A stretch of 64,000 bases of DNA. It comes from Anagrus nilaparvatae. Lineage: Eukaryota > Arthropoda > Insecta > Hymenoptera > Mymaridae. Below the pieces are notes generated by a model. That model made no database searches and was not told where the DNA came from. It worked only from the letters and a program-made list of their open reading frames with translations. Positions 1 to 64,000 of this stretch are shown here, piece after piece. A program made the translations under genes and the position numbers. The DNA lies in contig JAKSXM010000007.1 in the NCBI GenBank assembly GCA_022575985.1, forward strand, positions 14,634,501 through 14,698,500, in the 5' to 3' direction. The number at the start of each line of letters is the position of its first letter. The stretch's first letter is position 1.

Positions 1-329
1 AACATTTTTTTCAACAAAATTATTTTCAGTGTATGCTTTTAAATCAGTTGAACGGGGTACGAGTGATGATTCATTGGAATTCGCTGGCATATAATGTCTT
101 TCTTCTGATTTCACGAAAGGATAGGTCTCTTGTTTTGTTAATTCCATTAGGGTATTTAATTTTACAATACTCCCTTGCATATGAGTAGCTACTTTTTTTT
201 TGTAAGTTATTGGCCTATGAGGTAAATGATGACAGTCATTTATTAAACCATTTTCTACTTTTTCAATATTGCTCTCACTTAACCAAAATTCGAGTATTCT
301 CGTGTATTTATCAGGTAAATCCATTTTCT

Positions 330-760
330 TTAGTTTTTCAAAAAAATTTAACTTTTATATGGAAACTATTGTAATTATTCGAAATCGGGGTTTTGGTTTT
401 CTTTCCATGGAAATTCTTCATCTATCGTCTAACGTTTTTCTGGTCCTATTAATTACCATTTAGTGAAACACTCTTCTTGTGTTTGGACTTATAACTTTTT
501 TTTCTATAGCATAATACCTAAAAAATCGAGACGCCTCAAATCTGCAACTGCATGATCTGCATATAACGTCGTTAATAATATAATTGTATCGATATTTCTC
601 GGTTCCCGTTTAATTTTACTGATCACTGTTCATCCTAACATAGTTTTGAAAAGGTAATCCATTATCTAAGCTCAATTTTCACCCGTTATTTGTTTTTCGG
701 TAATATCCGCACCTATAAGAATATCTAGAAATCCGTTATTAGGTCTAATTTTAAAAATGA
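330..760 (-). pseudogene. Possible BEL/Pao retrotransposon pol relic
   Basis: Read on the minus strand, pieces resemble the stretch between protease and reverse transcriptase of BEL/Pao elements: F-L-D-I-L-I-G-A-D-I near 705-750, then T-M-L-G followed by a stop where the family has tryptophan (about 630-650), then an acidic E-E-F-P block near 385-415. Frames are broken by several stops, so nothing here can be translated whole. No terminal repeats were seen. The match rests on short motifs and could be chance. Confidence 0.3.
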
Positions 761-2223
761 CGTGCTGCGAATTTTTTGCTGTTATAACGCCGAATAAATT
801 ATGTATAACTCTTTGTTTACCTATTGGAATATATTATTTAATTAGTGCGTGATTTTAGCACGTATATATGACCTATGTGATGCAGTATCTAATAATATCT
901 TAAACTGTTTCTGTACAGTTTCCGAGAATGTTGTTAGCTGCAATGTAAGTAAATAGACATCAGATTCACAGAAGGTCGTTAGATTATGATCTTTGGTCGG
1001 ATTTTTATCCGATTCCTCAACTTTTTAAAAACCTCTGTCTCTTTAGAAGCCAAAACGGGTAAAATAAGCAACCAATGTCTTCGCGAACATCATGTGCAAT
1101 CGTAGCTCTATAAAATTCAACAGGGTGACATGACGCTTGTTTAAGCATCAATAACATGCATTTTCTTTTGCAACAATTTTGCGACGTTCATCTAATGTAA
1201 ACTTACGTGAATAATCACATTGATTAGTATCAAACTATACCTAACACATTCCATTGTACATTCTTAATACATGTATACAAGATTCATACCTTTCTCTTAC
1301 TTTTAGATTCTTAATAACAAAAATAAAAAAAAAAGTAAAGAAAATAAACTTACGAGGTTATTTTTCTTACTTTTTCAGGTATTTTTACTCATTATAAATA
1401 GCTCTAATATTCCATTTTTGGTGCTCAATCAAATAAACCCAATATTTTGTTAATTAATCTTGAAAATATGGCATTTATATGTTTATTAGTTCTAAAATAC
1501 TTCATAAAAAACAAAAAAAAACCTCAAAGAGGTAGTTTTTGCTGACTTAAGGATTTCCCCCTATTTCCGAATCACATACGACCTCCTTTGGGCTCAGCGA
1601 TTCAAAAAACCTACATTAGACCTTATCTTAACCTAGTTATCGATTTTAAGTCCCTTAAATCGCAGTATGACTAGAGTATAAAATTATTTTACTATTTAAG
1701 AGGATTAAGGGTTATTAGAGGTGGAGAAAATAACTTTTTTATTAATTTTAAAAGGCACATAATAACAAATATTTGGAAAAAAAATTTTTAGTTTATTTAA
1801 CTCCAGCAAATTATTAACAAATTTGCAAAAAAAGGGTTAGGCTTTTTGTGTTTTTTTCGGTCTCTCTTTCAAGCAATTGCAAACATCGTTTTGACGATAG
1901 TCAAATTTTCAGAAATATATAAAATTTGCCTGACTTTTAGTATGCTATTCCTAAGAATACCAGTTTCTAGAATTCGTGCTACTTTTATGTTATATTTTTT
2001 ACGTAGATTTTAAATTTAATTCTAAAGTTAATTTTAATAATACTCAGGTAAATTAAGACTTTAAAGAATTGACTATTTTTAATACACAACTACAAAATAC
2101 ATTCGCAAAAACAATTAGCTTTATAGTATTAAATATTTTTATAGCATAATTTTAAATATAATTCTTAACAAGTATTAGTTATAAGATGTAATAAGTCAAA
2201 TTATAATTGGATCCATAAAAAAT
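761..2223. other. Non-coding stretch, no gene recognised
   Basis: I see no open frame with family features on either strand. Bases 1510-1640 contain phrases (a G-A-G-G-T-A-G-T-T-T-T-T-G-C motif, then a C-A-G-C-G-A-T-T-C-A-A-A-A-A-A-C-C motif) that recur in the repeats near 11.6-12.1 kb and 39.5-40.0 kb, so this is probably an eroded copy of that family. Confidence 0.4.
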
Positions 2224-2620
2224 ATGCCAGCTTCGTAGCGCGGTAGTATAATGTCTATACGTTCGCTTTTAAAAGTTAAGCCAAGTTGAGCGCGGTCGGT
2301 AACTGGATGTGTGACCGTATTGAAATTATACTAAACGTTATACGATGTTTGGTTAGGATCGTGTTTTTTGGCATAGTTTTTAAAAGAAAAATCGAACACT
2401 ATGAAGAAAACATGTATCCGGGCTGATCTCGAAGTAGGTTTTCTGCAGTTTCCCTGCTTCACGGGCATTATGATAATAATGTTCGGGTGAATGCGATTTC
2501 AGTTTAACATCTTAAAGTCGGATGCAGCTGCATATTAATTAATTAATTAATTAATTAATGATTATCGCCCACGCACAGGCTTGATCCTCTGTGGGGTACA
2601 TAATACTATGTACTATAACT
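2224..2620 (+). repeat. 5S rRNA-related SINE-like element
   Basis: Bases 2270-2325 resemble the 3' half of eukaryotic 5S rRNA: AAGTTAAGC, then GAGCGCGGT, then GGATGTGTGACCG, in the order and spacing of the internal RNA polymerase III promoter. The rest of the 5S gene is missing or changed. A non-5S body follows and ends near a TTAA simple repeat. 5S-headed retroposons (SINE3 type) are a known class. A 5S pseudogene fused to unrelated DNA is the alternative. Confidence 0.45.
2534..2559. repeat. (TTAA)n simple repeat
   Basis: Six to seven consecutive TTAA units, near the tail of the 5S-like element. Such runs often mark SINE tails. Confidence 0.9.
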
Positions 2621-2875
2621 AAAAATACGATAATTAAAAATATTCACAATAAAATGATAATTTTATTAACATACAAGTACATGCTGGTGCATAAAAATTA
2701 GTTCCATTTTTGTCAGAGATTTTTTTATGAATTTAAAGAAACAAAATTTATATAATTAAAAGATTTTAACTTTTATTTTTGTAAAATTATGTACTTATAC
2801 CTAAGAGAATGCGATATCTCTAAATGTAAGTCAATCTAAGTCATAATAGTGTTTGTTGTATGCAGAAAATGAAAT

Positions 2876-3052
2876 AGCTATTACTTGAACAAGGGATAAA
2901 ATATTGGCTTTGACTTTGCATGATAACAGCATGCAAAAGTCGAATCCCGTATTCTGACCCGTGATTTAATACATAGGTTTGCGTATAATGGGCAAAAAAG
3001 CCGTCTCCCTAGAGTAGAAAATAGGCTTTTTTGCCCTAGATATGTAATAGTA
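2876..3052. repeat. Dispersed repeat, copy 1
   Basis: It starts with AACAAGGGATAAAATATT, contains AGCATGCAAAAGTCGAA, and ends with a hairpin whose arms read GGCAAAAAAGCC and GGCTTTTTTGCC. The same order of motifs recurs near 31.99-32.17 kb and, shortened, near 31.56-31.68 kb, so this is an interspersed non-autonomous element. Confidence 0.7.
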
Positions 3053-3061
3053 CATTTTTAA

Positions 3062-3174
3062 CCAAGGGAGCAAAAAAAAAGAATGGCCCAGATCGCACGT
3101 TAATTAGCATCCGAGGCGAAGCCGAGGATGATAAACTGCGATCTGGGGTATTTTTTTTTGTTCCCATGGACAAA
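3062..3174. repeat. Imperfect palindrome, fold-back element
   Basis: The left arm begins GGGAGCAAAAAAAAAGAATG and continues CCCAGATCGCA; the right arm is TGCGATCTGGGGTA, then a T run and GTTCCC. The centre has a second small inversion, CATCCGAGG/CCGAGGATG. It is more GC-rich than its surroundings, as expected of a recent miniature element rather than host DNA. Confidence 0.7.
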
Positions 3175-4066
3175 ACGAAAATTTTCTTTCTCAGTGGGGT
3201 GAAAACGCATTTTTTCGATCTCGTTGCGGGGCGAAAAAAGTATTTTCGGCCCGGTAGGAAGAAAATTAATTTTTATACTGTCAAAGACATTAATGTAATA
3301 AATGTTAAGAATACTCCAGGATATTTATAAAAATTTAAATAATTCTAATTTCTGAATACGTTTAATGAATCATTACAAATCATCTTCAGTAATATAACTC
3401 AATACTATAAATTTAAAATATTTAAGATAGCTGCGAAAAATAGTTTCATTTAACGATATTTTTAATTATGAAATTAAAATTTTTAAAACTGTACTAACAA
3501 TTAAAAATGATAAAATATTGTTAAAATTCATGTAAAATTATTTTTTTGAATAAAAAACATAAAATGTAATTTTTTTTGTTTTATTTATTTAAACATTTAG
3601 TAGATAGATTAGCTACGCTAATTCTTATCACAAAAATAATCTTTTTATCAAGATTTAATTACGTTCCAGTGAGACTATTTCTCACGTATCTCTGAGCTAC
3701 TCTCGGGCTACACTAAAAAAAGCAAATAAAAAATAAAAATTCATGCTGAGGCCTATTTTACCTACACTGAAAAAAAATCCGCTTATGGCAAGTGGAGTAT
3801 TTCCGTTTATAAGGAAAATTCCGATAGCCACAAGCGGAATATTTTAGTTTGCCGCAAGTATATTTTTTTTAGTATACAATACCTGGAAGGCTCCTCGAAT
3901 GGCTCTATAGAATTAAAATAAAAGAATCATCATCGTAATAACTCTATCTTGAGTAATTATCCACAGGTCTTATTTTCATGTAGTATGACATGTTTTTTTT
4001 AAAACTCTAAATCAAATAATACTTAACTTTGAGCTATACTCTAATAGAATGTATTTTTTTTTACAG

Positions 4067-4224
4067 GAATTAACATTAAACAAAGTACTTATCTTTACAA
4101 TTTTTAAGAAAGGTCATAAATTTATAAGACAATTGGATATTCTTTATGTGGAAGAAGATGTAAGCACAGGCCCAATTTAAGAAAACGTTTTATCAAGGAA
4201 GAACCTCAATTTTCAGAAACGTAA
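4067..4224 (+). pseudogene. lola: Decayed lola-type zinc-finger exon
   Basis: A good acceptor (T-rich tract then ACAG) ends at 4066 and the phase-1 frame opens G-I-N-I-K-Q-S-T-Y-L-Y-N-F before a stop. In another frame, 4141-4224 reads S-L-C-G-R-R-C-K-H-R-P-N-L-R-K-R-F, then I-K-E-E-P-Q-F-S and a stop. This matches the first-finger pattern of the array (C-G-K-x-Y-K-x-x-x-x-L-x-R-H, then E-C-G-x-x-P-x-F) with a frameshift, lost zinc ligands (H to F, C to E) and an early end before the second finger. It sits just before the first live cassette. I read it as a dead duplicate. Confidence 0.55.
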
Positions 4225-4602
4225 TATGTTAAGCATTGTTTTTTTGGTTTTATAAAGTTATTTATAGCCAATATCGTTTAGGATCATTTTTTTACCTTGC
4301 ACCCAAAAGGAAAATCAAATCTTTTCTGTATACTACATCATGAACATTTTCATCATATCGAAGTTATCATTCTTTCTTAGCTTCATTTTACAGAAATTTC
4401 TTTATTATAATGCATATTTAAAAACCGAAGATTTATAAGAAAATAATTACTGAGCAAAAAAATAGTTATATTTTTAATTAATTAAATCAAAACACATTTA
4501 TTTTAAATCCTTATTATTTTTTTATGATGAAATAATAAAGTTAATTAGTTAATGAACGTGAGATATTTTTCATGCATTTAATCGATTTTTTTTTATTTTT
4601 AG
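4225..4602. other. Spacer before first live cassette
   Basis: AT-rich, with no coding signal. It ends in the T-rich acceptor tract of the exon at 4603. Confidence 0.6.
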
Positions 4603-4805
4603 ATTACTACCCGTCAGAGGATGTCACTGATGGACCAAAATTCAAATGTTCGTGTGGAAAATTTTATAAATGGAAAGAATCACTTAATTCACATAAAAGG
4701 ATGGAATGCGGCGTGGCGCCTCGTTTTTCTTGTGATTATTGTGGAAAAAAATTTAAATATAAACATCATTTAGTAAAGCATAAAAGTAGCGTCCACGCTA
4801 AATAA
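4603..4805 (+). CDS. lola: lola alternative 3' exon, zinc-finger pair (1)
   Basis: Terminal exon of a BTB-zinc-finger transcription factor. In lola, shared 5' exons encode a BTB/POZ dimerisation domain and are joined to one of many 3' exons like this one, which supplies nuclear DNA binding. The acceptor is TTTTTAG at 4602; bases 4603-4604 complete a split codon (Asp if the donor exon ends in G). The 67 residues open D-Y-Y-P-S-E-D. Finger 1 is F-K-C-S-C-G-K-F-Y ... L-N-S-H-K-R-M-E-C-G, finger 2 is F-S-C-D-Y-C-G-K-K-F ... L-V-K-H-K-S-S-V-H, followed by A-K and the stop. In finger 1 the first two cysteines are one residue apart instead of two, so its zinc knuckle is shortened. A polyadenylation signal AATAAA lies at 4830-4835. 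The internal ATG at 4572 is in the intron and is not a start. Confidence 0.9.
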
Positions 4806-6023
4806 TTCTTTTGTTTTTAAATCTTTATTAATAAACAAATAATAAACTAATCGAATATTATAATTCTTCAATCAGTGAAAATAGTTGACGCAAAATATTT
4901 CATTAAATATTTTTTTAAAGCTTAATCTTAATTTATTTTCTTTTCTGACTGTGAAAAAATTTTTTCTTAATTATACTGAAAAAAATTTGGTTACCGGTAA
5001 TCAGATTGTGGCAATCAGAATTTTTTTATTCTTTTAACATCTAAAAGTTGCTTTTATTATTTTTAAAGGACTTAATTGGATAAAGGTATTGGAAATTTCT
5101 GACATATCAATCATCGATTATTCAATATTATATTTGAGTAATATGTATTTTATTGAATTTTTATAAATTAATTTTTCTTAAATAAAACATTCAATATTTG
5201 TTGATTTTCAAGAAGAATCTTATCTTTTAAACCCAAAAAAATATTTCGTGGTTGATATTTCAGAGATTTCTAATAACTTTACCCAAATAATTTATTAAAA
5301 CAATAAAAATAAGTTTTTAATTAATTCTGCCTAATTTTTGTAAACCAACTAATATTTTTTCATAAAACTTTGTAATATAAATGTAAAAATAATCAGAAAT
5401 ATTGTTAGTACCAGAAAAATGAATTTTCATAAATAAACTGTAAAACATAGAAGCTTTCTGAATTTATACTGAAAAATTATTTTTGTATGTTTTATAAAAT
5501 TATTGATTTTTGAAAATTGGATTTGGAAGGTCCAGATAATTTAAATTTCAATTGAGTTTAAAACGACCTTGCTGGACAAATTATAAGGAAAGAAAATCAA
5601 AGTTTTTTGAATTTTTCCTTATAATTTGTCCAGCAAGGTCGTTTTAAACTCAATTGAAAATTATTGATGTTAAATAAAATTCAAATGTTTTATAAACTAA
5701 TTTTTATAAAAGTATAGTTACTAAGTATTTTTGTACATTTTTTCTAGAAAATTATTGATGCCTGTAAATACAAAAACTTTAAAATAAAAAGTATATATTT
5801 TCAACGTGTTTCAATAATTTAATATATTTCATCAATTTACCATGTGAAGAGAACTAACCTTTTTAACGATTTTCTTTGGCATGTTTTTATTTTTTCACAA
5901 ATTTTAACTGTATTAGAAATTGATTTAGAAAAAACAGCAATACTAAGCACTAATTCTTTTTGCATAAATTAAAAAAAAAAAAATAATTTAAAATTAATAA
6001 AAAATAAATATTTTTTTCTACAG
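4806..6023. other. Inter-cassette intron with one strong hairpin
   Basis: Holds the 3' UTR of the preceding exon and the inverted repeat at 5547-5658. No gene is seen otherwise. Confidence 0.6.
5547..5658. repeat. Near-perfect 45-bp inverted repeat
   Basis: Arms at 5547-5591 and 5614-5658 are reverse complements over about 45 bases (core AACGACCTTGCTGGACAAAT). The loop of about 22 bases begins GAAAATCAAAG. In RNA it would form a long stem inside the lola intron between two alternative exons. It could be a young miniature element or a structured intronic RNA. Confidence 0.85.
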
Positions 6024-6283
6024 GAATGGGAGCAGCATCAGGAAGTGGCGAATTAATAACAGCAGATTTACTGCCAAATGATTACTATCATCAGTTATCG
6101 TTTATGCATCAAAATTTATCAACTTACATTGAAGCACTGCCTAAAAGGAAGCCAGACACAGATAATTCAATAAGACCATTTGCATGCCCAGTTTGTAATG
6201 CTAGATTCAAAAGAAAATATCATTTAAATCGCCACATGAGTTCAACTTGCAGAGTTCCTGGTTTTGATAAATTATATAATTAA
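6024..6283 (+). CDS. lola: lola alternative 3' exon, single C2HC finger (2)
   Basis: Acceptor TTTTTTTCTACAG ends at 6023; bases 6024-6025 (GA) close the split codon and the ATG at 6026 is simply the second codon. The 86-residue tail starts G-M-G-A-A-S-G-S-G-E and has an unstructured lead of about 50 residues before one finger: F-A-C-P-V-C-N-A-R-F-K-R-K-Y-H-L-N-R-H-M-S-S-T-C. The last ligand is cysteine, with five residues or fewer after histidine, so this is a C2HC finger. The usual first finger of the pair is absent: this exon has only what corresponds to finger 2. It is terminal (TAA at 6281). DNA recognition by a single finger would need the basic K-R-K flank or BTB-mediated pairing. Confidence 0.8.
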
Positions 6284-6555
6284 TTGACGATTTGGTGGAC
6301 GGGGAAATTTCTTTGCAAATTATAATGAATTATGTACTTAGAAAATTTAATTAATTTGTTTAATAATAATTTCAATTTAACACAAAATTTGAGCTTTTTA
6401 TTTGTTTCTTCAATAATCCTTCAAAAAAATAGCTTTTATAATTTATTTTCAATTACAAAATATATGTGTGAATGAATAAATTAATGTATCTGAAAATGTG
6501 TATAAAGTAATTTTAGTTTTGAATAAGCTAATGAATTTTTACTTTTTACTTTCAG

Positions 6556-6824
6556 TAATGTTTCCTAGATTACTATTAACAGAGGCTATACAACAATCAT
6601 ACGCCGTAATGGGAGATTCACTAAGTCAAAAAAATGTAAATTCAAAAAAAGACGAATATCAATGTGATCGTTGCAGTAAATCTTATAAAGCAGCAACGTC
6701 GTTAAGTCGACATAAACGATTAGAATGTGGTGTTCTGCCTGCCGAAATTTGTCCTATTTGTCAACGACGTTTTAGATACAAATTTGTTTTAAAATCACAT
6801 ATACTTTGGTGCCAAAAAAAATAA
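6556..6824 (+). CDS. lola: lola alternative 3' exon, zinc-finger pair (3)
   Basis: The intron ends CTTTCAG at 6555 and the exon opens with TA, giving Val when the donor base is G, then M-F-P-R-L-L-L-T-E. Of 89 residues, about 35 form a hydrophobic-to-polar lead. Finger 1 follows: Y-Q-C-D-R-C-S-K-S-Y ... S-L-S-R-H-K-R-L-E-C-G-V-L-P. Finger 2 is I-C-P-I-C-Q-R-R-F-R-Y ... L-K-S-H-I-L-W-C, a C2HC variant closing with cysteine four residues from the histidine. The chain ends Q-K-K. An AATAAA lies at about 6951. It lies only 270 bases after the preceding cassette, so the two share almost no spacer. Confidence 0.88.
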
Positions 6825-7729
6825 TAAATTACTACAGTAAAATATTTATGGTGCTAAATTACAATAATTGTATATTTTTAACGATTACATCCACTCAGAA
6901 ATTGTATATTAAATTCGTAAATATTGTAGTCTAGAAGCCACAAATGTATAAATAAATGCATTTTTTATTGAAATTATTTTCAGGTGTAGAATTTTCTCAT
7001 CCATTTTGGGTCTTTTAATCATTTGAATTACACAATTTTCAAACTCAAAGCGATGGTTACAAAACGATTTGAAAATGATTTCTAACAATTATTCCATGTA
7101 AAAAAATTATGAATTTACAGGTTTTTTACTCACTGATCATAAACTTAAAATGGTCGATAAAAAATTTCGTCTTAATTTGAAGTTTATTTCTAAAATCTGT
7201 AGCATCTAACATCTAAATTTTCATTCAAAATTAGCTTTTTATAATATGTAATGGCTATGTAAAATAATATATTACTTTGTTAACTTTGTATTAAATTTCT
7301 TAAAAAAGAAGCCAATTAATGTTCTGCATTATTTATTTTATTTATTAAAAAACCTTTAGAGTACTAATTGAAATTTTGAGAAACATTTTGGAGTAAATAT
7401 TTATATTAAATATTTGACCTGTCTATTATAGACTTTCAATGTGCTTTTTTCAAGAATTCTAAAATAAATTATCATTTGATGAATCACTTTAAATGGTAAT
7501 ATATATTTTTTTGTTACAGTATACAGTTATGAAAGAACCTAATTGATGCACAATATTCATTAAACATGCACATAAAAATTATGATATCAAAAATTAGCCT
7601 TTTAATTCATATGAAAATTCAGGAATTAAGTTTTTTATTTTTGCTTTGTTAATTTTTATATTAAATTTAAAAATCACAGATTTCATTTAATAAAGTAAAT
7701 TTACAACTGATAAAATTATTTTGTTGCAG
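6825..7729. other. Inter-cassette intron; possible empty acceptor at 7519
   Basis: A strong acceptor-like TTTTTTGTTACAG ends at 7519 and is followed by only seven phase-1 codons (V-Y-S-Y-E-R-T) before a stop. No finger remnant is readable after it. The rest is plain AT-rich sequence. Confidence 0.35.
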
Positions 7730-7932
7730 ATTGGATGCGAATGTCAAATGAATTAAATCACAACCAACCATATGCTTGTCATCGTTGTGATCGTAAATAT
7801 TCACATAAAAGCAATTTATTTAGACATCTTAGATTAGAATGTGGCGTTGGACCTAGATACCCATGCTCTGTTTGTAATAAACGTTTTAAACACCATCATC
7901 ATCTAAAAGAACATCAAAAACTTCATTTTTAA
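7730..7932 (+). CDS. lola: lola alternative 3' exon, zinc-finger pair (4)
   Basis: Acceptor TTTTGTTGCAG ends at 7729; AT completes Asp and the tail begins D-W-M-R-M-S-N-E-L. It is a compact 67-residue cassette, almost all finger. Finger 1 is Y-A-C-H-R-C-D-R-K-Y-S-H-K-S-N-L-F-R-H-L, then R-L-E-C-G-V-G-P. Finger 2 is Y-P-C-S-V-C-N-K-R-F-K-H-H-H-H-L-K-E-H, then Q-K-L-H and a final Phe. All eight ligands are present. The second finger has four histidines in the recognition-helix start, which may aid or blur zinc binding. It ends one residue after the last ligand, with no C-terminal extension. Confidence 0.9.
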
Positions 7933-8798
7933 TTATTTTTTTAAAATTTGATTTGATTTTACGAGGCAGTAAATGAAAAAAAAAAGTTTTTAATTTTAAT
8001 AGTATATTTTTATCCTAGGGAAATACGTACTTTCTGGCCGTTGACAAGAAAAATATTTTTTTTAAGTCAATAATATTTATGGAAACAAAAAAAATAGGTT
8101 GTTGATTGTATTTTGAAAGTTCATTGTAATTATCCAATCGTTCTGCAAAGAGCAGAAGCACCAAAGATTTAAAAAATTATTTTTTATTAACTAATAAATT
8201 CAGGCATATTTCATGTTTCATGATTAGGAACTTTCATGATTCAGGCATACAAATTTTTTGGATACTTTAAATTAATAAAAAATTTTATGACGTTTAATCT
8301 TTTTCAAAAAGTAAACTTTTTATGTCATAAATCTTAAAAAATCTTATTCAATAAAAAACGATAAGTGACCAGAAATGGACAACTGCTGCGTCTGCCCTGT
8401 ATCCAAAGAATTTAAAGAACATATTTTAATTAAAGAGTTGCGATAAAAAATATTTAATTTATAAAATGTTTAAAACTTTTAAATTCTAATTTGTATAATT
8501 TCTGATTTAATACTAGTTAGATCCATTAATTGAGCAAATAAATAAAATCTGGAAATGTAGTTTAATCAACAAAAGTATTATAAATTTTGTAAAAATAAAA
8601 GCTTCAATTTCGTTCTATATTTTTTTATGTCTATTTTTTCTACATCTCATACTCAGACTGCAGTAATATTTTTATTATACTTATCAATGTCGTAATTACT
8701 TTAGAATCCTTTTATGTATTTTCCATTTCAGTAGAATTTTTATTTAAAAATAATATACCAAACTGTTAATTTTTAAAAATATTATTTTATTTTTGTAG
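7933..8798. other. Inter-cassette intron
   Basis: AT-rich, no coding signal. A repeated TTCATGATT/TTCATGTTTCATGATT phrase lies near 8210-8245. Confidence 0.5.
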
Positions 8799-9085
8799 GT
8801 TATTTTTTCAACGAAGAACCATACGAAATAATAAGTAATTATAATAGAACAAGATCCTCAATAAATTTAAGAGTTCATTTATTAAAACATTCATGTCCAA
8901 CGTGTGGGAAATCGTACAATCACGTTCGAAGCTTAAAACGTCATACCACATACGAATGCAATAAAAAAAAACGTTTTAGGTGTCCATATTGTTCATATAG
9001 AAGTCATCAAAAAGTTGCTGCACATGGACACGTTTCTGTTCGGCATAAAAATAAACAACTAAGAATTCTAATTGATCCAGAATGA
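8799..9085 (+). CDS. lola: lola alternative 3' exon, zinc-finger pair (5)
   Basis: This exon has no early methionine and is easily missed. The acceptor TTATTTTTGTAG ends at 8798; GT completes Gly and the frame stays open to TGA at 9083-9085 (95 residues). After G-Y-F-F-N-E-E-P-Y-E-I and a basic lead comes finger 1, H-S-C-P-T-C-G-K-S-Y-N-H-V-R-S-L-K-R-H, closing T-T-Y-E-C-N. Finger 2 is F-R-C-P-Y-C-S-Y-R-S-H-Q-K-V-A-A-H-G-H, closing V-S-V-R-H. The linker after E-C is N-K-K-K-R in place of the usual G-K-x-P. It ends with L-I-D-P-E. Confidence 0.9.
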
Positions 9086-9827
9086 AGTTTGAAAAATTGT
9101 TAATAATGTTTAAAAATTTAAATTTTTTTATGTTTATAAAAGAAGTCATAATTTTAACTTGATAGATTCTTTCTAGAAAAATTATGGCTGGCTTATCTCA
9201 TATCCAGCGTCATATTCTTTTATAATTACATTTAGTTTAAATATTAATAAAAACCTAAAAATGAGATTTGAGGTCAAAAAATGTGGTATACAAATTTTGA
9301 ATGAAAATATTTAATGGAAAATATATTTTTATTTCCCATACAGAAATTCTGTAGACTATCAATCATGAGCAGTATCATCGATAGCCAACGATCTTATCAT
9401 AATTTATGATAATTAGAAGCCAGAAAATCGAATTTTATGTAAATATTTTCAAAAGATCAATATTTTCAATTTGCTGGTAGTATTATTTAGTATTATTAGA
9501 CAGTTTTTGCATTTAACTGTAAAGTGTCGATGATAATGTGCACAAAAAAATGCTGCAAAAATCACTTAAAAATAAGAAGTGAATCATGAATTCTAAATTT
9601 GATTACATTATTTTTAAACTCATTGTAAAACATTTATAAATCAAGATCCATAAAATTGATATTTGTAACTTTTTTATCAATAAATAAAAAATTATAAATA
9701 TTTATTATTCTTTTTTATACTAATTTATATATTCAAATAAAGGGTTACCAATGATAATTTTACTTTTTTCAGATAGAAATGAAATAAAAAAGTAAACTGA
9801 TTTAAATAATTGTGCTTTCTTTTTTAG

Positions 9828-9866
9828 GTGCTGAATCATTGGAGTTTGAATCTTGGCCTATTGAAG
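9828..9866 (+). CDS. lola-array internal mini-exon a
   Basis: A 39-base exon bounded by TTTCTTTTTTAG (ends 9827) and donor GGTGACT at 9867. In phase 1 it reads [G]-A-E-S-L-E-F-E-S-W-P-I-E, then one base of a split codon. It enters and leaves in phase 1, so it is symmetrical and can be skipped without changing frame. A near-identical copy lies at 12641-12679 and keeps every codon position, which supports coding use. It should lead into exon b at 9932. Confidence 0.65.
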
Positions 9867-9931
9867 GTGACTGATAAAAATATTTACTAAATGAATTCTT
9901 TGAAATTAATTATTTATTCTTTTATTTACAG

Positions 9932-10102
9932 TTTTTGATGAAATTGTAAAGAATGAAACAATTGATGAAACTATCAAGAGTAAAATAATTGATGAAACTA
10001 TCAAGAATGAAACAATTGATGAAACTATCAAGAGTAAACCAACGGATTTATCGAATGATCTCGACAGCAAAGAAGCAAAAAAACGTCAATTTCCTCCAAA
10101 AA
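9932..10102 (+). CDS. lola-array internal exon b with internal repeat
   Basis: A 171-base exon, acceptor TTTATTTACAG (9931), donor AGTAAG at 10103, phase 1 to phase 1. It encodes V-F-D-E-I-V, then a nine- to ten-residue unit, roughly N-E-T-I-D-E-T-I-K, repeated about three to four times, then a basic tail K-E-A-K-K-R-Q-F-P-P-K. The basic stretch could be a nuclear localisation signal. The diverged duplicate at 12745-12888 has one repeat unit fewer. It is probably a flexible spacer between the BTB part and the fingers of the exon at 10649. Confidence 0.65.
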
Positions 10103-10300
10103 GTAAGAAATTTATTCATTTTAATTTGAATTTCCGTATTTATGATGATAAAATAAAAATCATAATTTGTTTGAATGCATATTATAAAAAGCATGATTTC
10201 ATAATTTAAGAAAACAAAAATTTTTATGCTTAAGTAAATTTTCTTTTCTTTGCCATTTGTGACTTTGGTTCTTTTTTCAATTCAGAATTTTATTTTGAAG

Positions 10301-10416
10301 TAATTGAATTAACTTTTTATAATTTCTTATATCGTCGAATACCGAACATGATAATTTTATTTTAGGTTCAATATTCGTCGATATAAAAAATTATAAAAAG
10401 TTAATTCAATTAATTA
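10301..10416. repeat. Inverted repeat in duplicated intron, copy 1
   Basis: Arms of about 40 bases, the left containing TTAACTTTTTATAATTTC and ATATCGTCGAATA and the right their complements, surround a loop of about 30 bases. The hairpin is kept in the duplicate at 15925-16039 with compensated arms. Confidence 0.75.
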
Positions 10417-10648
10417 AAACAAGTTTATTTTCCAAATTTTTAAATATGTGCTGTAACTTTCAAATGATTTCGCATGCTTAATTATTGTTTTTTTAAACTA
10501 TTATTTTATTTTTATTTTAATTATACTTTTAAAAAGAATCGCAAGTCACATTGCCGAGGATTACTCAAATTTTTTTATGGAGATATCAAAACTATTTTTA
10601 ATTTTAAATTAAGCAATAAAATAATTAAATTTTTAAAATCATTTTTAG

Positions 10649-10887
10649 GTATTAATAAACGAAAACGCAACTCTTATGTGCCTCCTGGGCTTTGCCATCT
10701 TTGTGGGATAACTTTTAGTCGATCACAGGATGTTAAACGCCATTTAAAAGATAATCATCGTATTTTTACTGGACCTGAACCTTGTAACCGGTGTGATATC
10801 TGTCATAAGATGTATAAATCTTCCGCCTCTTTGCGTTATCATCTTCGCTATTATCACGGAATATTTGCAAAATCAAGTCGTTCCTAA
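10649..10887 (+). CDS. lola: lola alternative 3' exon, zinc-finger pair (6)
   Basis: Acceptor TCATTTTTAG ends at 10648; joined to exon b (which ends in A) it gives Ser, or Gly from a G donor, then I-N-K-R-K-R-N-S-Y-V. In 79 residues, finger 1 is L-C-H-L-C-G-I-T-F-S-R-S-Q-D-V-K-R-H, closing K-D-N-H with true C2H2 ligands instead of the E-C-G form. Finger 2 is R-C-D-I-C-H-K-M-Y-K-S-S-A-S-L-R-Y-H, closing R-Y-Y-H. The linker I-F-T-G-P-E-P-C-N is longer than usual, so this is the most divergent pair of the array. It ends S-S-R-S; AATAAA is at about 10960. Confidence 0.85.
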
Positions 10888-11230
10888 CTGTCTTATTAAT
10901 ATTATTTATGTTTAATTATTCTGTAAAAATATTATATTGCTAGTTTATACTTAAAACAAATAAATTTTTTATATTATAAAACGCCTTTTTTTTTTTAATA
11001 ATAATAAACTTATATATTTAAAAATTAACTCGCTTCTTCTTCTTTTTTTTTTAATATTTATTAAATATAGGAGATTATTATCATTGTTCTGTTATTATTA
11101 TTTACTGACTGTCTTATGATTAATGTAAATGTATGAAAGTTCCTACAAAAAAAATATTCATTATAATGATTTTATTATTATTATTATTATTATATTTTTT
11201 AATTTTTATTTTTATCTTACTACCTATTTT
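10888..11230. other. Spacer between duplicated units
   Basis: 3' UTR then AT-rich sequence with an (ATT)n run at about 11170-11195. No gene is seen. Confidence 0.6.
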
Positions 11231-11599
11231 AAAAATCTCAATCGTATCATGGATACCCAACGATTTTATGATAAATTATGATAATTAGGAGTCAGAAAAT
11301 CGAATTTTATGTAAATACTTTCAAAAGATCAATATTTTCAATTTACTGGTAGTATTCTTTTTATCCACTTGTTCACATTATTTTTTTTAATAATATTATT
11401 TATAATAAATTAAAGCAAAAAGTGATTAATGGACAGTTTTTACATTTAACTGTAAAGTGTCAATGATAATGCGCACAAAAAAATGCTGCAAAAATCACTT
11501 AAATATAAGAAGTGAACCATGAATTCTAAATTTGATAAACATTATCATATTTTGTAAAAAATTTTTAAATTCAATATAAAATATTTATAAATCAAGATC

Positions 11600-12580
11600 C
11601 ATCCAATTATGCAGCTAAAACTACCCCAACATGAGGTGATTTTGTTATTTTCGCACTTTGAGCGTCCAGGGAATACCCATATTAGGGGTATTTTTATCTA
11701 TTAGAAGGGTGAAATATTGATTATTTTTGAAAAAGAAGCCGAAATTCTTGATTAGCGGTCCAAAAAACGTATAAGAATGTGCTTTGGACACTCAAAATGC
11801 AAAAATAGCAAAAACACCCCTTTTAGGGGTAGTTCTAGCTATTTTAAGGGTGAAATATTAAATATTTATGAAAAGGGAATCGAAATTCTTGATCAGCGAC
11901 CCATAAGCCCGTATGGTGCAAATCTGAGTGCTCAAAGTGCGAATATGTAAGGAAAAACCCTTTTTGGGGTAGTTTTTGCAAATTTAAGGGTGAAGCCCCA
12001 ATTTCTCTGCCAAATGACTCCAATTTTCGTGTTCAGCGAGCCAAAAAACCTAAAGTAGAACAAATCTGGTGTTCGCCAGTGATAATACAACCAAACCCGT
12101 ATTTTGACTGGAGTACCACCCCTATCCACTTTTTAAGGGTTGTAAATAGGGCTAAAATGTATAAAACCTCAATGTATACGAAGTTTACTTAAATTTACAT
12201 AAAAAATATTATTTTCAAACATTTTTCAATAAAATTGGATACCTTTTTCATTAATTTTTCCAAAATTTCCTAATAATGCCTGACCTACCCCTTTCACCCC
12301 CGTTTTTAGGGTATTTTTAAGGGTTGTAGGTGAAAACTAATGTAAGATTCTGAAAGAGCATGAAATTTGACTATAAAGATGAATATAATTAAAAAAATTA
12401 TTAGAAAAGAAAATTAATTTAATAAAAACTTTTCTATTTGATCTGATAGGAACTAAAATTATTTATTTAAAAAATTTTTTTTACATCGACATAAAGATGA
12501 ACTTTTTAGCCACTTATCTATAAGGGAATATACATATTTTTGCTCATTTCCAAAACTCTCCGCCCGGCGTTATAAATCAG
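11600..12580. mobile_element. Inserted repeat with ~135-bp internal tandem units
   Basis: Three diverged units of about 135 bases start near 11610, 11750 and 11885. They share AAGGGTGAAATATT, CGAAATTCTTGAT-AGCG and GGGGTA-TTT phrases. Related sequence occurs at 39.54-40.03 kb and 1.5-1.64 kb. It is absent from duplication copy 1, so it inserted after the duplication. No coding capacity is recognised. Confidence 0.6.
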
Positions 12581-12640
12581 TTAAGATAATAATGAAATAA
12601 AAAAGTAAACTGATTTAAATAATTGTGCTTTCTTTTTTAG

Positions 12641-12679
12641 GTGCTGAATCACTTGAATTTGAATCTTGGCCTATTGAAG
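12641..12679 (+). CDS. lola-array internal mini-exon a' (duplicate)
   Basis: Copy of the mini-exon at 9828-9866 with the same 39-base length, acceptor TTTCTTTTTTAG and donor GGTGAC. It reads [G]-A-E-S-L-E-F-E-S-W-P-I-E. The two copies differ by silent changes (TTG/CTT for Leu, GAG/GAA for Glu), which is the pattern of protein-level constraint. It should feed exon b' at 12745. Confidence 0.65.
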
Positions 12680-12744
12680 GTGACTGATAAAAATATTTAC
12701 TAAATGAATTCTTTGAAATTAATTATTTATTCTTTTATTTACAG

Positions 12745-12888
12745 TTTCTGATGAAATTATAAAGATTGAAATAATTGATGAAACTATCAAGAGTAAAACA
12801 GTTGATGAAACTATCAAGAGTAAACAAACGGATTTATCAGATGATCTCGATATAAAAGAAGCAAAAAAACGTAAATTTCCTCCAAAAA
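12745..12888 (+). CDS. lola-array internal exon b' (duplicate)
   Basis: A 144-base phase-1 to phase-1 exon (acceptor TTTATTTACAG, donor AGTAAG), homologous to 9932-10102 and one repeat unit shorter. It encodes V-S-D-E-I-I-K-I-E, repeats of I-D-E-T-I-K-S-K, then L-D-I-K-E-A-K-K-R-K-F-P-P-K, a good bipartite-type basic signal. Possible downstream partners, all in phase, are the transposase-derived exon at 12950 and the exon chain starting at 16161. Confidence 0.65.
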
Positions 12889-12949
12889 GTAAGATATTTT
12901 TTCATTTGAAAATTTTCGCTTTGCTTACGTTTATAATTTTGTTTTGCAG

Positions 12950-13101
12950 AAAGAGGAGTTTACAAAAAATATTCTACAAATGATGTTGTAAAAGCTTTAG
13001 ATGCAATAAAAAAAGGATTATCTATTCGACAAGCATCTAGGGTATTTAAAATTCCAAAGGCATCTTTACATGCAAAATATATGGGCACCTCGCCCCTATA
13101 A
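12950..13101 (+). CDS. Candidate terminal exon: psq-type HTH captured from transposase
   Basis: GTTTTGCAG ends at 12949 and the next two bases complete a phase-1 codon, which is Lys after exon b' (ends in A). The frame reads K-R-G-V-Y-K-K-Y-S-T-N-D-V-V, then A-L-D-A-I-K-K-G-L-S-I-R-Q-A-S-R, V-F-K-I-P-K-A-S-L, and stops at 13099-13101. This is a complete psq/pogo-type helix-turn-helix, the DNA-binding part of pogo transposases and of the Pipsqueak family. No methionine lies upstream in frame inside the element, so translation would depend on splicing from host exons. If used, the isoform would be BTB plus psq domain, with no zinc fingers. The splice use is inferred; the frame and domain are seen. 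Confidence 0.5.
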
Positions 13102-14109
13102 ACATCACCTGGGCCAAGAAAAACAAATAGTTAAGTGGGTTGAAACTCTTGCTAAAAAGGGGTTTTATGTGACAAAAGATAATTTTTTGGATTCAATAAA
13201 ACTCACTGTTGATTTAAAAAAAAAAAAAATCTTTTTTTCAACGGAAGACCTTCTAATTTCTGGTACACCGTTTTCAAAAGCAGAAACCCTTCACTTTCTC
13301 AAATACTTAGACAAGATTTTGATAAGGAAAGGCACATTGTCTCTGAACAAGATTTACGCGAATGGTTTATCAGGAAAAAAAATAATTTACATGATTTAAA
13401 ACTTTTGAATATTTCTGCTGAAAGAGTTTTTAGTTTAAGTGAATGTGGGTTTTTGTTAGAATCTTCTGGAAATAAATTTCTGTTACATAAAAATGATAAA
13501 AACGCCTTCAATTTACGCAACAGAAACAAAGAATGTTATGCGTCATTTTTAGGAAATGCCGCTGGCCAGTTAGCTCCTACTTTAGTTATTTATGATCCAA
13601 AAATAATAAAACCAAAGTTAACTAAAAATTTTCCAAATGAATTAGCAATTGGTAAAGGTCCTAATGGATGGATGACATGTGAAACGTTTTACAAGTATAT
13701 TACAGATACTTTTTATCCATGGTGTATCAAAAACCACATTGAATTTCCTATTGTTTTATTTATTGATAGTTCCAATACACACTTGTCTCTAGAATTATGT
13801 AATTTTTGTGATAAAAACAAGATAGAATTGGTTCCTTTGCCTTGTAATACAGCACACGTATTGCAACCTATAGATGTTGGAGTTTTCAAACCACTAGAAT
13901 TGTCTTATGAAAAATTAGTAGATGAATGGAAAATTCAAAACAATCTTTCACCTTTAACTAAAAATGATTTTGCTCATGTTTTGAAAAAGGCAATAGAAAT
14001 TACAAATATTAAACTAATTTTAAAAAACAGCTTTGAAAGATGTGGACTCTACCCAGTGAATGAAAATTCATTTGATTATAGTAAATTCAAACTATTTGAC
14101 AGGGAATAA
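12950..14109 (+). pseudogene. pogo/Tigger transposase, two compensating frameshifts
   Basis: Three blocks make a near-complete transposase. 12950-13060: psq-type helix-turn-helix. About 13094-13215: Y-K-H-H-L-G-Q-E-K-Q-I-V-K-W-V-E, a second (Tc5/CENP-B-like) DNA-binding helix set, in the +1 frame. 13228-14109: back in the first frame, starting N-G-R-P-S-N-F-W and running through the DDE nuclease. The return to frame lies in a run of 14 A, so one shift may be slippage or a base-call error. In the nuclease, H-V-L-Q-P-I-D-V-G-V-F and F-I-D-S-S-N-T-H-L-S keep the second and third catalytic Asp. The first is Ser in F-S-L-S-E-C-G-F, where the family has D-E. The last block is open for 293 codons, so decay is recent or the block is under constraint. 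Cutting activity is unlikely. Confidence 0.85.
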
Positions 14110-15755
14110 AAAAGTTGGTTGTTATTAGTTATTTGGTTTAACTTAGCATTCATTTCAAGAACTGAAAAAATATTGATCATAATAAACCAAAAGTGTTCTA
14201 GAATTTCTAAAAATCAAAATTGTATTACAAATTGTAACAATTTCAAGTTAATATTTTAAGTTAATGTAATTAAAGAAACGTTTTGGCACATAATTCTGAA
14301 TGTTATTAACATATAAAGTTCAAATAATGTATGCCATTGATCATTATTAATAAAATCAAAATTTACGATTATAAAAATCCTCACCAATTAAGTTTATTTA
14401 TAAAGAAACTTCTATATTTGTCTTTTAGGCTTGTAAGTAATTTCAAGAAAGATATAGACTTTGATATAAATTTCATCTCTCAATCATCATTAGAACAAGG
14501 TACTTCTATAACTAAGAGTAGAGTTAATGTACGCCCACCACGCTCCAGAGTAGTAGTTCCAACAAATCAAATTTATAAATGTAAAATAATTTGATTTGTT
14601 CAGATGCTTTCGAATTTATAAAAAATCACTCGATTGCACACTCATTGTGTTGTGCGTTAACTGTGATTCAAGTAAGGTGCTAAAATTCTCGAATTAAAGT
14701 GATTCAAATCATTTTTTTACTAAATTTTAAGAACCCAATAACTGTGAAGATATCTTTATGTATGCAAAGTTTTACTCTTTGTATTTTTAAATCAGTTTTA
14801 TAAATTTCCAAACTTTAAAATTGCAATTAAAAGATTAATTCCAAAAATTGTCTTTTTTATAAACCGAATACCATTACTAACTCAAATTGAAAACATTTCC
14901 GTTTTCGAAACATTTTCTGAACGAGTAAGATGATTAAATTAAACTATTTTTAAATTGTCCAGTAATACTGAAAAGATGGCAAATGGCTTGAAACGTTAAG
15001 AAAATTTAAAAAAAATGAGTTTTACTTACTTAAAATGTTATAGATGCCGGTGGGACTTAAAAAAATTTTTTTGACCAAAAATAAAAAAAGAATTTAACGT
15101 ACTTCGATTCATTTCGATTCATTTAACGTTCTTCGACTCAAGAGAGATAAATTATTCAGTTCTATGTAGTGGTAGCTGTAGGTTAAAATTTTTGTACTCT
15201 GATTCCAAAAATAGAATTTAAAACATATACACATTATTTTAGGAATTCACAAATTCTTTTTATTACAAAAGATGTGATTTTAACAGCAATTTAAAAATTG
15301 GTCTTTTTGAATAAGAAATTTTGGTTTGTTAACTTGTTACTTTATTCAAAAATTAAATATTTTTCCTTGACAAATCTTTCATTAAGATTTAGAATAGTCC
15401 CAACGTACTTTAAATTTTAGACTTTAATAAAAAAAATAAAATAAAAATAGTCTCAGTTTTACATCTGACTCAATGAACAAACACATATTGTAAATTTTTA
15501 ATATTGTAAGAAAAAATTTTTTAATTTTTATTAATTATGTAATTTTAGCTTGATAAGTTCAACGAATCAGTTGACGAAACGTCGCTTTAACAACAGCAAA
15601 AAAAAAAATTTTTTTGTAAACTATACATATAATTTTTTCATTTTATTCCATTTGGTCAATAAATTCAAAAAATATTCTATAAATTCAATTATTTAAATTT
15701 TGAAATTTTTTGTATCAAAAAGTCAGAAACTCAAAATTTTATTATTTTTGGAAAG
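14110..15755. other. 3' part of the inserted element, no gene
   Basis: AT-rich, with no domain recognised on either strand. A proline/arginine-rich open stretch near 14500-14590 has no family resemblance. Confidence 0.5.
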
Positions 15756-15924
15756 TTTTGAATTTCCGTATTAATGTTGATAAAATAAAAATCATAATTT
15801 ATTTGAATGCATATTATAAAAAGCATGATTTAAGAAAACAAAAATTTTTATGCTTAAGTAAATGTTATTTTCTTTGCCATTTGTGACTTTGGTTCTGTTT
15901 TCAATTCACAATTTTATTTTCAAG

Positions 15925-16039
15925 TAATTGAATTAACTTTTTATAATTTCTTATATCGTCGAATACGGAACATGATAATTTTATTTTAGGTTCAATATTC
16001 GTCGATATAAAAAATTATAAAAAGTTAATTCAATTAATT
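15925..16039. repeat. Inverted repeat in duplicated intron, copy 2
   Basis: Same hairpin as at 10301-10416: arms contain TTAACTTTTTATAATTTC and its complement, about 40 bases each. Few differences separate the copies. Confidence 0.75.
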
Positions 16040-16160
16040 AAAACAAGTTTATTTTCCAAATTTTTAAATATGTGCTGTAACTTTCAAATGATTTCGCATG
16101 CTTAATTATTGTATTTTTAAACTATTATTTTATTTTTCTTTTAATCATACTTTTTTACAG

Positions 16161-16214
16161 CAAAAAATGAATCGCAAGTCACGTTGCCAAGGATTACTCG
16201 AATTTTTTATGGAG
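16161..16214 (+). CDS. lola-array symmetrical exon d
   Basis: A 54-base exon, acceptor TTTTTTACAG (16160), donor GGTATC at 16215, phase 1 both sides. After exon b' it reads T-K-N-E-S-Q-V-T-L-P-R-I-T-R-I-F-Y-G plus one base. The homologous place in copy 1 (about 10541-10590) has lost the donor (GA for GT) and the acceptor tract, so the exon is dead there or was gained here. Confidence 0.5.
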
Positions 16215-16280
16215 GTATCAGAACTATTTTTAATTTTAAATTAAGCAATAAAATAAATAAATTTTTAAAATAATTTTTAG

Positions 16281-16364
16281 GGAATCAAGAGGCAGATATC
16301 AATAACGATAAAGAAGATTTGGTTTATATTTCTGATGAATATATTCAGCAAATGAAAGTCACGG
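16281..16364 (+). CDS. lola-array symmetrical exon e
   Basis: An 84-base phase-1 to phase-1 exon between TAATTTTTAG and GGTACG. It encodes an acidic stretch, G-N-Q-E-A-D-I-N-N-D-K-E-D-L-V-Y, then I-S-D-E-Y-I-Q-Q-M-K-V-T. It begins at the acceptor that in copy 1 starts the finger exon at 10649, so the duplicates use the same acceptor for unrelated downstream coding sequence. No domain is recognised. Confidence 0.55.
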
Positions 16365-16431
16365 GTACGTTATAAATATTGAAATATTTTTTGGAAATTT
16401 TAAAGTAATAAGAATCGTATGTAATTTTTAG

Positions 16432-16578
16432 CTAGTGAAAGAAGTAAATCATTGGGTTCAGTATCAAAGTCGTCGAAAAATATAAAAAAAGAGATTAAAG
16501 TTGTACCAATTCGTCAATTTTCATTGATAAATCCAATTGTGTTGACTAGACGTAGTTTTCAAATGAATGAAAAGCAAG
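16432..16578 (+). CDS. lola-array symmetrical exon f
   Basis: A 147-base phase-1 to phase-1 exon, acceptor GTAATTTTTAG (16431), donor GGTATAAG (16579). It encodes A-S-E-R-S-K-S-L-G-S-V-S-K-S-S-K-N-I, then a Lys-rich stretch K-K-E-I-K-V-V-P-I and N-P-I-V-L-T-R-R-S-F-Q-M. It is basic and low in structure, probably a linker or nuclear signal. Confidence 0.55.
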
Positions 16579-16647
16579 GTATAAGATTTTCGTAAAAACA
16601 AATTTTTAATGTTTAGTCTGTTTATTAATATTTATTGCTTTATTAAG

Positions 16648-16710
16648 ATTCGCAGGAAACAAATGTCCATTTTACTCACAATAGTGTTCATGTAACATCA
16701 AAAGATGAAG
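16648..16710 (+). CDS. lola-array symmetrical exon g
   Basis: A 63-base phase-1 to phase-1 exon after a weak acceptor (GCTTTATTAAG) and before donor GGTATC. It reads D-S-Q-E-T-N-V-H-F-T-H-N-S-V-H-V-T-S-K-D, then E and a split base. The acceptor lacks a long pyrimidine tract, so inclusion may be regulated. Confidence 0.5.
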
Positions 16711-16773
16711 GTATCTTTCAAGAAGCATAAAAAATAAAATTTATTTTAATAAAAATAAATTACTTTGTTTCAG

Positions 16774-17030
16774 ATCTTAATGACTTAGATATCTCAAAAA
16801 CTGTATCATGTGATCGGTGTTTAAGAAAATTTTCACACAGAGGAAATTTGAATTATCATTTAAAATATCAATGTGATCAAAAGCCACGTTTTAAATGTCC
16901 ATATTGCGATTACTCAAGCAAACATGCTTCCAATTTAAGAAATCAACATATGAAAAAGCATCATCCCCATAAAAAACAATTCATCATTGATTTAGGGGTC
17001 GATGCTGATAAAGCAGAAGAAGATGAATAG
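16774..17030 (+). CDS. lola: lola alternative 3' exon, zinc-finger pair (7)
   Basis: Acceptor TTTGTTTCAG ends at 16773; AT completes Asp, then L-N-D-L-D-I-S-K-T-V. The 85 residues hold finger 1, V-S-C-D-R-C-L-R-K-F-S-H-R-G-N-L-N-Y-H, closing K-Y-Q-C-D-Q-K-P, and finger 2, F-K-C-P-Y-C-D-Y-S-S-K-H-A-S-N-L-R-N-Q-H, closing M-K-K-H-H. The finger 2 helix has one extra residue (R-N-Q-H) before the first histidine. An acidic tail A-D-K-A-E-E-D-E ends the protein. It is the end of the chain a', b', d, e, f, g, with all internal exons in phase 1. The ATG at 16848 is inside finger 1 and is not a start. Confidence 0.9.
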
Positions 17031-17690
17031 GAGCACCGAGATGAGCACCTTGTATTTCGAGTGTGATTTTTATTGAAAATTCTTTATTTTGATTAATTTT
17101 AGAGGTTTTACATGATAAAAATTGTTTGAAATTTCTTTTCTTTTCATGTTTATAGATAATTTTTGAGTAATTTTAGCAAGAAACTTTTATTATTCCAATT
17201 TTTAAAAACATTATCAGCTACATAATTAATATTTTTTATTTTTTTTATAAATTTGTGCAAATTTTAATATTTTATTTAATCATTAATTGTAATTATACTA
17301 ATAAATGTCACTTTTTATTTGGAAATATGTATGTCTGAATAATAATAATAAAAAAAAAATGATTTGACAATATTATGATCTTTAAATCCATAAAAATTAA
17401 TTTTAAATTTAAATTTTTGATTTATGTAATAAAAAATTTTTTTTTTCAAGTACTTTATTTATGCAATACTGTTTAATTATACAATACTTTATTCAAAAAG
17501 ATTTTAAGCTAGTTAAATATTAAATGCATCCAAAAATGTTAAATAAAGTAAAATTGATCCATCCCAGTCAACCCTTCGCATTTTCCAATGGACAATTTTT
17601 AGTAATTAACGTTATTTTGCCCAAAATAAGCAAAAAAATTAAATTTTATAAAAAAGGTTGCTGATTGAGCCAAATTAGAGAACAATTTGT
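17031..17690. other. 3' UTR and spacer
   Basis: AATAAA lies at about 17299. Otherwise AT-rich with no gene seen. Confidence 0.6.
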
Positions 17691-17753
17691 TGCACTCATT
17701 TAACAGTAGAAACTCGCGTGTTAGCATGCCATCTTGACGCGTAACTCAAAACG

Positions 17754-17809
17754 TCAGTTAAAGGTCTTCTTCTTGCCGACTGATGCAGAGAACTTTTGTC
17801 ATCTTCAAG
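17754..17809 (+). promoter_or_regulatory. Candidate internal promoter and non-coding first exon
   Basis: 17690-17810 is an island of higher GC with several CpGs in AT-rich surroundings. It holds an arthropod initiator-like ACGTCAGTTA (A+1 at 17756) and, 54 bases on, the donor CTTCAAGGTAATATT (exon end 17809). A short transcript starting here would splice to the ATG-bearing exon at 18211. No TATA box is placed convincingly, and the call is inference from composition plus motif. Confidence 0.35.
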
Positions 17810-18210
17810 GTAATATTATAATGTATTTAATACAATCTGAAAATATATTTAGATGTAATATCTACTAACTGAGTGACTTTTTGTATATTGACAGTATGTA
17901 ACAAATTTAATTACACAGGGAAAATTTTTCTGTTTTCCAAATGAATTTGCATTTTGAGCTCGAAAAAATACATTTTAAAGTTTAATTAGATTAAGGCTCT
18001 AATGTTTTATACCGTCTTTCATAATGTTCACGATTGCTTTACTTGAACTTTGTGGCAGATTTTGGAAGTTTTTTTTTAAAGTACAAGAGTTTGTGGTTCA
18101 ATATTACTCATGTCACAGAAAACTTGTACAGTACTTACCTTTTCCTTATGACCCTATCAATTAAAGTATTATTAAAATTTTTGTTTTCTAAAATAATTTT
18201 TTTTTTTTAG

Positions 18211-18326
18211 AATTAGATTAGTACAGCAACTGAAGAGGTTTTTGTATAAAAATCAAAACCATTTAGAAATATATGTATTAAAAATGGAAGAATTCAATGA
18301 AAACTATTTTGGAAATTGGTCAAACA
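18211..18326 (+). CDS. Candidate start exon (M-E-E-F...) for the finger exon at 19044
   Basis: After a T-rich acceptor (TTTTTTTTTTAG, 18210), a leader of 73 bases precedes ATG at 18284. The frame reads M-E-E-F-N-E-N-Y-F-G-N-W-S-N and leaves one base before donor AGTAAAAG at 18327, which is phase 1. That is exactly the phase of the acceptor at 19043, giving Ile at the join. It would let the following multi-finger exon be made as a separate protein without a BTB domain, from the candidate promoter at 17756. The aromatic/acidic start peptide has no domain. Confidence 0.45.
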
Positions 18327-19043
18327 GTAAAAGTATCATTTATTAATTATCAATTATCATTTTCCTTTAATAAATGGATTAACTAGCAAGAAAAAGACAT
18401 TCGTTATATTTTATTGCACAATTAATTATTCATTGCATTTTCTCAAATTTTCACCAAAATGAATTTCTTTGTTAATAAAATAAATTTTTTTAGCACTATG
18501 TTTTTCAAGCTAAAACTGCATTTTTGTTTTTCAATTTTTTTTTTAAATTTAATTTATTATAAATATAAAAAATAAAACTGATAATTTTGACATATTTTGT
18601 TTTTATTTTTTTCTTCAAACCTGTATTGATACTCTAGGAATCAAAAAGTTTTCTTTCATTTGTTCGATTACTCATATGCTTTAGCTAAATGTAAAACTTT
18701 TCTAACATATCTATGAAAGAGAGCTTTAAGCTTAAATGAAATGTTCCTTACAATATCATTTTTTTAGCAGCTTTGTGATGTATCTCAAAATTCAAGTTTA
18801 AAAAATGCTTAAATAACCTTGTGACAAAAATGATTGTATCAGACATTATTCCAAAGCTTTCTAAACCTCTAACCAATTCTGTTGATAATTTTTGGGTAAA
18901 TACTTACAACCATCTGTTTGCATGATATTAAATTTTCATTTTAATTTCACTAATACCTGGTTTTCCAAGTTTAAAATTCTAACTTAGCAACAAACAGTTT
19001 TTTAGACAATGCATTTAATATTTTTTTTACAATTTGGTTACAG

Positions 19044-19894
19044 TTATAATTCAGCTTAAAAAAGCAAGAGACTACAGCGAAGATGATGAAGACATTGACA
19101 TTTTGAATTCTGATGATGAAACAGAAGATGATGTGTATACTGGTGATAACAAAACAATTGACGAGACAAATCCAGAAGAAAATAGAACAGTTGAAGAAAT
19201 AAATAAAGAAGAAAATAAAACAATAGATGAAACAAAAAAACCAGAAAAGAGTTCTAAAATTAAGTCTGAGGTTCCTGCCAAGAAAGTGAAACTTGACGAT
19301 GACATAGAAATGAATTTAGCTTTAGATAGTGACAGTGGCGATAACTCAGAAGCAGAAAAGGCAAACGTTGTTGTTAAAAAGCGAAAAGTCAAAGTTGATA
19401 AGAAAAAGAAAAAAGCCAAAGTAATTAAAGAAAACCCTGAAGTAATTAATGAGCAAACTCCTAAAGAGTTTCAATGTGATGAGTGCAAGGATAAATTTTT
19501 AGACAAAAGTAGCCTCAAAGAACATTATCAGAAAAATTTTGAATTATATGAGTATCATTGCACTTATTGCAAATTTGTCGAAGACAGTCCTTCAATTGAA
19601 AAAATAATAAAACACGTTGAAAGGAACCATAAAAATGTGACTTTTTATTGTCTTTCTTACGCTAAATATTGTATTCAGAAATCAAGAATTGCTAGTAAAA
19701 ATGATAATAAGTTTTATTGCGCTAATTGTCCAGAAAATTTTCCGTGTAAACAAAAATTAGAAGGGCATCTCAGAACTGAATGTGGAATGAAATATGTCTG
19801 TTTGGCTTGTCATGAATCAAATCCTAAATTAGCTGAATTAAAAAAACACATTTCCATGAAACATAGGAATTACAGACAAGTTAATAACAAATAG
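19044..19894 (+). CDS. lola: Long acidic multi-finger exon (8)
   Basis: A terminal exon of 283 residues, much longer than the usual 65-130. Acceptor TTGGTTACAG ends at 19043, phase 1. Residues 1-100 are acidic and repetitive (S-E-D-D-E-D-I-D, E-E-N-K-T-I-D-E-T), followed by a Lys-rich block K-K-R-K-V-K-V-D-K-K-K-K-K. The last 140 residues hold F-Q-C-D-E-C-K-D-K-F, H-C-T-Y-C-K-F with H-V-E-R-N-H, a Y-C-L-S-Y-A-K-Y-C block, Y-C-A-N-C-P-E-N-F with H-L-R-T-E-C-G and Y-V-C-L-A-C-H-E-S with H-I-S-M-K-H. This layout is shared with 36894-37621 and 43943-44400. It could be a BTB-linked isoform, or a separate gene if the start exon at 18211 is real. Confidence 0.85.
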
Positions 19895-20779
19895 CTAACT
19901 TGTTTAAAAAATTTTGTGAAGTTTTGAAAAATGTTCTTACTTCAGTTTATATTGTATTTTTTAGAGAACTTACTTTGACACCATAAATTTATGATTATGT
20001 TTTATTAAAAGTTTTACTTTGCGATAAGTTTAGATTATTAAGTTTGTTAAGCATGAATTTATGCTGTCAAAATAATCTTTAAATTTTTTAATTTTAGTTA
20101 ATAATAATATGTGAAAATTTGATCAGATCAAAATATGGTTGTAATTTTTTTACTGTCAGTTTTAAAAATACTTTATTAATAAACAAATTTTCTGCGACAA
20201 AATTACATGGGGAGATGTAATTGCAATACACGAGTTAAAGATTTAAAAAACTGTAAAAGAAATGAAATTTTGTATTTGATATAAAAAAAGATAATTTTCA
20301 GACGTTGCTATTAAATTAAATTTTAATAGTCAGAAGCTTGTATAGCATTTATATGTATTTCTTAATTTTGGTTAAATAAATTTTAATTACAAAAAAATAA
20401 AATTAAAAAGAATCACACAATTTTAACTCCTTAGGCACTTTTTTTTCAAATAAATAATTTTTCATATCCGAGTGGTTAGTACTTCTTTAATTTTCATATT
20501 TTCGAATCCTCCTTGTGGTGCTGGACTCTGATTTTTATTATTTTGCTAAAAAGAAATCTTATATTTTTTTCTATATTAAATAGATATAAAGTAGCTTTTT
20601 TCAAAATTGTTGACTTCATATTTTCCTAAAAAGTTTCTGCGTAGTTTTTATTTTGATTTACTCTTATAGTTCTATCCTAGTTTTCTTAATTCTCATGTTG
20701 CAATTTTTAAAAATATTTTAAAACTTTATTTAAAAAATTTAATAAATTATTATTAACACAATTCTTTGTGATTTTTTAG
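19895..20779. other. 3' UTR and inter-cassette intron
   Basis: AT-rich, no coding or structured element recognised. Confidence 0.55.
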
Positions 20780-21030
20780 GTTACGCATACTTTTTAACGC
20801 ATGAAGGTCAAAATGCCCAATACGTGTGTGAAAAATGTCTAAAAACGTATAATATCAAATCATCACTTCAACGACACATGCGGCTAGAATGCGGCAAACC
20901 GCCACAGTTTTGGTGCCCTTACTGTAATTTTGGTTCCAAAAGAAAAGACAATTTACGAGTACACATCGTTGGAGTACATAAGGTCAACTTACGCAGCAGT
21001 GAATTGCAATCTTTAAAAAAAGACTATTAA
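20780..21030 (+). CDS. lola: lola alternative 3' exon, zinc-finger pair (9)
   Basis: Acceptor GTGATTTTTTAG ends at 20779; GT makes Gly, then Y-A-Y-F-L-T-H-E-G-Q. It has 83 residues. Finger 1 is Y-V-C-E-K-C-L-K-T-Y-N-I-K-S-S-L-Q-R-H, closing M-R-L-E-C-G-K-P-P; finger 2 is F-W-C-P-Y-C-N-F-G-S-K-R-K-D-N-L-R-V-H, closing I-V-G-V-H. This is close to the archetype of the family: R-H-x-R-L-E-C-G-K-x-P followed by C-P-Y-C. A short polar tail ends K-K-D-Y. Its slightly higher GC than its neighbours suggests strong constraint. Confidence 0.93.
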
Positions 21031-22739
21031 GTTTTTAAATTTTTGAATTTTTTTTTTTTTAGTTTCTGGGTGTTTATTTTTGATGTTACAAATTAAATTT
21101 GTACTTGTTTGACTTTCATGCCAGTCATGTAAGATCAAAAGAGAGAGAGAGTAATATTTTTAATCATAGAAGATTAAAAAAAATAGTACAATTTTTTCGT
21201 AAACTTTACAAATGTGGAAAAATCTTTACATTGTAAAAACAATTAAATTGCATTAAGCAAAAATCCTGCAGCAAGCTAATTTTTTTTTAATTTATTAGAA
21301 AAGTTGAAAGAAATATATTTTATATATAAAAAATATTTTCATGTCTCGCTAAAAAAGCTCGTAAAAGCATCAGAATTTGTTGGACCCACTTTTCTGTCAC
21401 CGGTTAAAAATATTGGAAAAGTCTGTACTTTATTTTCAGATTCCTCAGGAAATGTTATAAAAGTTTCTTTTTTCAGACGAATTTTAAAAAATTTCTGTAA
21501 GGTAGCACAATCAACAAGGAAATAACATATTTTAAAAATTATTTAAAAATTTTAATGTTTATTTTCTTTGTTTTTTGGTATAGTTATAGTTATAATTATA
21601 GTTATGAAATTTCAGTTAGAATATTACGAAAAGTGGGTCCCGGAAAATCTACCGAGAACTTGGCTGAGACAGCGATATCCCAGAAATGCTGTTGCTTTTG
21701 TTATTTTTATTTACAAGAGTGGGTTGTCATCAGACTTACAAAGTATATAAAAATAAACATTTAATATTCATTTACGACGCAGTTAATAAAAATTTATAAA
21801 ATTATGCAGCGCTTAAAATTTAATTTTCTCTTGTGAGTAAAAGCTTTTAAGAGTGTTTTTTACGTTTCTATTGACTTTTCTGATGCAATTAAAAAAAAAA
21901 AAACATCTTGCCGCAAGCAGAATATATTTGTAGAGTTAAAAATTTATTATTCATACATTGATTGTAAAGTCATTAGTTATAGAAAATAAAGTTTTCGGGT
22001 TTAGTATTAAACTAACTGTCAAAAAAAAAGTTTATAATAAATTAAAATTTTTTGACAGTAACTAATGATCCAATTGTTATAAATAAGTTTAAAATAGCTG
22101 ATATAGTTTTATCATTAACTTTCTTTAATACAATTTATTAATTTTAAGTTTAGTTTATATTTTTGATTACTAGATATTAATTAAATTGAAGAAAAAAAAA
22201 ATAAAATGCATTTATGAATTAATAAAATTTTTTGGTTGCTATTATATATTTCCTATATAAAAAAAAAAAATAAGAAAAATTTTAGTAATTTCAGGATAAT
22301 TAACGTTAAATCACCTAAATGAAGAAATGATTTACCCAAAAAAACTTACGAATTATTTAGTTTTTTGGTCATTTATGGTATTCAAACTTTCAGAGAAGGT
22401 CTACAGAGGGTATAATCATCAAAAACAAGCCTTTTTACATCATATTTTGGCCAAAACGTTCCAGTTCCTTATATTTCTGAAACTTATTTGTATTTTTGGC
22501 TCAAAATTATTACCGGGATTTTTCAAGTTGCTAATTCCAAATATGAATATAAAAAAATCATAAAATTTAATCTATAGGGGTAAAAATATGTATAAAAAAG
22601 GGATATTAGGGAGAAAAAATTAAGAACTTTGTAATCAAATAAATTACCAGAGTTTTTCTTTCTTACCCCTTGTTACATTTTTTACATTCAAAGACTATTG
22701 CTGAATAAGTAGGTAGTGTTTAAACCCTCGCAACTAATG
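21031..22739. other. Inter-cassette intron, repeat fragments only
   Basis: Near 21372-21408 and 21630-21660 an inverted pair (TTGGACCCACTTTTC / GAAAAGTGGGTCCCGG) suggests a 300-bp fold-back element. A small hairpin with arms ACTGTCAAAAAA lies at 22016-22070. No gene is seen. Confidence 0.45.
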
Positions 22740-23162
22740 TAAGTAGTATCATCCAAAAAGCTGTCAAAAAAACTCATGGAAAGCTCTTGGAATCAGACAT
22801 CTAGGCCTTCAAAAACTTAAAAAAACCCAAAATACGTTTTTCATTATTATTATTTATTTACCAGTAGGAGATAAAAAATACGAGCCTCACGCTATATTTC
22901 CAAAGGCGAAATAACTAAAAATTGTTAGCTCGAGGTATTGAATGTATTTATTCATAAAATGTAAAAATGTAAATGCAATAAACTGGTTTTCACCAATACG
23001 TGCCATTCTAAACTCCCAATTATCCTTTTAATGGGTCGGAGAAATTAAATTAAGTCTAAACAACCTCATTTTCCTGGTTTTTTTAGGTTTTTGGGGTCTG
23101 TCGTGGCCTAGATTCAAATGAGAATTAGAGAGTTTTTGGCGATTTTTTGGATGCTCCTACTT
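22740..23162. repeat. Fold-back element
   Basis: The left end GTAGTATCATCCAAAAAGCTGTC pairs with GGCGATTTTTTGGATGCTCCTAC at the right end, and inner phrases AATCAGACATCTAGGCC and GGCCTAGATTCAAATGAG also pair. It lies just before a dead cassette. Confidence 0.6.
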
Positions 23163-23243
23163 CTCATTTTATTTGATCCTTTACTTATTTAAAAATTAAC
23201 AAATAAAATTTTATTAAACTAACGATTAAATTTTTATTTACAG

Positions 23244-23358
23244 GTATATCAATTAATAAAAAAAAATAAATTACGTCAATTGCTTTGGACCATACACAGG
23301 GAAAAGAAGTTTAAGGAATCATATGAAATACGAATTTTATCAAGATGAACATTTTTAG
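23244..23358 (+). pseudogene. lola: Decayed lola-type zinc-finger exon
   Basis: Acceptor TTTTTATTTACAG ends at 23243, but the phase-1 frame stops after nine codons. One frame over, 23270-23358 reads N-Y-V-N-C-F-G-P-Y-T-G-K-R-S-L-R-N-H, then M-K-Y-E-F and a short tail to a stop. This follows the finger 1 pattern Y-x-C-x-x-C-x-x-Y-x-x-x-x-S-L-x-R-H-x-K-Y-E-C, with the first and last cysteines lost and no second finger. It is nearest in style to the exons at 51721 and 52742 (N-Y-I-C-V-E-C ... H-L-K-Y-E-C). Confidence 0.6.
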
Positions 23359-23709
23359 AATATCAAGTGCATCTTAAAATTTAAAACAGTTTTAGCCAGT
23401 GTTTTGTATTTACTCCCACAATTATCCCCACTCGTATACTTTCTCTACCTAACTTTCTTTTATTTTCTTCCTAATATTTTCTGAAATTAAAAATCTTTAA
23501 AATTAGCTGGTCGAAATATGGTTTTGATTTAAAAACTTTTCTTTATTATTTTTCTAAAAAATAATGTAAATATTATCTCATTAACAAATAATTTACTAAT
23601 AATTTTGATGCAATTTCCGAATGTAAATAGAAAAATATTTTTAAAAAATTATTCCAATAAAAAAATAAATAATAAAAAAAAAACTTTTATAAATAAATTT
23701 TTTTTCTAG

Positions 23710-23996
23710 CATCACGGAAAAATCATTGGAAAAATCATCAACAACGACTTGCAGAAAGAGAATTCATTCAAAATGCATACAACTTTAAAAGTGGCAGATA
23801 TGAATGTCCGAAGTGTAAAAAATCATTTTCACAAGGTTATTCGATGAAGCGACATTACAACTTCGAATGTTTAGATACAATGCCTCGTTATCAATGCCCA
23901 TATTGTGGTTATCTTAGTAAATGGACACACGCTATTTATAATCATATAAGGAAAATTCATCCTGGTTCAAATGTTAAAGCTAATAAGTTGTATTGA
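23710..23996 (+). CDS. lola: lola alternative 3' exon, zinc-finger pair (10)
   Basis: Acceptor TTTTTTTCTAG ends at 23709; CA makes Ala, then S-R-K-N-H-W-K-N-H-Q-Q. The frame runs 95 residues to TGA at 23994-23996. Finger 1 is Y-E-C-P-K-C-K-K-S-F-S-Q-G-Y-S-M-K-R-H, closing Y-N-F-E-C; finger 2 is Y-Q-C-P-Y-C-G-Y-L-S-K-W-T-H-A-I-Y-N-H, closing I-R-K-I-H-P. The linker after E-C is L-D-T-M-P-R in place of G-K-x-P-x. There is no early methionine, so it is coding only when spliced. The basic lead K-N-H-W-K-N-H-Q-Q-R may add DNA contacts. Confidence 0.92.
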
Positions 23997-25490
23997 TAAG
24001 AAATATTTTTAGTTGAATTACACGACTATAAGATTATTGTAGTAATTATCAATTTTTGGAAAATTTTCAAAGAACAAAATTTAACTGAAATTTTAAGATT
24101 GTTTTAGTTTTCTGACAAGCTCCCTCGGGTCGAAATCACCGATTTTGTTAATATTAAAATATGCTGATGTATAAAAAAAAAAAAATTACAAGTATTATTT
24201 TTATTGGCGGAAAACCACTTCTAAGGGTGAAATATCCTTTCAAAGTTAGGGGTAAAAATTTAGCATTTGAAACAAAATATAAAAATTATTTTGGTAGCAT
24301 TTTACCCCTCAAATGATTAATATATTATACATAATTATTGTGCATATTCCACGATATTTTGCTAACAAATTTTGTAAATAAAAAGGGCAAATACATTTTT
24401 TTATCAATAAAATCGGGTATTTTGACCTAGACCGTTTTTGTGAAACTTCTTCAAAAAACTTATTGTTTTGTGTGTTAACACAACCAACGAGTATCAGACA
24501 TGTTATCTTATAATATATTTAATTTATACTCCCTAATTATTATAAGTTCTTGAACTGAAATTATAACTCCTTAAATCAAACTACACGTTTTTTAATTAAA
24601 TATTAACATTGTATTAAAATAAATTATTTATATTAAAAATATTTATCAAACATAAATTTAAAAATTAATCACAACTTCAAACTATAATAAATCAAAAAAC
24701 ATATATATACGCAATACGCGCAGGTATATAAAATTAGTATAACTAGTTAAAAGTATTAAGTTTTTAAAACAAAAAATATACTAACTATAATTATTGTAAT
24801 AGTAAATAATAAGTTTTTGCACGTTGAATAAATAAATTTATAATATTTTATATATAACTATATTGTGTATTTTTAACGAAAAATATTTCCACAATTATGA
24901 TGTTTCAATCCAAATTGGGTCCAAGTATTACCTCTTCCTATCCAGAATTGTGTTTTTAGAAAGATAAATTATACAAAAATCTTGTACTTGTTAATGATAT
25001 CAATAATTCCAGAATTCATTCAAAGATATTTGCATTGTCCAAAATTTAAATTTTAATATTTTTAAAAACAGCGTTTTGCACTGGTTCATAATTTTCTGAA
25101 ACAAAAGTTATAATTTACTGAAATAGGTTACCATAAGGTATTTAAATTATAAGTTTTATAAATCACCAAAATTTTAATGCCCTTATTAAAATAAAATTAA
25201 TGAGCAATTTATGGAATCTTATTAAAAAAATTCATCAAACTGTTACTAAACTTTATTGTTTAGAAAATATTAAAAATATCATAAAATTATTATTTTGGCT
25301 TGTTCATAAATGAAATTCTCTTAAGGCTAAAGGTTTTGATTCTTTATTTATATAAAATGTATCTTTTTTTTTAAATCTTTTTAAAAGCACTGTTGGCGAA
25401 TATTATTATTAAATGCATGTATTAACCTTTTTTTAAAGAAAAAATATCAAAAAGAATCATTTGTTAACAAAATAAAATTTTTATTTTCAG
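23997..25490. other. Inter-cassette intron, no gene
   Basis: Phrases of the GGGTGAAATAT/AGGGGTAAAAATTT type at 24220-24310 hint at an eroded repeat. The rest is AT-rich with nothing recognised. Confidence 0.5.
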
Positions 25491-25753
25491 GGTATCCAAG
25501 AATAATGTACCCCAACGATCCACGTTATAGTTACTACTTACCAAGAAATTCATATGAAAATAGAAAAGTACCTGGAAAATATCCATGTGAACAGTGTGGC
25601 AAAATTTATCGTTGGTACAGAAACTTAACAACACACTTGAGATTAGAATGTGGCAAGGAACCAACTCACGCCTGTCCATATTGTCCGAGAATTGTCAAAC
25701 ATAAATCAAGCCTTAGAAGCCATATTAAAAGAGTACACAACATGATTATTTAA
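25491..25753 (+). CDS. lola: lola alternative 3' exon, zinc-finger pair (11)
   Basis: Acceptor TTTTTATTTTCAG ends at 25490; GG makes Gly, then Y-P-R-I-M-Y-P-N-D-P-R-Y-S-Y-Y, a tyrosine-rich lead. It has 87 residues. Finger 1 is Y-P-C-E-Q-C-G-K-I-Y-R-W-Y-R-N-L-T-T-H, closing L-R-L-E-C-G-K-E-P; finger 2 is H-A-C-P-Y-C-P-R-I-V-K-H-K-S-S-L-R-S-H, closing I-K-R-V-H. The Y-R-W motif in finger 1 resembles the exon at 4603 (Y-K-W). The end N-M-I-I follows the last ligand directly. Confidence 0.93.
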
Positions 25754-27651
25754 TATTACATTAATTATGTGTTGCAAAAAAGTTTATTTTTGCCAAATGC
25801 GAAGATTAACGGTCCTAAGGTGATAAAACCCCAAGGGACAGTTATCGCATTTGATACAATATACTTTTTTATGCAAAATTTTGTAAGATATTTTACACAC
25901 AAAGGGTAGAAAAATTTTCCCGTCCAGGTCAGAAAATAGTATTTTTCTGATATATCTAGTTATATATTATACGTTTTAGCTGTTTGTTGAATATTTAATG
26001 AATTTGATGAGTTTATTATAAAATAATAATACGATCTACTTGGGACAATTGAGTCCGGTCCTTCCCCACTACTAAAGTAAATTGATGCTGTGAAACGGCG
26101 ACTTTTATAACTTTAGGTCTGACTTGAATTGAAAATAAGTCAAAATTTTACATAAAATATAATAATTACCATTAAAAACTATTTTATAATTAAAATAACC
26201 ACAAACGACTGTTTAAAGTATCTATTTAAACAATCATTTTAATAATTCAATTTTTTAAAACGGAGAATAGATTAATGTTTCAATTTTCAAGCCGGACTTA
26301 AAGTTATAAAAATCGCTGTATTACAACGCCAATTTTTTTTAAAGCAGGGAAGGGCCGGAATCTGTATAAGTATAATTTTTTCATTATTATTATCTTCGTC
26401 TCACAGAATAATTGAAAAAAAAATTTCTAAAAAAAAAAATTTTCTAAAATTTAAGTCTGTTATTAAAAATTAATAATAATGAAAAAATTGTACATATATT
26501 GTACAATTTAGATCGTGTTTATTATTTTATAATAAACTTAACAAATTAATTTAATTCATTAAAAAATGAACCAGTATTTACATTTTTTTTCTCATCAATA
26601 TATTAATTGTTGAATGAGTGAGAAAATATAGGATATCGCGAGTTTGAACCTTCTTGAATTCTTCCAGCATTTAACATATTATAGTTTTCCCTAAAAGCAA
26701 AAACTTGATCAAGTTTTCGATCAAGTTTTCGATCCTAGATCAAGATAGAAAATAAATTTTGGTTTAAGTATTTATAATTAAAAATATTATCATGAATAAT
26801 TTATTTAAAATAAAAAATAGTTATAAGTAAAAATTGTTTTGATTTTTTATGTAAAATATAAAAATAAACTTTATATTTATAAAAGTACAATTATTATTTT
26901 AGTTTTTTCACAATGAGAATCAGTAGCATCATCTAATTATCTTATTATTTTTAGTTCTAATTATCATTAATAATGAAAAAAATTAACAAAAAGAACCCAT
27001 TGCATTATTTATGGTGCTATGGAACCTTATTAAAAAAGTACATCTGATCTTTATATTAACAATGTGTTAAACTTACATAAAATTACTCGTTTTTTAAGCT
27101 GCCTGACACTAGGTATGAGACTAATTATTTTTTATTTAATAATTTGGTAGCGTTTTTTTATAACTTTTTAAAATTTTTTATTACATTTGCAACAATCTAA
27201 AAGGAAAAAAGAGAATTCTCTTAAAATCACCATAATTAGTTGCTTTCCTTGAAAATTAATGTTAAATTTGACAACTTTCATTTATGTACATATCCATTAT
27301 CCATACTTTAGATTGTATAATATTAATGTAATTAATAAAAATTGTAAATAAAATATTCCAAGTAAATACTTATATTAAAAAAAAAATAAAAAACGTTATA
27401 TCTCATGTGACTTTATTTTTATTTTTTAATTGTTTCTTTTCTAATTATTTTCAGCAAATTAAGACTATCAAAACGAAGTAAAAAAGTAAAGGTTAAATTC
27501 TCATATGACTAAAAATCTGTTCGTCATTTAACAATTGCATGATTGTCAAATCTTGTTTAAAAATTTCATAAAAATATTCGATTTTTTGAGATATTAAATA
27601 AATTTCAATACGTTTTATTTGACAAAAAACTAATTTATTTATATTTTTCAG
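25754..27651. other. Inter-cassette intron with fold-back element
   Basis: Holds the element at 26005-26555 and a small inverted pair (CCAAATGCGA / TCGCATTTG) at 25794-25850. An AG at 27453 is followed by an immediate stop. No gene is seen. Confidence 0.5.
26005..26555. repeat. Long fold-back element
   Basis: The outer arms read TTTATTATAAAATAATAATACGATC on the left (about 26012) and GATCGTGTTTATTATTTTATAATAAA on the right (about 26511). Inner arms pair GAGTCCGGTCCTTCCC with GGGAAGGGCCGGAATC, and TTATAACTTTAGGTCTGACTTGA with TCAAGCCGGACTTAAAGTTATAA. It is typical of a non-autonomous DNA element built of nested inverted repeats. Confidence 0.7.
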
Positions 27652-28031
27652 ATTGGAATTCATTTCAAGCTTTAGAAATGGCTGATCCATTAGACATTGG
27701 GCCTAATTTTGAAAACAAAAATTATTCAAAAGAAAAAAAGTCTTATAGAAGGCCTATGAGACGTGATAAAAAAAAAGTTAATTCATCTGGAATCAAAAAA
27801 CTTTATCCGTGTCCAAATTGCCCAAGCGCTTACAATAGACAGGATAATTTAACTCAACATTTAAAATACGCTTGCCTTAGAAAACCAAGATTTGCCTGTC
27901 CATATTGTACTCGCGTTGGAAAACGAACTTTTAATATTTATATGCATATCAGAAAGCAACATCCCAATCGTTTAATTTGTTATAGAGACTTAGAAAAATC
28001 TAACGATTTAGTAACTCCAAATTTAAAATAA
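27652..28031 (+). CDS. lola: lola alternative 3' exon, zinc-finger pair (12)
   Basis: Acceptor TATATTTTTCAG ends at 27651; AT makes Asp, then W-N-S-F-Q-A-L-E-M-A-D-P-L-D-I. Of 126 residues, the first 55 include a strongly basic block (K-K-S-Y-R-R-P-M-R-R-D-K-K-K-V). Finger 1 is Y-P-C-P-N-C-P-S-A-Y-N-R-Q-D-N-L-T-Q-H, closing K-Y-A-C-L-R-K-P; finger 2 is F-A-C-P-Y-C-T-R-V-G-K-R-T-F-N-I-Y-M-H, closing R-K-Q-H-P. In finger 1 the usual E-C-G is A-C-L. AATAAA lies at 28119-28124, 88 bases after the stop. Confidence 0.92.
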
Positions 28032-28258
28032 AATTCCTGCTGTTGGTAACAGATATTGCTTAACAAGATATAATCTTTTATGTTAAAAATGTAACTAAAA
28101 GCAGATGTAAAAAAATCTAATAAAGTATTTTTTGTATTTATTTGATAATTTGACGTTGTTTGAAAAATTTGATTATTACATATATTATTATAATTAAATT
28201 CTTTTATATTTTACTTTTGAATAATATATAATTAAATTAATTTTTCATATTTTTTCAG

Positions 28259-28539
28259 ATTATTCAAGAAACACGGACGTAATTAAATAATATTAAAAAT
28301 TATATTTGCGTTGATTGCAATGAATCCCTATGCAATTCTTGAAAAATTATTATGAATATTTAAAATATGAATGTAAAAAAGAACCTCGTCATCAATGCTC
28401 ATATTGTGGAAAATTCGCAGAATGCCATACTGATTTTCGAAAACATATTAGGAATATTCATCTATACGATGAAGTATTTTGTATTAATACAATTAAAAAC
28501 AGTATATCAAGTATCAAGGGCGCAAAAGTTCAGTGGTAG
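28259..28539 (+). pseudogene. lola: Decayed lola exon, paralogue of 51721 and 52742
   Basis: Acceptor ATTTTTTCAG ends at 28258; phase 1 gives D-Y-S-R-N-T-D-V-I-K and a stop. A shifted frame reads N-Y-I-C-V-D-C-N-E-S-L-C-N-S and stops. A third, 28351-28539, reads Y-L-K-Y-E-C-K-K-E-P-R-H-Q-C-S-Y-C-G-K-F, then D-F-R-K-H-I-R-N-I-H and V-F-C-I-N-T-I-K. These match, in order, N-Y-I-C-V-E-C, Y-E-C-G-K-x-P, Q-C-P-Y-C, H-I-R-L-V-H and F-C-T-N-I-I-T of the two live exons 23 kb downstream. At least two frameshifts and a stop disable it. Its 3' end runs into the small palindromic insert at 28508-28620. Confidence 0.8.
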
Positions 28540-28620
28540 CGTGAAATCATGGCACTTGGGCCCGGCTTCACCGAACACTCGTGCTAGTGATCACGCTAGT
28601 AACAAAACTTTTGATACTCT
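28508..28620. repeat. Small palindromic element in the pseudo-exon tail
   Basis: Ends AGTATCAAGGGCGCAAAAGTT and AACAAAACTTTTGATACT are inverted. The GC-rich centre GGGCCCGGCTTCACC stands out from the surroundings. A distant relative may lie at 31368-31480 (ATCAAGGTCGCAAAAGTTT). Confidence 0.6.
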
Positions 28621-29307
28621 TTAAGGCCTAAAACCATAAAAATTAACTACCAAAATAAAAATATTTATAATAAGTTTTCCAATAAATAAAAAATTTATAA
28701 GGTGTTAAAAAAATAATCAATATTTTGTATTTACAAGAAATACAAAATTTTTAAATTAATTTAAGTTTTATATTTGACAAACTATCACATTGTATCTAAA
28801 AACAGAATCCCTTCAAATGGATCAAACAACACAACTGTAGTTTTGAGTTACGCTTATTTCGCTAGATACAGCTGCTTATTTGTGTGGTAGATCATTAAGA
28901 ATTATTTCGTAACTAATCGATGTATTCAGAACAAATTTTTTTGACTCAACAGCATAATTTTTACAAAAAATTTAATTAATATAATTTGACGCAAAATATA
29001 CTATTGAATTTCAATCAAAATTTTAATATTAAATTACCAAAAATAATTCTTTTGATAAATTTTAGCTTCACAAGAATTTGAAGCTGCTACATTCAAAAAT
29101 TTAGTTAGCATGAAGCGTCTTATGATTTCAATTTCCAAGTTTTATTATTGCTAATTATTTAGATAAAATTTTGTAGTACATATGTTAGAGCAACATGCAT
29201 GATTTTTTGCTGATGACAAGTAGAATTAGTAAATTCGTAAGCGATTATATTGAATTTGAAGAATAAATGAATAATGTTTTACGTATAATTTTTTTTTCTA
29301 ATTTTAG

Positions 29308-29543
29308 GATTATTACGGCCGAATGGGTTATCATCATCAATGGAATCATTATCAAGTTATGATGCATCATTACATTCTCCTGGGACACCACAACATAGTC
29401 AAAGAATGAGAAGAATGAGAACAAGTTTTAAGCATGATCAAGTGCGTACAATGAAAAGCTATTTCGCTATTATTCAAAATCCAGATGCTAATGGTTTAGA
29501 GCAGTTATCTCAAAAAACTGGATTGTCAAAAAGAGTTATACAG
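29308..29543 (+). CDS. ap: Apterous/Lhx2-9-type homeodomain, exon 1 of 2
   Basis: Acceptor TTTCTAATTTTAG ends at 29307 and the frame is phase 1, the same phase as all the finger exons. It reads G-L-L-R-P-N-G-L-S-S-S-M-E-S-L, then a Ser/Pro-rich lead and R-M-R-R-M-R-T-S-F-K-H-D-Q-V-R-T, M-K-S-Y-F-A-I, N-P-D-A-N, L-S-Q-K-T-G-L-S-K-R-V-I-Q, ending at donor CAGGTATG in phase 0. These are helices 1 and 2 and the start of helix 3 of the homeodomain class in Drosophila apterous and vertebrate Lhx2/Lhx9, LIM-homeodomain factors of wing and neuron identity. The intron site before V-W-F-Q is a known homeobox intron position. No LIM zinc-binding exon is recognisable upstream in the window. The ATG at 29340 could be an internal start. 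Confidence 0.85.
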
Positions 29544-30317
29544 GTATGTTATACACGGTGTAAATTAATGATAGGCAAACCTTATATGTACTTAAAGAAA
29601 ACAAAAATTCTCAATACCATCTTTTGTTTGGCCCATTCAATTTTAAATGGGAGGTAGTTAAAAGGCAGCCAATCAGGGCGAAGGTTATATAAATTTCATG
29701 TTTTTTAATTTCGATTACTTTTGACTGTTTTCTGTAACGTGTAATTCTAATAAAATTTGTGGCTCGGATAATATATTTGAAAAAAATAACGGTATATTAA
29801 GGATGTTAACTACCTTTTTTGTTTGAGAACAAATTTGGTATATAACAAGAAGTAATATTAAAAAATATATATTTAAAATTTGAAGACCCTAGGATGTCTC
29901 CATTATTATTAAATAATTAAGAATAATTTCGCTTTTTCAAGTATCTTATAAACGTGATTCTTATGGGATGACGTTTTATAATAGAAAATTTTATTATTTT
30001 TTGAGTAGTTTTTGATAAAAAAATTAATAACATATAAAAAAAGTATCCTAGAATATAGTTATAAAATTTATTTTCGACTAAGGTAATTTATTTATAACGA
30101 AAATGTTATTTATTTAACAATTCTATCGTATATTCGTGCGCGCGCAGGGCCTTCGCTTCTATAGTAATATGATAGAAAGAGAAAGAGTCGGCTGCTTATA
30201 TCAAGTACCCCACATTCGTAACTAGCTTCCTTAAGTCTGAATTTACTAACATGGAACATGTTTATAGGAAGGGGGTACCTCAGAATTTGAAAGTTTAAGG
30301 GGTGGGGGGTCAAATAA

Positions 30318-30450
30318 GACTTAGAATAATTTCAATTTAGGGACTTAGAATAATTCAGGTTTAGGGATTTGAAATAATTTTGATTTAGGGACCTAGAATA
30401 ATACACGTTTAGGGAATCAAAATAGTTTGGATTTAGAATCTTAACATCTA
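30318..30450 (+). repeat. Minisatellite of ~30-bp units
   Basis: Four to five units of the type TTTAGGGACTTAGAATAATT, diverging stepwise (AGGGATTTGAAATAATTTTG, AGGGACCTAGAATAATACAC), inside the homeodomain intron. Confidence 0.75.
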
Positions 30451-30623
30451 GTAAGGTGATGATTACAAATTATAAAATTAGAAAATTGTATTGTAACATT
30501 GCGTAACATTTGCATTATACCTAGTCCTCAGCTGGAAGTAAATATGTTCCATGTATTTAGGTTGTATTTACACATCTCTATTATAAATTTTTTGTATTGA
30601 AGCTCATTTTATTTTTCTCGTAG

Positions 30624-30860
30624 GTATGGTTTCAAAATGCAAGAGCAAAATGGCGTAAGAATATCATGCGCCAAGAAGCTGATAGCAGTGTGAGTGGTAA
30701 TATTGGTTTTTCAGGTTTACCAAAACTGGCATCACCTGGTACCGGAAGTAGTTCACCAAATATAAAATTTGGTACTGCTTTTCCTAGTAACCGTAATGAC
30801 ACGCCTTCAATTTCAATTAAGAAAATGCAGAAACGTCCTACTGTCATTAACCTCGATTAA
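30624..30860 (+). CDS. ap: Apterous/Lhx2-9-type homeodomain, exon 2 of 2
   Basis: Acceptor TTTTTCTCGTAG ends at 30623; phase 0 continues the first homeobox exon. It begins V-W-F-Q-N-A-R-A-K-W-R-K-N-I, the recognition helix with Gln at homeodomain position 50 and Asn at 51, giving TAATTR-type site preference in this family. The following 60 residues are Ser/Gly/Pro-rich (S-V-S-G-N-I-G-F-S-G, P-G-T-G-S-S-S-P-N) and end R-P-T-V-I-N-L-D. Apterous proteins also end in a short N-L-D-like tail, which supports orthology. The intron is 1080 bases. The exon pair lies between dead or live lola cassettes on the same strand, so it is either the 3' end of an interleaved LIM-homeobox gene or a homeodomain tail in the lola array. 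Confidence 0.85.
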   Translation, partial: VWFQNARAKWRKNIMRQEADSSVSGNIGFSGLPKLASPGTGSSSPNIKFGTAFPSNRNDTPSISIKKMQKRPTVINLD

Positions 30861-31555
30861 AATAATTCATAGATCCACAAAAGTGGTATTGCAAGACAAG
30901 TTCCTTTTACAAATAAAAAAAAATGACTTAAATATTTAAAAATAACCATTTAAGTAGATATAGAAACCTATAAAAAGTAATATTAAGACAATATAACTTA
31001 ATCTTTTTCATCCTAGTTTTAGAAATACCAGCTAATTCATACATAATATTCCATATTTTGTAACTTATTTATTATTCAATTCAGGTTCATTTTATTCATA
31101 ATTTGATAAAAATGTTCATTTTGGTAAAGCATACATTATTTGTCTAGCTATTACAAAAATTAGTTAGTTCTTTTAGTTATTAGTAATATATACAATTTAC
31201 ATGTGTAGTGTAGCCTCGAAGTTATTTCAAAAATAGTTGCATTTTATAACTCTTTGTGTCAAAGGGATTTATGTATAAAAATAAATACAAATTTATCTAA
31301 TTCGAAAAATTCCTAATGGGCGCCAATAGGATTATATGAATTCCAACATTAAATAGTAAATTTAGCATCAAGGTCGCAAAAGTTTGGAATTAGTGGGATA
31401 ATTAGCACGAAGCTAGGCAATAGTTTTATGTTATTAAGCTAATTTCTAAAGTTTTTCACCCTTATTGCTAACGATGTTTTGTGTCCACCTAAGTGTGCAT
31501 CAATTGTAAAAAATTCCGTGACAGTTTTACGTCTAGAGGGAAAATAGCTATAAAA

Positions 31556-31675
31556 TAGCTAATAGTCGAACCCCATATTTTTTCCCGTTTTTAAAACATA
31601 GTTTTGCATATAATGGAAAAAAGCCGTCTCCTTAGGGCCGAAAATAGGCTTTTTTTGCCCTAAATATGTGAAGTA
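31556..31675. repeat. Dispersed repeat, copy 2 (partial)
   Basis: Shares AGTCGAACCCCATATTTT, an AATGG-AAAAAAGCCGTCTCC phrase and GGCTTTTTTTGCCCTA with copies at 2876 and 31994. The 5' third is missing. Confidence 0.65.
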
Positions 31676-31993
31676 TTTTAAAGTATTTTGTTCCATAGAA
31701 ATCCATTTTAATTTCTGTATTTTAATTGAAACTGATAAAATCGTTGTTCGTAAGTTTGTTAAACATTCCTTTGACAACAAAAGATGTGATTAGTATATTC
31801 TTAAAAAATATGCTTTATTAATTAATTTTTAGTTTTATACGTATATAGGCACGTATCTAGAATTTTTCCGGGGGGAGAAGACTAAATAATTTTGGGGAGA
31901 GCAAAACTTAATAATAATAAAATTTAAAGTTTGATTTTCAATAATAACAATCAAATTTTGTTATTTTCTTACTTTACATTATTTATAACAATA

Positions 31994-32172
31994 GCTATTT
32001 ATTAAACAAGGGATAAAATATTAGATGCAGTTGAATGCACGAGCGAGTGCAGACAGCATGCAAAAGTCGAACCCCATATTTTGACCTATGTTCTAGAACA
32101 TAGTTTTACATATAATAGGCAAAAAGCCAACTCCCTAGGGTAGAAAATAGGCTTTTTTTGCCCTAGATATGT
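31994..32172. repeat. Dispersed repeat, copy 3
   Basis: Begins AACAAGGGATAAAATATTAG, has AGCATGCAAAAGTCGAA in the middle, and ends with the GGCAAAAAGCC/GGCTTTTTTTGCC hairpin. It matches copy 1 along its whole length. Confidence 0.7.
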
Positions 32173-33389
32173 AAATGTATTTTAATGAAGAATATTAAAT
32201 TATTGAAATCAAGGCAGCAAGCACTGCTATTTGAACTAAAAATTTTAATTCCATAGCCTCCTCGACCCTACTCTGGATAAGTGCCTGCATATAATCATAG
32301 AATAGTTCTATGATATAATATAATAGCTTTATTTATTACTTTATAGAATTAAGTGCTTACAATATAACTTAATTTGTAATAGGCTGGAAATAAAGACGAA
32401 ATGAGGAAAATTTTTATTTTGAAGCTTAAACTAAGACCAACTTAATGTTACTTTAGAAATCATAATTGCGTTTTAAATGCAGAATAATATTTTATTTAAC
32501 TTAACGTACTGACGGGATGACTTTATAGCACTTTTTAAAAAAAATTGTCAACGAAATTCGTGATATAAATGCATATTTTATGGAAATACAATTACAGTCT
32601 CTAGGTGCTACGCATCTTGGGCCTGTAAACCTTCGCATTTAGTATAATACAACTTTATATCACTTGTTTCATAAAATACTATTTTAGTTCAATAGTGACG
32701 CTTAAATTCGTATGCATTGGCTCTTAATCTTAGTTTTAGCATTGGCATTTATGCGTTAATTACAATTCTATTGTTCTTTTTTTCCAAAAACAGTCTCATT
32801 AACCGCTTCTAATGATTTTTGGCTAATTTTGGTTAAATTAGTCTTTACTAGTCCATTTTAGTTCTTAAAAAATTAAATGATTGCCTGACTTGATTTGCTT
32901 TAATTTTAAATAACTTTGATATCATACTTACTGATGTTTATTTTTTATTTTAAATTTAGAATTAAATTTTTGTTCACATTGAAATCAAAAAATTTTTTTA
33001 AAAATATTTTATGGATTAGTAAAACTTAAATCAAATCAGGTAACATTGACGCTGTTAAATAAGCATTATCTAATTTTAGCGCTTTAAAATTTAAATATTT
33101 CGCTGCTAAAGTAAAAAACGGAAACTTCTATAAGAAGTGCAAAAAAATTAAAATTGAACTATGATCATAATGCTCGCAGAATTAAAATCAGAAGCATTCT
33201 TCCTTAAAAATGCTGCACATTGATACTGTAATACTTGCTACAAAGTGATTTAGATCGATAAAAATAAAGCTTCTAAGTAATAATCAGTCCTTCGGAAAAA
33301 CAGAAATACAAAATGTTAAGAAGTACCCTACTTGAGATAAAATTTGGCCATAGTGTAAAAATATTTGTCATGCCGTTACTTTAGAAAAT

Positions 33390-35920
33390 GACTGGGTCCA
33401 AGTTAAACTGAAGGTTCGTAGAAATTGACCAAAAATATTTTTTTCTGAACGTACTAAAAATAAGTACTCTCGGACAATTTTATAGATAAAACAAATACAA
33501 ATATTTGTTATGTTCCAAATGTTTTAGATTTATTATTAAAAATTATTATTATAAACAATAATAATGATCATTCTCAGCCAATTTTAGCTTTCTAGGTAAA
33601 ATCCTTTATTTTTGGCAGCCATTTTTGTGTTATTGGGAAATTCCAGGTGTAACAAACGGAATTCCAATTACGACAAACAATTTTTTTTTTAGATTTACAA
33701 TTTAGCTATAATAAAAAACATATATTAATAGGTGGATACTCGTTTATTATATTATAGGTAAAAAGCAACTGCTAATTAAGCCTATTCTGTGAACCTCAAT
33801 AATTCTGAAAAAAATTAATCAAATTTGAAGTAAAAAGTCTTAATTAAAGAACATATGTCATTAAGATGTTAAGAAGTAAACATTTCTTATTTTCCAACAA
33901 TATAGTACATAAATGGTATTTCACTCATATACATTTAGCGATAATTTGGTGCTTTGAGTGTAATACATTTTTCTGAGCTATAAAATTTGTTACTACAAAA
34001 TGGCCCATGTTATAAATTGAAAATGGCAACAGGCATTAAAAAAAAATCGGAAAGCCAAATATTTCTTCAAAAATTATAGTAATTGTTGGAATATTTTTTA
34101 TCAAGCACCCAAAAGGATGTTTTTGCCTAATTAGAGGTTATTTTACAAATTTTTAGGTTTCTCGATTTTAATTTTTAAAAAAAACGTGGAAAAAAAGTTC
34201 ATCACTCTATATAATTATTTTAATGGAGAAGTTACTCCACAATCAATATTGTGACTTTTATGGAGACAAAAGACTCTACAACTCTCGTTTTTAAAAAAGT
34301 CATTTTTTCGATGAACTATTTGAGTCAAAATATTGATTTTGAAGGATCCTAGTCCAGTATCCTAGTGAAGTATCCTAACTAAAATGTATACATGTTTCCC
34401 AAGTTGATATATTTCATATATGTAGACTTTGGATCTTTGATGTCCCGACTATAATGCTCGACTTTTAAGTGAATAAGAAAAATAATGTCCATTTTGATAA
34501 GCTTTAATTTAAGACTCGAATTACTGATATAGTTGATATTTTTTTTGTAATTAAATGAATTTTCAATATAATGTTTTACAATTGTAGAGCTACCCCAGTC
34601 ACCTAATTTGTGTACTTCTTCTGCGGTGCAACAAGTGTTAGCCGTGGCAGATGCAGAAGATCTACGTAAAGCGTGTCCAGTATACAATTCTGCATTTTCT
34701 AGTTTTAAGTACATTGCTATTTTGAAACTGGTGCAATTTTGTGTATCCCTGCAGATGAGTTGATGGATTTTCCATTTCTATATCCAAGAAATAAGCTATT
34801 TATTTTTGTAACTTTTGGTCTAAAAGCCATATACTGTTTTAAAATTTCATAAAATGAGTCAGTTAAAAAAAATTGTTTCATTCTTCTTGTTTTTGTAATA
34901 AAGACGTCTGCTCTTTTTTTTCTTTTAAATCGTTTATTTGAATTTTATGAATATCACTTCTTCTTAGGCAACCTTTAAGTCCCATGACTAATACGGTTTT
35001 ATGTAATAAATACTTATCATTTGGTGCAGTTTTTAAAAATTCTTCGCAATGTTCTTCTTCAAGAATTTTTGAGGTTTTTGGTTCATACCCTTTTTGATTT
35101 TATCTTCGTCTTAGAAATAATGATAATCCACCGAAATTCTTAAAATTTTTACACTTCTCCCACTTATATTTTTAAAATTATATTTAGACATCAATAATCA
35201 AGATAATTCTTATGGGAGATTTATTTTACTCCCTAGTCCCTCTTAAATTATTTCACCTCAACATTTATAATTCTTTGTTTTTTATTTCGCTGTCTTTCGC
35301 AATTTGTTTTCTTTCTTTTTTCATTACTGTTTACTAACTATTGCCTTTTGAAGTAAGTCAAAAAAGTTTAAAAAAAAAACGTACTTTTTGACCGTACGCC
35401 TGCCTTTTATTAATAGAGTTATAAAAAAAAATTTTACAGACTTAATGATGTTTTAGGTCTTAATTTTCATTTGACGTAAAAAAAATCTGTTTGTCGTAAC
35501 CGTAATTTTTTTTGCCTTACTGGAAATTCCTTTAGGAAACCGGAAATTTTTTTCATTGTAGAAGAAAATTGAGCCTGCACATTTTTTTTATTTAACCTGA
35601 AAGGCGCAGTGAAAAACGAAATTTCTTGCGCATGTGTAGTCCAAATCAAATTTTGAATATCGGAATCGAATATTCAGGAAATTTCGTATAAACACATGCA
35701 AGGAAAATATATTTCACCTAAGTATTTGGCAGCAAAAAATATGAATATTTTGCGTCAATTAACCGCAGTAAGCCAATAACAAAAAAAATGGCTGCCAAAA
35801 ATCAAGAATTTGACCTAGAAAACTTAAATTGGCTGTGAATACTTATTTTTAGTTGTTTTTTCGGAAAAAATAGTTACTTCCGCTTTCTACGATTCTTCGG
35901 TCCAACTTGGGCCCTGTTGG
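33390..35920 (-). mobile_element. Crypton-like element bounded by inverted ends
   Basis: The left side has GGGTCCAAGTT (33391), CAGCCAATTTTAG...CTAGGTAAAATCC (about 33587) and TTTTTGGCAGCCATTTTTGTG (about 33614). The right side has the reverse complements: ATGGCTGCCAAAAATC (about 35789), GACCTAGAAAACTTAAATTGGCTG (about 35813) and AACTTGGGCCC (about 35904). A tyrosine-recombinase relic lies between them on the minus strand. Classical Cryptons lack terminal inverted repeats, so the ends may belong to a different element that carries or flanks the relic. Confidence 0.55.
34540..35110 (-). pseudogene. Crypton-type tyrosine recombinase, degraded
   Basis: On the minus strand from about 35100 the frame reads I-L-E-E-E-H-C-E-E-F-L, Y-L-L-H-K-T-V-L-V-M-G-L-K-G and C-L-R-R-S-D-I-H-K-I, then a break near 34880. 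After another break near 34715 it reads T-G-H-A-L-R-R-S-S-A-S-A-T-A, E-E-V-H-K-L-G-D-W-G-S-S and V-K-H-Y-I-E-N-S. These are the catalytic first Arg (R-R-S-D), the H-x-x-R box and the nucleophile Tyr (H-Y-I-E) of tyrosine recombinases, in the style of animal Cryptons and related host genes. At least two breaks disable it. Confidence 0.75.
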
Positions 35921-36149
35921 ACTACAGAATGATCATTCAAAGTAAATTTTAATTTTGTTAATTATTATATGCACCTTCATTTAAAATATTACCTGTTATT
36001 TGAGAACTAGACTTCTGAAAAAAAACTTTTATTAACAAATGTATAACAGTGTCAAAAAACTGAATATTTTAGATTAAAAGTATAAAATTTAAGAAAGATG
36101 TGTAACACTGTATATCAAAATAAGCTTAATGTTTGAAAATATTTTTTAA

Positions 36150-36365
36150 TAAAAAATGTTTTAATAAATTATAACCATAATATTTAAAAATGTAAGAATT
36201 TTATGATCTATGAAAATTGATGTACAATTATTGAATAAAGTTCAATTTAAAAAAAATATCTATTTGTGCATTAATTTACCATAACTACTGCCAAATTCAT
36301 AAATTTGAACTTTATTTTTAAAAAAACGATTAATTATTTTATTGTTTTTCAGATTATCGTTAAAT
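36150..36365 (+). repeat. Duplicated pre-exon segment, copy 1
   Basis: Aligns with 45985-46170: both contain AATATTTAAAAAT-TAAGAATTTTAT, then ATTGAATAAA-TTCAATT, CCAAATTCATAAA and a final TTTTTCAGATT-TCGT-AAATTT. Here the acceptor (ends 36352) is followed by an early stop, so only the intron end survives. Confidence 0.65.
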
Positions 36366-36893
36366 TTAAGAGAATTTAGTACTGAAAATTTACAGACTCC
36401 GAAAATAAAAAAGTAACAAATACATATTCTAATTTACTTTTGATATACAAATGGAGGTATCCATGACTTAATATTTCGAATGAAGAAAAAAACAAGGAAA
36501 GAAACTGAAATATGTTGGTATTCAAGAAATGATCAAAATATAAATTTAAAACACACATCTACTGTAGTTAGATATATAATGCTATAATAAAACGAATATT
36601 AAATGATTATCAAAAAATTTAATTTGGATTGAATTATTATTTTTACTTATATTTTAAGCAAAAAAAATTTTTTTGGGCTTTATTCTTAATTCTTATTTGA
36701 CTCAGAAAACATTTACTTATTACTGAAATCTTTGAATCTATATGTTTGCACTATTTTAAATTCCTCTTTCAAAATTTTCGGCTTTTTATTTAATTTTGTT
36801 AAAATATTAGCTAAATGAAAAAATTTATCCAATAAAATATATTCTATTTTTTTCTTAACATCTTGCAATTAACACTTTTTAATTTTGTTTCAG

Positions 36894-37621
36894 AAATCAT
36901 TCTTTTTAGAAAGTTAGAGTACAATGAAGATGATACAGAAATTGATGTTGAGCATTCAGACCATGAAGATCATAACCAAATACCATCTGAAATAAAAACA
37001 GAAAATCATGAAATAGTTGATAAAACTTCTAAAAATAAAATATTTATTTCTAATGAAATTTTTGATACAAGTAAAGATGTAGGCATAAATTTAAGTGAAA
37101 CCTCTGGAGATAAAACAAAAGGTTATCTAAAAGTACGGCAGTTTTTAACTGAATTAAGTAATAAAAACCTGGAAGTAATAAAAGATAAACCTAAAACTTT
37201 TGAGTGTAAAGGTTGCCATGAAAAATTCTCAAATGAAAATTATCTCGATGAGCATTATCAAGAAAATTTCAAATTACATGAATATCATTGTATTTATTGT
37301 GACTTTGAAGTTAAAAGTCCAGAGATAGAAAAAATAATATCACATGTTGACATTGCTCATAAAAATGTAACATATTATTGTTTGGCATATGCCAAACATT
37401 GTTATGAAAAATCAGGAATCAAACCTAAAAATGATGATAAATTTTATTGCCACAAATGTCCTGAATTTTTTATAAGCCAACAAAAATTAGACGGACATTT
37501 AAGTACTCATTGTTGCAGAAAATATGTTTGTTTATATTGTCATGAATCATTTAAATTAATAGATATTAAAAACCATGTAAATAGAGTTCATTGTAATGAA
37601 AAATTATTATATCAAACTTAA
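36894..37621 (+). CDS. lola: Long acidic multi-finger exon (13), paralogue of 19044
   Basis: Acceptor AATTTTGTTTCAG ends at 36893; AA makes Glu, then I-I-L-F-R-K-L-E-Y-N-E-D-D-T-E-I-D. It has 242 residues with the same plan as the exon at 19044: an acidic lead, then F-E-C-K-G-C-H-E-K-F, H-Y-Q-E-N-F, Y-H-C-I-Y-C-D-F, A-H-K-N-V-T-Y-Y-C-L-A-Y-A-K-H-C, F-Y-C-H-K-C-P-E-F-F, H-L-S-T-H-C and Y-V-C-L-Y-C-H-E-S-F, closing H-V-N-R-V-H. The Lys-rich block of the 19044 exon is missing, and the E-C-G of the third finger is H-C-C. The shared plan points to duplication of one ancestral long cassette across the homeobox region. I see no private start exon for this copy. Confidence 0.88.
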
Positions 37622-37729
37622 TTACATTTATGAAAAATCTTTTTAACAATGGTCAAATGTAATAACGCGCCCACCAGGCACCAAAAGTGTATCGAGATAT
37701 TGAATAAAAACCATTTTTTCAACTATAAG

Positions 37730-38395
37730 TACACGGCAGGTTGTTTTGCTTGAAAATTCAAGTAGTTTGCTTAAATTGCTTGAAATTTTAAGCAATTAAA
37801 TCAGATAAAATGACTCTAGGAAAGCTTAAATTTTGTTCCCCTCCCTTTTTTTAAGAGTTATTTGAGAAAAAAATTTGGATTACCTGCTGTTTTACCTAAT
37901 TGCCAATTTCTTTCATTTTTTAGTTCATAAATTTCTGGTTTGTTACTGTTTTTATGTTATCCAGAGGGAATGGGGGGTAGGTAAATAAGGTGAAACATGT
38001 TTAAAAAAAATTCATTATTGATTTGTAGATAAAAACTAAATTTTTAAATAATTATAAAAACTAAGTAATTAAAATAAATTAGAAAAAAACTAGATTTTCC
38101 AAGCATATATAGAATAAATTAATTGTCAAAAAACTATGTTAAAAAAAATAATACTTTAAGCTTACAGTTACACGAAAATTAAATTTTAATAATTTTTTTC
38201 ATTTTGAAACTACAAGACAATTAATTTTCTGAAATATATTTACCTGAGTCTTACTTGACGAATTTCCGACAAAAAACTTACCAGTGAGATTTAAACATTA
38301 GTCCATGTTACGTAATAAGTAAATGTAAATAGATTTGAGATAACATTTGAGATAACAATTGCTTGAAATTTCAAGCAAAGCAGCCTGACCGTGTA
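37730..38395. mobile_element. Non-autonomous DNA transposon with ~34-bp inverted ends
   Basis: Left end TACACGGCAGGTTGTTTTGC, continuing TTGAAAATTCAAG; the right end reversed reads TACACGGTCAGGCTGCTTTG, continuing CTTGAAATTTCAAG. The interior has no coding sequence. No target duplication was confirmed. Confidence 0.75.
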
Positions 38396-38550
38396 TTTTC
38401 ATGGAAATAAATGAGGTATTACATCCAAATTAAAAAAAAAAAAAGTAGTTTGAGATTTTTTGATGAAAAAATTTTTGAAAAAAAATTAGGTAACAATAAA
38501 ATATTATTTTTACTTTTTTAATTCATAAAGGTTGTGAAATATGAGCGGTT

Positions 38551-38557
38551 ACATACA

Positions 38558-38595
<38 letters not shown>
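38551..38595. repeat. (CA)n microsatellite
   Basis: Uninterrupted ACACAC over about 30 bases, with ACAT units at both sides. Confidence 0.95.
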
Positions 38596-39539
38596 GATTG
38601 TTTTTAAAAACCAGTTTTTTAGCTTCCTGAGCTCTCAAAACGTGCTTATATGCCAAAAAATCAAAAACCAAAATTGGAAAATATTTTAGGCTATAAAGAA
38701 TGATTTTTTCTAGGGAATGAATCAATATGTAGCCACAAATGTTATTAGAAATGGATTGTCGACCTATTTCAAAACTAACTCTGCCTTACCGACTCAATGT
38801 TAAAAGTATAGGGGTTTAGGATGGAAATTTATTAAGATTAGGATAAAAAATTTATTAAGATTTTATAAAGGGCTTTTGCAACTTTTTGGCTGATGAGTTA
38901 CAATAAACATTGTATTATTTTTTATGATACAGAAAAATCTTAAGATTGGATAATTATTGCTTGGAATATGATACCCATTGTATTGATAAATAAAAAAAGA
39001 AAAATTAAAAGTGAATTCAAATATTTTAGAGAAATGTAATAAATTTAAAAATTAAAATAAACTATTTAATTCTATCGAATGACATAGATCTTATAGAACT
39101 AGCATGGATCCCTATTTCTTAGATATTTTTCATTCGTATTAATGATATAATCTATTATATATACGTTTTATTAGAACAAAGTGCAGTTGCCGCATTTAAA
39201 AAACTGCAGAATAGTTCTTCTAACTTAATAGGAAATTCTATCAACACGTAATTAAGAATAAAAATAAAGTTTCTGCAAATGATGGTTCCATGCCAGATCT
39301 AGAAGTCTATTTATTTATTTTTTAGTAAAATAACGAAATAACTGAAAATTGTATTACATACATACAATTTACTCCAGTCATAATACAAGAGGGAGAAGGG
39401 GTTGTGAAGAATATTATATATTCTTTACTTAAAAATATTTAATAAGCCTTGATAATGAAGACTGTAGGTTTTCTAAACGTGGGCAATTTATTGAAAAAAT
39501 AAAGCAAATAATTGTTAGCTCAGAAATCAAATATTTTTA

Positions 39540-40035
39540 TTTAATATTATCTAGTACGGGTTTTTCGGGTCGCCGATCACGAACTTGAGGGTATTTTTTT
39601 AAATAATTGCAGCTGCACACTTGAATTAGCAAAAAATACCTCCAAAAGGAGTATTTTTTACATATTAGCACATTAAGTGCCCAGATTTGGCCCATAGGGG
39701 TTCTGCGGGACCCTAATCAAGAATTTTGGTGATTTTTTTAGGTAAAATTAATATTTCAGCCATAAATTAGCTGAAAGTGCTAAAATAGCAAAAACTACCC
39801 CTAAAAGAGGTATTTTTTATAAATATTAATACTTCACTATTTAAGGGTAAAATATTAATTTTTCAAAAACATATTACCGAAATTCTTGATCAACAACTTA
39901 AAAAACCCAAATGGGCCACATCTGGACACATTCGAAAAAATTCTTTAAAAGAAAGACCCCAAAATTTGGGAACAACAACCTATATTAAAGTGAATCCGGT
40001 GGTTGGCAGTAACAATAAAACCAAACCCGTATTAA
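39540..40035. repeat. Repeat related to the insertion at 11.6 kb
   Basis: Holds TAGCAAAAACTACCCCTAAA, GGTAAAATATTAATTTTTC, CGAAATTCTTGATCAACAA and a closing AACAATAAAACCAAACCCGTATT. The last phrase also occurs at 12085-12105 (GATAATACAACCAAACCCGTATT). It is a diverged member of the same family. Confidence 0.65.
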
Positions 40036-40065
40036 TTAATTAATTTATTGATTAATTTATTTTTT

Positions 40066-41160
40066 TTGTTTTAGGTGACAATTTATCAAGATCTTTAAAA
40101 AAAATATTATTATCTGGATTTTGAGACTATATCGACGTTTAAATTTAATCCAGATTTATTAGTGATAGAATTATGGAAAAATCGAGAAGAAAATAGAATC
40201 CATATACTTTTATGTTAAAAACCAGACTTCTAGTTTTTATTATTCTGCAAAAAAAATTCTTACACTTGATTTTCGGGATTCAAAAAACTGCCCCGGATGG
40301 AAAATGATAATTATGAATAGTGAATGGCATCTATCATGAGCATGTTTTTAATATCTCTCACAAAAAACTATCTAACTAATTCATTTACTGTTCATTTTTA
40401 AAATTTTACGTAATTTTTTCGTCAGCTAAAATTATATTTTATTAAGTAAAAGTCTATTTCAATGAGAATATTGGATTTAAATAAATAAAATTAAAAAATT
40501 AAATTAGAAAAAAATGAACTTACTGTGGCTAAATTTCAAAGAATCCTTGATATTTCAGGTTAAATGTAATCAAATTTTTAATGTCATAATTTTGTTTAAA
40601 TCTTATTTCTACTTTATGTGGTTCCATACTCCCATATCTTAATTTAAGTAGGCATTAGCATCTTCTATAATTTATTTTCTACCTCAGATTTAATTGATTA
40701 ATTATTATATTATATATATAATACTGAACTAATATTTATAATTTGTACATTTTAGTTAATGACATTGACGATGAAGAATCTATTGAAATAGACGTTTCAA
40801 CTTGTGATGATGACTTAAACGACAATAAGTTTGATCTATCAGCAACTGCGAAATGGAGCTTAGATACTCAAAAGGAAACTGCGATTCAAGAGAGAGCAAA
40901 TAGTGTCACTTTAATTAAACCGCCTGCACAATCTCAAATTTTTGGGAAAATGAGTCAAGCTAATTTTACAACTGTAGAGAAAAGAAAACGGGGTAGACCA
41001 CGTAAATTGAAGATAGTTAATATATCTTCATTAAAAGCTGACTCGAGTCAAAACTCAGTTATCATCAAGCAAGCAAAAAATAAAAATCTGTCGGAAAATT
41101 CAATAAAAAAGGAGATTATTGAAAATGTTACAAAATCTAGATGCGGTCCCGGGCGAAAAC
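40066..41160 (+). repeat. Tandem segmental duplication, copy 1
   Basis: From TTTTAGGTGACAATTTATCA at 40070 through the coding start at 40756 to about 41160, this aligns in order with 42366-43590. A shorter upstream block (38940-39080 with 42095-42240) also matches, so the original unit was larger and is interrupted here by the repeat at 39.54 kb. Confidence 0.8.
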
Positions 41161-41381
41161 GTGGGCCTAAGTATTTGCTTGCGAAACATGGGAGGAGTCA
41201 TAAACATTCAAATTTTTCCTGTGACGAATGTGGTAAGGTTTTTGTAAATCCATTTTCTTTTCGTCGACACAAAAATGCACATAAAGGAGTTAAAGCTTAT
41301 AAATGTGATTATTGTGGAAAAGCGTTCAATAGACCTGATAGTTTGAAAAGGCATCGGGCTATTCATAATAGAAAGAAATAA
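40756..41381 (+). CDS. lola: Zinc-finger exon with AT-hook-like motif (14)
   Basis: Acceptor TTTGTACATTTTAG ends at 40755; TT makes Val, then N-D-I-D-D-E-E-S-I-E-I-D-V-S. It has 208 residues: an acidic lead, an AT-hook-like K-R-K-R-G-R-P-R-K-L-K about residue 75-85, a Ser/Asn/Lys linker, P-G-R-K-R-G-P-K, then two canonical C2H2 fingers, F-S-C-D-E-C-G-K-V-F ... R-R-H-K-N-A-H and Y-K-C-D-Y-C-G-K-A-F ... K-R-H-R-A-I-H. Both fingers have the classic H-x3-H ending and a K-G-V-K-A linker in TGEKP position, unlike the E-C-G pairs of the other cassettes. AATAAA is at 41453-41458. Confidence 0.87.
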
Positions 41382-43099
41382 ATAGAGTGAAGATGATTTT
41401 CAAAGTTGAATTTGTTGTAATGAAAATTTATTTTTCTTTTGTACTTATATTAAATAAAGTTTTTCAGATATTATTTTGACTACATATTATCTATTTTGCC
41501 CAATTTTGACTTATTTCTTATTAAAATTGTACATTTAGTACAGAAAGGAGAAGGTTATTATTATTGTTATACGTATTTAATTATTTTTCATGGCTTGAAA
41601 TTCTGTAAGGATTTTATTTGAACTGATTTTAATTTGTACGCTCGTATGTACGTGACTTTATTGAATGTGTTGCCTTAGGTAATATTAATATGATCGGTAT
41701 TTAATTTTGCAAACAATTTATTTTTCGCAACTTTTTTTTATTACAGGGCTTAATCATTGAGTATTTGCAATTGTTCTAAAAAGTTATTATAAAAATAAAA
41801 ATAAAAAATATAATTTATTTTGCTATAAAATAATTTTAAATCTTAGGCCGACTTTTTTAAAAAGACGGAACCAAGTGACAAATTAGTTTATTATGTTATA
41901 AGGGAATGCTTAAATTTGCTTAAACACATATCTTGTTTAAGGGTTCCAATTAATGAAACAGTGTTTCGGGAGTTATGTAAGGATTTTAGAGTCCTGACAG
42001 AATTTCAAATCATGGAAAATAAATATATACGTATGACCTATGACAATAATGAAATTAAAATTTGCATTAAAAAATTTATTAAGAGATGCAATTGGATTTA
42101 CAATGTTTTGGCTGAGAAATTATGATACACATTGTATTGATAATTAATAAACGAAAAATTTACTATGGATTCGAATATTCCAGAGAAATGCAATAAACTT
42201 AAAAAATAAAATTAACTATTGAATTCTACAACGAAATAACTAAAAAGTATCTTAAATACAATTGATTAGCTCAGTGGTGAATACCCCACTATAAAAACTA
42301 GTTATAGTTTATTTATTTTGTAGCACAAAAAATGAATTAACTAAAAATTGTTTTAAATAAAATTGATTAATTTATTTTTTTTTGTTTTAGGTGACAATTC
42401 ATCAAGATATTTTTTAAAAATATTTTTATCTGGATGATATATTTTGAGACTATATCGACGTTTAAATTTAATCCAGATTCATTGGTGATGAAATTATGGA
42501 AAAATCGAGAAGAAAATTGAATCTATAAGAAAAGTTATATTTTTATGTTCAATAGGTTAAAAAAAGTTCATCTATTTTTGAAAAGATAATATTATATCGC
42601 AAACAACTGATTCACCATTTTTGACTCTCTGTTTTCACTTTCATTTTTTATAATTAAAATAATGAATGCATTTGCTTTATAATCTTATGCACGAATTTCC
42701 AAAATAATTTTTTATGAAACTGCATAATTCATTTAATGTTTGCTGTTATAATTTAATCCTGTAATGTTTTCAAAAGCTAAAATTATATTTTTATCAAGTA
42801 AAAACCTATTTTGGTGAGAATATTGGACTGGAATAAATAAAAATAAAAAACAAAAAAATTGCTCTTCTAGAAAAAATTAAATCATTTTGGCTAAATTTCA
42901 AAGAATCCTTGATATTTTAGGTTAATTAGGTGATCAAATGTGATGATTTTTATTTATACTTGCTGCAGTCCCATATTCTAATTGAAATAAGCGTTAAAAT
43001 CTTACAAAATGTATTTTCTGCCTCAGATTTAACCGATTAATTAAAATTTAATTTCTGTATTTAATTACTGAACTAATATTTATAAATTATACATTTTAG
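41382..43099. other. Spacer and duplicated non-coding sequence
   Basis: 42095-42240 and 42366-43099 are the upstream part of duplication copy 2. An acceptor-like TTTTGTTTTAG precedes GTGACAATT in both copies (40074 and 42391), but its phase-1 frame (G-D-N-L-S-R-S-L-K-K in copy 1) ends within about 16 codons. No separate gene is seen. Confidence 0.5.
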
Positions 43100-43590
43100 T
43101 TAATGAAATTGAAGATGAAGAATCTATTGAAATAGATGTTTCAACTTGTGATGATGACTTCAATGACAATAATTTTGATCTATCAGCGGCTGCGAAATTA
43201 AGCTTAGATTCTCAAAATACAACTGGAATTCAAGAGAGTCCAAGTAGTGTTTCTTTAATTAAACTGCCTAAAATAACTCAAATTTTTGGAAATATGAGTG
43301 AAGAAAATCTTACAGTTCTAGAGAAAAGAAAACCGGGTAGACCTTTTAAATCAAAAAATTTAAGAGGGGCAATCAGTAGGAATCAACGCTTTGAAAATGT
43401 TGTAAAAACGAATAATAAAGCATTTTTGAGAAAAAAAATTAGTATATCTTCATTAAAAGCTGACTTGAGTCAAAATCCAGTGATTAGCAGTCAAGCAAAG
43501 TATAAAAGTCAGTCGGAAAATTTAATAAAAAAGGAAATTGTTGAAAATGTTACAAAAACCAGATGCGAACCCGGTGTGAAGTGTAAAAGT
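42366..43590 (+). repeat. Tandem segmental duplication, copy 2
   Basis: Aligned with 40066-41160. Coding similarity is clear in V-N-E-I-E-D-E-E-S-I-E-I-D-V-S and in T-V-L-E-K-R-K-P-G-R-P. It has extra coding sequence inserted relative to copy 1 around 43330-43440. Confidence 0.8.
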
Positions 43591-43876
43591 GAACTTTTGG
43601 ATAGTTTGGAACAAGGAAATTCTACTCTTTTTCCAGAAATAATTGTGGTAAAGAGAAAGCCAGGTCCAATCCCTAAGAACCGATTTCTATCAATGGGGAT
43701 GAAGAGTGCTTTTACTCAAAAAGTAAGACAAAAACCAGGTCCGAAGCCTAAAAATCGGTTGGTCCAATCTGGAAACATAGAAAATAATACACTTATTAGT
43801 GAGATAAAAACTGAAACTATTTATTTAGAAGAAGCTAGTTGTTCAAATTCAAAAACTACACAACCACAGACAGCAG
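43100..43876 (+). CDS. lola: Acidic/AT-hook-like internal exon (15a)
   Basis: Acceptor TATACATTTTAG ends at 43099; TT makes Val, then N-E-I-E-D-E-E-S-I-E-I-D-V-S. It encodes 258 whole codons and leaves in phase 1 at donor AGGTAAAA (43877). Residues 60-80 carry E-K-R-K-P-G-R-P-F-K. Further copies of a P-G-P motif follow (V-K-R-K-P-G-P-I-P-K-N-R, V-R-Q-K-P-G-P-K-P-K-N-R), which resemble degenerate AT-hooks. It is the duplicate of the exon at 40756, but it lacks the terminal fingers and instead splices to the finger exon 66 bases downstream. Read-through of the donor would stop after G-K-I-R-N-K. Confidence 0.85.
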
Positions 43877-43942
43877 GTAAAATAAGAAATAAATAAAAAT
43901 AATTTTACAGAGCCATTCAATTTAAATTTCTATTTATTTTAG

Positions 43943-44400
43943 ATTATACTTCAATAAATCCGTCAAATACAGATCAAACATATGATGAATTAGATACCAT
44001 TAGCCAAGATAATCCTGATATTGATGATTTTACTCATGTTTCTAAATCAAAAAGATTTGCTCTATATGACTTCAGGTGCAACTGCTGCGTAGAATACATG
44101 ACAAATTCTTTGGAAGACATGCTAACCCATATGACTGAACTTCATCCAAGTGAAAAATTATACTGCCATGCATCAGTCAAATGGTTTGCCAAAAAACGAT
44201 ATGGCAAGTCTTCTATTTCAAAACCATTTAAGTGTCCTGATTGTCCAAGCAGTTTTTCAAGCGTCATGAATTTTCGGACGCATAAGAGATATTGTTGTAA
44301 GAAATTTGTTTGTATTTTATGCCAATACACTAATATAGATCACGTGTATGTTTTGAATCATATTAAAGACAAACATAAACAACATTTTAAAAATAAATAA
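43943..44400 (+). CDS. lola: Terminal multi-finger exon (15b)
   Basis: Acceptor TATTTATTTTAG ends at 43942; AT completes the split codon left by the exon at 43100 (G-AT, Asp), then Y-T-S-I-N-P-S-N-T-D. It has 152 residues: a mildly acidic lead, then F-R-C-N-C-C-V-E-Y-M ... H-M-T-E-L-H, L-Y-C-H-A-S-V-K-W-F, F-K-C-P-D-C-P-S-S-F ... T-H-K-R-Y-C-C and F-V-C-I-L-C-Q-Y ... H-I-K-D-K-H. The order (finger, Y-C-x-x-x-x-K-W/Y block, C-P-x-C-P finger, V-C-x-x-C finger) equals the last part of the exons at 19044 and 36894. The 66-base intron is among the shortest here. A phase-1 acceptor means it could also be joined directly to the constant exons. Confidence 0.87.
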
Positions 44401-46158
44401 ATACTTTGATAAGATATTAAAATTATTATCAATTCGACTATTTTTTCATGTAAATATGAGCTATATGGCAACCATTATGTTATTACTGTAATTGCAAAAA
44501 AAATTTTGTTAAGTTAATAAAAGTGGGCTTAAAAATTAACACAGAAGCACGATCTTATATCGCACTTGCAACCACATTTTCAGGCACTCGTGTTACCATG
44601 ATCCAAGACTTTTAAAGTTTTTAAGTATCTGAAAATATATCTCGGAAATATGCTTTTAAATTCAATTTATAATTTTACTTTAATCTTCAAGAAAAATATA
44701 AAGTTTGAAGTTTTTTCAAATTTTAAGGAGGCTTAAAAAAGTATGAATTGCTATCATGTGCTTTAAAGAATCGGTGTTTTAATTGAAATACAACGAAGAA
44801 CTTATTTTTTTTTTTATTTATTATTTTCAAGTTCTGCTGGCGTGATTATTTTGATCTTAGATACTTTGAAAACTTAAAAAAAAAGAACAAAAAAAATTAA
44901 AATTATTTCATAAATTTTCATTGTTTTAATTTTAATATAAGCTCTTATATCAAGGGCTGATAAAGTGAAAAAAAAAACATGATAATTATAATTTTTTTGA
45001 AAATTTTATTTATTATTATTAGGTAAATAATAATAAAGACTATCAAAAATGGAACAATTCTAGAAATAATTTATTTATTTCGACGTTTCGAAAGCTTTAG
45101 CTTTCATTTTCAAAAAATTCTTTAAAAATTATCTAATTATAATTTTATAATTTGGTAAAATAATTAATGATAATTATAAAATTAAAAAGTTTGTACAATA
45201 TAATTAAGTGTGTTTATTTAAGTATAAGATTTTTGCCCAATCTTGCTGAATGTTGTCATTATAGAAAAAATACGCACAAATTTATATTTATATTCTCAAC
45301 GCGCAAAAACTTATTTTATTTTTTCTTATTGTAATTATACAGTTTACTCACAACTAGTATACGAAATTTACATGAAAATACATCTAAACATGTATTATTA
45401 TCATTTTTTAAACAATAAGATCTTTCTTCTATTATAGTATGAATAAGAGTTTGAAGTTGTGATTAATTTGTTTCTCATGCTAATAATATTCGTAAAGTAC
45501 CCACGTAAAAAGATTAAGTTTAATTTTGGGTAAGCTTACTGAAGTAAGCTGGAGTAAGCTTACTGGATTAAGCTTACTGAAGTAAGCTAACGGACTAATC
45601 TAAAAAGGCTTAATTTTTAAAATTAATCTTACGGACTAACTTAAAAAGACTTAATTTTTAAAGTTAAGCTTTTTTAAGTTAGTCCGTAAGCTAAAAAAAT
45701 CGTAATCCAAAATTAAGCTTAATCTTTTTACGTGGGTAATTACTTTACAAGTTTGAATACAGTGTTAACCCTGTATAGAAACGATAATTTTTATTAATTA
45801 TTCAAAAACTGGTATATTTATTTTGAAAATAAATAAAATACTTTATAATTTGAAAAATATGTGATTATTTACCGGCAGGATAAATTTTTAATACGTGTCA
45901 TTAAGTCATATTTAAATCAGTCAGCCACCCTGGCACCAAAAATATCATAAAAGTTTAAAAATTTTAGTGTTTTAACATTACTAAATAACTATAATATTTA
46001 AAAATCTAAGAATTTTATTATTGATGTATAAATATTGAATAAAATTCAATTAAATAAAATAGTGTAATTGTGCCTTCATTTACCCCAATATTTAATATTT
46101 ACCAAATTCATAAAGTAAATTTTAAAAATAGCATAAATTTTTTAATTATTTTTTTCAG
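44401..46158. other. Inter-cassette intron, repeats
   Basis: Contains a TTTCGACGTTTCGAAAGC-TTTAGCTTTC motif at 45078-45105, a phrase often seen at Penelope-like element ends, the palindrome at 45500-45736, and duplicated pre-exon sequence from 45985. No gene is seen. Confidence 0.45.
45500..45736. repeat. Palindromic miniature element
   Basis: Ends CCCACGTAAAAAGATTAAG and CTTAATCTTTTTACGTGGG are exact inverted repeats. The interior is built of AAGCTTACTGAAGTAAGCT and ACGGACTAACTTAAAAAG units that also pair. Confidence 0.85.
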
Positions 46159-46170
46159 ATTCTCGTAAAT
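45985..46170 (+). repeat. Duplicated pre-exon segment, copy 2
   Basis: Homologous to 36150-36365 up to and slightly past the acceptor at 46158. Confidence 0.65.
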
Positions 46171-46232
46171 TTCCATGCAACTATATCGCAACTCATTGCA
46201 ACTTATTGTTGAGACTTCAAATGGAATTTTGA
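46159..46232 (+). pseudogene. Possible decayed cassette
   Basis: Acceptor TTTTTTTCAG ends at 46158; phase 1 reads D-S-R-K-F-P-C-N-Y-I-A-T-H-C-N-L-L-L-R, then L-Q-M-E-F and a stop. K-F-P-C and L-L-x-R-L-x-M-E-F hint at a lost first finger, but the match is weak. A related acceptor with no coding follow-up is at 36352. Confidence 0.3.
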
Positions 46233-46696
46233 GTTGTTTAAGGGTTAACAATAAATTTAAAATTATAAATAAACCACAAAGCTACACAAAATTCAATTTG
46301 AGTTATAAGACTGTCTCTAATAGAAATTGTAAATTGCTATTTGTGACTAACAAAATAAAGGATGTCTGATTAATAATAAATAAGAATCTGAATAATTAAT
46401 AAACATCGACCAGATTAATTGAGTAGTAGCCATCGGTTATACAAGAATTTCAAATAATTTTCTTTATTTATACATTCTTTATATCACCTTAGAAATGTAT
46501 TGAATTCATAAAATTAAACGAAATTCAAAAACTAATACGAATTACATTATTTGCTTATTTTGATAATTTTTCTCGTACAATTAGCGAAAATAGCTTTTAA
46601 TTTTTTAACTTTGTATTATTTAGGATTAATTAAATAAAAAAATATGCAGTTCAAAATAGAAATTATTGAAACTTACATTATTTTTAATTTTTACAG

Positions 46697-46974
46697 AATC
46701 AAAGGAATTAGCAGCTGTTGAATTATTTGAGAATAATGACGAATATGTTATTTATAAAGCTATATATTCAGATGGTAAATTCTTATGTCCAAAATGTCCA
46801 AGTAAATTTTCACATCGTGCAAGTTTACATCGTCATTTTCGTTACGAATGTGGAAAAGAACCAATTTTTAAGTGTCCGTATTGTGACTATTCTGTTAAAC
46901 GTGCGGACAATGTTTATCGGCACGTAAGGATACTTCATCCAAATGATCCTGTTATTGCACATAAAAAGATATAA
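46697..46974 (+). CDS. lola: lola alternative 3' exon, zinc-finger pair (16)
   Basis: Acceptor TTTAATTTTTACAG ends at 46696; AA makes Glu, then S-K-E-L-A-A-V-E-L-F-E. In 92 residues, finger 1 is F-L-C-P-K-C-P-S-K-F-S-H-R-A-S-L-H-R-H, closing F-R-Y-E-C-G-K-E-P, and finger 2 is F-K-C-P-Y-C-D-Y-S-V-K-R-A-D-N-V-Y-R-H, closing V-R-I-L-H-P. It is archetypal. The tail N-D-P-V-I-A-H-K-K-I resembles the tails of 23710 and 53980 (H-P-N/G-S, then a hydrophobic stretch), a common mark of one sub-branch of cassettes. Confidence 0.93.
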
Positions 46975-47710
46975 ATATATTTTCTAATATAAATCACTAT
47001 TAACTTTAAAATTAAATAGATAGCTGAAATATTATACCTTATTTTAAATAATCTAAATTTTATAGTTGTAAAAATTATGTATAAAATTTAATTATATTTA
47101 TGTGATAAAAATAATTAAACTTAAAATTTTTTGTACATTATTCAACGTTTTCCTTGACTAATTGTGATGACATTTGTATCTTATACTAACTAGATTATTG
47201 TAATTTCAGATTTTGGGCAGAGTTCTTGGAAAAAAACTAAACTTTTTTAATCTGAAGCTTCAAAAATTCCTTTTATATCAAAAGAAAAATGCAGATCATT
47301 TGGTGTTTAAATATTGAAAGAATATATTTTTAAAAATTAATTAAAAAAACTGATTTCAAAATGAAATTTTCAAGTGATCTACTTTTGCAGATTACCATCT
47401 ATAGCTGTTAAATCAAGAATTTCAGTGCACTTTCACAGTTATGTTTCGGATCTTTGTAAATAAATTGATTTAAGAAAATGTAACAGATTCAAAAATGTCA
47501 GATTTATTTCTATTGGTTGATTAGTAAAGAAATTGTAATTCAATTATTCATATATCAATGATATTCATGTACCAATACTGTTTTTTTTTTTTTTAGTTAA
47601 AATTTAAAAATAACTAAAAATATAAAAATATTTTTGTTAAAATTCTTGTTTCCAATAATTATTAAAATTGTATTTTATTTATTCTATTGTAGATATAACA
47701 TTGTATAGCA

Positions 47711-48052
47711 TAGACTGCTGTTTTGCAGAAAATATTTTAGTTTTTTGAATCACTGAATATATGATATCAGTTTTTACTGACAATGCACCAAAAAAAAACT
47801 AGCTACGGAATTTTCCCGAAATTTCTCGGTCGCCGTTATGGGAATTTCAATTGCAGCTATATAATTTGACAGCTAGAATTTTTTAATAATTGCAAATGAC
47901 TTAAAACCTAAAAAAAAGGCGAAAAAATTTTTTTAAAGTCCAACCATGACGGTGTGGTGAAAAGTTTGCTTTTTGTGGGCATTTTTTTTATTTCCTGTGA
48001 AAAGTTTTATCAACTTATAAATAATAAAAAATATCCACAAAACAGCAGTCCA
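47711..48052. repeat. Miniature element with ~25-bp inverted ends
   Basis: Left AGACTGCTGTTTTGCAGAAA and right TATCCACAAAACAGCAGTCC are inverted with two mismatches. The interior includes CGGTCGCCGTTATGGG and CCATGACGGTGTGG, richer in GC than the surroundings. Confidence 0.7.
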
Positions 48053-48224
48053 CGATATAAAAGTTCTACTATTACAAGGATTAAAATTAAAAAAAATTAA
48101 CTTAGCATAGTAGTATTGTTTTTTGCTGTTTTAATAATTAGAAGTAAAAAATGGCTGCTTAAATAACACTAAGAATTGAAAAAAAAATCAACAAATATAA
48201 ATAATATTTATTTTTTTTTTACAG

Positions 48225-48511
48225 AAAAACCAACAGCTTATTTTGTGAGACGTCAAATGCGTAGACGCGAACGTCGTTATCTTCAAAGCACATTCAACGA
48301 AAAAACTGGAAAATTTCATTGCCCGAATTGTGGATCCTCATTCGCTAAAATATATAATTTGAACCGGCATTTCCGTTACTATTGTGGCAAAGCTCCTCGC
48401 TTTAAGTGTCCATATTGCGAATATTACAGTAAAAAAAGTTCTGCCATATACCAGCACGTAAGAACTAAACATTCTTCGTATCCAGTATCTCTAATTAAAC
48501 TATGGGGATAA
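48225..48511 (+). CDS. lola: lola alternative 3' exon, zinc-finger pair (17)
   Basis: Acceptor TTTTTTTTTTACAG ends at 48224; AA makes Glu, then K-P-T-A-Y-F-V-R-R-Q-M-R-R-R-E-R-R-Y, a very arginine-rich lead that may serve as nuclear signal or DNA-contact arm. In 95 residues, finger 1 is F-H-C-P-N-C-G-S-S-F-A-K-I-Y-N-L-N-R-H, closing F-R-Y-Y-C-G-K-A-P, with Y-C-G in place of E-C-G. Finger 2 is F-K-C-P-Y-C-E-Y-Y-S-K-K-S-S-A-I-Y-Q-H, closing V-R-T-K-H. The end L-I-K-L-W-G is hydrophobic. It is closest to the cassette at 46697, 1.5 kb upstream. Confidence 0.93.
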
Positions 48512-49192
48512 TGCAATTTTTATTTATTTATGATATATTTACCAAAATATTTAAATTATTTATCGTATTTAACCCTAAAGTCGCCTAAAATATGTAATAA
48601 GGGCATTGTGTACTTGTACTAACTAGCTTACTTACAAAAAATTATATAGAAAAATATGTACTATTTATTATTATTTATTATAATAGATTAATGATTATTA
48701 TAAGCAGATTTAAATTAAATTAATTTATAAAATTGTATAACAGAATTATAAAATTATTCTGCATATGAATTACATGCTTAAGTAGTAATATTGTTGTGTA
48801 GGGGCCGATCCAATTGTGCCCAATTGTATTGCAACATTATCTTATAAAAATAAATGAGAATTCATCATTAAATACACACTTTTATTCGTAGTTCCCCATC
48901 TCATTAAGATACTAATATATATTAATAAATTGGAGAATTAGAAATAAATTTCTTTCAGTTTTATCAAGGTATAACTAAAATTGGCTCAAAAATTAAAAAC
49001 TTGTGCTTAATAAAATTTAACCTTCTGAATTGTACAACTAATTAATTATTTTGTTAAAAAAAAAAAAAAAACTTTATTCACAAGTATGAATTTATAACAT
49101 GGTCCTAAGATTTGAAGTATGCAGAAATGTAAGGTTTGATGAAATCCATTAATTTTGAGCAAGATACTTGAAATTTTTTAAAAATATAACAC

Positions 49193-49710
49193 GGGGGTCC
49201 TGAAGCAACTTATTATAAAAATGTCTTGCACTCAAGGATTTTCTCTCTAAAAGTATCGATAAACCTCAGAGTAGTAACATCCAATGGTCAGTTTAATCTC
49301 AAACGTTCCTAAATGAAAACTTTAGGTGTACCTACCATTTTCAATAACTTTCCATTTTCCGGATATTACTGTAATCTAATCAAAATTCTGACTTGATTTT
49401 TAAATTCTTTGGAAAATTTACTATAGAATCCTCTTTTTTGAGAAATTTTGCACATTTATGTAATGCTGTATAAAATAAAGAGGAAACAATTTGCATAGAA
49501 ATAAAAAAAATGGAACTTTGCTAATTTAAAAAATTTTTGTCAATTTTATCAATTTTATAATAGGTGCTTCTAAAATTTTCATTTAGGAACGTTTGGGATT
49601 TAGCTGACCGTTGGATGATACTTTTATGTTCGTCACTCGATTTACCTCTATTGGGAGAAACCTTAAGTGCGAGACATTTTTATAATAAGTTGCTTCAGGA
49701 CCCTTGAGAC
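49193..49710. repeat. Fold-back element, ~150-bp arms
   Basis: Left arm: GGGTCCTGAAGCAACTTATT, ATAAAAATGTCTTGCACT, CAAACGTTCCTAAATGAAAA. Right arm: the complements TTTTCATTTAGGAACGTTTG, AGTGCGAGACATTTTTATAA, AATAAGTTGCTTCAGGACCC. A loop of about 220 bases lies between. Confidence 0.85.
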
Positions 49711-49802
49711 AAATAGATTATTATTACAAACTCCGTTTGTATTTTTTTTGCAATTTTAAAGCATTTTTTTGAATATTAAAACAATTCACTAACTCGCTTC
49801 TT

Positions 49803-50805
49803 GAAGGAAAATGTGGATTATTAGGCATAAAAAGAGACCACGCTACCTACAGATTGTACTGCACCTCAATTTTGGCATTTATTTCAAGCTTTAATTTTGT
49901 TCAATTCCATTATATTATAGTAATTTTTTTTATCAATTTTTGGTTGTATTTTTTTTATTTAATAATGTTGTTTAAAATCAAATATTTGTAATAACAATGG
50001 TAACTTAACCTCAATTATTGCTATTAATTTTGTAATTATTGTATATATCTCAATACTTTAACCTACAATTGCAGAAATTTTGTAGAGTTAGTGTGCAATT
50101 GTAAATTTGCTTATTTTTTTTTGCTAATAAGGAGATATAAATACTGATTATAAGATTGTAATAATCGATATTAAAAAATTCAAATTTCGCGCTTAAAATT
50201 ATGAATTTTATTTTATTTTAAATTAAATTTATTTTATTTTAAATTTTATTTTATTTTTTGGGATCTTAGGTTAGGCTGGAAAATATTGAATATAAAATTT
50301 AATACAGAAATTTTTGTCAATATGATATGAATATTTATTTATTAATAGATAATCTCACTATTTGATAAAACACTAAATATTATTAATAAGAGTGCATACT
50401 CCAATTAGCTATAACGATGGCATATTAAAGATCTTAAATCAAACAAGGAATCTCACTATTTCATACACACTCCTCTTTATAATATTTTACTATATATATT
50501 GCGTATTTCTTAAAATAATTAAAACTTTTAAATATTATATTATAATGATATTTGTCTGTGGTACATTTCTCAAATTATAAAAAAGATAAATGTAATTATT
50601 GATTGTGTAGTGTGGTCTGAGGCTTCGTTGGTCTTACAAACCATTGATGTCTACAGATTTCATGCCGGTCTAGTAGAATTAGTGAAGCTCAAGATCAGTC
50701 ATTTTAGCATTAAATTATTAAGCCTTTGAAATTGTAATTGCATCCCCACAAGGGATGCCAAATGAAGGAAAATGTGGACTATTAGGCATAAAAAGAGACC
50801 ACGCT
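49803..50805. repeat. 42-bp direct repeats 960 bp apart
   Basis: GAAGGAAAATGTGGATTATT continuing to AGAGACCACGCT occurs at 49803-49844 and, with one change, at 50764-50805. They could be ends of a decayed element or a duplication scar. Confidence 0.7.
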
Positions 50806-51720
50806 TTGATATTAATAATATAATATATTTATTGCACGTCGTGCTTGTGCACGGTCCTTATGAACACTGAAGCTTGCGGAAGTCAGTATTACAAAATAGA
50901 GGGCGTGCATACCAATCCACACACACACTTAAATATTTACAGATATACATAATACTTCTAACTAACTTCCAAATAAAATTCAAGCGGAAATTTTTGAATT
51001 TGTTTTACAGTATTTTTATTGCATTTCATGTAAGTTTCAATCAGAGCAACGACCCAGTAATTTTGTATACTCTTTGGAACTCATAAGATTTTTCAATAGT
51101 TTAAGGATTTAATAAATAAAGAAATCATTTTCTTCGGGTGAAATGATGTTTTTGGTGAGAAGTAGTTTGTTGCAATTGAAAGTTGCTAAATTTAATTTTT
51201 TTTTTAAGTTGCTTGAAGCTCAAGCAAATTTCTAAACTGCAAACAATCATGTCTGAAATATTGTAGTAGTATTTATAGTAATATTTTTTTTCCAGTTTAT
51301 AAATTATGATATTTTAAGAGTAATATCTAAAACATAATTTATCCACTTTAGCCCTGGAAAGTATATATTAAATGCACCTGCATTAGAAGTGCTTTAAAAA
51401 TTTTAATTCTTCCAGCATGCAGATTAATTTAATAAATTTTCCAAGGCTAAAAGTGGACAAAAAACATTATTACACACGAGACTGAATGAACCTCATCATC
51501 CGACACTTATGCATATAGAGTTTTTAACAGCCGGGAATAAGCGTCGAATAATGAGGTACGTTCTGTCTCTTGGGTAATAATATATCATTAACTAAGTACA
51601 ATAAAACCTTTATTATCGATTCTAATCAATCTTTGTAAATTTAAATCAAATTTTTAAGCTTAAAAATTTTTTTATTTCATAAAAAGCAGCCTCACAGTGA
51701 TTATTTTATTTTAATTACAG

Positions 51721-52037
51721 ATGATTTTATTATGGACATTAAAACTAAGGTGCAGTTACAATACCCATATAATAATGGACCACTTCATCAAAAAAATTAC
51801 ATTTGTGTTGAATGCAATAATTCATACGCCATTGAAGGAAGTCTAACAAGGCATTTAAAATATGAATGTGGAAAGCAACCCCAGTATCAATGTCCTTATT
51901 GTAGTAAAAGAATAAAACTTTTAGGAAATGTTTGGCAACACATAAGACTTGTTCACTCTGGAAATGAAATATTTTGTACGAATGTCATAACTAAAACAGT
52001 TTTAAGGCCAAAAAGAATTATAAAAAAATTAATATAA
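51721..52037 (+). CDS. lola: lola alternative 3' exon, zinc-finger pair (18)
   Basis: Acceptor TTTTAATTACAG ends at 51720; AT makes Asp, then D-F-I-M-D-I-K-T-K-V-Q-L-Q-Y-P. It has 105 residues. Finger 1 is Y-I-C-V-E-C-N-N-S-Y-A-I-E-G-S-L-T-R-H, closing L-K-Y-E-C-G-K-Q-P; finger 2 is Y-Q-C-P-Y-C-S-K-R-I-K-L-L-G-N-V-W-Q-H, closing I-R-L-V-H-S-G. A conserved tail follows, I-F-C-T-N-V-I-T-K-T-V-L. It is the tandem sister of 52742, from which it differs mainly in the finger helices, and of the dead copy at 28259. Confidence 0.93.
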
Positions 52038-52741
52038 AAGTTACAATAGACCTCTAAACAATTATTTATAAAAACAATTATATTTTAAGTTCTCGAATTC
52101 CAATGAAGGCTATTGATAATGAATTTATTTTTGCAGAAAAAATTTTGTAATTTTTTTTATTTAAAAATTTTGAACTTAATTAATGTATTTAATAAATTTT
52201 ATTTATAAGCTATGTAATCTTATTAACCAATAAAAATTGAAAAATTAAAATTTTACGAATTTAATATAAGAATTAATATTTCACGAAATTACAAGAAAAT
52301 TATGGTTATAGATTTGTTATAAAATTAAAATCCTTGCGTTGCCTGGTTATCGGTCTTGAAATCAGCTTTATCGCTTTGAATGAATGACAAATTTTTTTTA
52401 AAAAATTAAAGTTTGGTGTTCCAAATATATTGAATTCCCTCAAATTTTTGGACTCTTAATTTTTTAGTGATAATCCACTTATTTTCAGTAACTGAAAATT
52501 CAAGCAATCTTTTTTTTCAACTGACAGCAAATATTTGTTCAAATTTTGTTTAAAATTTTTTAAAATTATTTTATCGTATTCAAATCGTGATTAAGATAAA
52601 GTTTTCGTATTCTCTTTATTTGGGTGGCTAACGAGAAAATGTTTTATGTTGCTAATTTATGTTATCATTGGACTAATTCAAGGCTTGTTAAGACTTTATT
52701 TATTAATAACAGATTCTAACAATTTTTTTTTTTATTTTCAG
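52038..52741. other. Inter-cassette intron
   Basis: 3' UTR of the previous exon and AT-rich intron. No element recognised. Confidence 0.5.
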
Positions 52742-53055
52742 ACGATTTTAGCTCAGATATTAAATTTCAAATGCAATTGGGATATCCTTTCATTGGTGGA
52801 TCAGTTCATCAAAAAAATTATATTTGCGTTGAATGTAATAAAGCATATACTACAGAAAGAAGTTTAAATAGGCATTTAAAATATGAATGTGGGAAGCTAC
52901 CTCGATACCAATGTCCTTATTGTGATAGCAGAACAAAACTTCGAGAAAATGTTTGGAAACATATAAGACTTATTCATCCTGGAAATGAATTATTTTGCAC
53001 AAATATTATTACACGAACTATTTTGTATCCTCAAAAAAAATCAAAAAAAAATTAG
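52742..53055 (+). CDS. lola: lola alternative 3' exon, zinc-finger pair (19)
   Basis: Acceptor TTTTTATTTTCAG ends at 52741; AC makes Asp, then D-F-S-S-D-I-K-F-Q-M-Q-L-G-Y-P. It has 104 residues. Finger 1 is Y-I-C-V-E-C-N-K-A-Y-T-T-E-R-S-L-N-R-H, closing L-K-Y-E-C-G-K-L-P; finger 2 is Y-Q-C-P-Y-C-D-S-R-T-K-L-R-E-N-V-W-K-H, closing I-R-L-I-H-P-G. The tail L-F-C-T-N-I-I-T-R-T-I-L and Lys-rich end match the 51721 exon. Changes fall at helix positions that contact bases (A-I-E-G-S to T-T-E-R-S, L-L-G-N to L-R-E-N), so the sisters probably bind different sites. Confidence 0.93.
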
Positions 53056-53979
53056 AACACCGTAATTATTTTAAAGAAAAATAATTATTGTATATTGATC
53101 AACTGATCAGCTGGGTTCAGTAATAAAACAGAAAGGGTTAAAAATCGAGTTACATTCGCTTTTCGTGCAAAACTGCAGATTCATCAAGATTTACCAAGAT
53201 TTTTTTATTTTCACACATAAATCATGCAAAAAAATCAAAAATAAAATTTTTTATAAGCCAAAATATTATATTTTGCCCTTCCGGGCGTAAAACCTGTATC
53301 TAAAATTTGGCACGGAATTTCCTGCATACGTTCTATGTCAAAAAGGCAAAAAATATTGTAAGCACCATAGGCGAAAAGTTTTAAGACACTTACAGATATA
53401 CAATAATACTAAAACTTTTGCGCCCTTGAAACTTCATATACTATTCATATATTATTAATCAACGGCGTGAGATTTTAGTATTAATCGAAAAAAATTACCG
53501 TTTGTGGCAGCCAGATTTGTTTTACTTTTCTTTAGGCTTTATGTCATTTGAAACAATCTAAAAGCAAAAAAAAAATCCGGCTGCCACAACCGAAAAAATT
53601 TCTTAAAACTATGAATGAGTTGACATCGAGTTTTAAAATTATGCAGTTATTTTTCATTGCATTTTCTTGTTAAAATTTTATTTAACTCTGGCAGTCAGGA
53701 GTTTAAGTACATAGCATCCTTAATTCCTAGTATTTTAGAAGATTAACACTTTTATTATTTATTAATAATTTTTGTAAAAAATACTGTAAAAATTAGAAAT
53801 TTGTTAATTATTAGTTTTTGTTTTTTTTTAATTTTAAAAATCTTAACAACTCAATTCTAAAAATCTAATTTTTTTTTGCTTTAACAAAGTTTTTCTTTTG
53901 TTTTTTTTGTAAAAATAAAAAAGCATTATAAAAAGTAAAATGCTTATAAAAATGTTTTTTGATTTTTTTATCTTTTCAG
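53056..53979. other. Inter-cassette intron with a small palindromic element
   Basis: Contains the inverted repeat at 53488-53600. The rest shows no coding signal. Confidence 0.5.
53488..53600. repeat. Short palindromic element
   Basis: TTACCGTTTGTGGCAGCCAG on the left pairs with CCGGCTGCCACAACCGAAAA on the right across about 60 bases. Confidence 0.7.
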
Positions 53980-54278
53980 ATTATTTCAACCCTTACAATT
54001 ACGAAGTAAGCAATACGAGGAACATAGGTAATAATAGTGAAAGTCGTCATTTGTGTCCGAAATGTAACAGAAGTTATAAAAATTATTACGATATGTCAAA
54101 ACATTTTAAAAATCATTGTGGTAAGGCTCCTAGATGGGGCTGTCCATATTGTCCACAAATATCTAAAGTTTCGTCGAATATGTACGCTCATATTAGGTCG
54201 AGGCATCCTAATTCAGATGTGTTTGCAGTTGATTTGTACAAAAATAAAGATGTTGAGCCCTTCATGGCTAAAAAATAA
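53980..54278 (+). CDS. lola: lola alternative 3' exon, zinc-finger pair (20, last)
   Basis: Acceptor TTATCTTTTCAG ends at 53979; AT makes Asp, then Y-F-N-P-Y-N-Y-E-V-S. It has 99 residues. Finger 1 is H-L-C-P-K-C-N-R-S-Y-K-N-Y-Y-D-M-S-K-H, closing F-K-N-H-C-G-K-A-P, where E-C-G is H-C-G. Finger 2 is W-G-C-P-Y-C-P-Q-I-S-K-V-S-S-N-M-Y-A-H, closing I-R-S-R-H-P-N. The tail is D-V-F-A-V-D-L-Y-K-N-K. AATAAA lies at 54344-54349. No further cassette is found in the remaining 9.7 kb, so this may be the 3' end of the array, though more could lie beyond the window. Confidence 0.93.
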
Positions 54279-54780
54279 ATTAGAATTTTTTTTTATATAA
54301 AGAAAAATAAAAAAAACCAATGGTATAATAGTTTTGGCTTGTAAATAAAGAATATTAAATAAATATTTATGAAATTATAAAAATTTCTTAGTGAGTTTAC
54401 TGAAAGTTAAATCTGTCTTTATTTGGTAAAAAATTTCACGAACAATTTTAAAATTGCAAAAAAAATTGATTTTATAGTACGTATAATTTTTTATTTTTGA
54501 TTTTTATTCAATATTTTTAAAATAAATCCGAAACTTCATAATTTCGCCTTAGTTACAAAAATAAATTTTTTTTAAAAGTATTTCGTAAACTTTCTAGAAA
54601 ATATTGTAGTTTCATAAACTTATAGTAGAAAAATAAATATCTATTTTAATAAAAAATTTTAATCTATTTTCGAAAAAAAAATTAAATTTGAGAAAATTAT
54701 TTATAAACTAAAAACTGTAAGTAAGAAATAAAAAATGTTTATTTGTTGAATAAATATTATTTGTTAAAAGGTTTATTTAT

Positions 54781-55884
54781 TATAGTCAAGACGCCAGCAA
54801 TGTTAAATGCATCCAACGCATTTTTGGTTGCTGAAACCGATTTTGAAGGTTTCGTTCATTTTCGGATGGCCAGTTTTGAGTAATGGACGCTATATAATAA
54901 AAAATCGGCAAAAAATTAGCACGATTGGCAATATCTTGAAAACAATTGCTAATTCAGCCTATTTTTGGTACCCCAATAAGGTTTTCGGGGTCACTTATCA
55001 CGATTTTGATGACAGATTTATAAAAACCAAAATGGCGGACACAAAATGGCGTATTTCTAACCTCAGCAACGGCGATTTATGCTGTTTTAAGCATATTTAC
55101 GTTGTCTGATAAGTTTTCCTGACCAGTTATAACAATTCTAAAGGTCATATTTTTAATTTTCAAAATAACGGGCAAAAATGGCGGATTCCTAACCTCAAAA
55201 TCGACAATAAATGCTATTTTAAGTATTGACGAACTTCCACCAAGGTCTTTGCAGAACTTGCAGCAGAAGATGCCGTTGCAAGGAAGCAAATGTAATGTGT
55301 TGTTCTTTTTGCTTTCGGATTCAAAAAGGTTGCTAAAATTCAATATTGAATGAAAATATATTATAGATTTTATGTAAAATCTTGGCTTAAACCAAGGTTG
55401 TTTTAATATATTATTGTCGATTTTGAGGTTAGGAATCCGACATTTGCAGCCCGTTATTTTGAAAATTAAAAATCTGACCTCAGAATCGTTAAAACTGGTC
55501 CGAAAAACTTATTAGACTACGTAAATATGCTTAAAACAGCATAAATAGTCGTTTCTGAGGTTAGAAATACGCCATTTTGAGTGTGCTATTTTGGTTTTTA
55601 TAAATATGTCTTCAAAATCGTGACCAGCGACCACGAAAACGTTATTGGGGTACCAAAAATAGGCTGAATTAGCAATTGTTTTCAAGATATTACCAATCTT
55701 GCTAACTTTTCGCCGATTTTTTATTATATAGCGTCCACTACTCAATACTGGCCATCCAAAAATGGATGAAACCTTCAAAATCGGTTTCAGCGACCAAAAG
55801 TACATACGCTTCACTGAGGTGCATCAATTCTAGTGCTGATAAAATTTTTGGATTCATTTAACATTGCTGGCGCCTTGACTATTA
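54781..55884. mobile_element. 1.1-kb fold-back element with ~400-bp arms
   Basis: Ends TATAGTCAAGACGCCAGCAA and TTGCTGGCGCCTTGACTATT are inverted, and the inversion continues inward through ACCGATTTTGAAGGTTTC, GGACGCTATATAATAAAAAA and AATCGACAATA to about 55210 and 55415. Open frames in the arms (54807-55109 forward, 55512-55814 reverse) are mirror images of each other and not genes. Confidence 0.88.
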
Positions 55885-55888
55885 TACA

Positions 55889-56051
55889 GGCTGCAACGCA
55901 ATAGGTATTATCTAAAAGGAGTTCTTCGATAGCTATAGCCGCTATATAGCCGCTATACTATAGTATATAATAGCGTGTATATACTATAGTAAGCATAGCG
56001 GCTATAGCTATCGAAGAACTCCTTTTAGATAGTACCTATTGCGTTGCAGCC
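55889..56051. repeat. Near-perfect 163-bp palindrome
   Basis: Arms GGCTGCAACGCAATAGGTAT...TATCTAAAAGGAGTTCTTCG...ATAGCTATAGCCGCTAT and the complement, with a centre of TATAGTA repeats. It starts four bases after the preceding element, so one probably inserted beside or into the other's end. Confidence 0.88.
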
Positions 56052-56351
56052 GGTATAAAATTAACAGCATTCATTCTCATTTAATTTCTGTTTTTGTTTT
56101 ACTCCCGAACTGAAAGGTGTGCAAAGAACTAAAACGTTGTTCGAAATGTTGACAGCTGTAATGGTTGCTTTAGCTATGTTTATTATTAGCCAAGAGATTA
56201 GAAAATATGTTTCTAAAAATGTACTTAATCTATTAAGTTCTTATTTTATAAGATTGCATAAATTCAAATTTACTTGAATATCTTAAAAGAATACTTTTTT
56301 TCTATTTATTTCTTGAGTTTTATTATAATTTTTAAAGAACAATCTTTTTAG

Positions 56352-56563
56352 TGCATCGCGATACGATATGATGTCGATATTTTAAAATTATCGATATCGT
56401 CTCGATAGAACCGTTATAATTATCGGTGATACGAGAATATCGGCGATATTGCTATAATAAAATTATCGTATTGTCATCGATAAATTTTGCAAAGTACCGT
56501 ATCGATATCGTTTTGGATTTCTATACGGTATCGATATTAATATCGTATATCGTGATGCACTAA
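56352..56563. repeat. ATCG-rich element with inverted ends
   Basis: Begins AGTGCATCGCGATACGATAT and ends ATATCGTATATCGTGATGCACT. The interior is dense in TCGATATCG and CGATA words, unlike any neighbouring DNA. The ends suggest a hAT-like miniature element. A target duplication was not resolved. Confidence 0.7.
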
Positions 56564-59500
56564 ATTTTTTTTCACATTGGTATTGAAAAAAAATTTATAA
56601 ATATATTGAAGTTGCATGAAAAATTATTTAAAGAAACTTGTATCAAATAATAAAAAACACCAATTTTTAAAATTTAAAAAAAAAATAAAATAAAATGTGT
56701 ACTTATTTAAAAAAAGTTAGTTTTTTTGCTGCAAACTATTATAATAATAATTTTCTTTTGCGTGTTTAATTTGTTCTTATAAAAGAATGATTAAAAGATC
56801 GATTAATTGCAATATGCATTATTGCATTTTTGTATTAAACACAGATATGCAGAAGCGTATTTCGTGAAAACTGTTAATATTACACTTTTGATTTATTTAG
56901 AGTCACGCAGTGTGTCTATTGTTATCAAATTGTTATCAATGATAAAAAGTGACAAGTGTTTGATTAAATTGAATTATTGGACATTATCCATAAAAATGTA
57001 TAATTTTTAATTTATGCTACACACACAAAGAATGTATATATACAAATATAAACATATACAATAAATAAATAATTTTTTTGTTATCATATTAAATAAATAC
57101 AAATAATTTTGTCTTTTAGTTTACAATTTTTTCCACCTAATAAATCTGGTCTCCAAGTTATTATACACCCCATACCTTATCGTATCATCTCAAGGTATGT
57201 AATTACCAACATTTATAATAATAAAAATTACTTTATTTTTGATTAATATTTTTTTAATATAAATACATATAAATTTTAAATAAACATTTTATTTACATAT
57301 ATGAAGAAAAATGAGCTTCCTTTCTTCATCGCTAAAATTCACCTTACCGTATATATGGGCCCGTCCAGGATAAAGCGAACAGCTAAAAAAATTTTTAAAA
57401 TGTGTTACTTTTTACCTGGGATTTGTGAAACCATTCCTATTTTACACTTCAAAATTTTAATATGTAGCTGCTCCATAGTTGGATTTTTTAAAATTTTTGT
57501 TTTTAAATATTTTAAGTTTTTGAAATAACTTAAAACCATGACACTTTTATTGTATTCATATTAATGGGAAAAAGTATTCTTACCTGAACAAATAAAAAAA
57601 ATTTTTTTTTTCTATTTTAACTCTGTTTCAAATTTTTTCTCTTTGATAGCAGGTTTCAAATTTCCAGAAAATTTTTTAATAGTGGGTTCAAGGCACCTGA
57701 TCCATTCTAAGATCATGCAATTGGTATTACTATGTGCGAGATATTACTTTTTTTGTCTATATTAAGCTCATGTTTCAATGCTGTTTTTGTATCAAAGTGG
57801 CGATTTTTAAACATTAGTTATTTAACAAATTAAAAATGAAAAGTTTTCAAAGAATTTATTACTTTTTAAATAATTTTATCGGTTGTACATTTATTGTTTT
57901 TTATGCATGAGAAGTTTTAATATCAATTTTGCATAAAATTAGCAAATTTCAAGTACATAAATATGTAAAAGATTAGACATTAAATTAAATTATTAAATTC
58001 AAAAATATATTTATATTTAACTGAAAATTGATTCGTGTAACAGAAATTGAAAACTACCCTGCAAATAATAAATTTTTAATATTAATATTATGATATTTTT
58101 AATTAATTAAATTAAAACAGCTTTTATTATAATTTATTTATTGCGTCTTCTGTTTACAAATTAATACTGTTTTGAACTAAACCTAGTTCAACGAAAATGT
58201 AATTCCATCCATATGCATTCTGTGCGAAATTCCATTTTCATTGAATTTTATCATTGTTATGCATTGATCAGTTTGAAAAATTTATTAAAAATTAATAAAT
58301 ATTAAAGATAATTGAAATACCATGATAAAAAAATTTTTTGAATAATTTAATTAATTTAATTAATAATAATTTAATAAGTCATATTATACATTATTTAACA
58401 AATATTAAGTTTTTAATTCTTCTGAAATAATTTGTGTTACTTCACTGAAAAAAAATCCGATTGTGAGCAACTGATTTTTTTAATTAGTTAAAACTTTTGT
58501 AAAGGTACTAAAATGTAATTTTATTAAATAAAAAAAATACAAAAATAATATAATTGTAATTTTTGCAGCAACTTAAGATAGTCTAACGGTTAAAGTATAA
58601 TTGGTCATAAAAAATTTTCGGGTTATGGACTTAAAATATAAAACTTGAAAAATGAAAACCAACAAAAATTTGATAGGATAAAAAACTAGTCTATAACTTT
58701 ATTTAGAAGACAGCCATTTATTTCCCAAAATAAGGCCTTTCGTTTCTAGGATTTGAAGGGGTTATAATAAATCAATCTAAAATGATTTCGAGTGATACGG
58801 TGTTCTAAATGTAGTGAACTCTCTTTATGAATTGAGATTCATGTGCGAAGATCGATCGGGAATGTATTTCAAGTAGTAAAAAAATTAATTCACATTCTTT
58901 ATTACCTTAATTATTTAAAAGTAGAATTATGTACGTAAAAGCTTTTAGTATCATAATAGATTTTTTAGAACAATAATCTGATAATTTAATATGATTACTT
59001 TGGGTGAAGTTCAATTTCTATTGAGACATGTATAGAATATCTGGTTAAAATTTGATAGAAGAAGACCCCATAAAAGAAAATTAAGTTATTTTAGCTTTGC
59101 AAGGATGGATTTGAAAAAGGTAAAATTTAAAATTTGATTAGATGAAGTTAAAGTCTAATTAAAAGAAGGGTTTTAGGTGAAAATTGGAATGATTAGTCAA
59201 AAATAGATCTTAAGAAAAAACGAATAATGAAAACTGTCTTAAAAAAAAAATAACAAAAATAAATTGAATAAAATAACAGTAGAAGTAAAGACCTGTAGGT
59301 GGCTCACTCACCAGAGGGCCAATGATCAGATTTTGTATGATAAAAAATCACAGATTTAATACTATAGTTAATTTATGTTTAATAGTTAGATAAGATTTGT
59401 GAAGAGCATCACGAGACTTCGAGACGAAACTGCAGAATACTAATTTTTCGAGACCCGAGACGATACAAGACTTGTACATCGAGACTCTCGAAAAGTCTCG

Positions 59501-60241
59501 AAATATATAATAAAAATGAAGTTTATTTTGTGAAATTTAACATTTGCAATTTATTTTTTTATTTTAATTTATCTTTTAATATAATAAACTGTAATAGTTA
59601 CCTATTAATTAATCTTTAGAATGTGTCTTTATGTCTTCAAACGTTGTTTTTTTCATATGGTTTTTGTTTATAACAATATTGGGTAATACCCAAAGAACAT
59701 GTAAGCTTGGTCGTGATCTTCAAACGGTATTAAACCGTTTTCATCCCTAAAAATTTGTTTGATGTATTTTTTATAGTGAGTCCATTCAACTGTAGAATTT
59801 TTTAAGCAAGCTTTCCCACAAAATTATGTTTATCCTCTTGCCTAAGCCATAGGTTAAAATGAATTTTAATAACTGTAATGACCCACCTTTAACAAATTAA
59901 GGGTCTTCAACACTCTCAATATAGCATATATTCCTAAACATGAAAACATTTTTTTGAATAAAATATAAATATTATAATTTATAAATTAATCTTACACTAT
60001 CGTCTCCTCATGGATAAATATCAAACGCTTCATTTAGTGAAAAATAATCCATTTTTCTATTTCAAACTTAAAAGATAAACAATATTTGGAAACTGATATC
60101 TTTACAAAAAATTTATCACAATATATACTAAATTCAGTGGTATTTACAAATTATAATTGCATAATAAAAAAATTACGATATTTAATTTACCATATTGTAA
60201 ATAGATTACAAAATGAATAATTCAATTACTCATATTTGGTA
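56564..60241. other. Long stretch without a recognised gene
   Basis: AT-rich. A small CGAGAC/GTCTCG-rich repeat lies at 59405-59510. The open frames at 56807-57010 and 57301-57528 show no domain or codon signal that I trust. Confidence 0.5.
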
Positions 60242-62100
60242 TTACTGGTACATTTTAAAATTAAATAAATAAAAAAATAATGAGAATTTATGAAAATGAT
60301 TTTCTCTGTGCAATATTTGAATATTATCATAATCATAAGCAAAGTCGTGTTCCCTATTGTGATCTAAGATATGTTTGTTAATAACGTTATGATAGGTGGG
60401 AGATAACTTAATGTTCTTTTTATTTTCACCAGCTCTTATTTTTTTTATAAACGTTTTGTTTGGTCTGCATAAATTTGAGGGCAATTTTTACAATTAATTT
60501 TGTAGATTAAATTTTTGTTGCTACATCTTTTGAGAGGATCTTTGCCAATTTTTATGATCTTATTTAATTTGAAAGGCTTACAGAAAAAAGTTTTCATATT
60601 ACATTTATTTCTTAAGGTGTGTTGCAATGTTTTAGAGATTCTCGGAATTAATGGTAAAACAATACTGTGTAGTTATTTGTGTCCAAGTTTGTATTATTGT
60701 TTTGATCAACATCAGAAGTAGCATTAAGGTTTTCAAGAAAGTTTTTAAAATGGTGGTCTATAAATTTGTTTGGGTACCCATTAAAAATTAGATCTTTTTT
60801 AAATATTTTGAAGTTTATGTCATGAAATTTTTAGGATAAAAATAGAAAATTTTTAAATATCCCAGTTTTAGTGGAGAAGGAGTGATTAGAAGAATAATTC
60901 AAATAACGTCCAGAAAAAGTAGGTTTTTGTAGATGTCTGTAGAAAGGGTACGATCATTGTTTTTAATAACTAGAATGTCAAGAAAATTTAGTTCATCATT
61001 TTTCTCCAACTCGTAGGTGAATTTTATATTAGAATGATAACTCGTAAATAATTTTAGGACCTCAAATTATTTCTTTATTTAATATCATAAAAGAATCATC
61101 TACGTATCGAGAATAAGAGAGAATATTCTAGTTAAAAGTTTCTAATACTTTTTGTTCAAGGTCTTGGATGACAAGATCAGCTAAAATTGGGGATAAACTT
61201 AATCCCTTTGGCATTAAGTAGTTTGACGGTAGAATTAGTTTGACGGTACAATTTGTTGTAAGTATAGAGAATTGTAGTAATTAAAGTAATTAATTTATAG
61301 CAATTCATTAGTACCTCTAAACCTTTAATGAATTCTTTTTCAGATAATTTAGTAAAATTTTTAATTTTAGAAAAATGTTTTTTTATGTTATCTTTTACTA
61401 GTTTAAAAGTAATATTTATTAAACATATTTGTAATGTCGAAGGAAGCCAAAACAAAATTATTCGGGATGTGCATGTCTTGAATTTTAGATAAAATTCAGT
61501 GCGGTTTTCTATTACTTGAGTTGGTCTAGGACAAGCAGAGACTAAAATTTCTTTGTAGATGTTTGAGATTAAAAAAAGCGGCGAATTAATACAAGAAGTA
61601 ATTACTCTTAATGGAAAACCGCCTTTGTGTATTTTATATAGACCATAGGCTCTGGGTAGGTTGGTGTCTTCCGTTAAAATATTTTTTCTTTCTATTTCAG
61701 GATTTAGAAAATTGTTTACTCTCCATCGGTCAAGGAGTCTAATAACATTATTTTTAACTGTATCTGAAGGATCAGAATCTATAAAGGAATATTTGTTTTT
61801 ATCCTAAAAGATATTTTTCATACTGTATATATAATTTATCAAAAGTTTTTGAATTAATTATTTTTTTAAGGTTATTTTCTAGAATAGATTTTTGTTTATT
61901 TAAAAAGTCGATGTGTATGTGTATGTCTTTAATTTTAAAATTCAAAACAGTACTATGTATTTTATTAATGTAATTATTGGCTTTAGATTTAATGAATTTA
62001 CTATGGAAATGTAATTTTTGGAAGTTTTTTGTAATAAGAAATAACTTATTATTTTTCAATTTATTTCTGGTGAATCTTTAGCCCTTAAATAAAAATTAAA
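60242..62100 (-). pseudogene. Penelope-like retroelement (reverse transcriptase plus GIY-YIG), degraded
   Basis: Read on the minus strand the order is reverse transcriptase then endonuclease, as in Penelope-like elements. Around 61215-61140: L-S-L-S-P-I-L-A-D-L-V-I-Q-D-L-E, the thumb-side motif of this family. At 61106-61095: the active-site Y-V-D-D in R-Y-V-D-D-S-F-M-I. At 60627-60445: L-I-Y-K-I-N-C-K-N-C-P-Q-I-Y, then D-Q-T-K-R-L, the GIY-YIG endonuclease core with G replaced (usual Y-I-G-Q-T is Y-A-D-Q-T). At 60400-60300: E-H-D-F-A-Y-D-Y-D-N-I-Q-I, the downstream part. Stops and frameshifts separate all blocks. Upstream conserved helices lie at 61455-61300 (F-T-K-L-S-E-K-E-F-I). Confidence 0.8.
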
Positions 62101-62103
62101 TAT

Positions 62104-62193
62104 AAAGAGGAAATATTTTTTGACCAAGAGGGCTAATTGACTAACTTTAAGTTCACCTTCCGTTCACCTTATCAAGCATTTAAACATAAATAA
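62104..62193. repeat. 90-bp inverted repeat, left arm
   Basis: Exact or nearly exact reverse complement of 62291-62380. Contains GACCAAGAGGGCTAATTGAC and TTCACCTTCCGTTCACC. It starts right at the upstream edge of the Penelope-like relic, whose family often carries inverted terminal-repeat copies. Confidence 0.9.
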
Positions 62194-62290
62194 TAAAGTA
62201 TACTTTATATAATGACTAAGAACAAGTCGTTCTAAATTAGAAAGAGTTTTATTAACAATTAGTAATGATTTTTAATTAAGTTTATATAAT

Positions 62291-62380
62291 TTATTTATGT
62301 TTAAATGCTTGATAAGGTGAACGGAAGGTGAACTTAAAGTTAGTCAATTAGCCCTCTTGGTCAAAAAATATTTCCTCTTT
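62291..62380. repeat. 90-bp inverted repeat, right arm
   Basis: Partner of 62104-62193, with a spacer of 97 bases. Confidence 0.9.
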
Positions 62381-64000
62381 TCGTCGTTTTTAACTAAAAT
62401 ATTTACCAAGAAGACTAGACGTAAAAACAAAAAAATTACCATCATATTAAAAAACATTATAATAATTTAACCCTGATTTTTATTTTTTTTAAAATTAAAT
62501 AAAAAAAGATTCTTAAAACAGTTAAAAAGTGTATTTTCTTTTATAATAAATTAATTATTGGTAACCTTCAATATTATTTTTAATAAAAATTAATTAATTA
62601 ATTAATTTCTAAAACTAACTAATTAATTTTACAGTCGCAGAAATATTAAATTATCATATTTCAATATTATATAATAAAAAATAGGTTAAATAAATATTAT
62701 TTAAAAAATTCTATATTTTTATTAATTAAAATTGACACATGTTTTAAATAAATTTTAAAGATTTAAATATTTTAATCGAGTATTTACTTGTATAAAACTT
62801 GTATAAGTTTTAGGCATCGAAATGACCTGGGGACCAAATTTATTCACAAATTAGACATTTTAGAACTTTTCGATTTTTTGACTTGGATACATTAGGTGAT
62901 CGAGCCTAAAAATTTTCAAATAATTTATCACTGAAAAAATATAAATTAGAATCAAATAGTTTCTATTTAAGTCAAGTACATTTTTTATAAATCAAATACC
63001 ATAGTTTGTATTCAATTTATTTGACTTTCTTCGAGGGTTTCCTTTTTGACTAACTAGATAAGCCATTAGATTTTAATAAAAATTTCTTTAGTAATTTTTT
63101 ATTCATAATTGTCAATAAATAATAAATAAATATAAAGCTGAACAACAATCAAAAATAACCGGGAACATGACATCTTAGGTATGTATTTCAAACAAAGGTA
63201 AAATAATTTTGGAACAAAATGAATTTTATTTCTTAAAACAAATTATTTCTCGAATTTATTGCTTCTTGCTATGTTGCTCGGCATGTATTTCGTAAATCAC
63301 TTTACTCATAACAGTTTTAAACTATACTTTCTAATTATTATTATAAGTCCTAGAAGGCTGATTCCATGTAAAACGTACGTTGACTTGCAGATGGGGTCTT
63401 CCGAATGAGCTGCAACTTTGTAAAGAAATGTTTATAAATATAAAATATCCTCACTCCCTTATTTTTACCTCTTAAAATCGTTTCTAGCCATCTCTGTGAA
63501 TTTTTAAAAATTACAACCGATTTTAAAGCTCTCAGTCACCAATTTTTACTTCATTATATAAAAGCATGAAGAAATATTAAAAAAAATATCAGAAAACAGT
63601 TTTTGATTGGAAATTTATCTGGCTATACGAATTTCCAAACCCTTTTATGAGAAACTATTTAAGTGATTCTTAGTGAAAATGACCTGAATTGAAAGTGAAT
63701 ATCTGCAATTTTGAAAAATCTTATTTGGCTGGATTTTGTATGTTGAAATATGACTGCATGCCAATTTTTATGATACTAGATTAAAAATTTTTGAAATAGC
63801 TGCTGCTTTTTGAATACAAATATTTTCAAATTTTTAAGAAAAATCTACACAACAAATCTTAAAGTACTTTTTTTAACTACAAAAAGGTTCAATTGTAAAT
63901 TACTTGTAAATTAAACCTTTTAAAACTATTAGATTTTAAATTAATTATTATTAGTATATTTAAACTTCATAAAATAGCTAACTATACAGGTCATGAATAT
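62381..64000. other. No gene recognised
   Basis: AT-rich with a TTAATTAATTAATTAATT run at 62590-62607. No coding sequence, RNA gene or further zinc-finger acceptor was recognised up to the window end. Confidence 0.5.

Follow-up and report, generated by a model that had tools for sequence, protein, structure and literature searches.

The window analysed here is a 64,000-nucleotide stretch of Anagrus nilaparvatae DNA, of which positions 4603–54278 of the plus strand hold a portion of a lola tail array. Embedded in this array are two plus-strand exons encoding a homeodomain (HD) tail. Exon 1 (29308–29543; window position 29308 corresponds to C62:14663808) carries an apterous B (apB)-like leader, LLRPNGLSSSMESLSSYDASLHSPGTPQHSQR, followed by the homeodomain as far as Q46, and is bounded by a phase-1 acceptor (TTTTAG/GA) and the donor CAG/GTATGT. 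Exon 2 (30624–30860) begins at a phase-0 acceptor (CGTAG/GTATGG) and encodes the recognition helix (VWFQNARAKW...), a C-terminus and a TAA stop, so that the tail has its own stop codon. The two exons translate as GLLRPNGLSSSMESLSSYDASLHSPGTPQHSQRMRRMRTSFKHDQVRTMKSYFAIIQNPDANGLEQLSQKTGLSKRVIQ and VWFQNARAKWRKNIMRQEADSSVSGNIGFSGLPKLASPGTGSSSPNIKFGTAFPSNRNDTPSISIKKMQKRPTVINLD-stop, respectively, the first G of GLLRPNGLSSSMESLSSYDASLHSPGTPQHSQRMRRMRTSFKHDQVRTMKSYFAIIQNPDANGLEQLSQKTGLSKRVIQ being the codon split across the predicted lola junction. The initial annotation had recognized an apterous-type homeodomain and C-terminus in two exons, and this description stands: the frame is open, the homeodomain is complete (Pfam Homeodomain, E 3.5e-20, profile positions 1–57 of 57), and the best solved structural relative is the LHX9 homeodomain (E 7.2e-29). 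A candidate polyadenylation signal, AATAAA, lies about 50 nt past the stop, a motif contained in 62% of random 300-nt stretches of this AT-rich DNA.

The intron between the two exons (29544–30623) measures 1080 bp, compared to 60–61 bp in the three other tail copies described below. A stretch within it (about 30240–30595) recurs at C62:14567506, C62:14574584 and C290:84538–84970; it is an interspersed repeat that probably stretched the intron from about 60 bp. Elsewhere in the window are two overlapping plus-strand open reading frames (ORFs) at 13010–14109 that we take to resemble a DDE-type transposase, and two minus-strand ORFs, at 34379–34777 and 61177–61803, which presumably resemble part of a tyrosine recombinase and a Penelope-like reverse transcriptase, respectively.

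The HD exons are flanked by zinc-finger cassettes on the same strand. Upstream lie a lola-type finger tail (27652–28031) and a half cassette (28295–28539) that lacks its first finger and looks decayed; the counterpart of the latter at C62:14569757–14569965 reads complete, indicating that tails do decay in the lola array. Downstream are a long multi-finger tail (36894–37621) and a further finger tail (43943–44400). In a 264-kb interval made up of the window and the 200 kb upstream of it, 103 of 103 hit clusters are on the plus strand, four of them being exons of two HD copies. Among the best acceptors scoring at least 6 in this interval (n=91), 84 are in phase 1, 6 in phase 0 and 1 in phase 2; HD exon 1 thus shares the phase of most flanking cassettes, as had been noted initially, and HD exon 2 is one of the six phase-0 acceptors. 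This count retains a row in which HD copy A was scored at 14570832, which is not the orthologous site (its true acceptor, at exon start 14570874, went unscored because the hit begins only with the split codon), and two clusters, 14604786 and 14605032, that are one exon with one acceptor in common. Finger cassettes extend from C62:14403231 upstream to 14946941 downstream, about 544 kb in all, with the stretches 14698501–14936000 and 14175401–14402500 lying outside the reading of the array. The array is very large: these 264 kb alone hold about 100 finger cassettes, with others further out, compared to about 20 isoforms in the fly. It also contains internal block duplications.

The exons encoding the common part of lola lie on the same strand as the HD tail, 489 kb upstream. 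The two BTB exons (C62:14172553–14172732 and 14173405–14173596) share 85% and 84% identity with Drosophila lola, and matches to the fly protein at C62:14.17 Mb continue past the BTB domain (54% identity over residues 60–198; residues 378–414, E 4e-4). The top-scoring single match to fly lola falls in a different BTB gene, at C62:46497838 (71% over 118 residues), which we take to be lola-like/batman. The last of the four common coding exons ends at 14174785 with ...QAQRDSQ plus one G, giving a phase-1 donor at common exon 4. In Drosophila melanogaster, all seven isoforms compared diverge past residue 454, and the next residue is GNN-coded in each (V, D, D, E, D, D, G), which indicates the same phase-1 G donor. 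When the common exons are joined in silico to 29308 and the HD exons, the frame stays open and yields a predicted protein of 521 aa with a Pfam BTB domain (E 4.5e-27) and a Homeodomain (E 1.2e-19).

The HD tail is present in three further copies: copy A at C62:14570873, copy C at C62:14944518 and copy D at C290:89853. The block of the window, consisting of the finger tail at 27624, the half cassette at 28295, the HD exons, the long finger tail at 36835 and the finger tail at 43713, recurs in unchanged order at C62:14557741–14577624, where the upstream finger tail has its duplicate at 14557741–14558144 and the last finger tail at 14576930–14577624. The HD exons and the long finger tail recur together at C62:14944077–14946990 and at C290:89412–92560. 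C290 is 96–99% identical in nucleotides to C62 around this third HD locus, and a second marker is common to both contigs in the same order, 58 kb closer on C290. The C290 copy is probably a haplotig of the third locus, and we therefore count three HD loci; it may instead be a recent duplication. Misassembly is disfavoured by the three loci with matching neighbours and by the separately assembled contig C290. Copies C and D (C62:14944519–14944862 and C290:89854–90197) have lysine in place of the two glutamines that apB carries at homeodomain positions 46 and 50 (Q46K and Q50K), with W48 and N51 anchoring the numbering.

The HD exons lie downstream of the BTB and common exons on the same strand, their acceptor is in phase with the common donor (a match that is partly informative, since apB shares the phase), and they are embedded in the array and evolve with it; where a lola tail usually, though not universally, has zinc fingers, they have a homeodomain. 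The same exons could belong to a separate LIM-less HD gene that has a promoter and a small first exon of its own and is nested in the array without being spliced to lola. Genes can sit nested within large introns, exon 1 contains an in-frame ATG (SSS-M-ESL), and Bombyx mori Apterous B beta (P0004), a 159-aa homeobox product without LIM domains, offers a precedent. On the other hand, the ten codons upstream of this ATG are open and similar among copies, with four of the five differences between the window and copy A falling at third positions (counted by eye). The acceptor is likewise conserved among the copies, together with its phase; it can be joined in frame to the lola donor; and the HD exons have been duplicated together with lola tails. 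We consider such a nested gene unlikely.

An unstable array might also carry the HD exons as non-functional pseudoexons, in the way that the neighbouring cassette at 28295–28539 has decayed. The C-terminus is weakly constrained (window versus copy A, dN/dS 0.44), and in copies C and D, in which a stop follows three residues after RKN, directly past the homeodomain, it is lost. Copy C is in addition less constrained when compared to apB (12.0 synonymous and 19.0 nonsynonymous changes, p 2.6e-3). Against this, the open homeodomain frame and the splice sites are kept in all four copies (window, A, C and D), and the HD codons of the window, A and C are under purifying selection. Specifically, in pairwise tests over 60 codons, in which pairs have branches in common, 15.0 of 34.2 synonymous versus 6.0 of 145.8 nonsynonymous sites changed between the window and A (p 1.8e-8), and 10.5 of 33.0 versus 8.5 of 147.0 between the window and C (p 1.5e-4), with p 3.0e-8 for A versus C; the corresponding dN/dS ratios are 0.087, 0.166 and 0.106. 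Furthermore, a close relative exists on an ENA contig, from possibly the same and possibly another species (P0031, 87% identity over 45% of the query), and stands out by this identity among the best 120 of the 431 relatives found in a protein search. Pseudoexons are thus very improbable. Together with the upstream same-strand common exons, the in-frame junction and the co-duplication, purifying selection on the homeodomain supports one of the two readings initially proposed, that of a homeodomain tail of lola.

The source of the homeodomain can be traced. Of the best 120 relatives, the sequences of 13 were examined; the top two, P0001 and P0002, carry an apterous-B leader of the LLHPNELSSSMESL type upstream of the homeodomain, a leader also present in named apB proteins of wasps. 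A tree of 34 rows groups the four tail-type sequences in a single clade (100/99), which joins the apB of the same genome together with P0001 (100/90); two of the four tail rows, copy C and P0031, carry long-branch flags. The apB of this genome is placed among named Hymenoptera, in a part of the tree whose deeper forks are weak. The tail resembles Apterous B and Lhx2/Lhx9 in the homeodomain, the leader and the start of the C-terminus, as well as in the phase-1 acceptor, which this genome's own apB has at the equivalent position. It differs in having no LIM domains, in lying in the lola array, in tail-specific homeodomain changes and in a C-terminus that ends differently (no SFSDLY). These comparisons support a derivation of the HD tail from apB, comprising the leader, homeodomain and C-terminus of its last coding part, without LIM domains.

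This origin also changes the meaning of the phase match, to which, taken alone, the initial annotation had given a one-in-three chance of being accidental. The HD exon of the genome's own apB (L002) has its phase-1 acceptor at the position homologous to 29308, so the match with lola is expected of a captured apB exon; because the phase is inherited from apB, the argument from chance is dropped as evidence. The phase-1 start of apB made capture by lola possible and is alone no proof of use by lola. An intron between Q and V within the homeodomain is present in apA and in the lola tails and absent from the genome's own apB (L002 versus L007), which implies either that the donor differed from the apB of today or that the tails gained the intron. 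We tentatively favour loss of this intron by apB after the capture.

Matches to a whole Microctonus apB protein cover the entire query at C95:32476631–32486495, with LIM exons at 32476631 and 32479103 and the homeodomain at 32486001; the same query matches LIM1, LIM2 and the homeodomain of apA at C95:32383049–32425265. Other apterous paralogues thus exist, each with LIM and HD exons. At about 14.4–15.0 Mb of C62 the query matched the homeodomain only. The initial statement that no LIM domain is visible in the window is borne out and extends to the 200 kb upstream: these 264 kb yield no match to LIM below an E of 0.1, nor any to a LIM pattern in six frames, the best hit (E 0.20, chance level) falling on a finger cassette. 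Of the features of a LIM-homeobox gene, therefore, the apterous-type homeodomain is present and the two LIM domains encoded upstream were not found in this interval. The other reading first proposed, which takes the HD exons for the 3'-terminal part of an ordinary LIM-homeobox gene with LIM exons interleaved with lola, has the clearly apB-type homeodomain and leader in its favour and is rejected, with almost no likelihood left to it, as the LIM and HD exons of apA and apB all lie on C95 and the closest LIM match on C62 is at 15450372, on the minus strand (E 3.3e-5).

The architecture of lola itself is known. In common with Drosophila lola, the locus has a BTB common region, a phase-1 G donor and alternative 3' tails; it differs in its homeodomain tail and in an array several times larger. 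In the fly, C2H2 fingers are present in 17 of 20 lola isoforms (PMC11426971) and three isoforms are without fingers (PMC1947980). Bombyx Apterous B beta is likewise an HD product without LIM domains according to precomputed Pfam; unlike the tail described here, it is classed by name as an apterous B form, and nothing ties it to lola. No BTB-HD protein of lola length was found among the best 120 of 474 matches, and a second search, with 4090 matches (5473 candidates), likewise gave none in its best 120. Titles and the beginnings of abstracts on lola and on BTB-homeodomain proteins mention no lola homeodomain isoform, in agreement with the initial annotation; within these sources, a homeodomain as a class of lola tail is nowhere described.

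Taken together, we are confident, though short of certain, that the last coding part of apB, without the LIM domains, became a tail cassette in the lola array, was duplicated with its finger neighbours to three loci and serves lola as one of its alternative 3' ends. Its placement as a cassette and later duplication to three loci are supported by the sequence comparisons and the tree; that the HD exons are spliced to the lola BTB exons we infer from the gene models. Counting against this reading, the match in phase is partly uninformative, apB being already in phase 1, an intron of 489 kb in cis is long, and the present apB is without the Q/V intron of the tails. The weak constraint on the C-terminus with the early stops of copies C and D, the relaxed constraint on copy C relative to apB and the two long-branched tail rows weigh on the same side.

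Under the capture model, the common donor of lola (...QAQRDSQ-G) would be joined to the acceptor at 29308, either by cis-splicing across about 489 kb or by trans-splicing, as in Drosophila lola, whose front end is joined to tails in both ways (PMC1947980). Removal of the internal HD intron would then give the 521-aa protein, consisting of a TTK-type BTB domain, the lola linker and the homeodomain. TTK-type BTB domains, including that of LOLA, form hexamers and pair with many partners (PMC11426971). The homeodomain would direct such a Lola BTB multimer to apterous/Lhx-type sites with a TAAT core, where the BTB-HD protein is predicted to act as a competitor or corepressor at apterous targets. 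Chip/LDB is a binding partner of LIM domains, and for a product without them the LIM-cofactor route is not expected. A homeodomain with K50 is a Bicoid-type reader, and the Q50K copy would accordingly go to different, Bicoid-like sites.

More broadly, we lean towards a view of lola as having become a platform able to recruit DNA-binding domains from other genes, with the capture of the apterous-B homeodomain giving at least three BTB-HD isoforms, both Q50 (apterous-like) and K50 (Bicoid-like) readers, and a class of BTB-HD transcription factors. The locus would then offer a concrete example of a splicing array taking up a different kind of DNA-binding domain from a gene unrelated to it, one in which the donor can be traced, the junction is in phase and diversification followed. 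It predicts a LIM-independent protein working at apterous sites. If true, a new transcription-factor architecture combining BTB and homeodomain can arise by exon capture, leaving existing isoforms untouched.
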